Below are positions 1 to 64,000 of a DNA stretch of 64,000 bases, one piece after another. How positions within the stretch are numbered: the first letter of the stretch is position 1; each line of letters begins with the position of its first letter. Both the position numbers and the translations under genes were made by a program. Location: NCBI RefSeq assembly GCF_003403035.1, contig NZ_QURN01000004.1, forward strand, positions 186,001 through 250,000, given 5' to 3'. Under the pieces are notes generated by a model, which made no database searches, was not told the DNA's origin, and saw only the letters and a list, made by a program, of their open reading frames with translations. Source of the stretch: Mesorhizobium denitrificans. Lineage in GTDB: Bacteria; Pseudomonadota; Alphaproteobacteria; Rhizobiales; Rhizobiaceae.

Positions 1-1548
1 TCCGGACTGGATGTGCTGGTGCTTGAGCAGAAGGACTGGGTGGGCGGCGCTGCCACGAGCCGGTCGCTAACGCCGGGATTCGTCTATTCCAACTGTTCTT
101 ATGTGTGTTCGCTGTTTCGTCCTGAGATCATGCGTGATCTTGAATTGCCGCGCTTCGGGCTGCAGGTGATTCCCTATGAAGGCGGCGCGGTTTTTACGCA
201 GGATGGCGACTACCTCGCCAATTATCGCGATCACCATGCGCACCGGCGAGAGTTCGCGCGCTTCTCGCCACGGGATGCGGAGGCATATGAGCGTTATGCG
301 TGCGACGTGACGCGCCAGTGCCGGTTCATTCAGCCGCTATTGATGCGCACGGCGCCCGACCCGACCAGTTTCAAACCGCGCGACATTGGTGAGTTGATTT
401 ATCTGGGCCGAAAGTTTTCCGACATGTCCGCGGAAGAGATGGCGCTGACGATGCGCTTCTGGACGATGTCGATTTCCGATTTTCTCGACGAATATTTCGA
501 GACGGATGTGATCAAGGCAAACTTTGCGCTGTCTGGAATTATCGGAACAGCGCTCGGCCCGATGTCGCCGGGAACGGCCTATGTGCTGCTGCATCACTAT
601 ATGGGCGAGGTTGATGGCTCGGTTGGCGCATGGGGTTACGCGCGCGGTGGCATGGGCGCTGTGACGCAGGCGCTGGCAGCGTCTTTTCAGGCATCGGGCG
701 GCACGATCCGGACCGGCGCGCAGGTTGAGCAGGTTCTGGTGAAGAATGGTCACGCGCAAGGCGTCGTGCTGGCCGGTGGCGAAGAGGTGTTGGGCAAGCT
801 GACCGTCTCGAACGCAGACGTGAAGCGCACATTCCTCAAGCTGGTGGAGCCGAAGGAACTGCCCGACATTTTCCTGCGACGGGTGAAGAACTTCAAGATT
901 CGTGGCTCGTCCGGGAAGGTGAATATTGCGCTGGGTTCCATGCCGGAGTTCCCGGCGCTGCCTGACGACTCGCCTTGCTATCGGGGCGATCTGCATTTCA
1001 CCGATTCGGTGGAGCGCATGGAGCGCGCCTATGATGACTGGAAAGAGGGACGCTGGTCTGCCGATCCGTTCATCGACATGGTGATTCCGACGACGCTGGA
1101 CCCGACCATGGCTTCGCCGGGAAAGCACTTCATGAGTTGCTTCGTGCAATATGCCCCGCCCAAGGTTGGTGGGCGCGAGTGGACCGACGCCGATCGTGAC
1201 GGATTTGCTGAAAGCGTCATTTCCCAGATTGCGGATTACTCGCCGGGGTTCCGCGAGCGGATCGTGCATATGGAAGTGCGCACGCCGCGCGAGATCGAAG
1301 CGGAAACGGGGCTGACGGAAGGCAATATTTTCCAGGGTGAACTGACCTTCGACCAATTGCTGTTTAACAGGCCGGTGCCGGGTTATGCGCAATATCGCTC
1401 GCCAGTCGGTGGGCTCTATATGTGCGGTTCCTCCACACATCCGGGCGGCGGCGTTATGGGCGCGCCGGGGCGCAACGCGGCCGTGGAAATTCTGCGCGAC
1501 CTGAAGCGCGGCGCAAATCATGTGAGTGCGGCCCATGACGTCATTTGA
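1..1548 (+). CDS. PYROXD2/phytoene-desaturase-like FAD oxidoreductase, 5' end cut by window edge
   Basis: The frame is open from base 1 (residues SGLD precede an in-frame GTG at 13), so the true start and the N-terminal GxGxxG dinucleotide motif lie upstream of the window; 515 residues are visible. The start shows the end of the Rossmann beta-2 strand (VLVLEQ) and the GGAATS segment. The middle has GGMGAVTQAL and the C-terminus GLYMCGSSTHPGGG, the FAD-binding signature of the phytoene desaturase/PYROXD2 group (COG1233). By family it oxidises an unknown substrate with FAD. It is followed by a paralogous oxidoreductase overlapping by 14 bases and by a GcvT-like gene, so it probably belongs to a catabolic operon rather than carotenoid synthesis; no other carotenoid gene is present. 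Confidence 0.85.
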   Translation, partial: SGLDVLVLEQKDWVGGAATSRSLTPGFVYSNCSYVCSLFRPEIMRDLELPRFGLQVIPYEGGAVFTQDGDYLANYRDHHAHRREFARFSPRDAEAYERYACDVTRQCRFIQPLLMRTAPDPTSFKPRDIGELIYLGRKFSDMSAEEMALTMRFWTMSISDFLDEYFETDVIKANFALSGIIGTALGPMSPGTAYVLLHHYMGEVDGSVGAWGYARGGMGAVTQALAASFQASGGTIRTGAQVEQVLVKNGHAQGVVLAGGEEVLGKLTVSNADVKRTFLKLVEPKELPDIFLRRVKNFKIRGSSGKVNIALGSMPEFPALPDDSPCYRGDLHFTDSVERMERAYDDWKEGRWSADPFIDMVIPTTLDPTMASPGKHFMSCFVQYAPPKVGGREWTDADRDGFAESVISQIADYSPGFRERIVHMEVRTPREIEAETGLTEGNIFQGELTFDQLLFNRPVPGYAQYRSPVGGLYMCGSSTHPGGGVMGAPGRNAAVEILRDLKRGANHVSAAHDVI

Positions 1549-3094
1549 TGCAATCGTCGTTGGCGGCGGTCACAACGGTATCGTGGCTGCAACGCTGCTG
1601 GCGAAAGCGGGCCGTCGCGTGGCGCTGCTGGAAGCCAGGCCGGAGCTTGGCGGCCCAGCGCGAACGGAGGAGTTTGCACCGGGTTTTCGCGTATCCGTCG
1701 CGCATATCTTGAACCGACTCCACCCAGAGGTGGTCAAGGCACTGGATCTGGAAGCGAACGGACTTGTTCTCGATGCGTCCGACATGCCGAGCGTCGCTCT
1801 TTCCGCCGATGGTGAGCCGCTGATTCTGACCGGTGCCTATGGCGAAGGCCTTTCCGGCGCGTCGGCAAGCGAGGCGCAGGCGTGGTCGGAATTGCGGGCG
1901 CAACTCATTCGCTATGCGGGCATTTTGAAGCCGATGCTGGCGCGTCGCCCACCGGACCTTTCCGGCATGACGTTTGGCGAAACATCTGCGCTCGGCATGA
2001 TCGGGCTGTCGCTGCGGCGACTGGGCAAGGAGGATATGCGCGACTTCCTGCGCATGTTCCTGATGAATGTTGCGGATGTGAGCGACGATTGCCTGACTGA
2101 TGATAGGCTCAAGGGATTGCTGGCTTTCGATGCCGTGATGGGCAGCCATCTTGGGCCTCGCTCGCCGACCTCGCTGCTTGGCCTATACTACCGGCTGGCT
2201 GGCGAGATTGGTGGCAAGGCTGGCGCGCAGATAACGCCGAGCGGCGGGATGGGCGCGGTTATCACGGCGATGGCAAGCGCTGCCCGCAAGGCGGGCGTGC
2301 AGGTGCGCACCGACGCGCTAGTCGCGCGGATCAACGTGCAGGACGCTCGCGTGACCGGTGTCGCGCTTGGCAGCGGCGAAGAACTGACCGCGCCAATCGT
2401 GCTGGCGGCGACCAATCCGTTTGCCGCTTTGATGGAGCTGACCGGGCCGCGCAATTTCGACACCGGCTTTGTGCGCAAGGTTACGAACATTCGCATGAAA
2501 GGCTCGGTTGCCAAGCTGCATCTGGCGCTGGACGGCCTGCCAGGGTTCAAAGGCGTTGCGGAGCAGGATCTTCGCGGCAGGCTGGTGTTTGCGCCTTCGA
2601 CCAACCATGTGGAGCGCGCGTTCAACCCATCAAAATATGGCGGGTTCTCGCCGGAGCCGGTGATGGAAATCGTGCTGCCCAGCATCAGCGACACCTCGCT
2701 CGCGCCCGCTGGCGGTTGCGTGCTTTCGGCCAACATCATGTTCGCGCCCTATGCTTTGAAAGAGGGCTGGGAAAAGGGAAAACCGAAATTCCTGAAAGCC
2801 GTGATGGCGCAGCTTGAGCGTGTTGCACCCGGCATCGGTAAGCAGGTTCGGCACGCGGAATTGCTGACGCCGCCGGATATTGAACAGCGCTACCGAATGC
2901 CGGGCGGGCATTGGCACCATGGCGAGTTGCAGGCCGACCAGATGCTTATGTCGCGTCCGGTCGCGGGCTGGTCGGGTTACGATACGCCCGTGGACGGCCT
3001 GTATCTCGGCGGTGCGGGGTCGCATCCGGGCGGCGGCATTTCCGGTGTGCCGGGCCTAAATGCCGCGCGCCGCGTGCTGGCGAGAAAGGGCTGA
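1535..3094 (+). CDS. PYROXD2/phytoene-desaturase-like FAD oxidoreductase, second copy
   Basis: 519 residues. Residues 5-20 form a dinucleotide-binding fold with VVGGGHNG, followed by LLEARPELGG. The central GGMGAVITAM and C-terminal GLYLGGAGSHPGGG motifs match the PYROXD2/phytoene desaturase family and mirror the preceding gene, so the two look like diverged tandem paralogues that may act as a heteromeric pair. I chose ATG 1535 because it places the Rossmann strand directly after the start; an in-frame GTG at 1526 is possible. It overlaps the previous gene by 14 bases, and the GcvT-like gene starts 4 bases after its stop. The substrate is unknown. Confidence 0.85.
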   Translation: MTSFDAIVVGGGHNGIVAATLLAKAGRRVALLEARPELGGPARTEEFAPGFRVSVAHILNRLHPEVVKALDLEANGLVLDASDMPSVALSADGEPLILTGAYGEGLSGASASEAQAWSELRAQLIRYAGILKPMLARRPPDLSGMTFGETSALGMIGLSLRRLGKEDMRDFLRMFLMNVADVSDDCLTDDRLKGLLAFDAVMGSHLGPRSPTSLLGLYYRLAGEIGGKAGAQITPSGGMGAVITAMASAARKAGVQVRTDALVARINVQDARVTGVALGSGEELTAPIVLAATNPFAALMELTGPRNFDTGFVRKVTNIRMKGSVAKLHLALDGLPGFKGVAEQDLRGRLVFAPSTNHVERAFNPSKYGGFSPEPVMEIVLPSISDTSLAPAGGCVLSANIMFAPYALKEGWEKGKPKFLKAVMAQLERVAPGIGKQVRHAELLTPPDIEQRYRMPGGHWHHGELQADQMLMSRPVAGWSGYDTPVDGLYLGGAGSHPGGGISGVPGLNAARRVLARKG

Positions 3095-3097
3095 GCG

Positions 3098-4330
3098 ATG
3101 GTTGCTGTTGCCAAGACGAAGTCGCGCACCAAGCTGGCCGAACAGGCGCATTTTCGGACGTTGCGTTTGCCATCGCCGTTTCAGCCGCGGCTTGAAGCGC
3201 TGGCCGCTCAACAGGATTGGTACGATTGGGCGGGCTACAAGGCGCCGCACGCTTTGTGGGACGACGAACTGGAATATTTCGCGATACGCAGTCAGGCCGC
3301 GCTGTTCGATATTTCGCCGATGGTGAAATACCGGATCGAGGGGCCAGATGCGGAGGCGTTTCTCAACCGCGTGACGCTGCGCAACGTGACCAAGCTGAAG
3401 CCTGGGCGCGTGCATTATACAGCGTGGTGTGACGACGAAGGCTATGTGCTCGACGACGGCACGCTGTTTCGATTCTCAGCCGATCGGTTCCGGCTGTGCT
3501 GTCAGGAGCGGCATCTGCCTTGGCTGCTGGACAGCGCAATTGGCTATGAGGTGAGCGTTGTTGAAGAAACGCAGGAAGTTGCCGGACTTGCGCTGCAAGG
3601 GCCGACATCGTTTGCGGTGCTGCGCGATGCCGGTTTTAAAGGCGTCGAAAAGCTGAAGATTTTCGATCTGGCGGAATTTCCGCATGAGAAGGGGTCTGTC
3701 ACGATTTCGCGAACCGGCTTTACTGGTGATCTGGGCTACGAGCTTTTTGTGCCGGTGAAGCAAGCGCTGAGCCTGTGGGATCGGTTGATCGAGGGCGGTA
3801 AGCTGCATGGCATCCGGCCGATGGGTTACACAGCGCTGAACCGCGCGCGCATCGAAGCCGGGCTGATCGTTGCAAATGCGGATTTCGTGACCGGCGACAG
3901 CGCCATTCGGACGGACCGGCTGCGTATGCCGGATGAAATCGGGCTCGGCTTCATGATCGACCCGGCAAAGGGGCATTTCAATGGTCGCCGCGCGATTCTT
4001 GACGCACGGCAGAACAAGACATTGAAGCATGTGCTAGTTGGTCTGGAGATCGAGGGAAATATTCCGGCTGAACACGCCATTGTCTATCATCGCGGCAAGC
4101 GCGAGGTCGGGCTGGTGAGCGCGGCAATCTGGTCGCCGACGGCAAAGCGCAACATCGCGATTGCGAGCCTGCAGCGGCCCTATGGCGATACGGTCGTTGA
4201 TGATTTGTGGGTAGAAATCTACGCTATGCGCGAGCTGCAATATCACAAGCTGATGAAGCGCGCGAAAGTGGTGCCGCGGCCGTTCATCAAGCTTGATCGC
4301 CGCACGGCAAACCCGCCGGGTGAGAGATGA
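3098..4330 (+). CDS. GcvT-family aminomethyltransferase-like protein
   Basis: 410 residues. Family features visible are LALQGPTSF (about residue 165), RTGFTGDLGYELFVP (about 205-219) and a C-terminal barrel with GLVSAAIWSP. VLDDGTLF near residue 113 aligns with the GcvT segment carrying the catalytic aspartate. By family it would move a one-carbon unit from a substrate to tetrahydrofolate. It is not the glycine cleavage T-protein by context: no gcvH or gcvP is near. It follows two FAD oxidoreductases, an arrangement recalling sarcosine or dimethylglycine dehydrogenases, in which an FAD oxidase and a GcvT domain cooperate in N-demethylation. That role is an inference, and the substrate cannot be read from the sequence. 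Confidence 0.85.
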   Translation: MVAVAKTKSRTKLAEQAHFRTLRLPSPFQPRLEALAAQQDWYDWAGYKAPHALWDDELEYFAIRSQAALFDISPMVKYRIEGPDAEAFLNRVTLRNVTKLKPGRVHYTAWCDDEGYVLDDGTLFRFSADRFRLCCQERHLPWLLDSAIGYEVSVVEETQEVAGLALQGPTSFAVLRDAGFKGVEKLKIFDLAEFPHEKGSVTISRTGFTGDLGYELFVPVKQALSLWDRLIEGGKLHGIRPMGYTALNRARIEAGLIVANADFVTGDSAIRTDRLRMPDEIGLGFMIDPAKGHFNGRRAILDARQNKTLKHVLVGLEIEGNIPAEHAIVYHRGKREVGLVSAAIWSPTAKRNIAIASLQRPYGDTVVDDLWVEIYAMRELQYHKLMKRAKVVPRPFIKLDRRTANPPGER

Positions 4331-4587
4331 GCGACCCCGCCGAAGAAGCCGAAAACTGGCGGTTGGTTCTCTCCCCGCTCGGCGAAGCGTGGTCGGGCCG
4401 CGCGCGCTATGCGGCGGCGATGTATTTCTACAAGCGCGGCGACATGAATGCCAAAACGCTGGAGGTCTATCGCGTTTCTTCGCGGCTGGACAACCAGGAC
4501 CCGCTTTCGATCATTCGCGAGCGCGGCATAGGCGAGGCATGGCTTGCAAAGCTTGAAGCCATTGCGGCGTCCCAAAGCCATCCTTAA
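4327..4587 (+). CDS. small conserved-looking protein of unknown function
   Basis: 86 residues, starting with an ATGA overlap on the stop of the GcvT-like gene, so it is translationally coupled to that operon. It is soluble, with no membrane segment or signal peptide. The middle reads YAAAMYFYKRGDMNAKTLEVY and the C-terminal half RERGIGEAWLAKLEAI, likely helical. I do not recognise a family. Its position suggests an accessory role, for example a subunit, for the oxidoreductase/GcvT enzymes. Confidence 0.7.
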   Translation: MSDPAEEAENWRLVLSPLGEAWSGRARYAAAMYFYKRGDMNAKTLEVYRVSSRLDNQDPLSIIRERGIGEAWLAKLEAIAASQSHP

Positions 4588-4703
4588 ATGAAATGTGTAA
4601 GCGCACGCATTCGTGAGGCTTGATTCGCGAACATTGCTGAAGGGTCAAAGTTCGGCCCAACTGGCAGCGTAGCCGCTGACGATCAGGAATTGGAATTGCC
4701 GCT

Positions 4704-5366
4704 ATGACAGTGAATACATCGAAGCAAAGCTTTACCCGCAGAGCCGCGCTGGGCTTGGCGCTCGCAGGAGCGTTTGCAGTATCGAACGCCGCGTTGGTTA
4801 TGGATGCGCAGGCGCAGGCCAATGAAGCCGTGCAGCAGATTGCGGACCACTTTGCCTCGATTCGGACAATGCGCGGCGATTTCGTGCAGTTTGGTCCGCG
4901 CGGGGAGCAGACTGGCGGCAAGTTCTTCATCCAGCGCCCCGGCAAAATCCGGTTCAACTACGACGCACCGTCAAACTATCGCGTGATTGCAGATGGCAAG
5001 TCAGTCGTTATCGAAAACATGAAGCTGCGGACTTCGGACCTCTATCCGCTCTCCAAGACGCCGCTGAAATTGCTGCTGGACGACAGGATCGACCTTTCGG
5101 GCGGCAAGGTGAAAAGCGTAAAACAGGAAGACGATCTCACGACGATTCAGCTTGCCGACAAATCGGTGTTCGGCAACTCGACTATCACCATGAAGTTCAA
5201 TCCGCAGACCAGCGAATTGCTCGAATGGACAATCACCGACGCCAAGGGCAAGGACACAACGGTGATGATCTCGAATGTCCAGAACGGTGTGCAACTCGAT
5301 CAGTCGATGTTCGAAATAAACTATCAGCGCAATCGTGAAATCAACCAGAAGAAAGGTCAGCGCTAG
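4704..5366 (+). CDS. lolA: outer-membrane lipoprotein carrier protein LolA
   Basis: 220 residues. By family it is a periplasmic chaperone that takes lipoproteins from LolCDE and hands them to the outer membrane. The N-terminus is an export signal with a TRRAALGL segment (possibly Tat-type) and an AQAQA cleavage region near residue 39. The mature part has typical LolA features: MRGDFVQFGPRGEQTGGKFF, RPGKIRFNY and YPLSKTPLKLLL. The exonuclease III gene follows in the same direction, as in other Hyphomicrobiales. The 116-base gap upstream separates it from the oxidoreductase operon. Confidence 0.9.
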   Translation: MTVNTSKQSFTRRAALGLALAGAFAVSNAALVMDAQAQANEAVQQIADHFASIRTMRGDFVQFGPRGEQTGGKFFIQRPGKIRFNYDAPSNYRVIADGKSVVIENMKLRTSDLYPLSKTPLKLLLDDRIDLSGGKVKSVKQEDDLTTIQLADKSVFGNSTITMKFNPQTSELLEWTITDAKGKDTTVMISNVQNGVQLDQSMFEINYQRNREINQKKGQR

Positions 5367-5428
5367 GCGCTTGTCTTTCATCGATCTGACTGGCAGTTAA
5401 GCGCGTCGACAGCGTGCTTGGGCACAAT

Positions 5429-6232
5429 ATGACTTTCACACTGGCAACCTGGAATATCAATTCAGTCCGTTTGCGAATGCCATTGGTAGAGCGCTTCCTG
5501 CGCTCCTATCAGCCGGATGTGCTGTGCTTGCAGGAAACGAAATGCCCGGACGATCTTTTTCCATTCGAGCCGCTGCGAGCTGCCGGATACGAGCACATCG
5601 CGATACATGGACAGAAAGGCTATCACGGCGTAGCGACAATTTCCCGCCGTCCACTGGAGATCGTGGAAAAGCGCCGCTTCTGCGAGATCGACGACACGCG
5701 ACACTTGTCGGTGAAGCTCAATGCGGCGGGCAAAACGGTGCTGCTGCACAATTTCTATGTTCCGGCGGGAGGCGACGAGCCCGACCCGGAAATTAATCCG
5801 AAATTCAAGCACAAGCTCGGCTTTATCGATGAGATGAACGGCGTGCGCGCCGGGTTCGATGGCGAATCTGCGTCGATTCTGGTGGGTGATCTGAACATCG
5901 CGCCGCTGGAGCACGATGTGTGGTCGCACAAGCAATTGCTCAATGTGGTCAGTCACACACCCATCGAGACTGCGGGTCTGGAAGCCATGCGCACGGGCGG
6001 CGGCTGGGCCGATCTGATGCGCCACGACGTGCCGTATGAGCAGAAGCTCTACACTTGGTGGAGCTATCGCGCGCAGGATTGGGCCGCGTCGGATCGCGGC
6101 CGCAGGCTGGACCACATCTGGTCCTCACCCAATATGATCGGGAATCTGGCCGAGATTGAAATTCTGCGTGAAGCGCGTGGATGGGATCGCCCGTCCGACC
6201 ACGTGCCGGTGATCATGCGGATGACCGACTGA
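5429..6232 (+). CDS. xthA: exodeoxyribonuclease III
   Basis: 267 residues from ATG 5429; an upstream in-frame GTG at 5414 would add five residues before the conserved ATWNINSVRLR start. It is an AP endonuclease and 3'-5' exonuclease of base-excision repair. Catalytic motifs of the EEP family are all present: WNIN, LCLQETK (metal-binding Glu), GDLNIAP (Asp and Asn), LDHIW and SDHVPV (catalytic His). Length matches the family. It lies downstream of lolA and converges on the cNMP-binding gene with a 4-base gap. Confidence 0.93.
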   Translation: MTFTLATWNINSVRLRMPLVERFLRSYQPDVLCLQETKCPDDLFPFEPLRAAGYEHIAIHGQKGYHGVATISRRPLEIVEKRRFCEIDDTRHLSVKLNAAGKTVLLHNFYVPAGGDEPDPEINPKFKHKLGFIDEMNGVRAGFDGESASILVGDLNIAPLEHDVWSHKQLLNVVSHTPIETAGLEAMRTGGGWADLMRHDVPYEQKLYTWWSYRAQDWAASDRGRRLDHIWSSPNMIGNLAEIEILREARGWDRPSDHVPVIMRMTD

Positions 6233-6236
6233 GGCG

Positions 6237-6692
6237 CTATTCGCCCAGTTTTGACGAGAGCGCGTCAAGTCGCTCGACCATCGCCTGAAATTCCCGCGCA
6301 AGGCGGCGGCGTATCAGTTCGGGCAGCTCCGGATATTCTTCGAGAATGCGCCGGAAGCTCTTCCGATCGATCGTCATGACGCGGGATTCGACCGCCGCCA
6401 TTGCGCTCGACAAGCGGCGGGTTGGCGCAATGACAGCCAGTTCGCCAAGCACGGTTCCTGGTCCGGCATCGGCCAGCTTTATCTTTTCTGTTTCGCGTTC
6501 GCGATAAATCTCGATGCGGCCTGACATGACCACATAAGCGCAAAGTGCTGGCTCGCCTTCGATGTAAAGCGTTTCGCCGGCGCGCAGCGACATCTTTTCC
6601 GCCCCGAAAGCGAGCAGGCGCAAGTGTTCGTCAGCGAGGCTCTCGAAGAGAGCGACGCCGGACAGCAAACGGATGTCGTCATCCAGCGCCAT
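6237..6692 (-). CDS. stand-alone cyclic nucleotide-binding protein
   Basis: 151 residues made of one cNMP-binding beta-roll with no DNA-binding domain. The phosphate-binding cassette is recognisable (GTVLGELAVIAPTRRLSSAM, about residues 80-99), with the conserved Glu and an Arg. It follows the OtpR/CenR-type response regulator on the same strand after 158 bases. In Brucella, the equivalent gene is annotated as a cAMP-dependent protein kinase regulatory subunit and is linked to otpR. It probably senses cAMP or cGMP and acts through a partner protein; a class III adenylate cyclase occurs at 28757 in this window. Confidence 0.8.
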   Translation of the reverse strand: MALDDDIRLLSGVALFESLADEHLRLLAFGAEKMSLRAGETLYIEGEPALCAYVVMSGRIEIYRERETEKIKLADAGPGTVLGELAVIAPTRRLSSAMAAVESRVMTIDRKSFRRILEEYPELPELIRRRLAREFQAMVERLDALSSKLGE

Positions 6693-6850
6693 ATTGTCCC
6701 CGGCTAAGGCGCGACGGACGGATTATTCCAAATACCCGCGATCACGCACTAAACCACTGATTCTGAGCGCAATCTTCTCACCGAAGCTTTAACGGCGCGG
6801 TGAAAGGCTGCACCCTCGCCGACGCCCTAGCACCACCCACCCCGTGGAAG

Positions 6851-7534
6851 CTACGGCATCAGCCTGTAACCACCGCTTTCTGTCACAAGAATCTCGGCTT
6901 TGGAAGGATCACGCTCAATCTTCTGACGAAGACGATATACGTGCGTTTCAAGTGTATGTGTCGTAACGCCGGAATTGTAGCCCCAAACCTCTTCCAGCAG
7001 CGTGTCGCGCTTAACAACGGCTTTGCCGGCGCGGTAAAGGTATCGGATAATCGAGGCTTCCTTTTCCGTTAGCCGGATTTTTGAGCCGCGCGGGTCGATC
7101 ATGAGCTTTTGGCTCGGTTTAAACGTGTAGGGCCCAACCGTAAACGTGGCGTCTTCGCTCTGTTCATGCTGGCGAAGCTGCGCGCGGATGCGGGCAAGCA
7201 GCACGGCGAAGCGGAAGGGCTTCGTGACGTAGTCGTTTGCGCCAGCCTCAAGGCCAAGGATCGTGTCGGAATCCGTATCATGCCCCGTGAGCATAATGAT
7301 CGGGGCCTTGAAACCACTCTTGCGCAGCACCTTGACGGCCTCCCGGCCATCCATGTCCGGCAGGCCAACATCCATGATGAGGAGGTCCACCAGTCCCGCC
7401 CGCACCGATGCGACACCTTTGGCGGCGGTCGGTTCGTCAAGAATCTTGAACTCTTCATAGAGTGATAGCTGTTCAACGAGCGTGCTGCGCAGGTCGTCAT
7501 CATCATCTACGATCAGGATGGTGCGTGATGCCAT
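6851..7534 (-). CDS. otpR: OmpR-family response regulator, OtpR/CenR type
   Basis: 227 residues: receiver domain 1-120 with acidic pocket VDDDDD (9-14), phosphoacceptor D55, T83 and K105, then a winged helix with DNA-contact segment THTLETHVYRLRQKI. The size, the VTKPFR/GYRLMP features and the linked cNMP-binding gene match OtpR of Brucella, the counterpart of the cell-envelope regulator CenR of Caulobacter. No cognate kinase gene is adjacent. The gene is divergent from the L,D-transpeptidase gene across a short promoter region. The symbol is an orthology inference. Confidence 0.8.
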   Translation of the reverse strand: MASRTILIVDDDDDLRSTLVEQLSLYEEFKILDEPTAAKGVASVRAGLVDLLIMDVGLPDMDGREAVKVLRKSGFKAPIIMLTGHDTDSDTILGLEAGANDYVTKPFRFAVLLARIRAQLRQHEQSEDATFTVGPYTFKPSQKLMIDPRGSKIRLTEKEASIIRYLYRAGKAVVKRDTLLEEVWGYNSGVTTHTLETHVYRLRQKIERDPSKAEILVTESGGYRLMP

Positions 7535-7667
7535 TCTTAATTCCGTTGTTGTTACCGGTTATCCGTTGTGCTGTTTGTGAAGCGCGACGAACGGCACGGT
7601 GATTTGAAACGTGGCAAGATCATACCCGAAAATCGGCAGACGCAAGGCGATAACGACAAATTCATGT

Positions 7668-8189
7668 ATGGAAGTGGGCCGAATCACGGTTCGTGCGCGT
7701 CCCGGCGTCCCCACACAGGGCCTGATGAACGTTTCCGGCACAGTTTTTCCCTGTGCTTTAGGGCGCGGCGGCATCAAAATGCTGAAGCGCGAGAGTGATG
7801 GCGGTACGCCGCTGGCAAACATGCGGCTGTTACGCGGCTATATAAGGGATGGCCGGTTTGCCTACCGGTCCGCGTTGCCGCTGGAGCGCATTTCGCCCAC
7901 GCTCGGCTGGTGTGAGGTGCCGGACGACCGGAATTACAATCGCCCGGTGCGAATGCCTTATGCGGCGAGCCATGAGCGGATGCTGCGCGACGACGATCTT
8001 TATGATGGCTGCATTGTGCTGGACTGGAATATCCGCCCGCGCGTGCGCGGCAAGGGTAGCGCTATTTTCTTTCACCTGGCGCGTCCGGGCTTCCAGCCAA
8101 CGGCGGGATGCGTCGCGGTGTCAAAGCCGGTTATGCGCAGGCTGCTGCCGCTATTGTCCAAACGAACGGTGCTGGTCGTGAAGCGCTAG
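7668..8189 (+). CDS. L,D-transpeptidase (YkuD-type) family protein
   Basis: 173 residues from ATG 7668; an upstream in-frame GTG at 7611 would add 19 residues and cannot be excluded, as no clear ribosome site is seen. The catalytic region is GSAIFFHLARPGFQPTAGCV, with the conserved His and the nucleophile Cys in the TAGCVAV context of the COG3786 branch. By family it forms or exchanges 3-3 or lipoprotein cross-links in peptidoglycan. No signal peptide is evident, so export is uncertain. It converges on the DUF1761 gene, sharing a CTAG that gives TAG stops on both strands. Confidence 0.8.
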   Translation: MEVGRITVRARPGVPTQGLMNVSGTVFPCALGRGGIKMLKRESDGGTPLANMRLLRGYIRDGRFAYRSALPLERISPTLGWCEVPDDRNYNRPVRMPYAASHERMLRDDDLYDGCIVLDWNIRPRVRGKGSAIFFHLARPGFQPTAGCVAVSKPVMRRLLPLLSKRTVLVVKR

Positions 8190-8593
8190 GCGCCCAGCCC
8201 GCCGATTACGCCGCCGAGGATAAGCGCAACACCAAGCCAATGCCCGGCGTCGATCAGCGTTAACTTCCACGGCTTGCCCTGATAGCGGTGCGAAATAGCC
8301 GTGCTGGTGAGCAGGAATCCGAACCACACGATGCCTGCCGAAATCAAGCCATTCTTGAGCGTGACTTGTCCCGGCCCGAGATGGCCGATCAGTCCCGCCA
8401 TGATCCATGCCATCGCCAGTTCGGCGAAGAAGGTGAAAATGAAGGTGCCTGTGGCAGACTTTGCACGGTCTGCGGAGATACCGGCGGCGCGTTTCCACGG
8501 CTCGGCCAGTGCGGAATAGTAAACAGCGCCGAAGGCGAAAGCCGCGACCGCAGCGATGAGGATCGCCAGATAGTTCGTGCCCGCGAAAACCAT
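8186..8593 (-). CDS. DUF1761-type integral membrane protein
   Basis: 135 residues with about four hydrophobic helices (residues 5-25, 48-67, 80-97 and 112-132). The start (ILIAAVAAFAFGAVYYSAL) and the AGHWLGVALILGGVIGG end are typical of DUF1761 proteins, whose function is unknown. It is the last gene of a minus-strand run beginning with tsaD at 12100 and may be co-transcribed with it. Its stop overlaps that of the L,D-transpeptidase gene. Confidence 0.75.
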   Translation of the reverse strand: MVFAGTNYLAILIAAVAAFAFGAVYYSALAEPWKRAAGISADRAKSATGTFIFTFFAELAMAWIMAGLIGHLGPGQVTLKNGLISAGIVWFGFLLTSTAISHRYQGKPWKLTLIDAGHWLGVALILGGVIGGLGA

Positions 8594-8634
8594 TTCGAAC
8601 TCCGTCGTTGCGGTTGGGGTGCTCTATCTCGACT

Positions 8635-9276
8635 TCAAATAAAGCGCCAGACAGTCGTCTTCTTTACGTCCGCGTCTTCGAGTGCGCGCGTTACGGGCAC
8701 CTCGTAGGTGGCAAGCATTTCAAGGCGATCTTTCGGCAAATAGGAGCGACCGGGATCACCCACATAGATCTGCGTACCGCGACGGGCCAAAGCCGCAAAC
8801 CAATCGATGAGGCGGTCAGCGAACGGCTTTTCGTAGAATACGTCTCCTGCGAGCGCAACATCCCAATCGCCGTCATTTCCGACCAGATCGTCACCGATGA
8901 AGGAAATATCGACGGCATTTGCGTTGGCGTTAAGGGCGACAGCCGTTTCGCAGAAGGGGTCAATGTCAGCGGCCAATACAGAAGCCGCGCTGGAATTGCG
9001 GGCCGCGATGGCTACCAGCCCGGAGCCGGTGGCGAAATCCAGCACGCGCTTGCCGGCAACGAGATGCGGATTGTCGAGAATATGCCGCGCCAGCCCTTGT
9101 CCGCCCGCCCAGGCAAATGCCCAGAAGGGTGGCGGCAGGCCGATGGCGGCAAGCTCTTCCTCGGTCTTCTGCCAAAGCGCATGTGCTTCGTCCGCCAGAT
9201 GCAGCCGAATCTCCGGCACATGCGGCGGCGACATCAATACCGTGTTTTCGAGGATGAACTCACGTGAGGTGCGCAT
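8635..9276 (-). CDS. class I SAM methyltransferase, ETF-beta lysine methyltransferase-like
   Basis: 213 residues from ATG 9276; the frame stays open further upstream but that part overlaps the EVE gene and looks non-coding. SAM-binding motif I is VLDFATGSGLVAIAA and the acidic motif is AADIDP. GDVFYEKPFAD, YVGDPGRSY and the TTVWRF end match the METTL20/ETF-beta lysine methyltransferase group, of which an Agrobacterium member has been characterised. The predicted role is methylation of lysines on electron-transfer flavoprotein beta. A PrmA-like ribosomal L11 methyltransferase is the alternative, but the post-motif sequence favours ETF-beta. Confidence 0.72.
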   Translation of the reverse strand: MRTSREFILENTVLMSPPHVPEIRLHLADEAHALWQKTEEELAAIGLPPPFWAFAWAGGQGLARHILDNPHLVAGKRVLDFATGSGLVAIAARNSSAASVLAADIDPFCETAVALNANANAVDISFIGDDLVGNDGDWDVALAGDVFYEKPFADRLIDWFAALARRGTQIYVGDPGRSYLPKDRLEMLATYEVPVTRALEDADVKKTTVWRFI

Positions 9277-9292
9277 GGGTGTGAGCCAACGC

Positions 9293-9718
9293 TCAAGGCG
9301 CGGGATCGACCCCACCCATGCGGCAGACTTCCTTCCACTCGTCCGGCGTGACCGGTTGCACCGAAAGCCGCGAATTGTTGACGAGAACCATCTTCGAAAG
9401 CTTCGGATTGGCTTTGATCTGTTCCAGCGTCGGTGGGTTGGGAACGTCCCGCACGGCGCGGACATCGACACACTCCCATGTGGGATTATCGGCGGTGGAA
9501 TCGGGGTGGGCGAGCGCGCAAACCTCAACAATGCCAGCCGCACAAAGCCCGATATTGGAATGATAGAAAAAGCCGAGGTCGCCGATTTGCATGGCGCGCA
9601 TGTTGTTGCGCGCCTGATAATTGCGCACGCCATCCCATTCCTGGCCTTTCTGGCCTTTGGCCTTCAAATCATCGAAGGAAAAGACGTCGGGTTCGGACTT
9701 GAAAAGCCAGTAGTTCAT
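9293..9718 (-). CDS. EVE domain protein
   Basis: 141 residues starting MNYWLFKSEPDVFSFDDL at ATG 9718; four extra residues are possible from an upstream start at 9730. The whole protein is an EVE domain (PUA-like fold; WDGVRNYQARNNMRAM, GFFYHSN, WKEVCRMGG). EVE domains bind modified bases in DNA or RNA, but the role of this stand-alone form is not established. It sits 8 bases after the YciI gene and 16 bases before the methyltransferase gene in a minus-strand operon. Confidence 0.85.
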   Translation of the reverse strand: MNYWLFKSEPDVFSFDDLKAKGQKGQEWDGVRNYQARNNMRAMQIGDLGFFYHSNIGLCAAGIVEVCALAHPDSTADNPTWECVDVRAVRDVPNPPTLEQIKANPKLSKMVLVNNSRLSVQPVTPDEWKEVCRMGGVDPAP

Positions 9719-9726
9719 GGCTGCCC

Positions 9727-10023
9727 TCACGCGTTTGCGGGATTGTTAAATACCCAGTTCCACGCCTTGACCTGAACGCTCTCGAACAAGCCAGCCTTTG
9801 CATAAGGATCATCAGCGGCGATCTTTTCAGCAGCGGCAAGGTCTGCGGCTTCAACTACCACGAGGCTACCAGTGGGCTTGCCGTCTTCGCCGAGGAAAGG
9901 ACCGGCGAACTTGAGCGTTCCAGCAGCATTGAGCGCGGTAAGATGTTCGACATGGGCCGGTCTGGTATCCAGGCGCACCTGAAGGTGACCGGGTTTATCC
10001 TTGCAGAGAAATGCAAACAGCAT
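9727..10023 (-). CDS. YciI-like protein
   Basis: 98 residues, a single YciI-like ferredoxin-fold domain: LFAFLCKDKPGHLQVRLDTR at the start, then GPFLGEDGKPTGSLVV and DDPYAKAGLFESVQVKAW. The His and Asp positions characteristic of the family (HVEHL, ADDPYAKAGL) are present. Its biochemical function is unclear. It starts 8 bases after gpsA in the tsaD-gpsA operon, a common alphaproteobacterial arrangement with the EVE gene. Confidence 0.85.
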   Translation of the reverse strand: MLFAFLCKDKPGHLQVRLDTRPAHVEHLTALNAAGTLKFAGPFLGEDGKPTGSLVVVEAADLAAAEKIAADDPYAKAGLFESVQVKAWNWVFNNPANA

Positions 10024-10031
10024 GATGGCTC

Positions 10032-11015
10032 CTATTCGCTTTCGGTCTTGAGAGGGCGGTTCATCAATTGCTGAACCGCTTCTTGAATTGTGACGGTTCG
10101 CTTCAGAATCTGGGCGACAGCGCTGATGATGGGCGCTTCGACACCGTGATCGGCGGCAACCTTGGCAGCAATGCCCGCCGTCGCAACACCTTCGGCCAGG
10201 GGCAAATTGTCAAGCGATTCGCCGCGCCCAAGCGCAAGGCCATAAGCGAAGTTGCGCGACTGCACGGTTGAGCAGGTGAGCATCAGATCGCCGAGACCGG
10301 AAAGCCCCATGAGCGTTTCGGGCCGTGCGCCAAAGGCGGCGGCGATGCGGCGCAGCTCCACAAAGCCGCGCGTGACCATGGCGGCCTGCGCGCTGGCGCC
10401 GAGATTTGCGCCGGTGACAGCGCCAGCGGCGATGGCAAAGACGTTTTTCAGCGCTCCGCCGATTTCAACGCCGGTCAGGTCATCGCTCGAATAGCAGCGG
10501 AATGTTTCAGAGGAAAAGCGCAGCGCCATGAGCGCCGCCAGCGATTCATCTTCGCCTGCCACAACGACTGCGGTGGGAAGCCCGCGCGCAACATCGGTTG
10601 CGAAGCTGGGGCCGGACAGCGCGGCCAGCGGATTGCCTTGCAGATGTTCGCGCGCAACGTCGGAGAGCAGCAGTCCGGTGCTGCGCTCGATGCCCTTGGC
10701 ACAAAGCACGACTGGAACATGCGGCGGAATGCGAAAAGCGAGCCCATCCAGTGTATCGCGCAGAGATTGGGCTGGCACGACAATCAGCACGCAATCGGTG
10801 CCGTCGAGCGCGTGCGCGGAATCGGTGGTTCCAACAATGTCGCCGGGCAAGCGGATGCCGGGCAGGTAGCGCGGGTTTTCACCGATCGAAATGGCTTTGG
10901 CCGTTTCCGTGTCGCGCGCCCAAAGCGTGACCTGCTGGCTTGCGCGGCGCAGCGCTGCGGCAAGGGCCGTGCCCCACGCGCCGCCACCAAGCACGGTTAT
11001 GCGCCACGGATTCAT
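10032..11015 (-). CDS. gpsA: NAD(P)-dependent glycerol-3-phosphate dehydrogenase
   Basis: 327 residues. It reduces dihydroxyacetone phosphate to sn-glycerol 3-phosphate for phospholipid synthesis. The N-terminal dinucleotide fold is [15 protein letters not shown] (8-22). The catalytic-lysine region is [17 protein letters not shown], followed by [17 protein letters not shown] 11015 overlaps the tsaD stop (ATGA), fixing the start and implying translational coupling. Confidence 0.94.
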
Positions 11016-12100
11016 GCCTTGGCTCCCCTGCGGCCCGACCCGACAACGGGAGCCGATATTGTATCCAGTGGCCAGCGCGAGCGCGGCGCAAATGCCATCG
11101 GGTTTTCCGATTCCAGTCCGGCTTGCAGGCGTTCGATTCCAGCCCACGCAATCATTGCGGCATTGTCTGTGCAGAGCACGCCGGGCGGAGCGATGAACTG
11201 GAAGCCGTATTCGGCACAGAGCGCATCAAGCGTTGTGCGCACGCGCTTGTTGGCGGCGACACCTCCAGCCACGATGAGCGCGGGAGTTGGGCAATCGGGA
11301 AACTCCTGCCGAAAGCGCGCGAGCGTGCGGCCTACGCGCTCATGCAGCGTGTCAGCAATGGCTTGCTGAAACGAGGCACAGATATCGGCGACGTCCTGAT
11401 CCGTGAGCGGCGCGATTGCAGTTGCGGCTTGACGGACCGCGGTCTTGAGGCCGGAGAAGGAAAAGTCTGGCTGATGCGATCCCTTCATAGGGCGCGGAAA
11501 TGCGAAGCGGGTAGGATTACCGCTGGCAGCGGCGCGCTCGACGCTTGGACCGCCGGGATGCGGCAGGCCGAGAATCTTGGCGGTCTTGTCGAAGGCTTCG
11601 CCAAGCGCATCGTCGATTGTAGTGGCCCAGCGTTGGTACTCGCCAACGCCCCGCACCAGAACAATCTGCGTGTGGCCACCCGAAACGAGCAGCAGCAAAT
11701 AAGGAAAGGCAGCGCCATCTGTGAGGCGCGCGGTGAGCGCATGACCTTCGAGATGGTTCACGGCGAGCAATGGCTTGCCCGATGCGGCGGCGATTGCCTT
11801 GGCAGTCATCAGTCCGACGATCAGGCCGCCGACCAGCCCCGGCCCGGCCGTAGCTGCGACGGCGTCAATGTCGGCAAGGGTAACGCCAGCTTCATCCAGC
11901 GCGGCCTGCACGATGCCATCCAACGCCTCGACATGGGCGCGCGCAGCAATCTCCGGCACGACGCCACCGAAAGCGGCATGTTCCTCGATCTGGCTGAACA
12001 CGATATTCGACAGAATAAGGCCATGCGCAGGCGAATCCGACGCCACGACGCTGGCCGCCGTTTCATCGCAACTCGTTTCTATGCCAAGCACGCGGAGCAA
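11012..12100 (-). CDS. tsaD: tRNA N6-threonylcarbamoyladenosine transferase TsaD
   Basis: 362 residues. It transfers the threonylcarbamoyl group to A37 of ANN-decoding tRNAs, together with TsaB and TsaE. The start reads [15 protein letters not shown], the metal-binding site is [12 protein letters not shown], and the nucleotide site includes [13 protein letters not shown]. The start appears to be TTG at 12100; a GTG nine bases inside is an alternative. The TsaE partner domain is encoded at 56992. It leads a minus-strand operon and is divergent from hemC, the usual alphaproteobacterial arrangement. Confidence 0.93.
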
Positions 12101-12190
12101 TTGGTGACTGCCTGCCTCATTGCGGGGTTTGGATTAAAGCTCTAAATCCGCTGCGGGTTATCACGGACCATAAGGCCGAAACAACAGACA

Positions 12191-13120
12191 ATGGATACCA
12201 GACTTCTCAGGATAGGTACGCGGGGCAGTCCGCTGGCACTGGCGCAGGCGAGCGAAACGCGCGCGCGGCTGATGGTGGCGCATGACTTGCCAGAGGAGGC
12301 TTTTGCCATCGAGGTAATTTCCACGAGCGGCGACCGCATTCAGGACCGTCCGCTTTCCGAGGCAGGCGGCAAGGGGCTGTTCACAAAGGAACTCGAGGAA
12401 GCCCTGCTGGACGGCAGGATCGACATTGCGGTGCATTCTTCAAAGGATATGCCGACGACATTGCCGGATGGGCTGGAGCTTTCGGCCTTTCTGCCGCGCG
12501 AAGATGTGCGGGATGTGTTTGTCGGGCGCGCAGCGAAGCGAATCGCCGATTTGCCACAAGGTGCGACGGTTGGTTCGTCCTCTCTGCGGCGGCAGGCATT
12601 GATTCGGCGAATGCGGCCAGACCTCAACGTCATTACCTTTCGCGGCAATGTGCAGACCCGTTTGCGCAAGCTGGAAGAAGGTGTCGCTGACGGCACCATG
12701 CTGGCGCTGGCAGGGCTGAAACGCCTTGGCATGGATCATGTCGCGACGGAGATTATGCCGGAGGCGCAGTTTCCACCCGCTCCGGGACAGGGTGCGATCT
12801 GCATCGAAAGCCGCGTGGGCGATGAGCGCGCGACCGCGATGGTCGCTGCGATTCACGATCGCGATACGGGTCTGGCGTTGGCGTGTGAGCGGGCATTTCT
12901 GGCCGCGCTGGATGGCTCTTGTCGCACGCCGATTGCTGGACATGCGCGGATTGACGGTGATGCGCTCCGTTTCAGCGGGCTGATCCTGACGCCGGATGGC
13001 AAGCGCAGCCATTCTATCGAGCGGGTTGGGCGCGCGGATGAGGCCGCTACAATCGGTCGCGAGGCCGGAGACGCAATTCGGGCAGAAGCGGGCGATGGCT
13101 TTTTTGAAAGCTGGGTCTGA
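12191..13120 (+). CDS. hemC: hydroxymethylbilane synthase (porphobilinogen deaminase)
   Basis: 309 residues. It polymerises four porphobilinogens to hydroxymethylbilane in haem synthesis. Motifs: [14 protein letters not shown] (7-20), HSSKDMPT (82-89), RRGN-type substrate loop residues around [15 protein letters not shown], and C244 in [11 protein letters not shown], the dipyrromethane cofactor attachment site. It heads a hem cluster divergent from tsaD, and hemD starts 2 bases after its stop codon. Confidence 0.95.
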
Positions 13121-13121
13121 C

Positions 13122-13826
13122 ATGAAGCGGGTTCTGGTCACGCGGCCCGAGCCCGGCGCTTCGGCGACCGCCAGCCGACTTTGCGCGATGGGGTTTGAAG
13201 CCGTGGTGCTGCCCTTGTCGCGAATCGCGACGCTGCCCGCGGCGGATAATGTGCCGGATTGCGAAGCCGTTGCCGTAACGAGCGTCAACGCGCTGCGCCA
13301 TTCGCCGAGAGAATTAATTGAGGCGCTGTCTCAAAAGCCGTGCTTTGCTGTTGGTGAGCGCACTGGCGCCGCCGCACGAGCGGCAGGCTTTGCCGATGTT
13401 GTGCAGGCTGCAGGCGATGCCCAATCGCTTGCAGATGCGATTATCGGCGCGGAGGTGAGCGGCGCGATTGCCTATCTGGCGGGGCGCGTTCGGCAGCCGA
13501 ATTTCGAGGCAAGGCTTGAAATGGCTGGCATGCGGGTCATTCCCATAGAAGTTTATGACACCGAACCGGTGGAACTTTCTGAAGCTGAAATCGAGGCGCT
13601 TCGAACGGGGCGACCGATCGCCGCGGCGCTTGTCTATTCGGCCAAGGCTGCTGAGGCGCTACGAAAACTGGTTGAGCGGCCCGAAATGGCCGAAACTTTT
13701 TCAAAGACTGTGCATTGCTGCCTTTCAGAGCGCATTGCGGCGCGGTTCGAAGGGGTGGAAACAGCAAAGATTCGCATCGCTGACCACCCCGACGAAGACG
13801 CTCTTTTTGCTCTCTTGAATCCTTGA
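13122..13826 (+). CDS. hemD: uroporphyrinogen-III synthase
   Basis: 234 residues. It closes and inverts ring D of hydroxymethylbilane. The start MKRVLVTRPEPGASATASRL is typical, and TSVNALRHS, VGERTGAAARAAGF and LVYSAKAAEALRKL match the two-domain HemD fold, a poorly conserved family recognised mainly by these segments and position. ATG 13122 lies just behind the hemC stop, so the two are almost certainly co-translated. Confidence 0.92.
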   Translation: MKRVLVTRPEPGASATASRLCAMGFEAVVLPLSRIATLPAADNVPDCEAVAVTSVNALRHSPRELIEALSQKPCFAVGERTGAAARAAGFADVVQAAGDAQSLADAIIGAEVSGAIAYLAGRVRQPNFEARLEMAGMRVIPIEVYDTEPVELSEAEIEALRTGRPIAAALVYSAKAAEALRKLVERPEMAETFSKTVHCCLSERIAARFEGVETAKIRIADHPDEDALFALLNP

Positions 13827-13904
13827 GCGGCAGAGCGCGGACTGTTCCTATGACCGACGGGTGTGCTAGGTCTTTGGCACGTCCTTGAATTTCGGAGGCC
13901 GGAC

Positions 13905-15212
13905 ATGGTCAAGACCCCGAGAACGCGCCACAGCAAGACGCAACGCGCGCCCGTAACCATCGAGCTTGGCTCGGATGACGTGAAGCGCGTGGAAGAGCCG
14001 ATTGCGGCAGCGCCAGCGGAACCGGAAACTACGGAATCAATCGAAAGCATCGAAGTGCCCGCCCAGCCGGACGCCGAACTGCTGGAGGTTGAGGGCGAAC
14101 CTGTTGTTGAGGAACGAAAGCCTGAAGCTGCGGAAGAACCTACGCGGAAATCGGATTACTCATTTGGGCGTGCGGACCCTGAGCCACGGCCTGCAAGCAA
14201 CCGTCCGGCTCCGGCAAAGCAGGGCGGTATGTCCAATATTGCAGCAGGAGTGATAGGTGCGGTCCTCGCGCTTGGCGGATTCTACGGGTTACAGGCCGCA
14301 GGCGTGATCGGTTCGCCGGGTAGCACGGCGGTTGTGCCATCGCTGGAGCCGGTTGAATCGCAGATCAGCGCTCTAAAGAGTGAGTTGGATAGCCTCAAGA
14401 CGGCACCATCGGCTGATGCTGGACTCGCTTCTGCGCTCGATCAGCTAAAATCTGACGTAGCAGGGTTGAAGTCGGCCGTTGAATCGGGCGGTGCGGGCGA
14501 TGGTGCTGCGGTCGCTGCGCTTGATGAGCGCATCAAGAAGCTGGAAACGGCTCCTGCCGTTGCGCAGGACGTTGAAAGCAAGATTGCCGAGATGGAAAGC
14601 AAAGTGACCGCGGCAGCGGATTCGCTTGCAAACAGCGACACACGAATCGGCGCAATTGAACAATCGCTCAGCACGCTGACAGGCAAGGTGGAGCAGCAGG
14701 CTTCGCAGCCGAAGGTGGCGCTGGCTATCGCAGCGGCAGCGCTCAAATCGGCTGTGGATCGCGGCGGACCGTTCGCGGCAGAAGCCGAAACCTTCGCGGC
14801 GATTGCGCCCAACGCGCCAGAATTGGCCGCGCTTCGCCAATATGCGGATCAGGGTGTCGCGACGGAGGCCGATCTCGTCGCGTCTTTTCCGCAAGCGGCG
14901 GATGCCATGATTGCGGCGAGCGAGCCGGAAAATCCGAGCGCTGGTATTTGGCAGCGCTTGATGGACAGCGCACGGTCCGTCGTTAAGGTGAGGCCGGTCG
15001 GATCTGTGGAAGGTGATGAACCGGGCGCACGCGTTGCGCGCATGGAAATTGCGCTTAAGGCTGGCGATTTGCAGAAGGCGCTGGCTGAATATGACGGCCT
15101 TCCGGAAGCTGCGAAGCAGGCGGGTGCCCCACTTGCTGACCGCATCAAGGGGCGGATTGAAGTGACCAAGCTGGTTGATCAGCTTGTCGCCAGTGCCATG
15201 AAGTCGGCCTAG
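13905..15212 (+). CDS. alphaproteobacterial mitofilin (Mic60-like) inner-membrane protein
   Basis: 435 residues from ATG 13905, preceded by GGAGG at 13894-13898. Order: a low-complexity acidic/proline-rich cytoplasmic segment (1-109), one membrane helix (about 110-133), a long heptad-rich region (about 150-275) and a C-terminal mitofilin-like domain (VALAIAAAALKSAVDRGGPF onward). This matches COG4223, the bacterial counterpart of mitochondrial Mic60 that shapes inner membranes and contacts the outer membrane. Its place between hemD and hemY is the conserved alphaproteobacterial location. It was long annotated as HemX-like; no haem chemistry is visible in it. Confidence 0.85.
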   Translation: MVKTPRTRHSKTQRAPVTIELGSDDVKRVEEPIAAAPAEPETTESIESIEVPAQPDAELLEVEGEPVVEERKPEAAEEPTRKSDYSFGRADPEPRPASNRPAPAKQGGMSNIAAGVIGAVLALGGFYGLQAAGVIGSPGSTAVVPSLEPVESQISALKSELDSLKTAPSADAGLASALDQLKSDVAGLKSAVESGGAGDGAAVAALDERIKKLETAPAVAQDVESKIAEMESKVTAAADSLANSDTRIGAIEQSLSTLTGKVEQQASQPKVALAIAAAALKSAVDRGGPFAAEAETFAAIAPNAPELAALRQYADQGVATEADLVASFPQAADAMIAASEPENPSAGIWQRLMDSARSVVKVRPVGSVEGDEPGARVARMEIALKAGDLQKALAEYDGLPEAAKQAGAPLADRIKGRIEVTKLVDQLVASAMKSA

Positions 15213-15220
15213 GAGTTCGA

Positions 15221-16846
15221 ATGGTACGCGTTCTTTACTTCCTGATTCTTATTGGTGCCATCGCGTTGGGCTTTGCGTGGTTGGCCGACCGCCCCGGCGA
15301 CATGGTCGTTACCTTTGATGGATACCAATATCAGGTGTCTCTCATGGTCGCTGCCGTGGCGGTCGTCGGACTGGTCGCGGCGATCATGCTTTCATGGTGG
15401 GTCGTTAAGGCGCTCTGGAATAGCCCCTATACGATTACTCGCTATTTCCGTGTGCGCAGGCGGGACCGGGGCTATCAGGCGCTATCGACCGGCATGATAG
15501 CAGCGGGCGCGGGCGACGCGGCGCTGGCGCGGCAGAAGAACAAGGAAGCGGCAAAGCTTATCCGTTCAGATCAGGAACCGCTAATTCAGTTGCTTGAGGC
15601 GCAAACGCTGATGCTCGAAGGCAACCACGAAGCCGCGCGCGACAAGTTTGAGCAGATGATCGACGATCCCGAAACGCGCTTGCTGGGATTGCGCGGGCTT
15701 TATCTTGAGGCGGCTCGACAGGGAAATCGGGAAGCTGCCCGTCACTATGCATCAAGGGCAGCCCATGTAGCGCCGCAACTTGGATGGGCCGCTGAATCGA
15801 GTATCGAGGAAAAGGCCGAAGAAGGCGATTGGGACGGTGCGCTGAAACTTCTGGAAGCCCAGAAGGCGGTGCAAAAGACCGACCGCGAAGGGTTCAATCG
15901 CCGCCGCGCCGTGTTGCTGACGGCCAAGGCCATATCGACGTTCGACACGGATCAAGTGGGTGCGCGCGCGGCAGCGCTGGAAGCGAACAGGCTTGTGCCG
16001 GACTTCGTACCAGCCGCGCTCATCGCTGCGCGCTGTCTGTTCCGTACGGATGAAGTTCGCAAAGGATCGAAGTTGTTGGAGGCGGCTTGGCGCAAGCATC
16101 CGCATCCTGAAATTGCCGAGCTTTATGTTCATGCACGGCATGGCGATGCAGCTTTGGATCGATTGGCGCGTGCGCAACGGCTGCAATCTCTGCACAGCAA
16201 CCATCCCGAAAGCGCGCTGACGGTGGCGCGCGCCGCCCTTGCCGTGCAGGAATTCGGTTTGGCGCGCGAGGAGGCGCAGGCGTCTATTCGCATGGACCCG
16301 CGCGAGAGCGCCTATCTGCTGCTCGCGGACATTGAAGAGGCCGCCGGTGGCGATTCGGGCCGCGTTCGGGAATTCCTGGCGCGTGCCGTGCGGGCCCCGC
16401 GTGATCCTGCGTGGGTCGCGGACGGTGTGATTTCGGAACATTGGGCACCTCAATCGCCGGTTACGGGCAAGATCGATGCGTTTCAATGGCGCGTGCCGGT
16501 CGAGCGCGTGGGTATTGCAATCGAGCCAGAGGAGCGCTTGGCACCGGTTATGATCGAGGCCGAACCGCAGCCAATCGAGGAAGCCGAAATTGTCGAAGCT
16601 GAGCCTGTGGCAACGGACGTCGAGCTTGTAGAACCCGATGAGGCAGATGCGGTTGTGGAATCGGCGGAACCGGCTAAGGCGGACCCAACCGAGGAAGCAA
16701 AGCCGCTAAGTGCGGACAATGACCAAAAGCCCGCCCACGATTCCGTGCAGGAAGAAAAGGTTGATGAGCCTGTTCGGCGTTTGCCGGACGATCCCGGCGT
16801 GCCGCCGGAAGAACGAAAAGCCGGTAGTCGTTTTCGGCTGTTCTGA
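15221..16846 (+). CDS. hemY: HemY-like inner-membrane TPR protein
   Basis: 541 residues. Two N-terminal membrane helices (about 2-20 and 38-60) form the HemY_N domain, ending in TRYFRVRRRDRGYQALSTGM. TPR-like repeats follow up to about residue 400. The last 120 residues are acidic low-complexity sequence rich in EAEP and DEA repeats. It starts 8 bases after the mitofilin gene. The name is historical: this family is not protoporphyrinogen oxidase, and its exact role near haem synthesis and the envelope is unclear. Confidence 0.87.
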   Translation: MVRVLYFLILIGAIALGFAWLADRPGDMVVTFDGYQYQVSLMVAAVAVVGLVAAIMLSWWVVKALWNSPYTITRYFRVRRRDRGYQALSTGMIAAGAGDAALARQKNKEAAKLIRSDQEPLIQLLEAQTLMLEGNHEAARDKFEQMIDDPETRLLGLRGLYLEAARQGNREAARHYASRAAHVAPQLGWAAESSIEEKAEEGDWDGALKLLEAQKAVQKTDREGFNRRRAVLLTAKAISTFDTDQVGARAAALEANRLVPDFVPAALIAARCLFRTDEVRKGSKLLEAAWRKHPHPEIAELYVHARHGDAALDRLARAQRLQSLHSNHPESALTVARAALAVQEFGLAREEAQASIRMDPRESAYLLLADIEEAAGGDSGRVREFLARAVRAPRDPAWVADGVISEHWAPQSPVTGKIDAFQWRVPVERVGIAIEPEERLAPVMIEAEPQPIEEAEIVEAEPVATDVELVEPDEADAVVESAEPAKADPTEEAKPLSADNDQKPAHDSVQEEKVDEPVRRLPDDPGVPPEERKAGSRFRLF

Positions 16847-16876
16847 TCCCCTGCGAAGCAGTTTGCGCTCAACCGT

Positions 16877-16944
16877 CACCCTCGGGCTTGTCCCGAGGGT
16901 CTACGGCCCGGACAGCAGATGCTCGGGATAAGCCCGGAAGGGTG
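16877..16944. repeat. imperfect palindromic intergenic element
   Basis: The left arm CACCCTCGGGCTTGTCCCGAG (16877-16897, given here in parts: CACCCTCGGG, CTTGT, CCCGAG) is matched in inverse orientation by 16922-16944 (CTCGGGATAAGCCCGG then AAGGGTG), with few mismatches. Inside the left arm ACCCTCGGG/CCCGAGGGT is itself a perfect 9-bp stem with a 5-base loop (16878-16900). It resembles the small dispersed palindromes found between genes in rhizobia. It lies between the convergent hemY and aldolase genes and could also act as a bidirectional terminator. Confidence 0.65.
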
Positions 16945-16984
16945 GTTGGTCGACAAGGTTGGGCGACCGGCGGCGGCGCTCCCG

Positions 16985-17638
16985 TTAGCCGATTTTCTGG
17001 CCGGTCTTTTCCCAATCAGCAAGGAACTGCTTGAGGCCGTTGTCGGTAAGCGGATGCTTGACCAGTGCCTTGAGCACGGCAGGCGGCGCGGTGACGACGT
17101 CTGAGCCGATCAATGCCGCTTGCTTGATGTGGTTCACGGTGCGGGCGGAGGCCGCGAGAATTTCGGTCGGGTAATCATAATTGTCATAGATCTGGCGAAT
17201 CTCGGCGATGAGATCCATGCCGTCGATGGCGATGTCGTCCAGCCGGCCGATGAACGGCGAAATGAAGCTCGCGCCAGCCTTTGCAGCCAGAAGGGCCTGA
17301 TTGGCCGAGAAGCAGAGCGTGACATTGACGAGGCGGCCCTGCTTGCGAATGGCGCGGCAAGCTTTCAAGCCATCGAGCGTCAGAGGCACCTTGATGCACA
17401 CATTGTCGGCGATCTTGGCCAGAGTTTCGGCTTCACGCATCATGCCATCATAGTCGGTCGCCACGACTTCGGCAGAGACCGGGCCTTCAACCATATCGCA
17501 AATCTGCTTGGTGACTTCAGCAATAGAGCCGCCTGACTTCAGGATGAGCGACGGATTTGTGGTCACACCGTCTACGAGCCCTAAATCGTTCAGCTCCTTG
17601 ATTTCCTTTACATCGGCCGTGTCCACGAAGAACTTCAT
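16985..17638 (-). CDS. transaldolase-like fructose-6-phosphate aldolase
   Basis: 217 residues, the short transaldolase (subfamily 3B)/FSA length. Residues 1-10 ([10 protein letters not shown]), [12 protein letters not shown], the Schiff-base lysine in NVCIKVPLT, and [14 protein letters not shown] are diagnostic. It either interconverts pentose-phosphate sugars or cleaves fructose 6-phosphate; the two activities cannot be separated with certainty by eye. It is divergent from priA across 81 bases. Confidence 0.88.
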
Positions 17639-17719
17639 GTGTATCTCCTGTCGCTTGAAGGCGTTGTGCCCGTCTTCCTGACTTTGCTCTAGACCAAGTT
17701 CGGGGCAAGGTCACGCGCC

Positions 17720-19903
17720 ATGACAGGAGATTCGCGCGAAATGAAGGTGGTGCCCGTGCTCGTGCCTATGCCGGCGGAGCGACCCTATTCCTATGTGCTG
17801 CAGGAAGGCATGGAAGCGGTGCCGGGCTCGATCGTGCGCGTGCCTCTGGGACCGCGGCAAGTGGCCGGCATTGTATGGGATACACCGGTCGAAAACATCG
17901 AATCGAAAAGGTTGCGGCAGGTCGAAGAGATTTTCGACTGTCCGCCGATCGATGAAACCGCGCGGCGCTTCGTCGATTGGGTCGCGGCCTATACGCTAAC
18001 TCCGCCGGGACTGGTCGCACGGCTTTTGTTGCGCGCGCCTGCGGCGTTTGATCCTGAGCCCTGGAGCGAAGGCATTCAACTCACGGACGTAGAGCCGGAC
18101 AGGTTGACTGATGCGCGCAGACGCGTGCTCGCGCTAGCGTCGGAAGCTCCCGCCTGGACGCGCTCCGGGCTTGCACATGCGGCTGGCGTTTCTTCCACGG
18201 TCATCGACGGATTGAAGGCGCAGGGCGTTTTTGAAACTGTGATGCTGCCGCCGAGGCCGGTCGTGCCCGCGCCGGATCCATCCTATGCGCTGCCGGATTT
18301 GATGCCTGACCAGATGAGCGCCGCGCAGGTTCTGCGCGACGGTGTCGCGAGCGATAGGCCTGGCGTGACGCTGCTGGACGGCGTAACGGGTTCGGGCAAA
18401 ACGGAGGTTTATTTCGAGGCTGTTGCGGCGGCACTGGCCAAGGGCAGGCAGGTGCTGATCCTGCTGCCGGAAATTGCGCTGACCCAAGCCTTTCTGGAAA
18501 GATTTCAGGACCGTTTTGGCGCAAAGCCAGCGGAATGGCATTCCGATCTCGCGCCGCGCATGCGTGAACGCGTTTGGCGGCAGGCGGTGGAAGGCACGGT
18601 GCGCGTGGTCGCTGGTGCACGCTCTGCGCTGTTCCTGCCCTTCAAGGAACTCGGCCTTATCGTGGTCGATGAGGAGCACGACCCTGCCTACAAGCAGGAA
18701 GACCGCGTCTTTTATAATGCGCGCGACATGGCGGTTGTGCGCGGGCATTTGGGCAAGTTTCCAGTCGTGCTGGCTTCAGCAACGCCCTCCGTGGAGAGCA
18801 AAGTGAACGCCATGCAGGGGCGGTACACTTGCGTCGAGCTGCGTGGCCGCTATGCGGATGCGGCGCTGCCGGAATTGAAGGCAATCGATCTGCGGCGCGC
18901 ACCGCCCGCGCGCGGCGGGTTTCTATCGCCCGCGCTGCTTGGCCCGATTCGCGAAACGCTCGACCGTGGTGAGCAGGCACTGCTTTTTCTCAACCGCCGG
19001 GGATATGCGCCGCTGACACTTTGCCGTGTATGCGGCCATCGGTTCCAATGTCCCGAGTGTTCAGCCTGGCTCGTGGAGCATCGTTTTCGGGGGCAGCTTG
19101 TGTGCCACCATTGCGGCCACACCGAAAAGCGGCCAGACGCTTGCCCCGAATGCGGAACGGTCGATCATCTTGTCGCCTGCGGGCCGGGTGTCGAACGCAT
19201 CGCCGAAGAAGCAGTCTCGCACTTTCCTGACGCGCGAACGATTGTGCTCTCCTCCGATCTTCTTGGTGGAACGAAACGACTGAGAATGGAGCTGGAAGCA
19301 ATTGCGGGCGGCGAGGCCGACATCGTGATCGGTACGCAGCTTGTAGCGAAGGGGCATCATTTTCCGAATATGACGCTGGTTGGCATTGTCGATGCTGATC
19401 TTGGGTTGGCCAATGGCGACCCGCGCGCAGCCGAGCGCACGTTCCAGCTTCTGAGTCAGGTTACGGGCCGCGCCGGCCGCACCGGCAAGAAAAGTCGCGG
19501 CCTGATTCAAACCTATCAGCCGGATCATCCGGTTATGCGGGCTATCGTCTCCGGCGACAGCAGCGCGTTTTACGAACGCGAGATTGCCGAGCGCGAACGG
19601 GCCGCGCTGCCGCCGTTTGGCAGGCTGGCTGCCATTATCGTCAGCGCCGACAGTCGCGCCGATGCGGAAGGGCATGCGCGCGGGCTGCGCCGCGCCGCAC
19701 CTGATTCGCCTGACATACATGTACTGGGTCCAGCGGAAGCGCCGCTGGCACTTGTCGCGGGGCGTCACAGGTTCCGGCTGCTCATTCACGGAGGACGGCG
19801 CTCAGATATTCAAACCTTCCTGCGGGCAATGCTGGCTAGCGGGCCGAAGCTGCGCGGCTCAGTGCGCATTCAGGTGGATGTTGATCCGCAAAGCTTCCTG
19901 TAG
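17720..19903 (+). CDS. priA: primosomal protein N' (replication restart helicase PriA)
   Basis: 727 residues. It restarts collapsed replication forks. The DNA-binding N-terminus is followed by a DEXH helicase core: Walker A GVTGSGKTEVYFE, Walker B VVDEEHDPAYKQ, and QVTGRAGRTGK. The zinc-binding insert has the expected cysteine pairs (CRVCGH, CPEC, CHHCGH, CPECG). The start may instead be the in-frame ATG at 17741, seven codons in, just before VVPVLVPMP. It is divergent from the aldolase gene. Confidence 0.93.
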   Translation: MTGDSREMKVVPVLVPMPAERPYSYVLQEGMEAVPGSIVRVPLGPRQVAGIVWDTPVENIESKRLRQVEEIFDCPPIDETARRFVDWVAAYTLTPPGLVARLLLRAPAAFDPEPWSEGIQLTDVEPDRLTDARRRVLALASEAPAWTRSGLAHAAGVSSTVIDGLKAQGVFETVMLPPRPVVPAPDPSYALPDLMPDQMSAAQVLRDGVASDRPGVTLLDGVTGSGKTEVYFEAVAAALAKGRQVLILLPEIALTQAFLERFQDRFGAKPAEWHSDLAPRMRERVWRQAVEGTVRVVAGARSALFLPFKELGLIVVDEEHDPAYKQEDRVFYNARDMAVVRGHLGKFPVVLASATPSVESKVNAMQGRYTCVELRGRYADAALPELKAIDLRRAPPARGGFLSPALLGPIRETLDRGEQALLFLNRRGYAPLTLCRVCGHRFQCPECSAWLVEHRFRGQLVCHHCGHTEKRPDACPECGTVDHLVACGPGVERIAEEAVSHFPDARTIVLSSDLLGGTKRLRMELEAIAGGEADIVIGTQLVAKGHHFPNMTLVGIVDADLGLANGDPRAAERTFQLLSQVTGRAGRTGKKSRGLIQTYQPDHPVMRAIVSGDSSAFYEREIAERERAALPPFGRLAAIIVSADSRADAEGHARGLRRAAPDSPDIHVLGPAEAPLALVAGRHRFRLLIHGGRRSDIQTFLRAMLASGPKLRGSVRIQVDVDPQSFL

Positions 19904-19966
19904 CATTCGCTTGACTCGAAGCGGCTGCGTCCTTCAATGCGCAGAACGCATCTTGGGGGATGTTTA

Positions 19967-20362
19967 ATGGATATCGCTTTTCCATGGCCGGTAAGCAACG
20001 CGGAATGGATTGCATTCGGCGTTGCGGCCTTCACGACACTGCTTGGCATATTTTTTCTATTCGCGCCGGGCATCTCGATGCGCGTTATGCGCTTGAGAAC
20101 GACCGATGGGCATCCGGAGGCGCAGGCAGAGATTCGCGGACGCATGGCCGGGTTTTATCTCGGACTGCCGCTCTGCTGCATTCTGTTGGGCCAGCCGCTT
20201 CTATATCTGGCGCTGGGCTTTAGCTGGCTTCTGACCGCTTTTGGCCGGCTTATCTCGATGCTTTCGGATGCTGGACTGACGCCGGCGAACTTTGCGTGGC
20301 TCGTGCTGGAGCTCATTCTGGCGTCGGCTTCCATAGCCTTTGCGCTGGGTTGGCTCGCTTGA
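19967..20362 (+). CDS. small four-helix membrane protein, possibly DUF4345-like
   Basis: 131 residues from ATG 19967, preceded by GGGGGA at 19955-19960. Four hydrophobic segments lie at about 14-36, 62-83, 84-105 and 110-130. The loop MRLRTTDGHPEAQAEIRGRMAG separates the first two. The layout resembles DUF4345 membrane proteins, but the assignment is tentative and no function is known. It sits between priA and the ATP synthase operon in the same direction. Confidence 0.7.
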   Translation: MDIAFPWPVSNAEWIAFGVAAFTTLLGIFFLFAPGISMRVMRLRTTDGHPEAQAEIRGRMAGFYLGLPLCCILLGQPLLYLALGFSWLLTAFGRLISMLSDAGLTPANFAWLVLELILASASIAFALGWLA

Positions 20363-20612
20363 GTCTCGTGCAAGCTTGCGAAGCTTCTCGGCAGGTGCGA
20401 CAAATCTGTTGAAATCAGCCCTGTTACCCGTGTTGCAGCATGGAAAAGCCTGTGCTAGACGGCAAGCGGTTTTCGCCGGGGGACTACGGCGCACACGCGG
20501 CGTTCCTACCTCCCTCAAGGCACTAAGATCGTAATTAGGTCAGAGATTTAGCCCGAGTTTCACACTCTAAGCCAAAAATCTTCGGCCTGTCAGACAAGAG
20601 AATTGACGGACC
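20363..20612 (+). other. leader region of the ATP synthase operon
   Basis: This 250-base gap is the longest gene-poor stretch in the window. I see no convincing protein gene, RNA gene or strong terminator in it. It must carry the promoter and untranslated leader of atpHAGDC. A short inverted repeat around AAGCTTGCGAAGCTT (20372-20386) is the only structure noted. Confidence 0.5.
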
Positions 20613-21173
20613 GTGGCATCTTCATCATCGCCCATTTCCGCCGTTGCAGAGCGCTATGCACGCTCACTTTTTGAGCTGGCATCCGATTCCAAAGCGGTCG
20701 CCAAGGTCGAATCAGACCTTTCTTCATTCGAAAAAATGCTGGCCTCCAGCCCGGATCTCGACCGGCTTATCAAAAGCCCGGTATTTTCGGCGGACGATCA
20801 GTTCAAGGCCATTGGCGCTGTCGCTGATAAAGCGAAGATCAGCGGCCTGACCGGAAACTTCCTGCGGGTCGTTGCGCGCAATCGCCGCCTGTTCGCGGTT
20901 CCGGGCATGATCGCTGCCTTCCGGCGCATCGCCGCCGAAGCGCGCGGCGAAGTCTCGGCAGACGTCATTTCCGCGCACGCTTTGAGCGCCGCGCAGCAGA
21001 CCGAACTCAAGTCTGCACTCAAGGGTATTGCCGGCAAGGATGTCTCGATCAACGTCACAGTTGATCCGTCTTTGCTGGGAGGGCTCATCGTCAAGATGGG
21101 TTCCCGCCAGATTGATACGTCACTTCAAACCAAACTCAATTCGCTCAAGCTTGCACTGAAAGAGGTCGGCTGA
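20613..21173 (+). CDS. atpH: ATP synthase F1 delta subunit
   Basis: 186 residues with a GTG start at 20613. It connects F1 to the peripheral stalk. Typical features are [15 protein letters not shown] (10-24), the conserved core and the C-terminal [20 protein letters not shown]. It is first of five F1 genes; the stop overlaps the atpA start (TGATG). The Fo genes are not in the window, as usual in alphaproteobacteria, where F1 and Fo operons are separate. Confidence 0.95.
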
Positions 21174-22702
21174 TGGACATCCGCGCCGCGGAAATTTCCG
21201 CAATCCTTAAGGACCAGATCAAGAATTTCGGCCGTGAGGCCCAGGTTACGGAAGTTGGACAGGTCCTCTCCGTTGGCGACGGTATCGCCCGTGTTTACGG
21301 TCTGGACAATGTTCAGGCCGGTGAAATGGTCGAATTCCCGGGCGGCATTCGCGGCATGGCGTTGAATCTCGAAGCTGACAATGTCGGCGTCGTGATTTTC
21401 GGCAACGACCGCGACATTAAGGAAGGCGATACGGTTAAGCGCACGGGCGCAATCGTGGACGTTCCGGTTGGTCCGGCGCTTCTCGGCCGCGTGGTTGACG
21501 CACTCGGCAATCCGATTGACGGCAAAGGCCCGATCAAGGCGACGGAACGCCGCCGCGTTGACGTCAAGGCTCCTGGCATCATCCCCCGCAAGTCGGTGCA
21601 TGAGCCGATGTCGACCGGCCTCAAGGCTATCGACGCTCTTATCCCGGTTGGTCGTGGTCAGCGCGAGCTGGTCATCGGTGACCGCCAGACCGGCAAGACC
21701 GCGATTATCCTCGATACCATTCTGAACCAGAAGGCCATTCACCAGAGCGGCCCGGACTCAGAAAAGCTATATTGCGTTTACGTCGCTGTCGGCCAGAAGC
21801 GCTCGACCGTTGCGCAGTTCGTGAAGGTGCTCGAAGAGCGCGGCGCGCTCGAATATTCGATCATCGTTGCCGCGACCGCATCGGATCCGGCACCGCTGCA
21901 GTTCATTGCGCCGTTCGCAGGCTGCGCGATGGGCGAATATTTCCGCGATAACGGCCAGCACGCGCTGATCGGCTATGACGATCTGTCCAAGCAGGCTGTT
22001 GCTTATCGCCAGATGTCGCTGCTGCTTCGTCGTCCGCCGGGACGTGAAGCTTATCCGGGCGACGTTTTCTATCTGCACTCCCGTCTTCTGGAGCGCGCTG
22101 CGAAGCTCAACGACGACAATGGCGCCGGTTCGCTGACCGCTCTGCCCGTTATTGAAACGCAGGCAAACGACGTTTCGGCTTACATTCCGACCAACGTGAT
22201 TTCGATCACTGACGGACAGATTTTCCTTGAAACGAACCTGTTCTTCCAGGGTATCCGCCCGGCTGTGAACGTCGGTCTGTCGGTGTCGCGCGTCGGCTCG
22301 TCGGCACAGATCAAGGCGATGAAGCAGGTTGCGGGTTCGATTAAGGGTGAGCTTGCGCAGTACCGCGAAATGGCGGCATTCGCACAGTTCGGCTCGGACC
22401 TTGACGCTGCAACGCAGCGACTTCTGAACCGCGGTGCGCGTCTGACGGAGCTCCTGAAGCAGCCGCAGTTCTCGCCGCTCAAGACGGAAGAGCAGGTTGC
22501 TGTGATCTTCGCAGGTGTGAACGGCTATCTCGATAAGCTCACGGTTGGCGAAGTTGGCAAGTTTGAGCAGGGTCTGTTGGCTCACATGCGCGGCCCCGGC
22601 AAGGCAGTTCTGGACGGTATCCGTACCGAAAAGGCGCTTTCGGACGATCTGCGTGCCAAGCTCAAAGCCGAGATTGATTCTTACGCCAAGACCTTTGCAT
22701 AA
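21173..22702 (+). CDS. atpA: ATP synthase F1 alpha subunit
   Basis: 509 residues, full length. It is the non-catalytic nucleotide-binding subunit of the F1 hexamer. The P-loop is [10 protein letters not shown] (about 169-178), followed by the catalytic arginine region [13 protein letters not shown]. The N-terminus [19 protein letters not shown] is typical. It overlaps atpH by one base, and atpG begins 27 bases downstream. Confidence 0.97.
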
Positions 22703-22729
22703 GCGCGAAGACGGACCGGACCTGACGAT

Positions 22730-23605
22730 ATGGCTTCGCTAAAAGACCTCCGCAACCGCATCGCCTCGGTGAAGGCGACGCAGAAAATCACCAAGGCGAT
22801 GCAGATGGTCGCCGCGGCGAAACTGCGCCGCGCACAGGAAGCGGCGGAAGCGGCGCGTCCATATTCGCAGCGCATGGGTGCTGTGCTTGCCAACATCAGT
22901 GCTGCTGTTGGCGGTGGTGGTGACGCGCCGGCATTGATGACCGGCACAGGCAAGGACGACACGCATCTGCTTGTCGTCTGCACCGCTGAGCGCGGCCTTT
23001 GCGGCGGCTTCAACTCGCAAATCGCACGCCTTGCACGCGAAACGACACGTAAGCTGCTCAGCGCGGGCAAGACCGTGAAGATTATTACGGTCGGAAAAAA
23101 GGGTCACGACATTCTGCGTCGCGACTTCAGCAACCTCATCATCGATCGGGTTGAGTTGCGCGAAGTCAAGCAGATCGGCTTTGTGAATGCGCAGGCAATT
23201 GCAGAGAAGGTTATTGAGCTTTTCAACGAGGGTGGGTTCGACGTTTGCACGTTGATCTACTCCGAGTTCAAGTCGGTGATTGCGCAGATACCTACCGCGC
23301 AGCAGATTATTCCTGCTGCAGCGCCGGTAGCATCTGGTCCCGAAGCCTCAGCGGTTTACGAATACGAGCCCGAACCGGGTGAAATTCTTGCCGATCTGAT
23401 CCCGCGCAATATTGCTGTCCAGATTTTCCGTGCGCTGCTCGAAAATGCGGCCGGTGAAATGGGCGCAAAGATGAGCGCGATGGATAGCGCTACGCGCAAT
23501 GCCGGCGACATGATCAACAAGCTGTCGATCACATACAATCGCCAGCGTCAGGCGCAGATCACCAAGGAACTCATTGAAATTATTTCGGGCGCGGAAGCGC
23601 TCTAG
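22730..23605 (+). CDS. atpG: ATP synthase F1 gamma subunit
   Basis: 291 residues. It is the rotating central shaft of F1. The N-terminal helix ([20 protein letters not shown]) and the C-terminal helix with [28 protein letters not shown] (cited in part: [14 protein letters not shown]) are the conserved coiled coil. [13 protein letters not shown] is the central signature. It lies between atpA and atpD in the usual order. Confidence 0.96.
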
Positions 23606-23621
23606 GCCGACGGTCGGATAG

Positions 23622-25279
<1,658 letters not shown>

Positions 25280-25280
<1 letters not shown>

Positions 25281-25474
25281 TGAATGGCGACGGGCTTTCG
25301 CTTGCGGATGCCGTCAACGAAACCTGTCCGTGGTCGGGAAAGCCGATCTCCGAGGATTCGCTGACGATGTACAAGGGAAAGACTGTCGGCTTCTGTAATC
25401 CTGGCTGCCGCGACAAGTTTGCGGCAGCAGTTACGCACTTTGAGGCAGCGCTGGAAGCAGCGCCCAAGGCATAG
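25280..25474 (+). CDS. YHS/TRASH-like mini-protein inside the ATP synthase operon
   Basis: 64 residues, starting with a TAATG overlap on atpD and ending 6 bases before atpC. Residues 15-48 carry C16 (TCPWSGKPI), then TMYKGKTVGFC with C39 and C43 (FCNPGCRDKF), the arrangement of YHS/TRASH metal-binding domains. Some relatives are mislabelled glutathione S-transferase. Its role is unknown; the coupling suggests expression with F1, perhaps in metal handling or assembly. Confidence 0.78.
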
Positions 25475-25480
25475 GGTACC

Positions 25481-25885
25481 ATGGCTGAAGCGTTCAAATT
25501 CGAACTGGTTTCTCCCGAACGCCTGCTCGTTTCCGAGTCGGTCGAAGCGGTTGTTATTCCTGGCACAGAAGGCGAAATGACCGTGATGGCCAATCACGCG
25601 CCGGTCATGACCACAATCAAGCCGGGTGTTGTAACGGTTAAACCTGTATCGGGCGCCGAGCAGCGCTTTGTGGTGTTTGGCGGTTTCGCGGATATTCTCC
25701 CGTCAGGCTGCACATTGCTCGCGGAAGAGGCTCTAGCGGTGCAGGACATCAATCAAGACGGTCTTGACCGCCGTATTCAAGACGCGCGTGAAGACGTCAG
25801 CGATGCCAAGACCGACGCGGCTCGCGCAAAGGCCCAGGAATATCTGGACCATCTCTCTACGCTTAAGAGCGCGCTCGCTGCCTGA
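25481..25885 (+). CDS. atpC: ATP synthase F1 epsilon subunit
   Basis: 134 residues. It forms the rotor with gamma and can inhibit ATP hydrolysis. MAEAFKFELVSPERLLVSES, VVIPGTEGEMTVMANHAPVMTTI and VFGGFADI are the conserved beta-sandwich segments; the C-terminal helical pair (DARED to LAA) is present. It is the last gene of the operon and is followed by a strong terminator. Confidence 0.95.
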   Translation: MAEAFKFELVSPERLLVSESVEAVVIPGTEGEMTVMANHAPVMTTIKPGVVTVKPVSGAEQRFVVFGGFADILPSGCTLLAEEALAVQDINQDGLDRRIQDAREDVSDAKTDAARAKAQEYLDHLSTLKSALAA

Positions 25886-25911
25886 GTGACGAGAATCCTG
25901 GAGCGGTATGA

Positions 25912-25936
25912 AGCCGGGCATTGCCCGGCTTTTTTA
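25912..25936 (+). terminator. Rho-independent terminator of the atp operon
   Basis: A perfect stem AGCCGGGC/GCCCGGCT (25912-25919 and 25923-25930) with a 3-base loop runs into a T tract (25930-25935). It starts 27 bases after the atpC stop. The LysE gene ends at 25942 from the other side. Confidence 0.92.
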
Positions 25937-25941
25937 TTTCT

Positions 25942-26556
25942 TTAGCTGCGAGCGGCGATTGCTGCGGCCGCACCCACCATTAGCCCCGCGCTGATGCGAT
26001 TGGCAGAGCGCACCGCTTTGGGGCTTTTCATGAATTTGCGGGCCTGCGCAGCAACAAGCGCCCAGCCAATATCGATTACGGCAAGCACTGCAAACATTGT
26101 CAAAGTCAGTTCCGCCCAACCCAGTATCGTAACCGAATTTAAGTCGATGATGGTGGGCAGGAGCGCGAGGTAAAACAGCATAATTTTCGGGTTGCCCAGA
26201 GTTACAGCCATCCCGGCTGCAAAAAGCTTGATTGCCGAGTCCGACTTCGGAAGCTCCTCGGCATCTGTAGCTGCGGGGGCATTCCACATTTTCCATGCCA
26301 GATAGAGAAGATAGAAAACGCCCGCCCATTTCAGCAGCACAAACGCCTGATGGAAGGCTTGAGCCACCACTGCGAGGCCAAAGACGGCGAGCGAAAGCCA
26401 GATCGCCTCACCGATCCACATGGCCAAGATAAACGGGAATACATCGCGCATACCGCGCGAGATGACACGCGCGACCAACGCAGCGATCGACGGCCCCGGC
26501 GATCCCGCTGCTACGAACAGCGCCAAGGCAAATATTGCGATTGCTGAGATAGACAT
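25942..26556 (-). CDS. LysE/RhtB-family amino-acid exporter
   Basis: 204 residues from ATG 26556, with GGAGG about 8 bases upstream. Six hydrophobic segments and the family signature near the start (LFVAAGSPGPSIAALVARVI, glycine-proline motif) and YLLYLAWKMW mark it as a LysE/RhtB translocator that exports amino acids or related metabolites. It lies alone between the atp terminator and the typA terminator. The substrate is not predictable. Confidence 0.87.
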   Translation of the reverse strand: MSISAIAIFALALFVAAGSPGPSIAALVARVISRGMRDVFPFILAMWIGEAIWLSLAVFGLAVVAQAFHQAFVLLKWAGVFYLLYLAWKMWNAPAATDAEELPKSDSAIKLFAAGMAVTLGNPKIMLFYLALLPTIIDLNSVTILGWAELTLTMFAVLAVIDIGWALVAAQARKFMKSPKAVRSANRISAGLMVGAAAAIAARS

Positions 26557-26710
26557 GGGGTTCCTCCGGGCATTGCGACCATAGCTACAAGACGAACCAG
26601 CAACAACTGGCCCGACAAGTGCAGTGATCCATCGAATGCGAACACAGATTTGCCCGCGCCGATAGTGTCGGAGGTATGGGCCGAGAGTAACCAACGAAAT
26701 CGAACCCTTA

Positions 26711-26743
26711 AAAGAAAAACGGCCCGCTTTGCAGCAGGCCGTT
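26711..26743 (-). terminator. Rho-independent terminator of typA
   Basis: Read on the minus strand, AACGGCC (26743-26737) pairs with GGCCGTT (26724-26718), followed by a U-rich tract made by the A-rich 26711-26719. It begins 7 bases after the typA stop codon. Confidence 0.88.
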
Positions 26744-26749
26744 GATGTA

Positions 26750-28576
26750 TCAGGCTGCACCAGCCAGCTTCGATTTCTCGAACCGCTTGCGCTCATGCGG
26801 ATCAAGATAGAGTTTGCGCAGGCGGATGGACTTCGGCGTAACTTCAACGAGTTCGTCGTCCTGGATCCATGCGAGTGCGCGCTCAAGCGTCATCCGTACC
26901 GGCGGCGTAAGCTTCACGGCTTCATCCTTGCCTGCGGCGCGGATGTTGGTGAGCTTCTTACCTTTAAGCACGTTGACTTCAAGGTCATTGTCCCGCGTGT
27001 GGATGCCGATGATCATGCCGGCGTAAACCTTGACGCCAGCGTCGATAACCATCGGACCACGGTCTTCGAGGTTCCAGAGCGCGTAGGCCACGGCTTCGCC
27101 AGCTTCAATGGAAATCAGCACGCCATTAACGCGGCCGGGGATTTCACCCTTGAAGGGTTCGTACGCATGGAAGAGCCGGTTCATGACGGCGGTGCCGCGC
27201 GTATCCGTGAGCAATTCCGACTGATAGCCAATCAGGCCGCGCGTCGGCGCATGGAATACGAGGCGCTGACGATTGCCGCCGGATGGCTTCAATTCGACCA
27301 TATCGGCTTTACGCTCGGACATCTTCTGCACGACAATGCCAGCGTGTTCCTCGTCAACGTCGATTACGACCTCTTCGATAGGTTCCAGAAGCTGGCCGTG
27401 TTCACCCTGCTGCATAACGACGCGCGGACGCGAAACTGCCAATTCGAAGCCTTCACGGCGCATCGTTTCGATGAGAACCGCAAGCTGCAATTCACCGCGA
27501 CCGGAAACGTAGAATGAATCCTTCTCGGATGATTCTTCGATCTTGAGCGCAACGTTGCCCTCAGCCTCGCGCAGCAGGCGGTCGCGAATGACGCGGCTCG
27601 TAACCTTATCGCCCTCGGTGCCCGCCAATGGGGAATCGTTGACAAGGAAGGACATGGTGACGGTCGGCGGATCGATCGGCTGCGCGGTTAGCGGTTCGCT
27701 TACCGCCGGGTCGCAGAAAGTATCGGCCACCGTACCCTTGGAAAGCCCGGCGATTGCGACGATGTCGCCCGCCTGTGCGTCTTCAATGGGCTGGCGCTCA
27801 AGACCACGGAAAGCGAGGATCTTGGAAACGCGACCATTTTCCAGCAGCGAACCGTCGTGATGCAGAACCTTCACGGCCTGATTTGGTTTGAGCGAACCAC
27901 TCTCAATGCGGCCCGTGATGATACGGCCGAGAAAGGGGTTTGCTTCAAGGATCGTGCCGATCATGCGGAACGGGCCAGGACCGACCTTGGGCTCCGGCAC
28001 GTGCTTGAGCACGAGGTCGAAAAGCGGAGCGAGGCCCTGATCCTTCGGACCTTCCGGCTTGTCGGCCATCCAGCCGTCGCGGCCGGAACCGTAGAGGATC
28101 GGGAAGTCGAGCTGCTCGTCGGTGGCGTCGAGTGCGGCGAAGAGGTCGAAAACATCATTGATGACTTCAACTTCGCGTGCGTCAGGACGGTCAATCTTGT
28201 TGATCGCGACGATGGGGCGGAGGCCAACTTTGAGCGCCTTGCCGACCACGAACTTGGTCTGAGGCATCGGGCCTTCCGCAGCGTCAACCAGCACGATGGC
28301 GCCATCGACCATGTTCAGGATGCGCTCGACCTCACCGCCGAAATCCGCGTGGCCCGGCGTATCGACGATGTTGATACGGGTATCTTTCCAGACAACCGAG
28401 GTTGCCTTGGCCAGAATGGTGATACCGCGTTCTTTTTCGATATCGTTGGAATCCATTACGCGTTCTGCAACGCGCTGGTTATCGCGCACTGCGCCGGACT
28501 GCTTCAGGAGGGCGTCCACCAGCGTCGTCTTGCCATGATCGACGTGCGCGATGATCGCGATATTGCGAAGTTTCAT
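26750..28576 (-). CDS. typA: ribosome-associated GTPase TypA/BipA
   Basis: 608 residues. It is an elongation-factor-like GTPase that acts on the ribosome under stress. G motifs: [12 protein letters not shown] (G1, 9-20), [12 protein letters not shown] (G3) and NKIDRPDAR (G4). EF-G-like domains and the TypA-specific C-terminus ([19 protein letters not shown]) follow. It is divergent from the adenylate cyclase across 180 bases. Confidence 0.95.
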
Positions 28577-28756
28577 GATGAGTTCTCAGGGGTGAACAGG
28601 AAGCAAACCGCCTTGCGGATGCCAATTTGCCGCGCTCATACAGGTTTTTTCGCACATGCGAAAGGGCCCAAAGACAATGCAGCTATGCAAACATGCGTTA
28701 ATTGCGTTGAAGGCATGCGTGCGGCCTGACACATTGGCCGCCGACCAGGACCGAAA

Positions 28757-30475
28757 ATGAGCCGAAACCCCAACGTTCCCATAAGAGGTAATCTCGACCG
28801 GCGTTTACGCACGTTGCGGCTATATTCAGGGCTTGTGCTGTTCAGCTTCGTGCTCCTGCACTTTTTGAACCACATGCTGATGTTGGTTTCGCTCAACGCC
28901 GCGGAAGCCGTGCGACCGTGGTTTCTGGCGATTTGGCGCAATCCGGTCGGCACCACGCTTTTTCTGGGCGCGCTGCTAACCCATGTTGCCTTGACGTTGC
29001 GCTCACTTTATCGGCGCCGCACTCTGGTGATGCCTGCGCGTGAGGCCTGCCAGGTGCTGCTTGGGTTGCTGATACCCATGTTGGTGGCCGAGCATGTGAT
29101 CGGCACGCGTTTCAATTTTCAACTGACGGGCATAGCGGACAGCTACCATTACGTGGCCAATACGCTGTGGGTGGAATCGCCCGGCGCTGGCGTGCGCCAG
29201 ATCGTGGCTGTGTTCGTGGTGTGGATACACGCTTGCCTTGGGATCTATTTTTGGCAGCGACAGCAACCGTGGTTCGAGAAGGCCGCAGCGCCTTTGCTGG
29301 TGGTGGCTGCGCTGGTTCCCGTTCTGACAGCGTTGGCTTTTGTGGCAGGAGGTCGCGCGGTTGCCGAAACTGGCTTTGCGCTGGCACCTACCGATCTTGA
29401 AAAGTTGCGCGCCGCGGCTTCGACAAAGGCGGAGGTCAATTACCTTGTTTACGGCATTTATGGCGCCGCTTTGCTTGTCGTATTGATCCTGCGCGTGGTG
29501 CGAGAGTTGCGAGAACGCGCGCACACGATTGAAGTTCGTTACGCTGATGGTCGCGTATCGCGCGTGCCGATGGGGTATAGCGTGCTGGAGGCAAGCAGGC
29601 TGGCCGGCATACCGCATCACGCGGTTTGCGGTGGACGGGGGCGATGCTCGACATGTCGCGTGGTTGTGCTCGAAAATCTGGCGGAGCAGCCGCTGTCTCG
29701 TGCCGTTGAGGCTGCGACCCTCGAGAGAATACATGCGCCACCAGATGTCAGGCTGGCGTGTCAGTTGCGGCCAGTGACGGATATCAAGGTCAGTCTGGTT
29801 TTGGCTGCGGGCGAAAACATTCTGGGGGAAACGGTTCGCGCTTCCCCTGCGCCTGGTCGCGAGCGGGAAGTGGCGGTGCTGTTTTGCGATATTCGCGATT
29901 TCACGCGGATAACCAGCGACAGCCTGCCTTTCGACACCGTGTTTCTATTGAACCGCTATTTTGCGGTCGTAGGCAGAGCCGTGGAGCAGGCGGGCGGCCG
30001 ATTGGATAAATTCATCGGTGATGGCGCTATGGCCATATTCGGGCTGGAAACGGAGCCGGATATTGCGTGTCGGCAGGCGCTGGAAGCAGCCAAAGCGATT
30101 ATCGAAGGGCTGGATAGGGTCAGCCGGGAACTCGATCCCGACCTGGCGCAGCCATTGCGGGTGGCAATCGGTATTCATTCCGGCCCGGCAATTGCGGGCA
30201 CGATGGGTTATGGCCGCGCAATGAATGTCACCGTTATTGGCGACACGGTGAATGTGGCGAGTCGATTGGAAACGCTCGCGAAGGAACTCGACGCGGCGAT
30301 TGTTATTTCGCGCCACGCCGCCGAGCAATCAAAGCTGGAACTGAAAGCCTATGCATTCCAGAAGGTCGAAATACGAGGCCACAGCGCGCCGCTTGAGGTC
30401 TGTGTGATTGGGCCGTTGGCGGCGCGCAAGATGGACACGCAGAAGCTGGCTCGCGAGGAAGAGAGCGCGGCCTAG
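28757..30475 (+). CDS. class III adenylate cyclase with six-helix haem-type membrane domain and [2Fe-2S] domain
   Basis: 572 residues. Residues 22-250 hold about six membrane helices containing H35, H39, H76, H113 and H158, resembling the succinate-dehydrogenase-like haem anchor of Sinorhizobium CyaC. Residues 255-350 are a ferredoxin domain with C291-x5-C297-x2-C300 and C335, an adrenodoxin-type [2Fe-2S] pattern. Residues 368-550 are a class III cyclase with metal aspartates D378 (LFCDIRDFT) and D422 (GDGAMAIFG) and K418 in the adenine-specifying position. Predicted role: cAMP production at the inner membrane, gated by redox or electron carriers. Haem and cluster binding are inferred from motifs. 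The stop codon is shared with the convergent peptidase gene. Confidence 0.88.
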   Translation: MSRNPNVPIRGNLDRRLRTLRLYSGLVLFSFVLLHFLNHMLMLVSLNAAEAVRPWFLAIWRNPVGTTLFLGALLTHVALTLRSLYRRRTLVMPAREACQVLLGLLIPMLVAEHVIGTRFNFQLTGIADSYHYVANTLWVESPGAGVRQIVAVFVVWIHACLGIYFWQRQQPWFEKAAAPLLVVAALVPVLTALAFVAGGRAVAETGFALAPTDLEKLRAAASTKAEVNYLVYGIYGAALLVVLILRVVRELRERAHTIEVRYADGRVSRVPMGYSVLEASRLAGIPHHAVCGGRGRCSTCRVVVLENLAEQPLSRAVEAATLERIHAPPDVRLACQLRPVTDIKVSLVLAAGENILGETVRASPAPGREREVAVLFCDIRDFTRITSDSLPFDTVFLLNRYFAVVGRAVEQAGGRLDKFIGDGAMAIFGLETEPDIACRQALEAAKAIIEGLDRVSRELDPDLAQPLRVAIGIHSGPAIAGTMGYGRAMNVTVIGDTVNVASRLETLAKELDAAIVISRHAAEQSKLELKAYAFQKVEIRGHSAPLEVCVIGPLAARKMDTQKLAREEESAA

Positions 30476-32517
30476 GCGAGGCCACGCTTCTCCAACATGG
30501 CATCTGGAGATGGCATCTTACCCCGGAAAGCGGTGTAAAGCTCTTCGGGGTCTTTCGAGCCACCGGCGGCATAAATGTTGGCTTTGAGGCGCGCAGCCAT
30601 TTCAGGGTTGAACGGATCGCCTGTTTCCTCGAATGCGGAAAAGGCGTCGGCGTCCAGCACCTCAGACCACATGTAGGAGTAATAACCCGCGGAATAACCT
30701 TCGCCGGCAAAGACATGCTGGAAATGCGGTGTGCGGTGGCGCATCGGAATGGCTTCAGGCTTTTGAAGCCTTTCAAGCGTTGCTGCTTCAAACACAAGCG
30801 GATCGGCCGGAGCCTTGGATTCAGCGTGATAGGCCATGTCGACCAATGCGGAAGCGGCGAACTCGACCGTATTGAAACCAGCGCCGAAGGTGCGCGCGGC
30901 CAGCAGCTTGTCCAGCAAATCCTTTGGGATCGGCTGGCTCGTCTTGGCGTGCAGAGCGTATTTTTCCAAGATTTCAGGCACCATCAGCCAATGTTCGTAA
31001 AGCTGCGAGGGAAGCTCCACGAAATCGCGGCTAACGGAGGTGCCGGAGACGGACGGCCATGTCACATCGGTCAACATTCCGTGCAGGGCATGGCCAAATT
31101 CGTGGAAAAGCGTACGTGCTTCGTCCATCGAGAGAAGCGCGGGCTCGCCGGCTGGTGGCTTGGCGAAGTTCATGATGTTGTAGATTATCGGCGTCGAGCC
31201 CTTGCCGAGCTTGTAGCCGGATTGCAGGGCGCTCATCCACGCGCCGGAACGCTTGGAGGGGCGATTGAAATAATCCGCAAGGAACAGCGCCTGCGGATTT
31301 CCGGAAGCATCGAGCACGCGGAAGGCGCGCACATCTGGGTGCCACGCGTTAACGCTATCGATCGGTACGAAGGTAATGCCGAACAAACGGGTGGCAACGT
31401 CGAAGCTGGCGGCGATGATGTTTTCGAGTTGGAAGTATGGCTTCAGCTCGGCTTCATCGAAGGCAAATTTCTCCGCGCGCAGTTTTTCCTGATAGTAGCG
31501 CCAGTCCCAACCTGCGATCTTTTCATTGCTGCCGGAGGCGGCAGCGATGCGCTGAAGCGAGACTTCATCTTCACCAGCCTTGGCGCGAGCCTTGTCCCAA
31601 ACCGGCTCCAGCAGGCCAAGCACTGCGGCGGGCGTTTTCGCCATTGTGTCATCCAGCTTTAGAGCCGCGTAGCTGTCGTAGCCGAGCAGCTTTGCCTTTT
31701 CGGCGCGCAACGAAAGCGTCCTGGCAACGGTTTCCGTATTGTCGCTCTCGCCGCCCATCTGGCCGCGCATGATGAAGCCATTGAAAACCTTCTCGCGAAG
31801 GTCGCGACGATCCGAGAAGGACATGAACGGCTCGTAGATAGAGCGGGAGAGCGTGACCGCGTAACGACCCTTTTCGCCGCGTATGTCAGCAGCTTGCGCC
31901 ATCGCGCTCTTGAGAGAGTCGGGAATGCCCGCGAGATCGGCTTCGTCGAGGAAAAGCACCCAATCCTTCTCGTCTGCAAGCACGTTCTGGCCGAAGCGAG
32001 CGCCAAGCCCCGCGAGTTCTTCATTGATGTCTGCTAGACGCTTTTTGCCGGTTTGATTCAGCTTTGCACCCGCGCGTACGAAGTTTTTCCAGGTCTTTTC
32101 CAGAACGCGCAGCGTTTCGGAATCGAGATTCAGGGTACTGCGGCGCTGGTATAGATCGTCAATGCGCTTGAAGAGGCGATCATTCATTGAGATGGCTGAG
32201 AAATGTCTCGCCATTTTGGGCGCAATTTCGCGTTCGAGAGCCTGAATGGTTTCGTTGGTATGCGCACCGGAGCGGTTCCAGAAAATCGACGAAACGCGGT
32301 CGAGCGCATCGCCGCAGAGTTCGAGCGCAGCGAGCGTGTTTTCGATGGTTGCAGTCTCGGTGTTGGAAGCGATGCTTTCGATCTCCGCATCATGCGACTT
32401 CAATGCCTCGTCAAAGACGCCGGCAAAATCTTCGTCTCTGATGCGCGAATAGTCCGGCAGGCCGAATGGTCCCGTCCAATGCGTCAGCGGATGTTTGGAG
32501 GAATTCTTGACGGTCAT
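30472..32517 (-). CDS. M3-family metallopeptidase (oligopeptidase A/dipeptidyl carboxypeptidase type)
   Basis: 681 residues, the size of bacterial Dcp/PrlC. The zinc site HEFGHALHG has H472, E473 and H476, with the third ligand Glu expected about 25 residues later. The YYSYMWSEVLDADAF segment near the C-terminus is also typical. It is a cytoplasmic peptidase that degrades short peptides; no signal peptide is seen. Its 3' end overlaps the cyclase gene by four bases (CTAG). Confidence 0.9.
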   Translation of the reverse strand: MTVKNSSKHPLTHWTGPFGLPDYSRIRDEDFAGVFDEALKSHDAEIESIASNTETATIENTLAALELCGDALDRVSSIFWNRSGAHTNETIQALEREIAPKMARHFSAISMNDRLFKRIDDLYQRRSTLNLDSETLRVLEKTWKNFVRAGAKLNQTGKKRLADINEELAGLGARFGQNVLADEKDWVLFLDEADLAGIPDSLKSAMAQAADIRGEKGRYAVTLSRSIYEPFMSFSDRRDLREKVFNGFIMRGQMGGESDNTETVARTLSLRAEKAKLLGYDSYAALKLDDTMAKTPAAVLGLLEPVWDKARAKAGEDEVSLQRIAAASGSNEKIAGWDWRYYQEKLRAEKFAFDEAELKPYFQLENIIAASFDVATRLFGITFVPIDSVNAWHPDVRAFRVLDASGNPQALFLADYFNRPSKRSGAWMSALQSGYKLGKGSTPIIYNIMNFAKPPAGEPALLSMDEARTLFHEFGHALHGMLTDVTWPSVSGTSVSRDFVELPSQLYEHWLMVPEILEKYALHAKTSQPIPKDLLDKLLAARTFGAGFNTVEFAASALVDMAYHAESKAPADPLVFEAATLERLQKPEAIPMRHRTPHFQHVFAGEGYSAGYYSYMWSEVLDADAFSAFEETGDPFNPEMAARLKANIYAAGGSKDPEELYTAFRGKMPSPDAMLEKRGLA

Positions 32518-32637
32518 GCGGTCAGGTCCTGATTGGTGTGCCTACCAGCGATGTAGGACGCGCTCTGTACTGGCGCAACAGGGATGGGCGACCGGTGCCG
32601 AACTAAAAACCTGCGCAGGCTTGGATGGTGGCCGCGA

Positions 32638-33279
32638 TCAATCGAACTCGGGTCGTTCGAAATCCCCGGTTGCGTTGTTCATCGCCCATAGTTCGCCCGT
32701 CGAAATGTCGAACCATGCACCGTAAAGGGAAAGTCTGCCCTTCTGTTCCAGAATTTGCACACAAGGGAATGTACGCAGATTGGTCAGCGAGTAGCGCACG
32801 GATATGCGTTCGAGCGCGGTCTGACGCTCGATTGGCGTCATCATTGGATTTCCAGAGATGGATTCCGCCGCCGGTGCGACAAGGCTCATCCATTTGCCGA
32901 TGAAATCACCGGGCGACAGCGGAGAGGATGGTGAAAGGGCAGCCTTGATGCCCCCGCAGCGACCGTGCCCCATAACGACGATGTTTTTCACCTTGAGGCT
33001 TTGAACGGCGAACTCCAATGAAGCGGATGTCGAATGGAACTCGCCATCCGGTTCGTAAGGCGGGACGAGATTCGCGACGTTGCGTACGACAAACAACTCA
33101 CCCGGCGCGGAATCGAATATGACTTCCGGTGCAGAGCGGGAATCGCAACAGGCGATCAGCATTGTTTCGGGGGCCTGGCCTTCGCGAGCAAGCGAGCGGT
33201 AATGGTCGCGCTCACCCGGATAGCGGGTGGTCATGAAGTTGCGATAGCCTTTGAGGAGGTGGTCTGGAAGATGTGCCAT
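32638..33279 (-). CDS. beta-class carbonic anhydrase
   Basis: 213 residues. It interconverts CO2 and bicarbonate. Zinc ligands are visible: C45 with D46 and R48 in CCDSRSAPE, and H105 and C108 in GHGRCGG. The FVVRNVANLVPP segment is conserved. It is followed on the minus strand, after 120 bases of unremarkable sequence, by the M3 peptidase gene. No signal peptide, so cytoplasmic. Confidence 0.93.
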   Translation of the reverse strand: MAHLPDHLLKGYRNFMTTRYPGERDHYRSLAREGQAPETMLIACCDSRSAPEVIFDSAPGELFVVRNVANLVPPYEPDGEFHSTSASLEFAVQSLKVKNIVVMGHGRCGGIKAALSPSSPLSPGDFIGKWMSLVAPAAESISGNPMMTPIERQTALERISVRYSLTNLRTFPCVQILEQKGRLSLYGAWFDISTGELWAMNNATGDFERPEFD

Positions 33280-33344
33280 AGCTTCCCTCCTAGAACTTCA
33301 TTAGCGATTTGCAAAACAGAATTTTCGACGAGGTGTTATGCGTG

Positions 33345-34241
33345 TTATGCGCGACGACCTTTGTCGGGTACAGAAAGGCGGCGGATCTGGACCATCGCCA
33401 TCGGATGAGCGAGACTTTGTGCATCGGTTTCAAGTTGAAGCTCGTCCCCACCACGCCGCGCGGTGCGGGCGAGAATTTCAAACACGGCCGCTGTAGTGGT
33501 CTGCAGGGCCTTGCTGAAATTCTGTCCGTCCATCAGCCGTGCGAGGAATACCGCGCCGGTTAAATCTCCCAGGCCGTTTGGCGGATTTTCGATAATGCGG
33601 TGCTCGGCCAGCCACGCCTCCGATCCCGAAAGCAGGAGATTACCGGTAAAACCCTTCATCATGGCCGGAGCCGAGGTTACGAGCATGGTCGGCGGACCGA
33701 CTTCTGAAGCGGCCTCCAGCGTCGTGCGCATTTCCGACAGTTCGCGGCCTACCATCCACGCCAGTTCATAGCGGTTGGGCGTGGCAATGTCCGCAATGGT
33801 GATGAGTTCGTCGCGGATACGCTCGGCCAATCCCTGCTTCACGTACAGGCCGCCGAGATCGCCCATGACCGGATCGCAAACATAAAGCGCCTTCGGATTC
33901 CGAGCTCGCACAGCGGCGACAAGCGAGGCAACGGCGCCCACCTGTCCTTCGTCACCCAGATAACCTGAAAGGACGCCCGCGACCTCGCCGAGCCAAGGCG
34001 CGCGTTCCAGGTCTTTCATCAGTGCTGAAAATTGATCAGGCGCAGGGACGATGCGCGTTGCGAGGCCATGACCGGGGTGCCACGGCAGGATGACCGTGGG
34101 AACCGCCCAGACGGGATAGCCCAATGTTTCCAGCGCGAACACTGCCGCGCGATTGCCCACCGAGCCGCGCGCGACGTGGCTGGAGATGACGATAACGGCC
34201 TTTGCGGAGCCCGGCTCAGATGTATCGGCAGGAGACGACAT
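33345..34241 (-). CDS. pdxY: pyridoxal kinase, PdxY type
   Basis: 298 residues, a ribokinase-fold vitamin B6 salvage kinase. Visible features: VISSHVARGSVGNRAAVFALE (cited in part: SSHVARGSVGNRAA), the lid region VLSGYLGDEGQV, CDPVMGDLGGLYV, ITPNRYEL-like ATPNRYELAWMVGRE and the anion hole GDLTGAVFLARLM. It starts 3 bases after the stop of the small membrane gene upstream, suggesting co-transcription. Confidence 0.9.
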   Translation of the reverse strand: MSSPADTSEPGSAKAVIVISSHVARGSVGNRAAVFALETLGYPVWAVPTVILPWHPGHGLATRIVPAPDQFSALMKDLERAPWLGEVAGVLSGYLGDEGQVGAVASLVAAVRARNPKALYVCDPVMGDLGGLYVKQGLAERIRDELITIADIATPNRYELAWMVGRELSEMRTTLEAASEVGPPTMLVTSAPAMMKGFTGNLLLSGSEAWLAEHRIIENPPNGLGDLTGAVFLARLMDGQNFSKALQTTTAAVFEILARTARRGGDELQLETDAQSLAHPMAMVQIRRLSVPDKGRRA

Positions 34242-34244
34242 GGT

Positions 34245-34472
34245 TCAATTCGATATCATATAGCGAATAAACAGCAGGATAACAGCGATGGTGACGAGGA
34301 ACCCGATTGTTCGACCAATTCGCGTTCCCCACGTCTCGATACGATCGTCCTGATCTGCGTCGGCGGCGTTGAGGTGGTTCTTGAGCCTGCGCGCATAGCC
34401 CGCTTCCTGCTCGATCTGGCCAAGTATGCGCCGGGATTCTGCGAGATCGTCATTATTCTTGCGAGCTGTCAT
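34245..34472 (-). CDS. small tail-anchored membrane protein
   Basis: 75 residues: a charged helical N-terminus with DLAESRRILGQIEQEAGYA, then a C-terminal membrane helix (about 53-72) ending RYMISN. No family is recognised. The gene ends 3 bases before pdxY and may be its operon partner. It is divergent from lemA across 143 bases. Confidence 0.7.
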   Translation of the reverse strand: MTARKNNDDLAESRRILGQIEQEAGYARRLKNHLNAADADQDDRIETWGTRIGRTIGFLVTIAVILLFIRYMISN

Positions 34473-34615
34473 ATTTGTGCTGCCGAAATCGATATTGATG
34501 ATCGGGACGCCGGATAGCCATGAAAGTCAAGGATGGCACTTTCGCACACACCAGCTTTCCTTGGCCCAATAGTGTGTTAAGCCTGCAACCGACACGAATC
34601 CCTGGGGGTCTCGCT

Positions 34616-35263
34616 ATGACTACTATCGCTTCCAGAATGCAGCCGACCCGTCCGCTGCTTTCGATCCTTTTCGTATTCCTGCTGGCGCCCCTGCTCTCAG
34701 CTTGTGGCTACAACACCATTCCAACCGCCGAAGAAAACGCGAAGGCGGCATGGAGCGAAGTGCTGAATCAGTATCAGCGTCGCGCAGACCTCATTCCGAA
34801 CCTGGTTGAAACGGTGAAAGGCTATGCCGCGCATGAAGCCGACACGCTGCAAAGTGTTGTCGAGGCGCGCGCCAAGGCAACGCAGGTGACAGTGAATGCC
34901 GACAATCTGACCGACCCGGAAGCATTCAAGAAATTTCAGGAAAATCAGGCGGGTTTGACGAGCGCACTTGGCCGACTGCTGGCGGTTGCGGAAAACTATC
35001 CTGACCTGAAGGCAAACCAGAACTTCCTTGCATTGCAGGCGCAGCTTGAAGGCACAGAAAACCGCATTGCCGTTGCGCGGCGCGATTACATCGGTGCGGT
35101 GCGGGCGTTCAATCTGACCCTCTCCACCTTCCCGTCGATGATCTGGGACAAGCTTTGGTTCCATAAGCAGCCGTTCCAGAACTTCACGGTGGAGCAGGAC
35201 AAGATGGATGCGCCGAAGGTGGATTTCGGCACCAAGCCGCAGACGCAATCTTCCGGCGGTTGA
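34616..35263 (+). CDS. LemA-family lipoprotein
   Basis: 215 residues from ATG 34616, preceded by a G-run at 34604-34608. The signal ends in a lipobox LLSAC with the lipidated cysteine at residue 30. The body is the LemA helical bundle: AWSEVLNQYQRRADLIPNLV, ENQAGLTSALGRLLAVAENYP and RRDYIGAVRAFN. LemA function is unclear. It is followed by two TPM-domain genes, a widespread association of LemA with TPM proteins. Confidence 0.92.
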   Translation: MTTIASRMQPTRPLLSILFVFLLAPLLSACGYNTIPTAEENAKAAWSEVLNQYQRRADLIPNLVETVKGYAAHEADTLQSVVEARAKATQVTVNADNLTDPEAFKKFQENQAGLTSALGRLLAVAENYPDLKANQNFLALQAQLEGTENRIAVARRDYIGAVRAFNLTLSTFPSMIWDKLWFHKQPFQNFTVEQDKMDAPKVDFGTKPQTQSSGG

Positions 35264-35280
35264 ACTGAGCCGGTCGAGAC

Positions 35281-36162
35281 GTGGCCGATATTCGCCTGAG
35301 AGAACTTGAAACGACGCCACGGATCGCATGGTCCGTGGTGCGCAACTGCATTTTCGTTGTGCTTGTGCTGCTTGGCACAGTCGCGATGGTGCGCGCGGCG
35401 GAGATTCCGCAGCTTACGGGCCGCGTTGTCGACAACGCCCATATGTTGGATGCAGCGACGATACAGGCGCTGACGGCCAAACTGGAGGCCTATGAGAAGA
35501 AATCGAGCGATCAGATCGTGGTCGCAACGATAGATAATCTCGATGGCGAGGCGATCGAGCCCTATGCCAATCGTCTTTTCAGGGCGTGGAAGCTGGGGCA
35601 GGCAGGCGAGAACAACGGCGTGCTGCTGCTGGTCGCAAAAGACGACCGCAAAATGCGCATCGAGGTTGGTTACGGGCTGGAAGGCACGCTGACGGACCTG
35701 CATTCCAACCTCATTATTCAGGACATGGTTCCGTATTTCCGGAATGGCGATTACGCCGGCGGCATAACGCAGGCTGTGGACGGTATCGAAAAGGTGCTTG
35801 AGGGCCAAGGGGCAGAGCTGGAGGCGCGCGCCAAGCGCAATCAGCAGAATGATTCCGAGCCGATGGATGTTGTGGTTGGGTTATTCCTGCTGCTTTGGTT
35901 CACTTTGTTCTTTGGCAGCATTCTGATGGCGGTTCTGCCGCGCATGTTCGGTGAGCAGATTGCGCCCGGACGATATCGCTGGCTGGGGATGGAATTCAAC
36001 TACGCCAACAACGGAAGGCGCAACCGGGATAGCGGCTGGACGACAGGCGGCTGGTCTGGCGGCGGTTGGTCCTCAGGTGGCGGTGGTGGCTGGTCTGGTG
36101 GTGGCGGTTTCTCCGGCGGGGGCGGCTCATCTGGCGGCGGCGGTTCCTCGGGTGGATGGTGA
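35281..36162 (+). CDS. YgcG-like TPM-domain protein with glycine-rich tail
   Basis: 293 residues, GTG start at 35281. An N-terminal signal segment (16-40) precedes a TPM (Psb32/MOLO-1) domain at about 42-175 (VVDNAHMLDA, QIVVATIDNLDG, VGYGLEGTLTD). A membrane helix spans about 199-222. The last 45 residues are repeats of Gly, Ser and Trp (GGGGSSGGGG). Membrane-anchored with an external TPM domain; some TPM proteins are phosphatases, but activity here is unknown. Second gene of lemA-TPM-TPM. Confidence 0.88.
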   Translation: MADIRLRELETTPRIAWSVVRNCIFVVLVLLGTVAMVRAAEIPQLTGRVVDNAHMLDAATIQALTAKLEAYEKKSSDQIVVATIDNLDGEAIEPYANRLFRAWKLGQAGENNGVLLLVAKDDRKMRIEVGYGLEGTLTDLHSNLIIQDMVPYFRNGDYAGGITQAVDGIEKVLEGQGAELEARAKRNQQNDSEPMDVVVGLFLLLWFTLFFGSILMAVLPRMFGEQIAPGRYRWLGMEFNYANNGRRNRDSGWTTGGWSGGGWSSGGGGGWSGGGGFSGGGGSSGGGGSSGGW

Positions 36163-36166
36163 CGCC

Positions 36167-36805
36167 ATGACAGCCAGAACAATCACCGACCAAGAGCACG
36201 AGCGCGTTGCCCGCGCCATTGCTGCAGCCGAGGACAAGACTTCAGGCGAAATCTACTGCGTCGTTGCACGGCGCAGCAGCAGCTATTTTTACGCTGCGTC
36301 CTTCATGGTTTTCATCGCGCTTCTGATCGTAAGTCTCGGTGCGGCGCTCGCTCTGGAAGCCGGTTGGTTTACGATCCGCCTTCCGGTTTTTGTTGCTGCC
36401 CAGATTTCTGCAACGGCTTGTATCCTGCTGCTTATCGCATTCCTGCCGCGCTTTCGGCTGATGCTCGTGCCACGGCGGTTGCAATTCCAGCGCGCGCATG
36501 AGAATGCGGTGAAGCAGTTCCTTGCCCGCAACGTGCATATCACTGCAGATCGAACCGGTGTGCTGATCTTCGTTTCGCTAGCCGAGCGCTATGCAGAGGT
36601 GGTCGCGGACAGCGGCATCAGCGCCAAGGTTGAGCAGGACGAGTGGGATGGCGTTATTCGCGAGCTGACAGCGCATGCCAGACGCGACGAGATCGCCAAT
36701 GGTTTCGTCAAAACAGTGGGTATCGTGGGTGCATTGCTGGCGAAGCACTTTCCACCAAAAGCTGTGAATCCGAATGAACTCGATGATCATTTGGTAGAGA
36801 TCTAG
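36167..36805 (+). CDS. TPM-domain membrane protein
   Basis: 212 residues from ATG 36167, 4 bases after the preceding stop. The N-terminus ITDQEHERVARAIAAAEDKTSGEI starts a TPM-like domain, interrupted by two membrane helices (about 43-65 and 73-97), with ITADRTGVLIFVSLAERYAEVV resuming it. This is the short partner usually found beside LemA and YgcG-like proteins. Function unknown; probably a membrane complex with its two neighbours. Confidence 0.85.
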   Translation: MTARTITDQEHERVARAIAAAEDKTSGEIYCVVARRSSSYFYAASFMVFIALLIVSLGAALALEAGWFTIRLPVFVAAQISATACILLLIAFLPRFRLMLVPRRLQFQRAHENAVKQFLARNVHITADRTGVLIFVSLAERYAEVVADSGISAKVEQDEWDGVIRELTAHARRDEIANGFVKTVGIVGALLAKHFPPKAVNPNELDDHLVEI

Positions 36806-36900
36806 CGAGTCTTCACTCTAGAATCACCAAAAGCCGAATCGCGATTAGCCACAAGGAGCGCTTGTGCATCCGCGCGGTTGGGGCATATGGTTAAGAAATA

Positions 36901-37407
36901 ATGAAGACTCTGACCATAGACATACGCCGCGCCGAGTTGCGCGATGCCGAGGCGATAGCGGAAGCCCACGAGGCTGCGTGGCTTGGAACCTATAGCGGCA
37001 TCATCCCGCACCGGACATTGCTTTCGATGGTTAACCGCCGTGGTCATGATTGGTGGGCCAACGCGATCCGCAACGCGACATCCATTCTGGTTGTCGACGT
37101 GGGTGGCGAAATCGCGGGTTATGCGACTTTGGGGCGTAGCCGCGCACGCCAATTGCAGCAGGAAGGCGAAATCTACGAACTCTACCTGCGCCCGGAATAT
37201 CAGGGCGTTGGCCTCGGCACACGCCTTTTCAAAGAGGCGCGCAGACGCCTTAAGCAGCACGGCCTGAAGGGTCTGGTCGTCTGGGCGCTGGAAGACAATG
37301 CAAATGCGCTGTCGTTTTATTCAGGAAGTGGCGGGCGCGACATCGCCGAAGGCGTAGAAATATTCGAGCAGAAAGCCCTTAAAAAGATCGGCTTCGTTTG
37401 GGAATAG
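36901..37407 (+). CDS. GNAT-family N-acetyltransferase
   Basis: 168 residues. The acetyl-CoA motif is YLRPEYQGVGLGTRLF (about 98-113), preceded by the beta-4 strand GEIYELYL and followed by LVVWALEDNANALSFYSGSG, typical GNAT segments. The substrate cannot be told. It stands between the TPM gene and ppa with separate spacing on both sides. Confidence 0.87.
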   Translation: MKTLTIDIRRAELRDAEAIAEAHEAAWLGTYSGIIPHRTLLSMVNRRGHDWWANAIRNATSILVVDVGGEIAGYATLGRSRARQLQQEGEIYELYLRPEYQGVGLGTRLFKEARRRLKQHGLKGLVVWALEDNANALSFYSGSGGRDIAEGVEIFEQKALKKIGFVWE

Positions 37408-37517
37408 TGCCCCGCCGCTCGCATTGACGCCAACCTGTTGTTAATCTTCGACTTCGGTCTGCATTGCGCGTTTCGAAATGGGACTGTAATGCGGTGCGAC
37501 TCATTTCGGAGAGACAG

Positions 37518-38051
37518 ATGCGTATCGAAGCCATATCCACAGGCAATAATCCGCCTGAAGACGTCAACGTCATCATCGAAGTTCCGATTGGCGGCGAGCC
37601 GATCAAATATGAGATGGATAAAGCTGCGGGAACGCTGGTCGTTGATCGCTTCCTCTATACCTCCATGCGCTATCCGGGAAATTATGGCTTTGTGCCGCAC
37701 ACGCTTTCCGGCGACGGCGACCCGATCGACGTTCTTGTTTGCAACACGCGCGAGCTGGTACCGGGCTGCGTTATCAATGTGCGCCCAATCGGCGTGCTGA
37801 TAATGGAAGACAATGCTGGACAGGACGAGAAGGTTCTGGCTGTTCCTTCGACGCACCTTACGAAGCGCTACGAGCGCGTGAAGAACTATACTGACCTGCC
37901 GCCGATTACGCTGGAACAGGTTGCGCACTTCTTCGAACACTACAAAGACCTTGAACCAGGCAAATGGGTCAAGATTGGCGGCTGGCATGATGCTGAATAC
38001 GCCAAGAAGATGATCCGCGAGGCCGTTGTCCGCTACGAAGAGCAGAAGTAA
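37518..38051 (+). CDS. ppa: inorganic pyrophosphatase, family I
   Basis: 177 residues from ATG 37518, with GGAGAG upstream at 37508-37513. It hydrolyses pyrophosphate and so pulls biosynthetic reactions forward. Metal-binding aspartates sit in [10 protein letters not shown] (D66, D68, D71) and in [15 protein letters not shown] (D98, D103). Also conserved are [12 protein letters not shown] and [13 protein letters not shown]. Single-gene unit convergent on the Rieske gene. Confidence 0.95.
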
Positions 38052-38065
38052 CCGGCCAAGCCGGT
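38051..38065. terminator. short hairpin between convergent ppa and Rieske genes
   Basis: ACCGGC (38051-38056) and GCCGGT (38060-38065) form a perfect 6-bp stem with a 3-base loop directly after the ppa stop. There is no T run, so termination is only suggested by the position between two convergent genes. Confidence 0.4.
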
Positions 38066-38080
38066 CACTTCATGTGGTTC

Positions 38081-39280
38081 TCAAGACTTGGCGCGCATTT
38101 CTTCATTGATGCGCGCCAAATCGCGGTCACGCGGTGCGGTTTCGAGATTGAGCACCGGCAATTGCTCGCGCAAATGATCATGATGCGTGCGCACGCCATA
38201 TTCCAGATCAGACAGGAAGAAGCCCGCGAACGCCTTTGATTGCATTGCTTCGTTCGACCATACGGAAAGCTGTACGTCCTCTGCCATCGTGTCGCGGTCG
38301 ATGCGCATTGAAAGGTAACGCGCCGCCGCTTGCTGACGATTTTCGTCACGGAATCGATAGGTAGAGCCGCGCAAAAGCGTTTCACCCGTCGAAAGCGGAA
38401 ATTCCTGATAGAACTGAACGGATTCCGGCATCAGCGTGATGACGTTGTTCGGGAACAATCCATAATAGATCCACGCCTTGCGCAGATGCTCCGGCAGATA
38501 TGACGGCTCCGGCGCGATGTTGACGTAGTTTTTCACGCTCCAGCGTCGGCCCGCATGGGGATTGTAAGTCGCGAATGAGCGCGACACCCCATTGACGAAG
38601 GGTTCGTCAAAATAGGTTGAGCCGTAAAGATCCTGCAATGCTGGATGGGCCATCGCAACGTGATAGCCCTCATTGTCGACATCGCGGACCGACTTCCAGT
38701 TGACCGGAGTGGTCTGCGTCCACGGTTCGCCCGAAGGCACCATATCCGCAATGTTGTAATGCGCGATTTCCGCTTCGATCGGCTTGAACAATTCAGCCAC
38801 GGAAGGCTGCGGCCCATGCCGGAAGCGGACAAACACAAAGCCCATCCAGATTTCGAGATCCAGCGGAATCAAGCCAAACTCATTCTTGTCCAGTTCTGGA
38901 AAGCTGCGAGGCTGCGCCGCACCACGCAGCGTGCCATCGAGATTATAGACCCAACCGTGAAACGGGCAGACCAGTGCGTTCTTGCAATGGCCCTTCTCGT
39001 CGGCCACGACGCGCGAACCGCGATGGCGGCAGATATTATGGAAGGCGCGCACTATGCCATCCTTGCCGCGCACGATGAGCGCGCGTTCGCCGACAGCGTC
39101 GAAGGTCAGGTAGTCACCGGGTTCGGGGACATCCGCGATATGGCAGGCAATCTGCCAATGGTTGCGGAAAAGGAATTCCCTTTCCAGTTCAAGAAAGGCG
39201 GGGCTGTGATAGCTCCAGCCCGGCAGGCCGCGCCGGTCCCAATTGTCCGGCACTGCGACATTGAGCAGGTGCTGGTTCAT
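38081..39280 (-). CDS. Rieske-type oxygenase alpha subunit, probable quaternary-amine oxygenase
   Basis: 399 residues from ATG 39280; a TTG at 39286 is the alternative. The Rieske [2Fe-2S] ligands are C84-x-H86 (CRHRG) and C105-x2-H108 (CPFHGW). The mononuclear iron ligands are H207 and H212 (GYHVAMAH). The residue three before H207 is E204 rather than the Asp that bridges the two centres in aromatic dioxygenases; Glu here is typical of the carnitine (CntA), choline and glycine-betaine oxygenases. With the neighbouring CaiD-like gene this suggests a quaternary ammonium substrate. No reductase gene is adjacent. A GlxA/AraC-type regulator lies just upstream on the same strand. Confidence 0.83.
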   Translation of the reverse strand: MNQHLLNVAVPDNWDRRGLPGWSYHSPAFLELEREFLFRNHWQIACHIADVPEPGDYLTFDAVGERALIVRGKDGIVRAFHNICRHRGSRVVADEKGHCKNALVCPFHGWVYNLDGTLRGAAQPRSFPELDKNEFGLIPLDLEIWMGFVFVRFRHGPQPSVAELFKPIEAEIAHYNIADMVPSGEPWTQTTPVNWKSVRDVDNEGYHVAMAHPALQDLYGSTYFDEPFVNGVSRSFATYNPHAGRRWSVKNYVNIAPEPSYLPEHLRKAWIYYGLFPNNVITLMPESVQFYQEFPLSTGETLLRGSTYRFRDENRQQAAARYLSMRIDRDTMAEDVQLSVWSNEAMQSKAFAGFFLSDLEYGVRTHHDHLREQLPVLNLETAPRDRDLARINEEMRAKS

Positions 39281-39297
39281 TTTCAAACCCGATTATT

Positions 39298-39317
39298 TAT
39301 TGAATGTTCATTCAATA
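39298..39317. promoter_or_regulatory. perfect 20-bp palindrome upstream of the Rieske gene (candidate operator)
   Basis: TATTGAATG (39298-39306), TT, then CATTCAATA (39309-39317): a perfect inverted repeat with 9-base arms, 18 bases before the Rieske start codon. The TTGAATG..CATTCAA pattern resembles operators of TetR-family repressors. No TetR gene is in the window, so the binder is unknown. Confidence 0.6.
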
Positions 39318-39328
39318 CAGGCATATTT

Positions 39329-39345
39329 CGCAATAAAACGCAATA
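39329..39345. promoter_or_regulatory. 10-bp-spaced direct repeat, candidate regulator site
   Basis: CGCAATA occurs at 39329-39335 and again at 39339-39345, a 10-base period placing both copies on one DNA face. AraC-family proteins often bind such direct repeats, and a GlxA/AraC-type gene is adjacent. A role is inferred from spacing only. Confidence 0.35.
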
Positions 39346-39391
39346 GGTTAGGAGAATTTACGATTTAATGCATTGATCTTCTTGAGAGATT

Positions 39392-40366
39392 TTAACCCGT
39401 TCTGAGACGTGTCGGAGCCTCTCCGAAGGCCGCAGAAAAAGCCCGCGAAAAGCTCGCGGTGGAACCAAAGCCCGTACGCGCGGCGATATCAGCCATCGGC
39501 AGGCGCGTATCGAGCACGAGCCGCCGGGCGGCGTTGAGGCGCAGGCGCTGATAGTATGCGCCGGGCGTTTCTCCGATGGCTTTGCGGAATATGGTTTCCA
39601 GAGTTCGCGTGGTCACACCGGTACGTGCAGCGAGGGCGGCTGTGCTGAGCGGTTCATCAATGCGGGATTCCATGAGCCGGATCGCTTGCGCGACGCGCTC
39701 ATCATAGCCTTCCAGACGACCGAGGGAGACGAACGGCTGCGTATCGGCGGCATTATGCGCCTGATCATAAATAAAGACGCTGGCGACATCGAGCGCGACG
39801 GCCATGCCGAGCCGACTGCGGATGAGGTGCAGCATCAGGTCGAAAATGGGCGAGGCGCCACCTGCCGTGAATGCCGCGCCGTCGATGACATAACGGTCGG
39901 GTCGCACGTCGACGCTGGGAAAGGCAGCGGCGAAGTCCTCGAGGTCTTCCCAGTGGGTTGTGGCGCGGCGACCGTCGAGCAATCCAGCGCGCGCCAGCAA
40001 CCACGAACCGGCCTCGACGCCGCCGAAGCTACGCGCCGCGCGGGCACATTTGCGCAATGTGGAAAGCAGCGGGCGCGATGACGCGTCACGCGTGCCGAAG
40101 CCGCCGATGACGATGAGCATGTCGGCGGCCATTGCATCGAATGCGCCATCCACGGCGATGGGCAAGCCGCTCGTTGTTCGAGGCGGAACGCGATCAATGG
40201 AAACAATTCGCCAATCGAACAGGCGTTCGCCTGCGATCCGGTTGGCGGCGCGAAGGGGATCGATGGTGGAGGCAACGCACAGGATCGATGCATTTTCGAG
40301 CACGAGTATTGTGATGGACAAAGGTGCGCGCTCAACGCGAAACACGTTTCGAGATTCGTTTTTCAT
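39392..40366 (-). CDS. GlxA-family transcriptional regulator (DJ-1/PfpI-like domain plus AraC HTH)
   Basis: 324 residues from ATG 40366. Residues 15-190 are a DJ-1/PfpI-like ligand-sensing domain (LIVIGGFGTRD, ARAGLLDGRRATTHWEDL); the usual nucleophile cysteine position is not conserved. Residues about 225-324 are the AraC double helix-turn-helix (LAARTGVTTRTLETIFRKAIG, ADIAARTGFGSTASFSRAF). Relatives GbdR and CdhR control glycine betaine and carnitine catabolism in Pseudomonas, in line with its neighbours. It lies between the Rieske gene and the divergent acyl-CoA operon and probably controls both. Confidence 0.85.
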   Translation of the reverse strand: MKNESRNVFRVERAPLSITILVLENASILCVASTIDPLRAANRIAGERLFDWRIVSIDRVPPRTTSGLPIAVDGAFDAMAADMLIVIGGFGTRDASSRPLLSTLRKCARAARSFGGVEAGSWLLARAGLLDGRRATTHWEDLEDFAAAFPSVDVRPDRYVIDGAAFTAGGASPIFDLMLHLIRSRLGMAVALDVASVFIYDQAHNAADTQPFVSLGRLEGYDERVAQAIRLMESRIDEPLSTAALAARTGVTTRTLETIFRKAIGETPGAYYQRLRLNAARRLVLDTRLPMADIAARTGFGSTASFSRAFSAAFGEAPTRLRTG

Positions 40367-40444
40367 CAAATGAATTTCGTAAAGAGTTAATGGCGACGTT
40401 GCAAGTTCGGCAAGATGAAGGCTTGTTTCGAGGAGGTTCCGCAG

Positions 40445-41608
40445 ATGCAGTTCGGGTTGAGCGAGGAGCAGCGCCTAATTGTCGATACGACGCGGGCGTT
40501 CGTTGAGAACGAACTTTATCCGCATGAGGCGGAAGTTGAGCGCACCGGAGTTTTGCGGCCGGAATTGATCGCGGAGATAAAGGCCAAAGCGATTGCAGCT
40601 GGCCTTTACGCGGCAAACATGCCTGCGGATGTGGGCGGCGCGGGCCTCGATACCGTGACATGGCTGCTCTATGAAAAAGAGCTTGGCCGCGCCAGCTATG
40701 CGCTCCACTGGAACTGCGTGGCGCGGCCATCGAACATTTTGCTGGCGGGAACGCCGGAGCAGCGCGAGCGCTACCTGTTTCCATGCATACGCGGCGAAAA
40801 GTCGGACTGCCTCGCCATGACTGAACCTAATGCGGGTTCGGACCTGCGCAGCATGCAGGCGAGCGCGGTGCAGGACGGCGACGACTGGGTGCTGAATGGC
40901 ACGAAGCATTTCATCAGCCATGCGGATATGGCTGATTTTGTCATTACCTTCATGGCAAGTGGCGAGGAAGATACCCCGCGCGGAAAGCGCAAGAAGATCA
41001 CGGCGTTCTTTGTCGATAAGGGCACGCCGGGGTTCAGTGTGCGCGATGGCTATCAGAATGTTTCGCATCGGGGATACACCAATTCCGTGCTGGAATTTGA
41101 CGATTGCCGCCTGCCGAAACAGCAGGTTCTGGGCGAGGTGCATAAGGGCTTTGAGGTTGCCAATGCCTGGTTGGGGGCTACACGCTTGCAAGTGGCGGCG
41201 ACATGTCTAGGCCGTGCGGAGCGCGCTTTCGGCCATGCAGTTTCCTATGCTGCCGAGCGCAAGCAATTTGGCCAGCAGATTGGCAAATTTCAGGGTGTGT
41301 CATTCAAGCTGGCCGACATGGCGACCGAGATGAAGGCCGCCAACCTGCTCGTGTTTGAAGCGGGCTGGAAATATGACCAGGGCACCGTGACCGACGAAGA
41401 CATGGCGATGGCGAAGCTCAAGGCCACGGAAATGCTCGCCTTTGTAGCCGACGAGGCAATCCAGATCTACGGCGGCATGGGCCTGATGAATGATCTGCCG
41501 CTCGAGCGCATCTGGCGGGACGCGCGTGTCGAACGCATCTGGGAAGGCACAAGCGAGATACAGCGACACATCATTTCGCGCGCGCTTCTTCGTGCGGTGG
41601 GCGGCTGA
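40445..41608 (+). CDS. acyl-CoA dehydrogenase family protein
   Basis: 387 residues from ATG 40445, set by a strong AGGAGG at 40431-40436; an ATG at 40415 has no such site. It oxidises an acyl-CoA with FAD, passing electrons to ETF. Signatures: CLAMTEPNAGSDLRSMQASA (FAD-binding), GTKHFISHAD and QIYGGMGLMNDLPLERIWRD with the Glu/Arg region near the C-terminus. It heads a three-gene operon with an ADP-forming CoA ligase and CaiD-like enzyme, so a betainyl-CoA type substrate (as for CaiA) is plausible but unproven. Confidence 0.88.
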   Translation: MQFGLSEEQRLIVDTTRAFVENELYPHEAEVERTGVLRPELIAEIKAKAIAAGLYAANMPADVGGAGLDTVTWLLYEKELGRASYALHWNCVARPSNILLAGTPEQRERYLFPCIRGEKSDCLAMTEPNAGSDLRSMQASAVQDGDDWVLNGTKHFISHADMADFVITFMASGEEDTPRGKRKKITAFFVDKGTPGFSVRDGYQNVSHRGYTNSVLEFDDCRLPKQQVLGEVHKGFEVANAWLGATRLQVAATCLGRAERAFGHAVSYAAERKQFGQQIGKFQGVSFKLADMATEMKAANLLVFEAGWKYDQGTVTDEDMAMAKLKATEMLAFVADEAIQIYGGMGLMNDLPLERIWRDARVERIWEGTSEIQRHIISRALLRAVGG

Positions 41609-41609
41609 T

Positions 41610-43664
41610 ATGCATCGCCTCGAAAGATTGTTGCGACCGCGCTCAATTGCAGTGTTCGGCGGGTCGTTCGCGGCCAATGTCGTGCAGCAATGCCGCAAGA
41701 TGGGCTTTGCGGGCGAGGTATGGCCAGTGCATCCGACCAAGCCGGAGGTGCATGGAGTCAAGGCATATCGGGGCGTAGACGATCTTCCCGGAGTGCCGGA
41801 TGCGGCGTTCGTTGGCGTGAACAGGCTGCTGACAATCGACATTGTGCGGCAATTGCGCGAGCGCGGTGCGGGCGGCGCGATTTGCTTCGCGGCTGGCTTT
41901 CTGGAAGCGGGCGCTGACGACGCAGACGGTGCGCGGTTACAGGACGAATTGCTGGCGGCGGCTGGCGATATGCCGATCATTGGGCCGAATTGCTATGGCT
42001 TGATAAATTACGCAGATGGCGCGTTGCTGTGGCCGGATCAGCATGGTGGCGAACGGCTGGAAGGCGGGCGCGGCGTTGCGATCCTCACGCAATCATCGAA
42101 CATCGCCATCAACATGACCATGCAGAAGCGCGGCCTGCCCTTGGCCTATGTCATGACGGCGGGTAATCAGGCGCAGACCGGTCTTTCCGAACTGGCGCTG
42201 GGGTTGATCGAGGATGAGCGCGTCTCAGCGCTGGGGCTGCATATTGAAGGGTTTGACTCGGTTACGGGCCTCGAAAAGCTGGCAGCGCGGGCGCGCGAAT
42301 TGCGAAAGCCGATAGTCGCCATGAAAGTCGGACGCTCGGAGCAGGCGCGCGCGGGCGCATTGTCTCATACGGCATCGCTGGCCGGGTCCGATGCTGCATC
42401 GGACGCATTTATGCGGAGACTGGGGATTGCGCGGGTAGATTCGATCCCGGCATTTCTGGAAACGCTGAAGCTGCTGCATGTGTGTGGCCCGCTGCCGGGT
42501 AATAAGTTGTCGTCTATGAGCTGTTCGGGTGGTGAAGCGTCTGTGATGGCCGATGCGGCGGAAGGACGGCCGCTGGTGTTCCCGAAGCTGGATGATGCAC
42601 ATCGAGCAAGCGTCAAGGAAACGCTTGGACCTCTGGTGGCTGTCGCCAATCCGCTCGATTACCACACCTTCATCTGGAACAACGAAGACGCCATGCGCCA
42701 GACGTTCACGGCGATGGTGTCGGACAGATTCGACCTCAACGCGCTGGTGTTGGATTTTCCGCGAAACGACCGTTGCTCGGACGCCGATTGGCAACCAACG
42801 CTGCGGGCGTTCAGAGCAGCTTTGACGGCGAAATCGGCGCGTGGGGCGGTGGTCGCATCGATGCCCGAAAATATGCCCGAAGGCGAGGCCAAGGCGCTCG
42901 TTGCGCAAGGCGTCGTGCCGCTGTTTGGCATTGGTGAAACGATGGACGCAGTAGAGGCAGCACATTTCATAGGTGCGGCATGGAGCAAGCCAGCATCTAC
43001 GGCGGTTGGCGACCGCGCCGCGTTAGTCGGTGAAACACAAGTGCTGGACGAGGCAACGGCGAAAGCGCTGCTGCGTGAGGATGGTCTGAACGTGCCGGCG
43101 GGAATTGTGGCTGCAAGCGTTGCGGACGCGGTGGATGCAGCGGGAAAGATCGGATTTCCGCTTGCGCTCAAGGCGCTGGGGGTCGCGCATAAGTCCGAGA
43201 CTGGCGCAGTTCGCCTGAACCTGCGCGATGCCGATACCGTGCGTAGCGTCGCGGAAGCGCTGTTGCCACTTGGAACGGGGCTCTTCGTGGAAAAAATGAT
43301 CGAGGGGGGCGTTGCCGAATTGATCGTAGGCATTACGCATGACGCGCTTTTCGGGCCGGTGATGACAATCGGCACAGGCGGTGTGCTGGTCGAGCTTTTG
43401 CAGGACAGCGCAACGCTGCTTCTGCCCGCGTCAAGGGACGAGATCGAGCGCGCGTTGCGCGGCTTGAAGATGTTTCCCCTACTGGAAGGTTATCGAGGCA
43501 GGCCAAAAGCCGATCTTCGCGCAGCCATCGAAGCAATTGCGAAAATCGGTGCGTTTGCACAGGCTGAAAACATCGAAGAACTGGACATTAACCCCCTGAT
43601 CGTTTGCGGTGAAGGCAAGGGCGCATGGATCGCAGACGCGCTGCTGGTTCGGAGGACGCAATGA
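41610..43664 (+). CDS. acyl-CoA synthetase, ADP-forming (acetate-CoA ligase family)
   Basis: 684 residues from ATG 41610, two bases after the dehydrogenase stop. Order: CoA-binding domain (1-130, RSIAVFGGSF), succinyl-CoA-ligase-like domains (about 145-450, with ILTQSSNIAINM and GALSHTASLAG), and a C-terminal ATP-grasp domain (about 475-684, FPLALKALGVAHKSETGAV, ELDINPLIV). It activates a carboxylate to its CoA thioester. Here it takes the place that CaiC (an AMP-forming ligase) has in enterobacterial carnitine metabolism. Confidence 0.87.
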   Translation: MHRLERLLRPRSIAVFGGSFAANVVQQCRKMGFAGEVWPVHPTKPEVHGVKAYRGVDDLPGVPDAAFVGVNRLLTIDIVRQLRERGAGGAICFAAGFLEAGADDADGARLQDELLAAAGDMPIIGPNCYGLINYADGALLWPDQHGGERLEGGRGVAILTQSSNIAINMTMQKRGLPLAYVMTAGNQAQTGLSELALGLIEDERVSALGLHIEGFDSVTGLEKLAARARELRKPIVAMKVGRSEQARAGALSHTASLAGSDAASDAFMRRLGIARVDSIPAFLETLKLLHVCGPLPGNKLSSMSCSGGEASVMADAAEGRPLVFPKLDDAHRASVKETLGPLVAVANPLDYHTFIWNNEDAMRQTFTAMVSDRFDLNALVLDFPRNDRCSDADWQPTLRAFRAALTAKSARGAVVASMPENMPEGEAKALVAQGVVPLFGIGETMDAVEAAHFIGAAWSKPASTAVGDRAALVGETQVLDEATAKALLREDGLNVPAGIVAASVADAVDAAGKIGFPLALKALGVAHKSETGAVRLNLRDADTVRSVAEALLPLGTGLFVEKMIEGGVAELIVGITHDALFGPVMTIGTGGVLVELLQDSATLLLPASRDEIERALRGLKMFPLLEGYRGRPKADLRAAIEAIAKIGAFAQAENIEELDINPLIVCGEGKGAWIADALLVRRTQ

Positions 43665-44443
43665 GCGAAGTGATAACGACTCGCCGCGAGGGCGGCATTC
43701 TGGAAGTCACGCTCGACCGGCCGAAGGCGAATGCAATTGACCTCGCAACCTCGCGACTCATGGGCACGACGTTCGAGGCATTTCGCGACGATCCAGAACT
43801 GCGCGTCGCAATTGTCAAAACGGCGGGCGATAAGTTTTTCTCGGCTGGTTGGGATTTGAAAGCTGCCGCTGCTGGCGATGCCGTCGATGGCGATTATGGC
43901 GTGGGCGGGTTCGCGGGCCTGCAGGAATTGCGCGATTTGAACAAGCCGGTGATCGCGTGCGTCAACGGCATGGCAGTTGGCGGCGGATTTGAATTGGCGC
44001 TCTCCTGCGATCTGATCTACGCGTCGGATCATTCGAGCTTCGCGCTGCCCGAAATTCGCGCCGGAACGCTGGCAGATGCCGCAACGATCAAGCTGCCCAA
44101 ACGCATCCCGTATCATGTGGCGATGGACCTGCTTTTGACGGGCCGCTGGATGGATGTGCAGGAGGCACATCGCTGGGGTCTGGTCAACGAGATTCTGCCG
44201 CAGGAGAAGTTGGAAGCGCGTGTGTGGGAAATCGCGCGGCTGCTGGCGAGCGGGCCGCCGATGGTTTTCGCGGCAATCAAGGAAGTCGCACGGCGCGCAG
44301 AGGCGATGGAATTTCAGGATGCAATGAATTGGGTGACGAAGCGGAAATTCCGCACCGTGGATGAGTTGTATTCGTCTGAGGATGGGCTGGAAGGTTTCAA
44401 AGCGTTTGCGGAAAAACGCGATCCCGTGTGGAAGGGGCGGTAG
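43661..44443 (+). CDS. enoyl-CoA hydratase/isomerase, CaiD-like (carnitinyl-CoA dehydratase)
   Basis: 260 residues, the length of E. coli CaiD. Close resemblance runs end to end: LEVTLDRPKANAID, KFFSAGWDLKAAAAG, FAGLQELRDLNKPVIA, GGGFELALSCDLI (oxyanion hole) and FAEKRDPVWKGR at the C-terminus, which is almost identical in CaiD. It would dehydrate carnitinyl-CoA to crotonobetainyl-CoA or the reverse. The catalytic-glutamate region (residues 110-140) reads EIRAGTLADAATIKLPKRI and differs from CaiD, so the exact substrate may differ. It overlaps the CoA ligase stop by ATGA. Confidence 0.8.
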   Translation: MSEVITTRREGGILEVTLDRPKANAIDLATSRLMGTTFEAFRDDPELRVAIVKTAGDKFFSAGWDLKAAAAGDAVDGDYGVGGFAGLQELRDLNKPVIACVNGMAVGGGFELALSCDLIYASDHSSFALPEIRAGTLADAATIKLPKRIPYHVAMDLLLTGRWMDVQEAHRWGLVNEILPQEKLEARVWEIARLLASGPPMVFAAIKEVARRAEAMEFQDAMNWVTKRKFRTVDELYSSEDGLEGFKAFAEKRDPVWKGR

Positions 44444-44460
44444 CCAACTTGGTATGCATT

Positions 44461-44487
44461 CCCTACGGCCAAATGGTAGGGTATAAT
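44461..44487 (+). promoter_or_regulatory. hairpin and TATAAT box before the islet gene
   Basis: CCCTAC (44461-44466) and GTAGGG (44476-44481) form a 6-bp stem after caiD, followed at once by TATAATTTT. It may act as a weak terminator for the caiD operon. The TATAAT (44482-44487) lies seven bases before the ATG at 44494 and could be a -10 box giving a leaderless message; no clear -35 or ribosome site is seen. Confidence 0.35.
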
Positions 44488-44493
44488 TTTCCG

Positions 44494-45141
44494 ATGGATA
44501 TATGGAAAACAATTTTAACTGCCGTCGTGGGTTTCGTGCTCACAGGTGTCGTGGGAACGTGGATCACCTATATTTGGCAGAAAAGAAATTGGCGATTTCA
44601 GCAAGATTATGTACGAAACAAGGAGTTGTTGAGTCAGCAAATTCAGATAGTTGAAGGTCTATCTGATTTAATTGGGTCTAGGAGATTTCGGACTTTTCGA
44701 GCGACTGCGGCTCTCAGGGGACGTGATGCTGAACGCGTTCGGGTTGCGTGGGAGGAATACGACAAGTCTGTTATTAAATGGAACGAAAGTGTGAATGGAT
44801 ACATAACGAAGTTGCGTCAGTTCTTCTCAAGAAGCCTGCAATATCAGCTAGAAGAAATTATACGAGAATTTCAGCAAATCGGTTCCCTAGTAGAGCAATC
44901 AAAAAGAGAATTTGATAGGAGCGATTTCGGTCACGGGTATTTTGAAAATCTTCGAGACATATCAGGCCAAGTCGAATTATTTGGCGGGACTGTAAATACT
45001 TATATCGGAAATCTATGGTCCCATATTGACGGACTAAAGGAGCGTTTCGATGGCGTATTCGCAATATCGTTAGAGAATGAAAAACATCTATCAAATTGGT
45101 ATATATTCAAACAGATATTTGTAAGAAGGCGCGAGTTTTAA
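44494..45141 (+). CDS. membrane-anchored helical protein of unknown function (AT-rich islet)
   Basis: 215 residues from ATG 44494; in-frame starts further up overlap the caiD end. One membrane helix (6-28) is followed by a basic stretch and long amphipathic helices rich in Gln, Glu and Arg (about 35-145: YVRNKELLSQQIQIVEGL, YQLEEIIREFQQIGSLVEQ). No enzymatic motif is seen and I recognise no family. Base composition is clearly AT-richer than the flanks (a hand-counted 60-base line gave 43% GC), pointing to recent transfer. Its last 51 bases overlap the 3' end of the convergent GT51 gene. Confidence 0.7.
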   Translation: MDIWKTILTAVVGFVLTGVVGTWITYIWQKRNWRFQQDYVRNKELLSQQIQIVEGLSDLIGSRRFRTFRATAALRGRDAERVRVAWEEYDKSVIKWNESVNGYITKLRQFFSRSLQYQLEEIIREFQQIGSLVEQSKREFDRSDFGHGYFENLRDISGQVELFGGTVNTYIGNLWSHIDGLKERFDGVFAISLENEKHLSNWYIFKQIFVRRREF

Positions 45142-45738
45142 CGCGTAGCGCTTTCTCTTATCTACTTTTTTCAGCCACAACGGTGTTGGATGTGTGGGGC
45201 GCGGATATACTAGGTAAGAGGCAATTTCAGCAGCATCCTCCTCTGTTAGTTCTCCAAGGGATTTACCGAATTCGTTAAATGCGACTGCCTCGCAATTCGG
45301 CATCAATCCCCCGTAGTGTTGGACCGGATACCTCGCGCCATAATATGCGATGGAACAATAGCATAAGAGCATGTCTCTTTTTGAAAAGTGCCAATTACAC
45401 AGATGCGCAAGCAAAATTTCGTATAGTTTACGACTTAAAGTTCGCTCATACCTCGCGGTAACCGTACGAACTAACTGCATCTCTATTGTACTAAAACCAC
45501 CATGCCGTCTAAGTGTTACTAGGCGCCAAAAGTCTCTCAAAAATGAAATATAATCTATCCCCTTATGGCTATAGTACCTCCTGTCTTCTAAAACTAGAAC
45601 ATACCGATATAAATTAATATAGCTATCACATCTAGTGTCTTGTATGGCGTTATCGAGGAGGTGCAAATCGCCGTATATTCCAATTAGAAAACGCTTCAAA
45701 GACGGAAGTCGAAGCGGCTGGTTTCTGAAACGAAGCAT
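45091..45738 (-). CDS. stand-alone GT51 peptidoglycan transglycosylase-like protein (AT-rich islet)
   Basis: 215 residues, all one GT51 domain. Motif 1 is LEDRRYYSHKG with the catalytic Glu at E51; motif 2 GGFSTIEMQLVRT (80-92); motif 3 RKLYE (103-107) with the second catalytic Glu; then SKRDMLLCYCSIAYYG and a proline-rich YPRPTHPTPLW end like that of penicillin-binding proteins. It has no transpeptidase domain and no clear N-terminal membrane helix, unlike MtgA or PBP1. A 60-base line counted by hand was 35% GC. It starts 38 bases after arfB on the same strand. Either a specialised cell-wall enzyme or a cargo/defence gene; family assignment is by motif. Confidence 0.72.
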   Translation of the reverse strand: MLRFRNQPLRLPSLKRFLIGIYGDLHLLDNAIQDTRCDSYINLYRYVLVLEDRRYYSHKGIDYISFLRDFWRLVTLRRHGGFSTIEMQLVRTVTARYERTLSRKLYEILLAHLCNWHFSKRDMLLCYCSIAYYGARYPVQHYGGLMPNCEAVAFNEFGKSLGELTEEDAAEIASYLVYPRPTHPTPLWLKKVDKRKRYALKLAPSYKYLFEYIPI

Positions 45739-45776
45739 TATTCTGATTTTCGAAATTGATTATATTACCCAGCGAT

Positions 45777-46211
45777 CTAATCATCAACGCGCCGACTTCG
45801 CAATCGCTTGATTGCAGAGCGGCCAGCCTTGGACTTCAGTCGTCGCTCGACAGACCCCTTGGTCGGTTTGGTTTTCTTGCGCGGCGGCGGTGGCGGCTCG
45901 GCGGCTTTGGTGAGCAGTTCGACGAGACGTTCAAGAGCGTCAGCGCGATTGCGTTCTTGCGTGCGAAAGCGGGCTGCTTCGATCTGGATCACGCCATCAC
46001 GTGTTGCGCGCTGCCCCGCGAGTTTCAACGCACGAGCACGCACGCGCGGCGACAGACCGGGCGCATTTGCGGCATCGAAGCGAAGCTGTACCGCCGTCGC
46101 CACCTTGTTGACGTTTTGGCCGCCCGGCCCGGACGCGCGGATAAAGCTCTCGGTCAGGTCGTCGGGATGAATTGCAGCTTCGGCGCTGATATGGATGATT
46201 TCTTCCGCCAT
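45777..46211 (-). CDS. arfB: ribosome-rescue peptidyl-tRNA hydrolase ArfB (YaeJ)
   Basis: 144 residues from ATG 46211. It frees stalled ribosomes lacking a stop codon. The GGQ motif is at 30-32 in RASGPGGQNVNKV. The C-terminal tail is basic (PPPRKKTKPTKGSVERRLKSK, cited in part: KKTKPTKGSVERRLKSK) and would thread into the empty mRNA channel. Length is typical of ArfB, not RF1/RF2. It follows pckA on the same strand after the pckA terminator. Confidence 0.92.
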   Translation of the reverse strand: MAEEIIHISAEAAIHPDDLTESFIRASGPGGQNVNKVATAVQLRFDAANAPGLSPRVRARALKLAGQRATRDGVIQIEAARFRTQERNRADALERLVELLTKAAEPPPPPRKKTKPTKGSVERRLKSKAGRSAIKRLRSRRVDD

Positions 46212-46234
46212 GACGACTTGATGCCGCCTCACAC

Positions 46235-46266
46235 GAAAAAAGAAAAGGCCGGAAAATTATCCGGCC
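46235..46266 (-). terminator. Rho-independent terminator of pckA
   Basis: On the minus strand GGCCGGA (46266-46260) pairs with TCCGGCC (46253-46247) across a 6-base loop, followed by a U-rich tract from the A-rich 46235-46246. It begins 22 bases after the pckA stop. Confidence 0.88.
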
Positions 46267-46288
46267 CTTTCAGAAATGCATGAAGTGA

Positions 46289-47896
46289 TTATTCGGCGGC
46301 TACTTTCAGACCGGGCGCCGCGCCACGAACTCCATCGTCGACGTGATCCTCAAACTTGGCAAAGTTGGTGACAAACATGTCGACCAGCTTCTGAGCCTGA
46401 CGATCATAGGCGTTCGTATCGGCCCAGGTGGAGCGGGGATCGAGTATCTTGCTATCCACGCCGGGCACCGCAACCGGCACGTCAAAGCCGAAATTGGAGT
46501 CAGTGCGGAACTCGACGCCCTTGAGCGAACCATCCAGCGCAGCAGATAGCAGCGCACGGGTCGCCTTGATCGGCATACGATGGCCCACGCCGTAGGCACC
46601 GCCGGTCCAGCCGGTGTTTACGAGCCAGCAGTCAACGCCATGCTCAGCAATCAGTTCGCGCAGCAAATTGCCATACTCGGACGGATGGCGCGGCATGAAG
46701 GGCGCACCGAAGCAGGTCGAGAAAGTGGCCTCCGGCTCCGTCACGCCCTTTTCAGTGCCAGCGACCTTTGCTGTGTAGCCGGACAGGAAGTGATACATAG
46801 CCTGCGCAGGCGTGAGCTTTGCGATGGGCGGAAGCACGCCGAACGCGTCTGCGGTAAGCATAACAATGTTCTTCGGATGCGGGGCGCGGCCAGTGGCGCT
46901 GGCATTTGGAATGAAGTCCAGCGGATAGGCGCAGCGTGTGTTCTCGGTCAGCGACCCGTCATTGAAGTCGGGTGTGCGATTGGCGTCGAGAACGACGTTT
47001 TCAAGCACGGTGCCGAAACGCTGTGTCGTCGCAAAGATTTCAGGCTCGGCCTCAGCCGACAGGCGGATCGTTTTTGCGTAGCAGCCGCCTTCAAAATTGA
47101 AGATGCCTTCCGGCCCCCAGCCGTGCTCGTCGTCACCGATGAGTGTGCGGGAAGGATCAGCGGAAAGGGTTGTTTTGCCGGTGCCGGAAAGACCGAAGAA
47201 CACGGCAGAACTGCCCGCATCATCCGTGTTGGCGGAGCAATGCATAGGCATGACGCCAGCTTTCGGCAGCAGGAAGTTCAGCGCGGTGAACACAGATTTC
47301 TTCATCTCGCCCGCGTAAGACGTGCCGCCAATCAGAACGATCATGCGCGTCAGATCGACTGCGATGATGGTTTGCGTGCGCGTACCGTGACGGGCGGGGT
47401 CTGCCTTGAAGGACGGTAGGTCGATGATGGTCATCTTCGGTTCGAACGCGGCCAGCGAAGCGCGGTCGGGCCGGATCAGCAGATTGCGGATGAAGAGCGA
47501 ATGCCAAGCATATTCGGTGACCACGCGCACCGGCAAACTGTTGGCTGGATCGGCACCGCCGACAAGATCCTGCACGAACAGGTCCAGCGAACCGGCCTGC
47601 GCAAGAAAATCTTCCAGCAGAATGTCGAAATGTTCCGACGAGATGGCCGCGTTGTTGTCCCACCAAACGGTGTTTTCCGTGGTGGCATCGCGCACAACGA
47701 ACTTGTCCTTCGGCGAGCGGCCGGTGTGCTGGCCGGTATAGGCGACCAGCGCGCCCTCTGCGGTGATCTTCGCTTCACCGCGCCTGATTGCCTGCTCATA
47801 GAGCTCGGCTGCAGCGAGATTCGCCCGGACCTCTCCGCTGGTTACAAGATCCTTGCCCGCAAGCCGTGCAACCGGCTTGTGCCCATTCGATGCCAT
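46289..47896 (-). CDS. pckA: phosphoenolpyruvate carboxykinase (ATP)
   Basis: 535 residues from ATG 47896, preceded by GGGGAA. It turns oxaloacetate into phosphoenolpyruvate, the entry to gluconeogenesis. The P-loop is [14 protein letters not shown], followed by IGDDEHGW. The N-terminal [15 protein letters not shown] and [13 protein letters not shown] segments are typical. Next to chvI-chvG, as throughout the Hyphomicrobiales, though here two XRE genes lie in between. Palindromes upstream (47992-48016) may be repressor sites. Confidence 0.95.
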
Positions 47897-47991
47897 TCGA
47901 CGTTCCCCTGTTATATGCCGCCAGTTTCGGTTCGATGAACGCCACTCGCTGCTCGTCGTTATGGCGCACTCTAGCGGAACCAGAAAAACCA

Positions 47992-48016
47992 AATGATTTC
48001 AAATCATTAATCGATT
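47992..48016 (-). promoter_or_regulatory. palindromes in the pckA upstream region
   Basis: AATGATTTCAAATCATT (47992-48008) is a 17-base palindrome about a central C, immediately followed by AATCGATT (48009-48016), a CG-centred 8-base palindrome like those bound by LacI-family proteins. Both are about 96-120 bases upstream of the pckA start in AT-rich DNA. In Sinorhizobium pckA is controlled by the LacI-type PckR; whether this is its site is not known. Confidence 0.4.
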
Positions 48017-48093
48017 TAAAAAATGATCAAACTATTTCAATCGTTTAAAAAGTGTAGGAAAATCGGTTGAATTTCGACTGGTCCGGCCAGATT

Positions 48094-48345
48094 TCATCGC
48101 GAAACGTTCTTGCACGCAGGACCGATCAATTCCGCTAGATCGACTTGCACCGCATAAGCCACCCGCAGCGCTTCTTGCAACGTGATTTCGTTTTTTCCGA
48201 GTTCACACTGGTCGAGCTTATCTTCCGGCACGCCCGAGAGGCGCGCGAGCACTTTCAACGGCATCCTCTGTTTCAGCCTTGCAGCATGGATGTTTTGGCC
48301 GATGGTCAGGCACAGATGGCGTAAGAGATGCGTGCGGTAGTCCAT
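48094..48345 (-). CDS. XRE-family helix-turn-helix protein
   Basis: 83 residues, essentially one HTH domain: IGQNIHAARLKQRMPLKVLA (15-34), LSGVPEDKLDQCELGKNEIT and a third helical part up to LIGP. Cro/C1-like DNA-binding proteins of this size are often autoregulators or partners of toxins, but no toxin gene is adjacent. It lies between pckA and the divergent second XRE gene. Confidence 0.8.
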   Translation of the reverse strand: MDYRTHLLRHLCLTIGQNIHAARLKQRMPLKVLARLSGVPEDKLDQCELGKNEITLQEALRVAYAVQVDLAELIGPACKNVSR

Positions 48346-48470
48346 GTTCGCCTAACCCCGATACCGCATGGAAGCGCGCTCGCCCGGAACGATCTGTTTT
48401 GGCGCGCAAATATTGGAAGAGTTGATACGTCGTGATAAGCAATTCTAGATTTCACCAAAATCAATACAGT

Positions 48471-48499
48471 GTAATATAAAATAAGAACAGGGTAATATA
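48471..48499. promoter_or_regulatory. 21-bp-spaced direct repeat between the divergent XRE genes
   Basis: GTAATATA occurs at 48471-48478 and 48492-48499, a 21-base period (two helical turns) just before the second XRE start. Such spacing fits an autoregulatory operator or overlapping -10 boxes. The 48346-48470 remainder shows nothing else clear. Confidence 0.4.
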
Positions 48500-48736
48500 T
48501 TGACCCCCTCACAAGTGCGGATGGCGCGTGCAGCGCTCAAAATTGGTGTTCGAGAGTTGGCTGTCATGTCAAACGTCACCACCGCTACCATAACACGCTA
48601 CGAGAATGAGCGGGGAGGCATGCACGCCGATACTCGCGATAGGGTTCAAGAAGCGCTCGAATCCGCGGGTGTTGAGTTCATTGCCGAGAATGGCGGTGGC
48701 GTGGGCGTAAGGCTGCGAAAGAGCAAGTCAATATAA
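48500..48736 (+). CDS. XRE-family helix-turn-helix regulator
   Basis: 78 residues with a probable TTG start at 48500; the in-frame ATG at 48521 would remove the conserved MTPSQVR beginning. HTH: ARAALKIGVRELAVMSNV then TTATITRYENERGG (recognition helix), and a C-terminal LESAGVEFI with GGVGVRLRK. Small regulators of this shape are common in rhizobial chromosomes and prophage remnants. Target unknown; probably itself and the divergent XRE gene. Confidence 0.8.
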   Translation: MTPSQVRMARAALKIGVRELAVMSNVTTATITRYENERGGMHADTRDRVQEALESAGVEFIAENGGGVGVRLRKSKSI

Positions 48737-48879
48737 GTTACTCTTGTGGGCAAAATGAGCGGTTTAGCCCTCGTCGTGTGACATTGCCGGGAATCTGTGC
48801 CACATTTTGTACCCAATTTGTTTTGCATGAGCCATTCATGAACTGAAGGGACATGCAGCGAATGAAGGAGCCGCAGGAC

Positions 48880-49581
48880 ATGGCGACAGTCGCCCTCGTA
48901 GACGACGACAGGAACATTCTAACTTCTGTTTCGATCGCCCTTGAATCAGAAGGCTACCGGGTGGAGACCTACACCGACGGTGCTTCGGCCTTGGAAGGAT
49001 TGTCGGCGCGCCCGCCAAATCTTGCCATTCTCGATATCAAGATGCCGCGCATGGATGGCATGGAACTTCTGCGCCGTCTTCGCCAGAAGACCGATCTGCC
49101 TGTGATCTTCCTCACCTCCAAGGACGATGAGATCGATGAGTTGTTCGGCCTGAAAATGGGCGCGGACGATTTCATTCGAAAGCCATTCTCCCAGCGGTTG
49201 CTGGTGGAGCGCGTAAAAGCAGTTCTGCGCCGCGCAAGCGCGCGCGAAGCAGGTGCAAAAGCGCCTACGCAGCAAGCGCGGTCGCTGGAGCGCGGGCAGT
49301 TGGTGATGGATCAGGAGCGTCACACCTGCACCTGGAAGGGCGAACCGGTTACGCTGACCGTTACCGAATTTTTGATCCTGCATTCGCTGGCGCAGCGCCC
49401 CGGCGTCGTGAAAAGCCGCGATGCGCTGATGGATTCGGCCTATGACGAACAGGTTTATGTTGACGACCGCACCATCGATAGCCACATCAAGCGTCTTCGG
49501 AAGAAGTTCAAGGCGGTGGATGACGATTTCGAGATGATCGAAACGCTTTATGGCGTGGGATATCGGTTCCGCGAGGCATAA
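48880..49581 (+). CDS. chvI: response regulator ChvI (BvrR-type)
   Basis: 233 residues from ATG 48880, with AAGGAG at 48865-48870; ATGs at 48853 and 48862 are also in frame but extend beyond the conserved VALVDDDRN start. Receiver: D8-D10, phosphoacceptor D52 ([10 protein letters not shown]), [20 protein letters not shown]-terminal winged helix of the OmpR family ([19 protein letters not shown]). With ChvG it controls envelope, exopolysaccharide and acid or host-related genes in rhizobia, Agrobacterium and Brucella. The kinase gene follows 39 bases later. Confidence 0.94.
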
Positions 49582-49620
49582 GCATTTCGCCACGCGGCAG
49601 GACGCAACGGACTCTGGTGA

Positions 49621-51399
49621 ATGGCAGTTGAGGTGCATTCGAGCAGGCCGGCCGCGGCAAAGCCGCGTCGGCGCTTTGCGCCAAAATTTCTGCGGCGAGC
49701 CGGTGCTTCGGTGCGCACCTTTCTTGAACACCATCTGTTTTCGAGTCTCACGCGGCGCATTCTGATTCTTAATCTTGCCGCGCTGGCAGTGCTGGTGGTG
49801 GGCGTTCTCTATCTTAACCAGTTCCGCGATGGGCTTATCGATGCGCGCGTAGAAAGCCTGCGCACGCAGGGCGAGATCATTGCAGGCGCAATTGCGGCTT
49901 CGGCGACGGTCGAGACGGATTCGCTCAACATCGATCCCGAAAAGCTGTTCGAACTGCAGGCAGGCGAGAATCTTGGGCCGGGGGCGGACCTTGAGAGTCT
50001 CGACTTTCCAATCAATCCGGAAAAGGTTGCGCCGGTCCTGCGCCGTTTGATTTCACCAACGCGAACCCGCGCGCGCGTCTACGACCGGGATGCGAATCTG
50101 TTGCTGGATTCGCGGCATCTTTATTCGCGTGGACAGATATTGCGCTACGACCTACCGCCGGTGGATGACGAAGAGAACGGCATTCTGGATCGCGCCGAGA
50201 GGTTCATCTTTGATCTTTTCCGCAACACAGATCTGCCGGTCTATAAGGAGCAGCCCGGCGGAAGCGGCGCGGGATTTCCTGAGATTATGACAGCGCTTAC
50301 GGGTAGCCCCGCTACGCAGGTGCGCGTCAATGAGCAGGGCGAGCAGATCGTTTCCGTGGCGGTGCCCATCCAGCGCTTCCGAGCGGTTTTGGGTGTTCTC
50401 ATGCTTTCCACCGAAGGCGCTGACATCGACAAGATCGTTGCGGGCGAGCGGCGCGCCATTCTGCGTGTGTTTGGTGTCGCCGCTCTGGCGAATGCGGTGC
50501 TGTCCGTGCTGCTGGCATCTACGATTGCGAACCCGCTGCGTCGGCTATCGGCTGCGGCTGTGCGTGTGCGCCGTGGCGTGAAGAAGCGCGAGGAAATTCC
50601 AGACTTTTCGGCGCGGCAGGATGAGATCGGCAATCTTTCCGTTGCTGTCCGCGACATGACGAATGCGCTCTATGCACGCATCGACGCAATTGAAAGCTTT
50701 GCGGCCGATGTGAGCCACGAGCTGAAGAACCCACTGACATCCCTGCGCAGCGCCGTCGAGACGCTGCCGCTTGCGAAAAACGAGACGTCACGCGATCGGC
50801 TGATGCAAGTGATTCAGCATGATGTGAGGCGGCTCGACCGACTGATAACCGACATTTCCGACGCATCGCGCCTTGATGCGGAATTGGCGCGAGAGGATGC
50901 CCAGCGGGTCGATCTGCGCAAATTCATGACGGACCTGGTGGCGGCTTCGCAGGATACGAGCCGCAACAAGAAGCGAGTTGATATTGAGTTCGTGGCCGAA
51001 AAGCCACCGCAAGGCGTCAAGGGGTTCTTTGTCAGCGGTCACGAGTCGCGTTTGGGTCAGGTGATGACGAACCTGATCGAAAACGCGCGCTCGTTTGTGC
51101 CGGACGAAGGCGGAAAGATCATTGTGCGGCTTGCGCGTGCCGGCAAATTCAATGTGGTTTCGGTCGAGGACAACGGACCGGGCATTCGCGTTGAAAAAAT
51201 TGACCGCATTTTTGAGCGCTTTTATACGGACCGACCATCAAGCGAAGCGTTTGGTCAGAATTCCGGCCTTGGGCTCTCCATCAGTCGCCAGATTGTCGAG
51301 GCGCACGGCGGCAGGTTGATCGCCGAAAATATTCCCGGCGCAAAGCCGGGTGATCTCAAGGGCGCTCGCTTTGTGGCAAGCTTCCCTGCCGAAAGCTGA
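49621..51399 (+). CDS. chvG: sensor histidine kinase ChvG (ExoS/BvrS-type)
   Basis: 592 residues. N-terminal cytoplasmic segment, membrane helix at about 47-67, a periplasmic sensor region of about 210 residues, a second helix at about 285-305, HAMP-like linker, then the H-box DVSHELKNPLTSLRSAVETL with phosphoacceptor H366, and an ATPase domain (NLIENARSF, EDNGPGI, GLGLSISRQIVEAHGG). The periplasmic repressor ExoR is the known partner in Sinorhizobium; it is not in this window. Confidence 0.93.
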   Translation: MAVEVHSSRPAAAKPRRRFAPKFLRRAGASVRTFLEHHLFSSLTRRILILNLAALAVLVVGVLYLNQFRDGLIDARVESLRTQGEIIAGAIAASATVETDSLNIDPEKLFELQAGENLGPGADLESLDFPINPEKVAPVLRRLISPTRTRARVYDRDANLLLDSRHLYSRGQILRYDLPPVDDEENGILDRAERFIFDLFRNTDLPVYKEQPGGSGAGFPEIMTALTGSPATQVRVNEQGEQIVSVAVPIQRFRAVLGVLMLSTEGADIDKIVAGERRAILRVFGVAALANAVLSVLLASTIANPLRRLSAAAVRVRRGVKKREEIPDFSARQDEIGNLSVAVRDMTNALYARIDAIESFAADVSHELKNPLTSLRSAVETLPLAKNETSRDRLMQVIQHDVRRLDRLITDISDASRLDAELAREDAQRVDLRKFMTDLVAASQDTSRNKKRVDIEFVAEKPPQGVKGFFVSGHESRLGQVMTNLIENARSFVPDEGGKIIVRLARAGKFNVVSVEDNGPGIRVEKIDRIFERFYTDRPSSEAFGQNSGLGLSISRQIVEAHGGRLIAENIPGAKPGDLKGARFVASFPAES

Positions 51400-51407
51400 T
51401 AGCTGGA

Positions 51408-51875
51408 ATGGCCGATAATTTGCATGGCACGGCGGTAATTCTCGGTGACCGCGGCGTGTTTATCCAGGGCAGGTCCGGTACGGGGAAAACCGAGCTGGCG
51501 CTGGAATTGCTGGCGAGAGTCCAGTCCTGTGGCCAGTTTGCGCGGCTCGTTGCTGACGATCAGCTATTCACATCATCTGCGGGCGGAAAGCTCCTGATGA
51601 CCGCACCTGAGACGATTGTGGGCATGGTCGAGGTCAGGGGGCTGGGTCCCCGTTCGATCGCCGTGCAGGGTAAGGCGGTTATCGATCTGGTGGTGACACT
51701 CGTAGATCCCAAGCAGGCAGAACGGATGCCGGAATCCAGCTTTGTGACCCTTCATTCCGTCCGGCTGCCGGAGCTTAAACTTGCGGCGCATAACGTGCAT
51801 GACGCAGCGTCAGTTGTACTTGCACAACTGGACATTGGCCTTTTTGATGCTGTGTATATGCGGCAAAATGGCTAA
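51408..51875 (+). CDS. hprK: HPr kinase/phosphorylase, short alphaproteobacterial type
   Basis: 155 residues, lacking the N-terminal domain of Gram-positive HprK; this short form is normal in alphaproteobacteria, so it is not a truncation. P-loop GRSGTGKT at 21-28, Cap region, and the HprK signature VEVRGLGPRSI. It phosphorylates a serine of HPr, whose gene is at 52405. It follows chvG by 8 bases and links envelope signalling to the regulatory PTS. Confidence 0.92.
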   Translation: MADNLHGTAVILGDRGVFIQGRSGTGKTELALELLARVQSCGQFARLVADDQLFTSSAGGKLLMTAPETIVGMVEVRGLGPRSIAVQGKAVIDLVVTLVDPKQAERMPESSFVTLHSVRLPELKLAAHNVHDAASVVLAQLDIGLFDAVYMRQNG

Positions 51876-52006
51876 GCCGGCTGCAAATTGGCACTTGTAA
51901 ACGGGCTCCGGCTCGACAAGATAGCGCTCCACCAAGCGCCCCCCGGGTTGCGGGGGTTGAGTTGAGTGAGGCCAGCGATAACGGCCATACCAGGAGCCAG
52001 TACAGT

Positions 52007-52408
52007 ATGATCGGACTCGTGCTCGTCACGCACGGACGGTTGGCCGAAGAGTTCCGCAATGCGGTCGAACATGTCGTTGGACCTCAGGAGCGGCTGGCAA
52101 CAGTTTCCATCGACGCCGACGATGATATGGAGCAACGCCGTCAGGACATTGTCGAAGCCGTTGCTGCGGTCGACAATGGCTCAGGCGTGATTGTGCTGAC
52201 GGATATGTTTGGCGGCACGCCGTCGAACCTGGCTATCTCCGTTATGGAGGCTGGGCGCGTAGAGGTTATCGCGGGTGTGAACCTTCCGATGCTCATCAAG
52301 CTTTCGTCAATCCGGAAGGGCAATGATCTGGCGAAAGCAATCGAGGAAGCACAGATGGCGGGACGCAAATACATCAACGTCGCCAGCCAACTCCTCGCCG
52401 GAAAGTGA
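52007..52408 (+). CDS. manX: PTS EIIA component, mannose type
   Basis: 133 residues from ATG 52007. Residues 1-12 (MIGLVLVTHGRL) carry the phosphorylated H9; LTDMFGGTPSNLAIS is the second signature. In alphaproteobacteria this EIIA-Man has no matching sugar permease and serves regulation. EI is not in the window. The stop overlaps the ptsH start (GTGA). Confidence 0.9.
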   Translation: MIGLVLVTHGRLAEEFRNAVEHVVGPQERLATVSIDADDDMEQRRQDIVEAVAAVDNGSGVIVLTDMFGGTPSNLAISVMEAGRVEVIAGVNLPMLIKLSSIRKGNDLAKAIEEAQMAGRKYINVASQLLAGK

Positions 52409-52701
52409 CAGGTTTAATGTCGGCGCAAATTGATAATTCCCGTGATGTTTTGATCGTCAATCAACGCGGACTGCACGCGCGGGCTTCGGCCAAGTTCGTG
52501 CAAACTGCGGGCAGCTTCGATGCTGATGTTTCGGTTGAGAAGGACGGCATGAAGGTTGGCGGCACATCGATCATGGGATTGATGATGCTCGCGGCAAGCC
52601 CCGGCTGCCATATCCGCATCTCTGCGACTGGGCCGCAGGCGGAAGAAGCAATTCGAGCGCTGGAAGCGCTTGTATGCGACCGATTTGGCGAAGAGATCTG
52701 A
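52405..52701 (+). CDS. ptsH: phosphocarrier protein HPr
   Basis: 98 residues from GTG 52405, or 94 from ATG 52417. The active-site histidine lies in NQRGLHARASAKF (H24 counted from the GTG). The regulatory serine region GGTSIMGLMMLAAS is the HprK target. Together with hprK and manX it forms an incomplete, regulatory phosphorelay. Confidence 0.92.
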   Translation: MTGLMSAQIDNSRDVLIVNQRGLHARASAKFVQTAGSFDADVSVEKDGMKVGGTSIMGLMMLAASPGCHIRISATGPQAEEAIRALEALVCDRFGEEI

Positions 52702-52843
52702 TCCAGAAAGACATAGAGAGATAAAGATTTGTTTATGTAACATTGCCGAAATGGTGCGTTTCTGCTAGGAGGCGGCAAAATTTGCCGGTGGCTATGAGTG
52801 GCTGACCGGTGGATCGCCAATCATTTCAAGCAGGATCACGCAT
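52702..52843 (+). promoter_or_regulatory. ahcY leader with hairpin and mini-ORF
   Basis: CGGCAAAATTTGCCG (52773-52787) is a palindromic hairpin directly after an AGGAGG (52767-52772). Six bases past the hairpin stands ATG AGT GGC TGA (52794-52805). Folding of the hairpin would bring the ribosome site within reach of this three-codon frame. I see no match to the SAH riboswitch layout I know. A regulatory role is speculative. Confidence 0.3.
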
Positions 52844-54244
52844 ATGGCCGCCCATAAAGACTATGTCGTCGCAGATATTTCGCTTGCTGCCTGGGGCCGC
52901 AAGGAAATCGAGATTGCAGAAACCGAAATGCCCGGCCTGATGGCCTGCCGTGAAGAGTTCGGGCCAAGCCAGCCGCTCAAGGGCGCGCGCATCAGCGGAT
53001 CGCTGCATATGACGATCCAGACCGCAGTGCTGATCGAAACGCTGAAGGCGCTCGGCGCTGACGTTCGCTGGGCTTCCTGCAACATCTTCTCCACACAGGA
53101 CCACGCGGCTGCGGCAATTGCCGAGACGGGCACGCCTGTGTTCGCGGTGAAGGGCGAATCCCTGACCGAATACTGGGAATATACGGATCGCATTTTCCAG
53201 TGGACCGATGGCGGCCCGACCAACATGATCCTTGATGATGGTGGCGACGCCACCATGTACATTCTGATTGGCGCGCGCGCTGAAGCCGGTGAAGATGTGC
53301 TATCCAAGCCGGGCAACGAGGAAGAGGAAATCCTCTTTGCGCAGATCAAGAAGCGCATGGCCGCAACGCCGGGCTTTTTCACCAAGCAGCGTGAAGCGAT
53401 CCGTGGCGTGACGGAAGAAACGACGACCGGCGTCAATCGCCTCTATCAGCTTCAGAAGAACGGCCTGCTGCCGTTCCCCGCAATTAACGTCAATGATTCC
53501 GTGACCAAGTCGAAGTTCGACAACAAGTATGGCTGCAAGGAGTCGCTGGTGGACGGCATTCGCCGTGCAACCGACACCATGATGGCCGGCAAGGTCGCCG
53601 TTGTTTGCGGCTATGGCGATGTGGGCAAGGGTTCTGCTGCTTCGCTGCGCGGCGCCGGCGCGCGCGTCAAGGTTACGGAAGTTGATCCGATCTGCGCGCT
53701 TCAGGCCGCAATGGACGGCTTCGAGGTAGTGACGCTCGAAGACGCTGCTCCAAATGCGGACATTGTCATTACCACCACAGGCAACAAGGATGTCATCACG
53801 CTCGACCACATGCGCGCGATGAAGGATATGGTCATCGTTGGAAACATCGGCCATTTCGACAATGAGATTCAGGTGGTCGCGCTGCGCAATCTCAAGTGGA
53901 CGAACATCAAGCCGCAGGTGGACATGATCACCTTCCCCGATGACAAGCGCTTGCTGCTCTTGTCGGAAGGTCGTCTGCTGAATCTCGGCAATGCCACCGG
54001 ACATCCGAGCTTCGTTATGTCTGCATCCTTCACCAATCAGACCTTGGCGCAGATCGAGCTTTGGACCAATCAAGGCAAGTACGAAAACAAGGTCTACGTG
54101 CTGCCGAAGCACCTCGACGAGAAGGTCGCGCGCTTGCATCTGGACAAGCTTGGCGCGAAGCTGACCCAACTCAGCAACGAGCAGGCGAGCTATATCGGCG
54201 TTACGCCGCAGGGGCCTTACAAGGCTGACCACTACCGCTATTAA
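52844..54244 (+). CDS. ahcY: adenosylhomocysteinase
   Basis: 466 residues. It splits S-adenosylhomocysteine into adenosine and homocysteine, keeping methylation going. NAD-binding motif [13 protein letters not shown]; substrate residues in DDGGDATM and [11 protein letters not shown]; the C-terminal KADHYRY is universal. The insert after residue 150 is the bacterial long-form type. It follows the PTS genes and precedes the DivL-like gene, the conserved order in rhizobia. Confidence 0.96.
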
Positions 54245-54273
54245 CCATTCCTGAAAAAACACAACATATTGTG

Positions 54274-54305
54274 GCCGGGCGCTTGACTTTTCGCCCGGCT
54301 CATAT
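54274..54305 (+). terminator. probable terminator after ahcY
   Basis: GCCGGGCG (54274-54281) and CGCCCGGC (54292-54299) form a perfect 8-bp stem with a 10-base loop 29 bases after the ahcY stop, followed by TCATATTTTT. Confidence 0.75.
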
Positions 54306-54428
54306 TTTTCGCACGCGCCTCCTTCACGCCGATTCGCCCATTCGGTATCTTAGTGATTCGCAGCGCTCGTTAATCACTGGCGGGGAGCAAGTGAGCGCGA
54401 AGCACCGTTTGCGGCGGAGAGGTATAAA

Positions 54429-56984
54429 ATGCCGGGGGAAGACCCGCGCGACGCGGGAAATGCCGTGTCGGGCGGCCAAAAGGATTCCAGTCCAAGGGTT
54501 GCAACGCCGATTCGCGTGTCGATGAGGCGCGCGCTGACCCGTGTGAGCGCATTTGCGCTTGCGGGCGGCCTAGGCGTTGCGGAAGTTCTGGCACAGGAGC
54601 CGGAGGCTGCATTGCCGCACTTTCCTATGCTTTCGACGCCTGAGGTCTTGCAGCTTGCAATCGTCGCCGGGGTGCTGCTGGCAACCTTTCTGACGGCAAT
54701 AACTCTTATCCGTGATAGAGCCCGCATCTCGACCGAGAACGCCGACATCAAAACTCGTTTGGCGGAAAGCACCGCAATTGTACGGCGATATGAAGCGCTG
54801 ATGAGCTTCCGCGACCAGCGGACGATTGTGTGGGCTTCGGATGCCAAAAAGGCCGATATTGTTGGCGCATTGCCTGCGGAGAGTGGCGCGCCTGAAGACA
54901 GGGCTCAGTTTCTGGCGTTTGGGCGCTGGTTGAACCCGCAATCCGCTGCGATGCTGGATCAGGCAACCGCGGCACTGCGCGAACATCGCCGTAATTTTGA
55001 TCTGATGGCAGAGACGCAAAACGGTTCCGTGCTCGAAGTACAGGGTCGCTACACCCCCGCATCCGTACTGGTTCGCTTCATTGCGCTTTCGGCTTCCCAG
55101 CAAGCACAAGCGCGGCTGCGATTGGAAAATCAGAAACTCGTTTCCGATTATTACGACCTGCTTTCGATGATGGACGGGCTGGAAATGCCCGCATGGATAC
55201 GCGGTCATGATGGCAAGCTGAAATGGGTCAATCGAGCGTATGCGGATGCTGTCGAAGCAGCTGACTCGGAGGCAGCGGTGCATTCGAGCCGTGAGTTGCT
55301 GGGAACGCAAGTGCGCGAGGAAATCGCAATCAAGCATCGCACCGCCGCGCTTTACCGGGACGATATTTCCACGGTGATGCATGGCGACCGGCACATGATG
55401 TCCGTTGTTGACTTCGCCGGGACGAATGGCGGCGCGGGCCTCGCTCGCGACATCAGCGATCTGGAGATGCTGCGCGACAAGCTCAAGCGTGCAGAGCAGA
55501 ACCATGTTGAGACGCTGAACCACTTGATGACTGCTGTCGCGATCTTCGATGCGCAACAGAAGCTGCGGTTCTACAACAACGCGTTCCAGCTTCTTTGGGA
55601 CATAGATCCCGCATATCTGGATACCGCGCCTGAGAACGCTCTGCTGCTCGACCATCTGCGCAGCCTCGGCAAGCTCGGCGAGCGGCCAGACTGGCGGGGA
55701 TGGAAAGAAGGCATTCTCGCAGCTTATCGAGCGGTCGATCCAAAAGAAGATCTTTGGCATCTGCCGGATGGGCGGACTTTGCGCGTCGTGGGCAGCCCGC
55801 AAGCAAATGGCGGTGTGACGTGGGTGTTTGAAAACCTCACCGAACAGATGCAACTGCAGAGCCGCTATGCCACCGAAGTGCGGGTGCGCGGTGAAACGCT
55901 GGACAATCTGGCCGAGGGCGTTGCGGTTTTCGGGCATGATGGGAAGATCAAACTTTTCAACCCTGCTTTCCTGCGATTCTGGGAGATTGAGCCCGGCACC
56001 TTGCAGATCGACACGCATATTTCTGCATTGCGCGCACGCTCTGACGCCGTCGCGAAGGACAGCCCGTGGAGCGAGTTGATGGCCGACATCACCGGCTTCG
56101 ACGCCGAGCGCCGAGATCGTCAAGGGCAAACCGAACTGATTGACGGAAAAGTGCTGCGCTACGCCGTGATTTCACTGCCGAACCAGCAAGTGATGGTCAC
56201 CTTTATCGACATGACGGACAGCGTGAATGTAGAGCGCGCGCTGCATGAAAAGAACGACGCGCTGCAGCGCGCCTATCGGCTCAAGAATGATTTTGTGCAG
56301 CACATTTCCTATGAGCTGCGCACGCCGCTGACCAATATTCGCGGCTTCGCGGAAGTGCTCGCGATGGGGCAAACCGGCGAACTGAATGAACGGCAGCGCG
56401 AATACATCGACCACATCAACGCGTCGTCGGTGGTGTTATCGGAAACGATTGACGATATTCTGGACCTTGCCACCGTTGATGCCGGCTTCATGCAGCTTGA
56501 TATGGCGGAAGTGCCAATAGGGCAGGCTATCGACGCTGCCGCTGCTCTGATCTCGGATCGTCTCGCCGAGCATCACATCGCGCTGAAGCTTGAGACGAAG
56601 GCGGCGCCGCGCACCTTCTACGGTGACGAAATGCGGGTCAGGCAGGTGCTTTACAATCTGCTGAGCAACGCTGCCAACTTCGCTCCGCCTGAGAGCACGA
56701 TAACGCTGGCGTGCCGCCAGGTGCACAATGGCGTGGAGTTTTCTGTACACGACGATGGTCCAGGCATGTCTGAGGAAATGCTCGGCGTGGTGTTTTCTCG
56801 CTTTGAGGCGCGAGCAAATGGCGGCCGCAGGCGCGGCGCTGGCCTCGGCCTCTCCATCGTGAAAAGTTTCGTAGAATTGCATGGTGGAACGGTGAAGATT
56901 GAGACCGGTTCCGGCAAAGGCACCACGGTCATCTGCTTCTTTCCTTTTCCGCCTGATGGCGGCATACGCGAAGCCGCAGAGTAG
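54429..56984 (+). CDS. divL: DivL-like sensor kinase with tyrosine in the H-box
   Basis: 851 residues: two hydrophobic segments (35-54 and 73-94), a coiled linker, PAS domains (about 245-345, 350-460 and 480-590), a dimerisation helix and an ATPase domain (NLLSNAANFAPP, HDDGPGMSEEM, GAGLGLSIVKSF). The H-box reads HISYELRTPLTNIRGF, with Tyr628 exactly where the phosphoacceptor His should be (DNA 56310-56312). This substitution defines DivL of Caulobacter, which binds DivK and steers CckA to control CtrA. It precedes tsaE as in other rhizobia. The orthology is inferred from the H-box, PAS layout and context. Confidence 0.83.
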   Translation: MPGEDPRDAGNAVSGGQKDSSPRVATPIRVSMRRALTRVSAFALAGGLGVAEVLAQEPEAALPHFPMLSTPEVLQLAIVAGVLLATFLTAITLIRDRARISTENADIKTRLAESTAIVRRYEALMSFRDQRTIVWASDAKKADIVGALPAESGAPEDRAQFLAFGRWLNPQSAAMLDQATAALREHRRNFDLMAETQNGSVLEVQGRYTPASVLVRFIALSASQQAQARLRLENQKLVSDYYDLLSMMDGLEMPAWIRGHDGKLKWVNRAYADAVEAADSEAAVHSSRELLGTQVREEIAIKHRTAALYRDDISTVMHGDRHMMSVVDFAGTNGGAGLARDISDLEMLRDKLKRAEQNHVETLNHLMTAVAIFDAQQKLRFYNNAFQLLWDIDPAYLDTAPENALLLDHLRSLGKLGERPDWRGWKEGILAAYRAVDPKEDLWHLPDGRTLRVVGSPQANGGVTWVFENLTEQMQLQSRYATEVRVRGETLDNLAEGVAVFGHDGKIKLFNPAFLRFWEIEPGTLQIDTHISALRARSDAVAKDSPWSELMADITGFDAERRDRQGQTELIDGKVLRYAVISLPNQQVMVTFIDMTDSVNVERALHEKNDALQRAYRLKNDFVQHISYELRTPLTNIRGFAEVLAMGQTGELNERQREYIDHINASSVVLSETIDDILDLATVDAGFMQLDMAEVPIGQAIDAAAALISDRLAEHHIALKLETKAAPRTFYGDEMRVRQVLYNLLSNAANFAPPESTITLACRQVHNGVEFSVHDDGPGMSEEMLGVVFSRFEARANGGRRRGAGLGLSIVKSFVELHGGTVKIETGSGKGTTVICFFPFPPDGGIREAAE

Positions 56985-56991
56985 GCCGCGA

Positions 56992-58485
56992 ATGGCCGCG
57001 CAGATTGAGTTGTTCCTCGCCGATGAGGCCGCAGCGAAGCGTTTGGGCGAAGACATCGCCCTGGCATTGCGACCGGGCGATTTGATTGCATTGAATGGCG
57101 ATTTGGGGACAGGCAAGACCACTCTTGCGCGTGCGCTTATCCGTGCGATGGCAGGCGATCCGGTTTTGGAGGTGCCGAGCCCCACCTTCACGCTGGTTCA
57201 GGCTTACGATACACGAATACCGCTCTACCATTTCGACCTCTATCGATTGTCCGATTCCGAAGAGCTGGAAGAACTGGGGCTCTCTGAAGCTCTTCAATTC
57301 GGCGCTGCGCTGGTCGAGTGGCCGGAGCGCGCAAAGCTGTCAGCAGGTGTGACAGTCCATCTTGAACATGAGGGCGACGGTCGTCGTGCGATCATCAGCG
57401 GCGAGGTTGCCGCTCTGGCACGCGTTGCGCGTTCTTTGGCGATACGAGATTTTCTCGGCGCGAACGGATGGGGTGAGGCGGCGCGGCGATATTTGCTGGG
57501 GGATGCGTCAGCGCGCGCTTACGAAACCGTAGATTTGCCGGGCGAACCACGTCGCATTCTGATGAATTCGCCAGAACTGGTTTTGGGACCGCCGGTCCGC
57601 GATGGAAAGCCATATGCAATTATCGCGCATACCGCACAGACCGTTTCGGCATTTGTTGCGATTGATCACGCATTACGAGACGCCGGTGTAAGTGTGCCGG
57701 AAATATACGCCTCCGATCTGGCTCAAGGCTTCCTGCTTGTAGAGCATTTGGGCAGCGACACATTTCTTGAGGATGGAAAGCCGGTAGCCGAGCGTTATGC
57801 GGCGGCGGCGCAATTGCTCGCTTACATGCATCGCCATGACTGGCCGACCGAAATCGAGGTCGGTGGGGCGCGACATAGCATTCCGCCATTTGATCGTGAG
57901 GCAATGCTTATTGAAGTCAGCCTGCTGATGGACTGGTATTTGCCCTATATGCGCGGCGCGCCCGCGAGCGATGCGCTGAAGGCCGAGTTCGAGGCACTTT
58001 GGAATGCCGCGCTGGATCGCATCGCGACAGCGGAAACATCGTTGCTTATGCGTGATTATCACTCGCCCAACATTGTCTGGCGGGCGACGCGAACGGGCAA
58101 TGATCGGCTGGGCATTCTGGACTTTCAGGACGCGATGATCGGCCCAACTGCCTATGATCTGGCTTCGCTGGCCATGGACGCGCGCGTAACCATTCCTGAT
58201 GAAATCGAAACCGAAACGGTAGAAGCGTATGCGAGTGCACGGGCTGCGGCCGGAGCGTTCGACCGCAGGACGTTTGCTCTCGCTTACGCAACTATGGCTG
58301 CGCACCGGAATTCGAAAATTCTGGGTGGCTTTGTTCGGCTGGACAGGCGCGATGGCAAGCCGATTTATCTCAAGCATTTGCCGCGCATTCGCGAATATGT
58401 GCGTCGTGCTTTCCGCCATCCGCAGCTTGCTGAGTTGCGCGATTTTTATGAGCGCAACGGCCTGTTGTCGGAGGATGCAGCGTGA
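56992..58485 (+). CDS. tsaE: TsaE ATPase fused to an AmgK-like sugar kinase
   Basis: 497 residues from ATG 56992. Residues 1-150 are TsaE: Walker A GDLGTGKTTLARAL (37-50), SPTFTLVQAY and YHFDLYRL; it supplies ATPase activity to the tRNA t6A system with TsaD (gene at 11012). Residues about 165-497 are an aminoglycoside-phosphotransferase-fold kinase with LLMRDYHSPNIVW (catalytic Asp) and GILDFQDAMIGPTAYDLASL, as in AmgK, which phosphorylates MurNAc and GlcNAc at C1. The next gene encodes a MurU-like enzyme, supporting peptidoglycan recycling. The stop overlaps the murU start (GTGA). Confidence 0.87.
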   Translation: MAAQIELFLADEAAAKRLGEDIALALRPGDLIALNGDLGTGKTTLARALIRAMAGDPVLEVPSPTFTLVQAYDTRIPLYHFDLYRLSDSEELEELGLSEALQFGAALVEWPERAKLSAGVTVHLEHEGDGRRAIISGEVAALARVARSLAIRDFLGANGWGEAARRYLLGDASARAYETVDLPGEPRRILMNSPELVLGPPVRDGKPYAIIAHTAQTVSAFVAIDHALRDAGVSVPEIYASDLAQGFLLVEHLGSDTFLEDGKPVAERYAAAAQLLAYMHRHDWPTEIEVGGARHSIPPFDREAMLIEVSLLMDWYLPYMRGAPASDALKAEFEALWNAALDRIATAETSLLMRDYHSPNIVWRATRTGNDRLGILDFQDAMIGPTAYDLASLAMDARVTIPDEIETETVEAYASARAAAGAFDRRTFALAYATMAAHRNSKILGGFVRLDRRDGKPIYLKHLPRIREYVRRAFRHPQLAELRDFYERNGLLSEDAA

Positions 58486-59210
58486 GCGCAAGACCGAGCC
58501 ACGCAATGGTTTTGGCGGCAGGTCTGGGTAAGCGTATGCGGCCGATTACTGATACGATGCCCAAGCCGCTGGTTTCGATTGCGGGCAAGACCTTGCTCGA
58601 TTGGGGGCTTGATAGTCTCGCTGCCGTCAGTGTGAAGGAAGCGGTGGTCAATGTTCACTATTTGCCGGACCAGATCATCGCTCACGTGAAATGCCGCGCG
58701 CAGCCACAGATAATTATCTCCGACGAGCGCGACGTGCTGTTGGATTCAGCGGGCGGGATAGTCAAAGCTCGGCCACTGCTTGGCAATGATCCGTTCTACA
58801 TTCTCAACGCAGATACGTTCTGGATTGACAGGAGCGTACCCAATCTCGAACGGCTGGCGCTTGCATGGCGACCGGACAGCATGGATATTCTGCTCATGCT
58901 CGCGAGTCTCGATCAAGCGACCGGACATTCCGGTGGAACCGATTTTCTGCTCGGTAAGAATGGGCGTCTTCAGCGCGCCAAGGGCGATCCGGCTGGATTG
59001 ATCTATGCCGGCGCGGCGATTGCGTCGCCGAAATTATTCGCTGACGCTGAGGCAGTGCCGCATTCGCTGAATGCCTATTTCGACCGCGCGATTGAACAGG
59101 GACGTCTTTTCGGCCTGCAAATGGAAGGAAGCTGGATAACCGTTGGCACGCCGGATGCTATTGCGCCCGCCGAAGCCGCCGTTGCAAGGGCTGCCGGTCA
59201 CCGCGCATGA
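58482..59210 (+). CDS. murU: MurU-like sugar-1-phosphate nucleotidyltransferase
   Basis: 242 residues, GTG start at 58482. Nucleotide-binding signature AMVLAAGLGKRMRPITDTMP (positions 7-26) followed by KPLVSIAGK, metal-binding NADTFW and the C-terminal WITVGTPDAIAPAE. By family and by pairing with the AmgK domain upstream it would make UDP-MurNAc from MurNAc-1-phosphate, bypassing MurA. A general glucose-1-phosphate-type nucleotidyltransferase is the alternative. Overlaps addB by ATGA. Confidence 0.83.
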   Translation: MSARPSHAMVLAAGLGKRMRPITDTMPKPLVSIAGKTLLDWGLDSLAAVSVKEAVVNVHYLPDQIIAHVKCRAQPQIIISDERDVLLDSAGGIVKARPLLGNDPFYILNADTFWIDRSVPNLERLALAWRPDSMDILLMLASLDQATGHSGGTDFLLGKNGRLQRAKGDPAGLIYAGAAIASPKLFADAEAVPHSLNAYFDRAIEQGRLFGLQMEGSWITVGTPDAIAPAEAAVARAAGHRA

Positions 59211-62200
59211 TCGACCGGATTGCCCCGCGCCTGTTCACGATTGCGCCTGGCACACCGTTTCTGCCGACCTTGGCGAGCGCGCTGGCCGGCGGAGAACTGG
59301 TTCCCGGATTTCAGCCACAAGGCGACCCATTGGCAATCGCGGACGCGACGATCTTCGTGCCGACCCGGCGTGCCGCGCGTGAACTGCGAGCGGCCTTCGC
59401 GGAATTTGGAGCAGGCAAGGCTGCGATACTTCCGACGATCAAGGCGCTCGGGGAATTTGACGCGGAAGAAGCCGCGTTCGATGCGAGTTCAGCTTCCCTG
59501 CTTTCGCTTACGCAGCCGATCTCCGCAATCGACCGACTGCTGCTGCTAGCGCCATTGGTCAAGCGATGGAAGGAACGATTGCCGCAGAGCTTGGCGGATC
59601 TCTACAACGAACATGTGATAGTGCCGGCCTCAACTGCTGACGCCATCTGGCTTGCGCGCGATCTCGCCGAGCTTATCGATGAGGTTGAACTGGAAGGTGC
59701 CGATTGGACGCAGCTTCGCGGTCTTGTTACCGACAATCTCGCTGGCTGGTGGCAGGTAACACTCGATTTTCTGGAAATCGTAACAGCGCATTGGCCGCAA
59801 ATTCTTGAGGAACGTGGCCAGTCCAACCCTGCCGCGCACCGGGACGCTCTGCTGCGCGCCGAAGCCAAGCGCCTTGCGCTGCGCCCGCCGGCCGGGCCTG
59901 TGATCGCGGCGGGTTCGACGGGCTCCATCCCGGCAACGGCAGCGCTTCTTTCTGTAATTTCTCGCTTACCTAACGGTGCGGTCGTTTTGCCAGGCCTCGA
60001 CACGAGCATGGATGAAAACTCGTGGACGCTGCTTGGCGAGGCAGTGCCAGATCAGTCGGTGTTCGGGCATCCACAATTCGGTCTGGCAAAACTGTTGAAA
60101 AAACTCGGCGTGACACGAAGCGAAGTCGTGGAGCTTGGTTTGCCGCCGAAAGCACTTGTTGATCGCGCCTGGATCGTCAGCGAGGCGCTTCGTCCAGCTG
60201 AGGCAACGGACGTCTGGTTGGCGAGTCGCACGCAAAGTAGTCGGAGCGCTCTTGACGAGGCGCTTGCGGCAGTGACGCTCGTCGAAGCGGCGAATGAGCG
60301 GGACGAAGCCACCACGATAGCGACGGCACTTCGCCTCGCAATCGAGGACCCAGGCAAATCCGCAGCGCTGGTTACGGGCGATCGAAACTTGGCTCGTCGC
60401 GTGGCGACAGAACTTCGCCGGTTCGGGATCGAAGCCGATGATTCTGGTGGCACACCGCTCTCAAACACGCCGCCAGCCGGACTGCTGAGACTACTCGTGC
60501 TTGCCGCGTTTGAGCCCGGCGATGCGGTGGCGATTTTGTCGTTGCTGAAGCACCCGCTGATTCAGCTTGGCTTGCCGCGCGCGGTCGTGCGTCGAGCCGC
60601 AGAGTGCATTGAGCTAATCGCGCTCAGGGGCGGTGTCGGGCGACCAGACATTTCGGCGCTGGACGCGTTATTCGAGAGGAAGCTTGAGATACTGGCGCAT
60701 GAAGGGACACGCCAACCACACTGGCTGGCGAGGCTCGATCTTGAACGGCTGGATGAGGCCCGAGCGGTTTTACGCCAATTGCGCGATGTGTTCGCGCCCT
60801 TGGCCGCGTTGCGACCCAAGGGTGAGGTTGTACTTTTCGATCTGCTGACCGCGACGGTGACGGCGTTCGAAGCGCTTGGACGTGCGGAAGACGGCACACT
60901 TGCCGATCTCTATGGCCATGAAGCGGGCGTCAAGCTTGCGGAGGTTTTGCGCGAGGCAATCGGAAGCACTGTTCCTTTTGGGCTTGCAGCAACCGAGTGG
61001 CCTTCAGTTCTGAGTGCGCTGATTGCTCCGGAGGTTGTGAAGCCATCGGTGAACACCGATCCGCGTATTTCCATCTGGGGTGCGCTCGAAGCACGCCTAC
61101 AGAGCGTTGATACGCTGATTCTGGGTGGCATGAATGAGGGGAGTTGGCCGCGCAAGGCAGAGGCGGACAGGCTGATGTCACGCGTGATGAAGGCGGGCAT
61201 CAGCCTTGAGCCACCGGAGCGCCGCATAGGTTTGGCTGCGCATGATTTTCAGATGGCGATGGGCGCACGCAGGGTCATTCTGACCGGTGCGGCGCGTGAT
61301 GGCGATGCGCCAGCCGTCGCCTCGCGTTGGCTGCAACGGTTGCTGGCTTTCATAGGGGCGGATCAGGCGCAGCCGATGAAGGCGCGTGGAGACGAGCTTC
61401 TGCGCCATAGCCGCGCGCTGGACGAAAGTGCCCGCATCGCGTTTGCGCCGCGCCCGCAGCCCACGCCGCCGCTGGACTTACGGCCGAAGCATTTTTCCGT
61501 CACCGAGATCGAGACGCTTCGCCGCGATCCTTACGCGATTTATGCGAAGCGCATTTTGGACCTCAAGGCGATCGATCCGCTCATTCGCGATCCCGGTGCT
61601 GCGGAGCGCGGCACGCTTTTCCATGACATTCTGCATCGCTTTTCAATTTCGGGTGTCGATCCGCGTGCGCCGGAAGCTTTGCAAAGCCTCTTGGCCGATG
61701 GTCGTGCCTGCTTTGCAGAGGCGGATTTGCCGACGGACGTCTATGCGGTGTGGTGGCCTCGTTTCGAAAGCCTGGCGGTCAGCATTCTCGAATGGGAGGA
61801 TCTACGCGCGGACAATGTCGTTAAGCGGCACGCCGAGGTGAGGGCCGAGAAAACGCCTGTGGGCACAACCGGCGTTACGCTTTCCGGATATGCGGATCGT
61901 GTCGATCTGCTGCGCGAAGGTCTGGCAGACATTCTCGACTACAAGACAGGTTCGTACCCATCGACGAAGCAGGCGCAGACGCTGCTTTCTCCGCAGCTTG
62001 CGCTTGAAGCCGCCCTGCTAGAACTTGGTGCTTTCCATGAGTTCGGTAGTCGTCAGCCCGCTGATCTGGCTTATGTGAGGCTAAAGCCCAACGGAGAGGT
62101 TGAGCATCAATCCATTTTGAAGGGCAGCCAGAAAAGCGGGAGGCAATTGGCCTTTGAATCGTGGGAACGATTGCGCGAATTGCTGCTCCACTATCAGGTT

Positions 62201-62329
62201 GAGAAAAACGGCTACCTCTCCCGCGCTTTGCCCTTCAGGGAAAATGCGACGAGTGGCGATTATGACCATCTGGCCCGGGTGCTTGAATGGTCTGCGGGTG
62301 GTGATACGACGGAAGGGGACGAGGAGTGA
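59207..62329 (+). CDS. addB: AddB subunit of the AddAB helicase-nuclease, alphaproteobacterial type
   Basis: 1040 residues. It pairs with AddA to process double-strand breaks and load RecA. The C-terminal PD-(D/E)XK nuclease shows LSGYADRVDLL and DILDYKTGS, and the inactivated helicase part includes TLILGGMNEGSWPRKAEADRL (cited in part: GGMNEGSWPRKAEAD). Only two cysteines are evident (AAECIEL, GRACFAE), so the four-Cys iron-sulphur cluster of the Bacillus enzyme appears absent. Starts in ATGA overlap with murU and ends in GTGA overlap with addA. Confidence 0.92.
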   Translation: MIDRIAPRLFTIAPGTPFLPTLASALAGGELVPGFQPQGDPLAIADATIFVPTRRAARELRAAFAEFGAGKAAILPTIKALGEFDAEEAAFDASSASLLSLTQPISAIDRLLLLAPLVKRWKERLPQSLADLYNEHVIVPASTADAIWLARDLAELIDEVELEGADWTQLRGLVTDNLAGWWQVTLDFLEIVTAHWPQILEERGQSNPAAHRDALLRAEAKRLALRPPAGPVIAAGSTGSIPATAALLSVISRLPNGAVVLPGLDTSMDENSWTLLGEAVPDQSVFGHPQFGLAKLLKKLGVTRSEVVELGLPPKALVDRAWIVSEALRPAEATDVWLASRTQSSRSALDEALAAVTLVEAANERDEATTIATALRLAIEDPGKSAALVTGDRNLARRVATELRRFGIEADDSGGTPLSNTPPAGLLRLLVLAAFEPGDAVAILSLLKHPLIQLGLPRAVVRRAAECIELIALRGGVGRPDISALDALFERKLEILAHEGTRQPHWLARLDLERLDEARAVLRQLRDVFAPLAALRPKGEVVLFDLLTATVTAFEALGRAEDGTLADLYGHEAGVKLAEVLREAIGSTVPFGLAATEWPSVLSALIAPEVVKPSVNTDPRISIWGALEARLQSVDTLILGGMNEGSWPRKAEADRLMSRVMKAGISLEPPERRIGLAAHDFQMAMGARRVILTGAARDGDAPAVASRWLQRLLAFIGADQAQPMKARGDELLRHSRALDESARIAFAPRPQPTPPLDLRPKHFSVTEIETLRRDPYAIYAKRILDLKAIDPLIRDPGAAERGTLFHDILHRFSISGVDPRAPEALQSLLADGRACFAEADLPTDVYAVWWPRFESLAVSILEWEDLRADNVVKRHAEVRAEKTPVGTTGVTLSGYADRVDLLREGLADILDYKTGSYPSTKQAQTLLSPQLALEAALLELGAFHEFGSRQPADLAYVRLKPNGEVEHQSILKGSQKSGRQLAFESWERLRELLLHYQVEKNGYLSRALPFRENATSGDYDHLARVLEWSAGGDTTEGDEE

Positions 62330-64000
62330 AACCTCAGCGACCCATCCCGCCCGAGACTTTAACTGCGCAGGCGAAAGCGTCGGATCCAGCTATTTCAGCA
62401 TGGGTGTCGGCCAATGCAGGCTCCGGCAAGACGCACGTACTTTCCCAGCGGGTTATTCGGCTTTTGCTTGGCGACACCGATCCGGCGCGCATCTTGTGCC
62501 TGACCTACACGCGCGCGGCGGCGGCCAACATGGCAAATCGCGTTTTCAAGGAACTGGCTGCATGGACCGCGCTGCCCGACGACAAGCTGACGGACGCGAT
62601 TGCTGCGCTGGAGGGCGCGAGGCCAGGCGCTGCAAAGCTATCGCTCGCGAGGCGCCTTTTCAGCAAGGCACTTGAGACGCCGGGCGGGCTGAAAATCCAG
62701 ACCATCCACGCATTTTGCGAGTCTGTGCTGCACCAGTTTCCGTTGGAAGCAAACATCGCCGCACATTTCGAGTTGCTTGATTCCAAGATGGAACAAATGC
62801 TGCTCGCACAAGCGCGACGCGACCTGATTTCCGGCGCTGCCGACGGTGGCGATCCGGAAATCGCGGAAGCCTTCGCGATGGTTCTGGAGCGCGGAGGCGA
62901 GAGTGGCCTTGACGCGTTGCTCGGCGAGATCATCTCCAAGCGTGACGGTTTGCGGCGGTTTATTTCCGCAGCACGCGTGGGGCCTGAGCTAGACGACCGG
63001 GCTTTTGAGCCTCTTTTTGAAGAGTTCGGATTTCCTTCGGGAGAGACAGCCGAAAGCATTGCGCAAAGTGTCTGGCCGCTGCCGGGGTTTCCGCGGGATG
63101 CGTTCAGCGAGTTTGCGACGATCGCAAACGAAGTGGGCGCGGGGCAGGTGCAGAAAAATATTCTGCCCGACGCGATTGCCGGCTTCAATGAAGCTGATCC
63201 GGTGCGCAGAATGCAGCTTCTGGCAAAAGGATTTTTAAAGACGGACGGCCAGCCTTATGCCGAACGCACCTTCACCAAGGCGCTGCAGGCGCGTATGCCA
63301 GATGTTATTGAACGTTACGCGGAGGCTGCGCTGGCACTTTCTGCGGCTCGCGACCGGCTGGCCCTGTTCCGCATGTTGGAAGGCACAGCGGCAGCGCTAA
63401 CTGTCGCCGACAAGCTGATCGAACGGTATGAGAAGCTCAAGAGTGACAAAGGGTTTCTGGACTTCAACGATTTAATTACACGCACAGTTCGATTGCTTGC
63501 GCGGCAGGATGTCGGGCCGTGGGTGCAGTATAAGCTGGACAAGGGCATCGACCACATTTTGCTGGACGAAGCGCAGGACACCAGCCCAGAACAGTGGCAG
63601 GTGGTGAAAAGCATCGCCGGCGAGTTCTTCTCCGGTCACAGCGCGCGCAACGTGACACGCACGATCTTCGCCGTGGGCGACGAAAAGCAGTCCATCTATT
63701 CGTTTCAAGGCGCCGCGCCGGAGAGTTTCGCTGAGTCCGGGCGCGGGTTCGCCCATCTGGTGCGCGACGCCCGACAAGACTTTTCGCCGGTTCGCCTGAC
63801 GCTCTCGTTTCGCTCCACAAATGATGTTTTGCACGCGGTAGACCGGGTATTCGACCGTGCTGAAACGCGACGTGGGCTCGCTGCCGAAACGATCACCCAT
63901 AGCGCGTGGCGGCACAACGACCCCGGCTACGTGGAGGTTTGGGAATCGATAGGGGCGCAGCAAGCGGAAGAACCGGAAGATTGGACTAAATCAGTCGATC
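62326..64000 (+). CDS. addA: AddA helicase-nuclease subunit, 3' end cut by window edge
   Basis: 558 codons visible of an expected ~1150. GTG start at 62326 overlapping the addB stop. UvrD-type helicase motifs in order: Walker A SANAGSGKTHVL, Ia CLTYTRAAAANM, II HILLDEAQDTSPEQW, III VGDEKQSIYSFQGA and IV VRLTLSFRSTNDV. The nuclease domain lies beyond the window. It is the motor partner of AddB. Confidence 0.94.
   Translation, partial: MKPQRPIPPETLTAQAKASDPAISAWVSANAGSGKTHVLSQRVIRLLLGDTDPARILCLTYTRAAAANMANRVFKELAAWTALPDDKLTDAIAALEGARPGAAKLSLARRLFSKALETPGGLKIQTIHAFCESVLHQFPLEANIAAHFELLDSKMEQMLLAQARRDLISGAADGGDPEIAEAFAMVLERGGESGLDALLGEIISKRDGLRRFISAARVGPELDDRAFEPLFEEFGFPSGETAESIAQSVWPLPGFPRDAFSEFATIANEVGAGQVQKNILPDAIAGFNEADPVRRMQLLAKGFLKTDGQPYAERTFTKALQARMPDVIERYAEAALALSAARDRLALFRMLEGTAAALTVADKLIERYEKLKSDKGFLDFNDLITRTVRLLARQDVGPWVQYKLDKGIDHILLDEAQDTSPEQWQVVKSIAGEFFSGHSARNVTRTIFAVGDEKQSIYSFQGAAPESFAESGRGFAHLVRDARQDFSPVRLTLSFRSTNDVLHAVDRVFDRAETRRGLAAETITHSAWRHNDPGYVEVWESIGAQQAEEPEDWTKSVD

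Follow-up and report, generated by a model that had tools for sequence, protein, structure and literature searches.

The GT51 enzymes known to date assemble the cell wall from the periplasm, to which an N-terminal membrane segment carries the housekeeping members of the family. The protein p2 described here shares with MtgA and the class A PBPs the GT51 domain (PF00912) with its motifs ED.R, H.G, G.STI, RK..E and Y..G, but it differs from them in three respects: the p2-like proteins of types A and C (see below) have no visible N-terminal segment, these proteins form a separate group in the tree, and they are accompanied by a mobile partner gene. Cap15 and OptE, the two-TM beta-barrel proteins of CBASS and Panoptes, and the CD-NTase-like cyclases will be compared with the partner genes below. 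A further comparison is offered by the Min-Wnt domain, which is presumably unrelated to GT51.

In the passages of PMC12419801 considered here, Min-Wnt and prok-TelC of the Lipocone superfamily are proposed to attack lipid II inside the cell before it is flipped, as antiviral proteins without secretory signals. They share the target logic proposed below for the p2 module, as an analogy and not as a sign of membership, and differ in that they would cleave at the lipid head group (PMC12419801, same passages) whereas p2 would polymerize. Hotspots of prophages and their satellites are short stretches of high turnover that hold anti-phage systems and are bordered by conserved phage genes (PMC9122126, the part considered here), and the type B modules of this study lie in comparable places. 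The terms transglycosylase, glycosyl and peptidoglycan are absent from the main text of that report (Rousset et al., PMC9122126); transglycosylase, glycosyltransferase and peptidoglycan are absent from the main texts of DefensePredictor (PMC13092281) and Vassallo et al. (PMC9519451). Consistent with the suggestion of an earlier note on this DNA that the system could be undescribed, nothing describing the module was found in Pfam, NCBIfam, PADLOC, PHROGs or the literature searched, which was largely open-access and covered as main texts only.

The islet and the site it occupies

The window, i.e., the whole stretch of DNA analyzed, is 64 kb long. The earlier note had pointed to an AT-rich islet with deviant codon use between core genes, and the measurements agree. 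The islet (1333 bp) has a GC content of 41.8%, compared to 58.6% for the window, and among 1254 segments of 1333 bp taken in 50-bp steps, the lowest in GC was the islet itself, no other being as low. The GC3 values of its two genes, 0.39 for p1 and 0.41 for p2, compare with a mean of 0.66 (sd 0.06) across the 47 mechanically called window ORFs of at least 150 aa, p1 and p2 included. The features are as follows.

43625 to 44443, plus strand: enoyl-CoA hydratase gene of the caiD type, on the same strand as p1 and ending 50 nt before it
44444 to 45776, no strand: AT-rich islet (1333 bp), flanked by the caiD-type gene and by arfB (GC scan, homology breakpoints)
44494 to 45141, plus strand: p1, 215 aa, N-terminal TM helix and predicted four-helix bundle (ORF, hydropathy, AlphaFold model)
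45091 to 45738, minus strand: p2, 215 aa, stand-alone GT51 domain, Pfam Transgly (Pfam, motifs, hydropathy)
45091 to 45141, no strand: 3'-3' overlap of p1 and p2, 51 nt (ORF coordinates)
45777 to 46232, minus strand: arfB-type gene (RF-1 domain), adjoining the islet

The start of p1 was placed at the ATG at 44494; an alternative GTG at 44428 would run into the caiD-type gene. The remaining ORFs of at least 60 aa between the flanking genes overlap p1 or p2 and are mechanical in appearance; no transposase or integrase was seen by eye among the ORFs of this size, in line with the view that the islet holds nothing mobile. An operon of p1 and p2 was ruled out, as the genes are convergent with their 3' ends overlapping by 51 nt. 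This overlap could couple the expression of p1 and p2 by antisense reading. As p2 starts 38 nt past the arfB gene on the same strand (42 nt in the related locus L021), read-through from arfB into p2 may also be possible.

The flanking DNA is homologous to locus L029 of a congener (G002) up to 44444, one base past the stop codon of the enoyl-CoA hydratase gene (last base 44443), and again from 45817, a position within the arfB gene. The earlier note had proposed to look for an empty site at this junction in relatives. The site is not empty: the gene order in G002 is arfB, a 172-aa LysM/BON (kbp-like) gene and the enoyl-CoA hydratase gene, and both congeners (G001 and G002, loci L029/L030) carry the LysM/BON gene beside arfB. 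Of 30 arfB loci of the family, 19, those of G001 and G002 included, have a relative of this gene no more than 1.5 kb from arfB, and there is none near arfB at the window locus (L028), at 10 other family loci or at L021. In whole-genome searches, the match in the source genome (G000) was limited to the LysM part of a 526-aa frame, the L021 genome gave LysM-part matches to longer frames only, and the gene itself was present in G001 and G002. As the LysM/BON gene is next to arfB in both congeners and is missing in G000 and the L021 genome, gene order indicates that the islet occupies its place in the latter two genomes.

L021 belongs to a Mesorhizobium MAG, in which the p1/p2 pair immediately follows arfB and is bordered on its other side by a gene for an AlkB-type 2OG oxygenase. 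Its two proteins are 57% and 60% identical to those of the window, and the gene plan and the 51-nt overlap are kept. By gene order, then, the pair sits at the same place in two genomes, which may reflect either one old event or exchange via the flanks. The window islet is surrounded by core genes and is not in a defence island.

Elsewhere in the window (48094-48736), the genes for PEP carboxykinase and a response regulator flank a stretch of lower GC (about 47-56%) with two small, helix-turn-helix-like ORFs of 83 and 78 aa. The first had no Pfam match, and the second had a LacI-type match below the threshold. In L021 the two flanking genes adjoin each other.

The GT51 protein and its partner

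The earlier note had assigned the islet a membrane helical protein and a GT51-like enzyme, and both assignments were supported. p2 matches Pfam Transgly (PF00912) with an E value of 1.5e-25 and 90 bits, well over the cut-off of 27, while its score against the MtgA equivalog TIGR02070 is 38.5 bits vs a cut-off of 182.65. The catalytic motifs are intact: ED.R, H.G, G.STI, RK..E and Y..G were invariant or nearly so in an alignment of 14 small GT51s, and the two acidic residues of ED.R and RK..E, which are catalytic in GT51, were invariant across all 14. The type A profile aligns through the catalytic motifs with the sequence of the Aquifex PBP1A structure. The source genome encodes five further GT51s besides p2.

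Membrane segments were sought by hydropathy, as the maximum Kyte-Doolittle-19 value (KD19) upstream of the catalytic Glu. p2 reached 0.68 and has no visible N-terminal membrane segment, compared to 2.51-2.64 for the three MtgA-like copies of the genus, so that on hydropathy only, p2 does not carry an MtgA-type membrane anchor. The same was found for the type A GT51s (0.48-0.93; all five complete ones) and the type C GT51s (0.57-1.10; 3/3), whereas all six type B GT51s have a hydrophobic segment (1.73-2.61). The 15 housekeeping GT51s, all of the genus, ranged from 1.25 to 2.64, 13 of them reaching 1.6 and the other two giving 1.59 and 1.25; the topology thus comes from one crude hydropathy scale on which the gap between the type C top (1.10) and the housekeeping low (1.25) is small. 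The identification of p2 as MtgA was ruled out by the equivalog score, the hydropathy and the tree position (see below). Judged from its profile and motifs, p2 is a GT51 protein, not an MtgA, and is the putative effector of the pair.

The partner, p1, has one TM helix at about residues 7-25 by hydropathy, and its AlphaFold model shows a long helix and a bundle (pLDDT 81.2, pTM 0.66), residues 190-215 being mostly below 50. No above-cut-off match to p1 was found in Pfam (best DUF2062, E 0.1), NCBIfam or PHROGs. A Foldseek search gave nothing significant: its best E was 0.047, and the non-significant rows included four-helix bundles, chemoreceptor ligand domains for example. A sequence search against the PDB gave coiled-coil-like matches only, the best (0.0028) to a designed protein. 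In PADLOC, the window p1 showed a weak match to PDC-S06 (E 0.003, 51 residues) that was not common to the two p1 homologues scanned.

The charges around the TM helix are informative about its orientation. The six paired p1 copies have at most one basic residue before the helix and two to four in the 15 residues after it, and by the positive-inside rule, basic residues following the helix mean that the helical bundle of these copies probably faces the cytoplasm. The unpaired homologue at locus L026 is reversed, with four basic residues before the helix and two after. This gene (G298, 8696-9322, minus strand) has no GT51 in its 18 kb and is an AT-rich single-gene insert (40.8% vs 67.0% GC for the locus); it is perhaps an orphan partner. 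p1 also has a conserved WN motif. We regard p1 as a putative sensor, tether or control partner.

Recurrence, partner types and distribution

The earlier note had named a lack of co-occurrence of the two families as grounds against its reading, and this does not hold: the pairing recurs. Type A, in which a p1-type gene is convergent to and overlaps a GT51 gene, was found at six loci: the window, L021, L065, L109, L123 and L122, with 3' overlaps of 51, 51, 84, 23, 36 and 18 nt, respectively. The GC content of the pair is below that of its surroundings in all six. L065 and L109 are viral contigs, and L122 and L123 come from genomes of the order. The L122 GT51 gene is cut by the contig start, and this truncated copy was left out of the GT51 sets, although the locus is counted among the 15 below; in L065, the p1 gene starts right at the final base of the contig, so that its start is unsure. 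The sole neighbor identified on the L065 contig is an IS110-type transposase gene. On the L109 contig, the pair is beside a TIR gene, and CHAP endolysin-type and DUF2793 genes are also present. The product of the adjoining gene (L109 5946-7157) is a TIR domain (Pfam TIR_2) fused to a right-handed beta helix.

Two other partner types exist. In type B (L025, L061, L063, L068, L105 and L106), an overlapping membrane protein gene precedes the GT51 gene, and in type C (L059, L066 and L067), a gene for a nucleotidyltransferase-like protein follows it; both are co-directional, unlike the convergent type A (6/6). Every distinct small-GT51 locus examined has a partner (15/15: 6 A, 6 B and 3 C), where L122 was found through p1 and is not independent for this count, the others having been found via the GT51 or being the starting locus. 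Copies were merged as follows: L060 (99.5%), L062, L073 and L074 into L061; L064 and L072 into L063; L069 (99.5%) into L068; and L071 into L070. Same-contig merges were L108 and L126 into L065, L110 into L067, L111 into L066, L112 into L072 and L127 into L109. L070, 86% identical to L061, has a partner too; it was included neither in the tree or the hydropathy set nor among the 15 loci. The L106 partner is an open 206-aa frame recovered by profile, and one genome (G727) carries two different type B modules, L105 and L106.

The type B partner resembles Cap15 and OptE in that its N-terminal membrane helix or helices are followed by predicted strands, i.e., a weakly predicted beta-rich domain. 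However, the three partners scanned had no Pfam or PADLOC match, the PDB sequence search gave nothing of note, and the model is of low confidence (mean pLDDT 50.3), its best VIA-align Z of 3.1 being to unrelated folds and Cap15 not appearing among the matches listed, which carries no weight; the annotation surrounding the E. coli type B copies names no CD-NTase. The type C partner shares with CD-NTase-like cyclases a nucleotidyltransferase-type GSAR...SDLD motif and, for L059, a weak PADLOC match to 'oligonucleotide-cyclase' (E 0.0054, 13.9 bits). This match is far too weak for an assignment, and that to Pfam NTP_transf_2 is under the cut-off (L059, E 0.013); the L067 partner weakly matches a PHROG of unknown function, and nothing of note was found for the type C partner among PDB sequences. 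PADLOC gave no match for the three GT51s scanned (window, L061 and L059), and PHROGs gave none for the window p1 and p2 or for the two further p1 copies that were scanned. PHROG families of unknown function were weakly matched by the GT51s of L061, L065 and L067 (phrog_33002), as well as by the L061 partner and, as above, the L067 partner.

In the tree, one branch (97/94) separates the 14 small GT51s from 37 housekeeping domains, 6 of the 43 housekeeping loci having been dropped beforehand as they failed the motif filter. Within the small GT51s, types A (98/90) and B (100/94) form groups, and the three MtgA-like copies of the genus fall outside this side. The tree is unrooted with several long branches, so that the inner placings are unsure.

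The module is mobile and sporadic, with prophage and plasmid carriage. The L061 module lies between the tail-fibre assembly and tail-sheath genes of a prophage that we take, from its gene order, to be P2-like. The P2 hotspot itself, in the part of PMC9122126 considered here, is next to cos, unlike the L061 position. In lambdoid prophages, type B modules lie between the Q antiterminator and holin genes, next to the lysis genes, and the remaining contexts include an integrase island, plasmids, and integrase and recombinase neighbors. The Aliarcobacter plasmid locus L059 (5950-12459), which comes after an IS21 element, carries the GT51 and nucleotidyltransferase-like genes and, after them, genes for DUF4365, phospholipase D-like and TIR-domain proteins, and looks like a small defence cluster. 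In a survey of neighbors that was not systematic, a TIR gene was seen beside L109 and annotated TIR and DUF4365 genes near L059, while no known defence gene was seen beside the window islet.

The distribution is narrow. The earlier note allowed that the islet might be conserved vertically in the genus, and this is not so: the two fellow genus genomes gave housekeeping GT51 matches only (2/2), and p2 was absent from all 150 other family genomes sampled. At E <= 1e-18, a p2-type GT51 occurs in 1 of 151 family and 2 of 385 class genomes; a six-row GT51 profile at 170 bits or more found it in 2 of 299 phylum genomes, the next best being long-frame GT51s at 118 bits; and type A GT51s (E <= 1e-34) occur in 2 of 199 order genomes. 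p1 as a single sequence (E <= 1e-3) matched 3 of 385 class genomes, one of these a kinase-like match that was dropped, and a seven-row profile matched 2 of 190 class genomes. In the order, p1 was present in 3 of 199 genomes, in all three convergent to a GT51 gene. A scan of a public genome set with short p2 peptides returned one close relative, L021. In E. coli, the type B pair was matched at the DNA level in 5 of 5426 complete genomes, in two of them over at least 80% of the query. Being recurrent, AT-rich and absent from congeners, the pair behaves as the foreign unit of a wall-polymerase fold and a membrane helical protein that the earlier note had supposed.

For p1, no plasmid match was obtained with the window or L065 copy as query; in viral contigs, one profile gave none and another one locus, the L065 contig. 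Plasmid searches with GT51s returned at least 382, 360 and 499 records, mostly with housekeeping names where annotated, of which three (H2, H11 and H21) were examined, and p2 had at least 29 records in a phage collection, the best among the matches listed (E 6e-11) being a Microcystis phage gene named mtgA. Several candidates were rejected: L020 (p1 match, E 6.9e-4) is part of a 745-aa, sensor-kinase-like protein with two membrane segments; L107 (104 bits) is inside the housekeeping GT51 range; and H2/L058 is an ordinary 824-aa PBP. The weak matches to clostridial GT51s (L022-L024) were left out.

A possible conflict module and the alternatives

Our preferred reading, still a tentative one, is that the islet represents one instance of a mobile conflict module of two genes, which most likely acts against phages, with p2 as the effector and p1 as its control. 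Infection would then trigger arrest or death via the module. As p2 lacks the N-terminal membrane segment that takes housekeeping GT51s to the periplasm, it would, as a lipid II polymerase, stay in the cytoplasm and meet lipid II on the inner leaflet only, before flipping. Polymerization there would tie up the precursor and its undecaprenyl carrier, and wall synthesis would stop. The membrane helix of p1 would hold the cytoplasmic four-helix bundle, which might tether, restrain or activate p2 on the trigger, and in other members p1 is replaced by a membrane protein (type B) or a nucleotidyltransferase-like protein (type C). From the features described above, we infer cytoplasmic action, toxicity, control by the partner and phage as the trigger. 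A broader version, which we consider doubtful, is that there is a class of signal-less GT51 immune modules in which the partner senses infection and inner-leaflet polymerization traps the undecaprenyl carrier, bringing wall synthesis to a halt, the three partners being interchangeable sensors.

The earlier note had suggested a role in defence, competition or the envelope; the support for it is circumstantial, coming from the prophage, viral-contig and plasmid locations and from the TIR genes near two modules. Several observations count against a defence module: the convergent arrangement of type A, which is uncommon among operons of the toxin-antitoxin or defence kind; the unpaired p1 of L026 with its reversed charges; and the core-gene setting of the window islet, together with the lack of a PADLOC match for the three GT51s scanned and of a significant fold match for p1. 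In addition, types B and C may differ from type A: with their N-terminal hydrophobic segment, the type B GT51s may be periplasmic, and the inner-leaflet idea might then not extend to all members. In its size, its mobility and the contexts in which it occurs, the module is similar to defence or toxin-antitoxin systems, and we claim membership in neither.

Alternatively, the pair could be a toxin-antitoxin or addiction module in which p2 is the toxin and p1 the antitoxin, maintaining the element without sensing phage. Its two genes are small and adjacent, their ends overlap, and the unit is mobile, AT-rich and conserved as a pair (15 of 15 small-GT51 loci have a partner). The nucleotidyltransferase fold is known among antitoxins, and type C joins the GT51 with a nucleotidyltransferase-like protein. 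We nevertheless consider this explanation unlikely, since type A is convergent (6/6) and not operonic, the window copy is a chromosomal islet with no visible element to maintain, and several type B copies are in prophage cargo positions. The type B positions adjoining the lysis genes in lambdoid prophages, and the hydrophobic segment of the type B GT51s would suit a cargo that acts in the periplasm, remodelling the envelope or excluding superinfection by extra glycan strands that hinder phage DNA entry or lysis. This seems more improbable still for the group, as types A and C have no visible export segment and the charge pattern of the six paired p1 copies points to a cytoplasmic domain.

Two simpler accounts are each very improbable. 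The GT51 fold and catalytic motifs are what would be expected of an ordinary, horizontally acquired, MtgA-like monofunctional glycosyltransferase with an unrelated neighbor, but p2 is separated in the tree from the genus's own MtgA-like copies, scores 38.5 bits where 182.65 are needed, has no visible anchor and occurs in a genome with five other GT51s; the recurrent partner and the tree position have already weakened this account. That the islet is a decaying or neutral insert without function would agree with its AT-richness and its rarity (1/151 family genomes), but not with two intact frames that, at 57% and 60% identity to L021, have kept both the gene plan and the 51-nt overlap.

If the conflict-module reading is correct, the module would allow the effect of polymerizing lipid II before flipping to be tested directly, and the enteric prophage version would be a tractable laboratory case. 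Lipid II polymerization would then join the known immune effector chemistries, and a core wall polymerase would have become, in bacteria and their prophages, a weapon under regulation or a switch for arrest.
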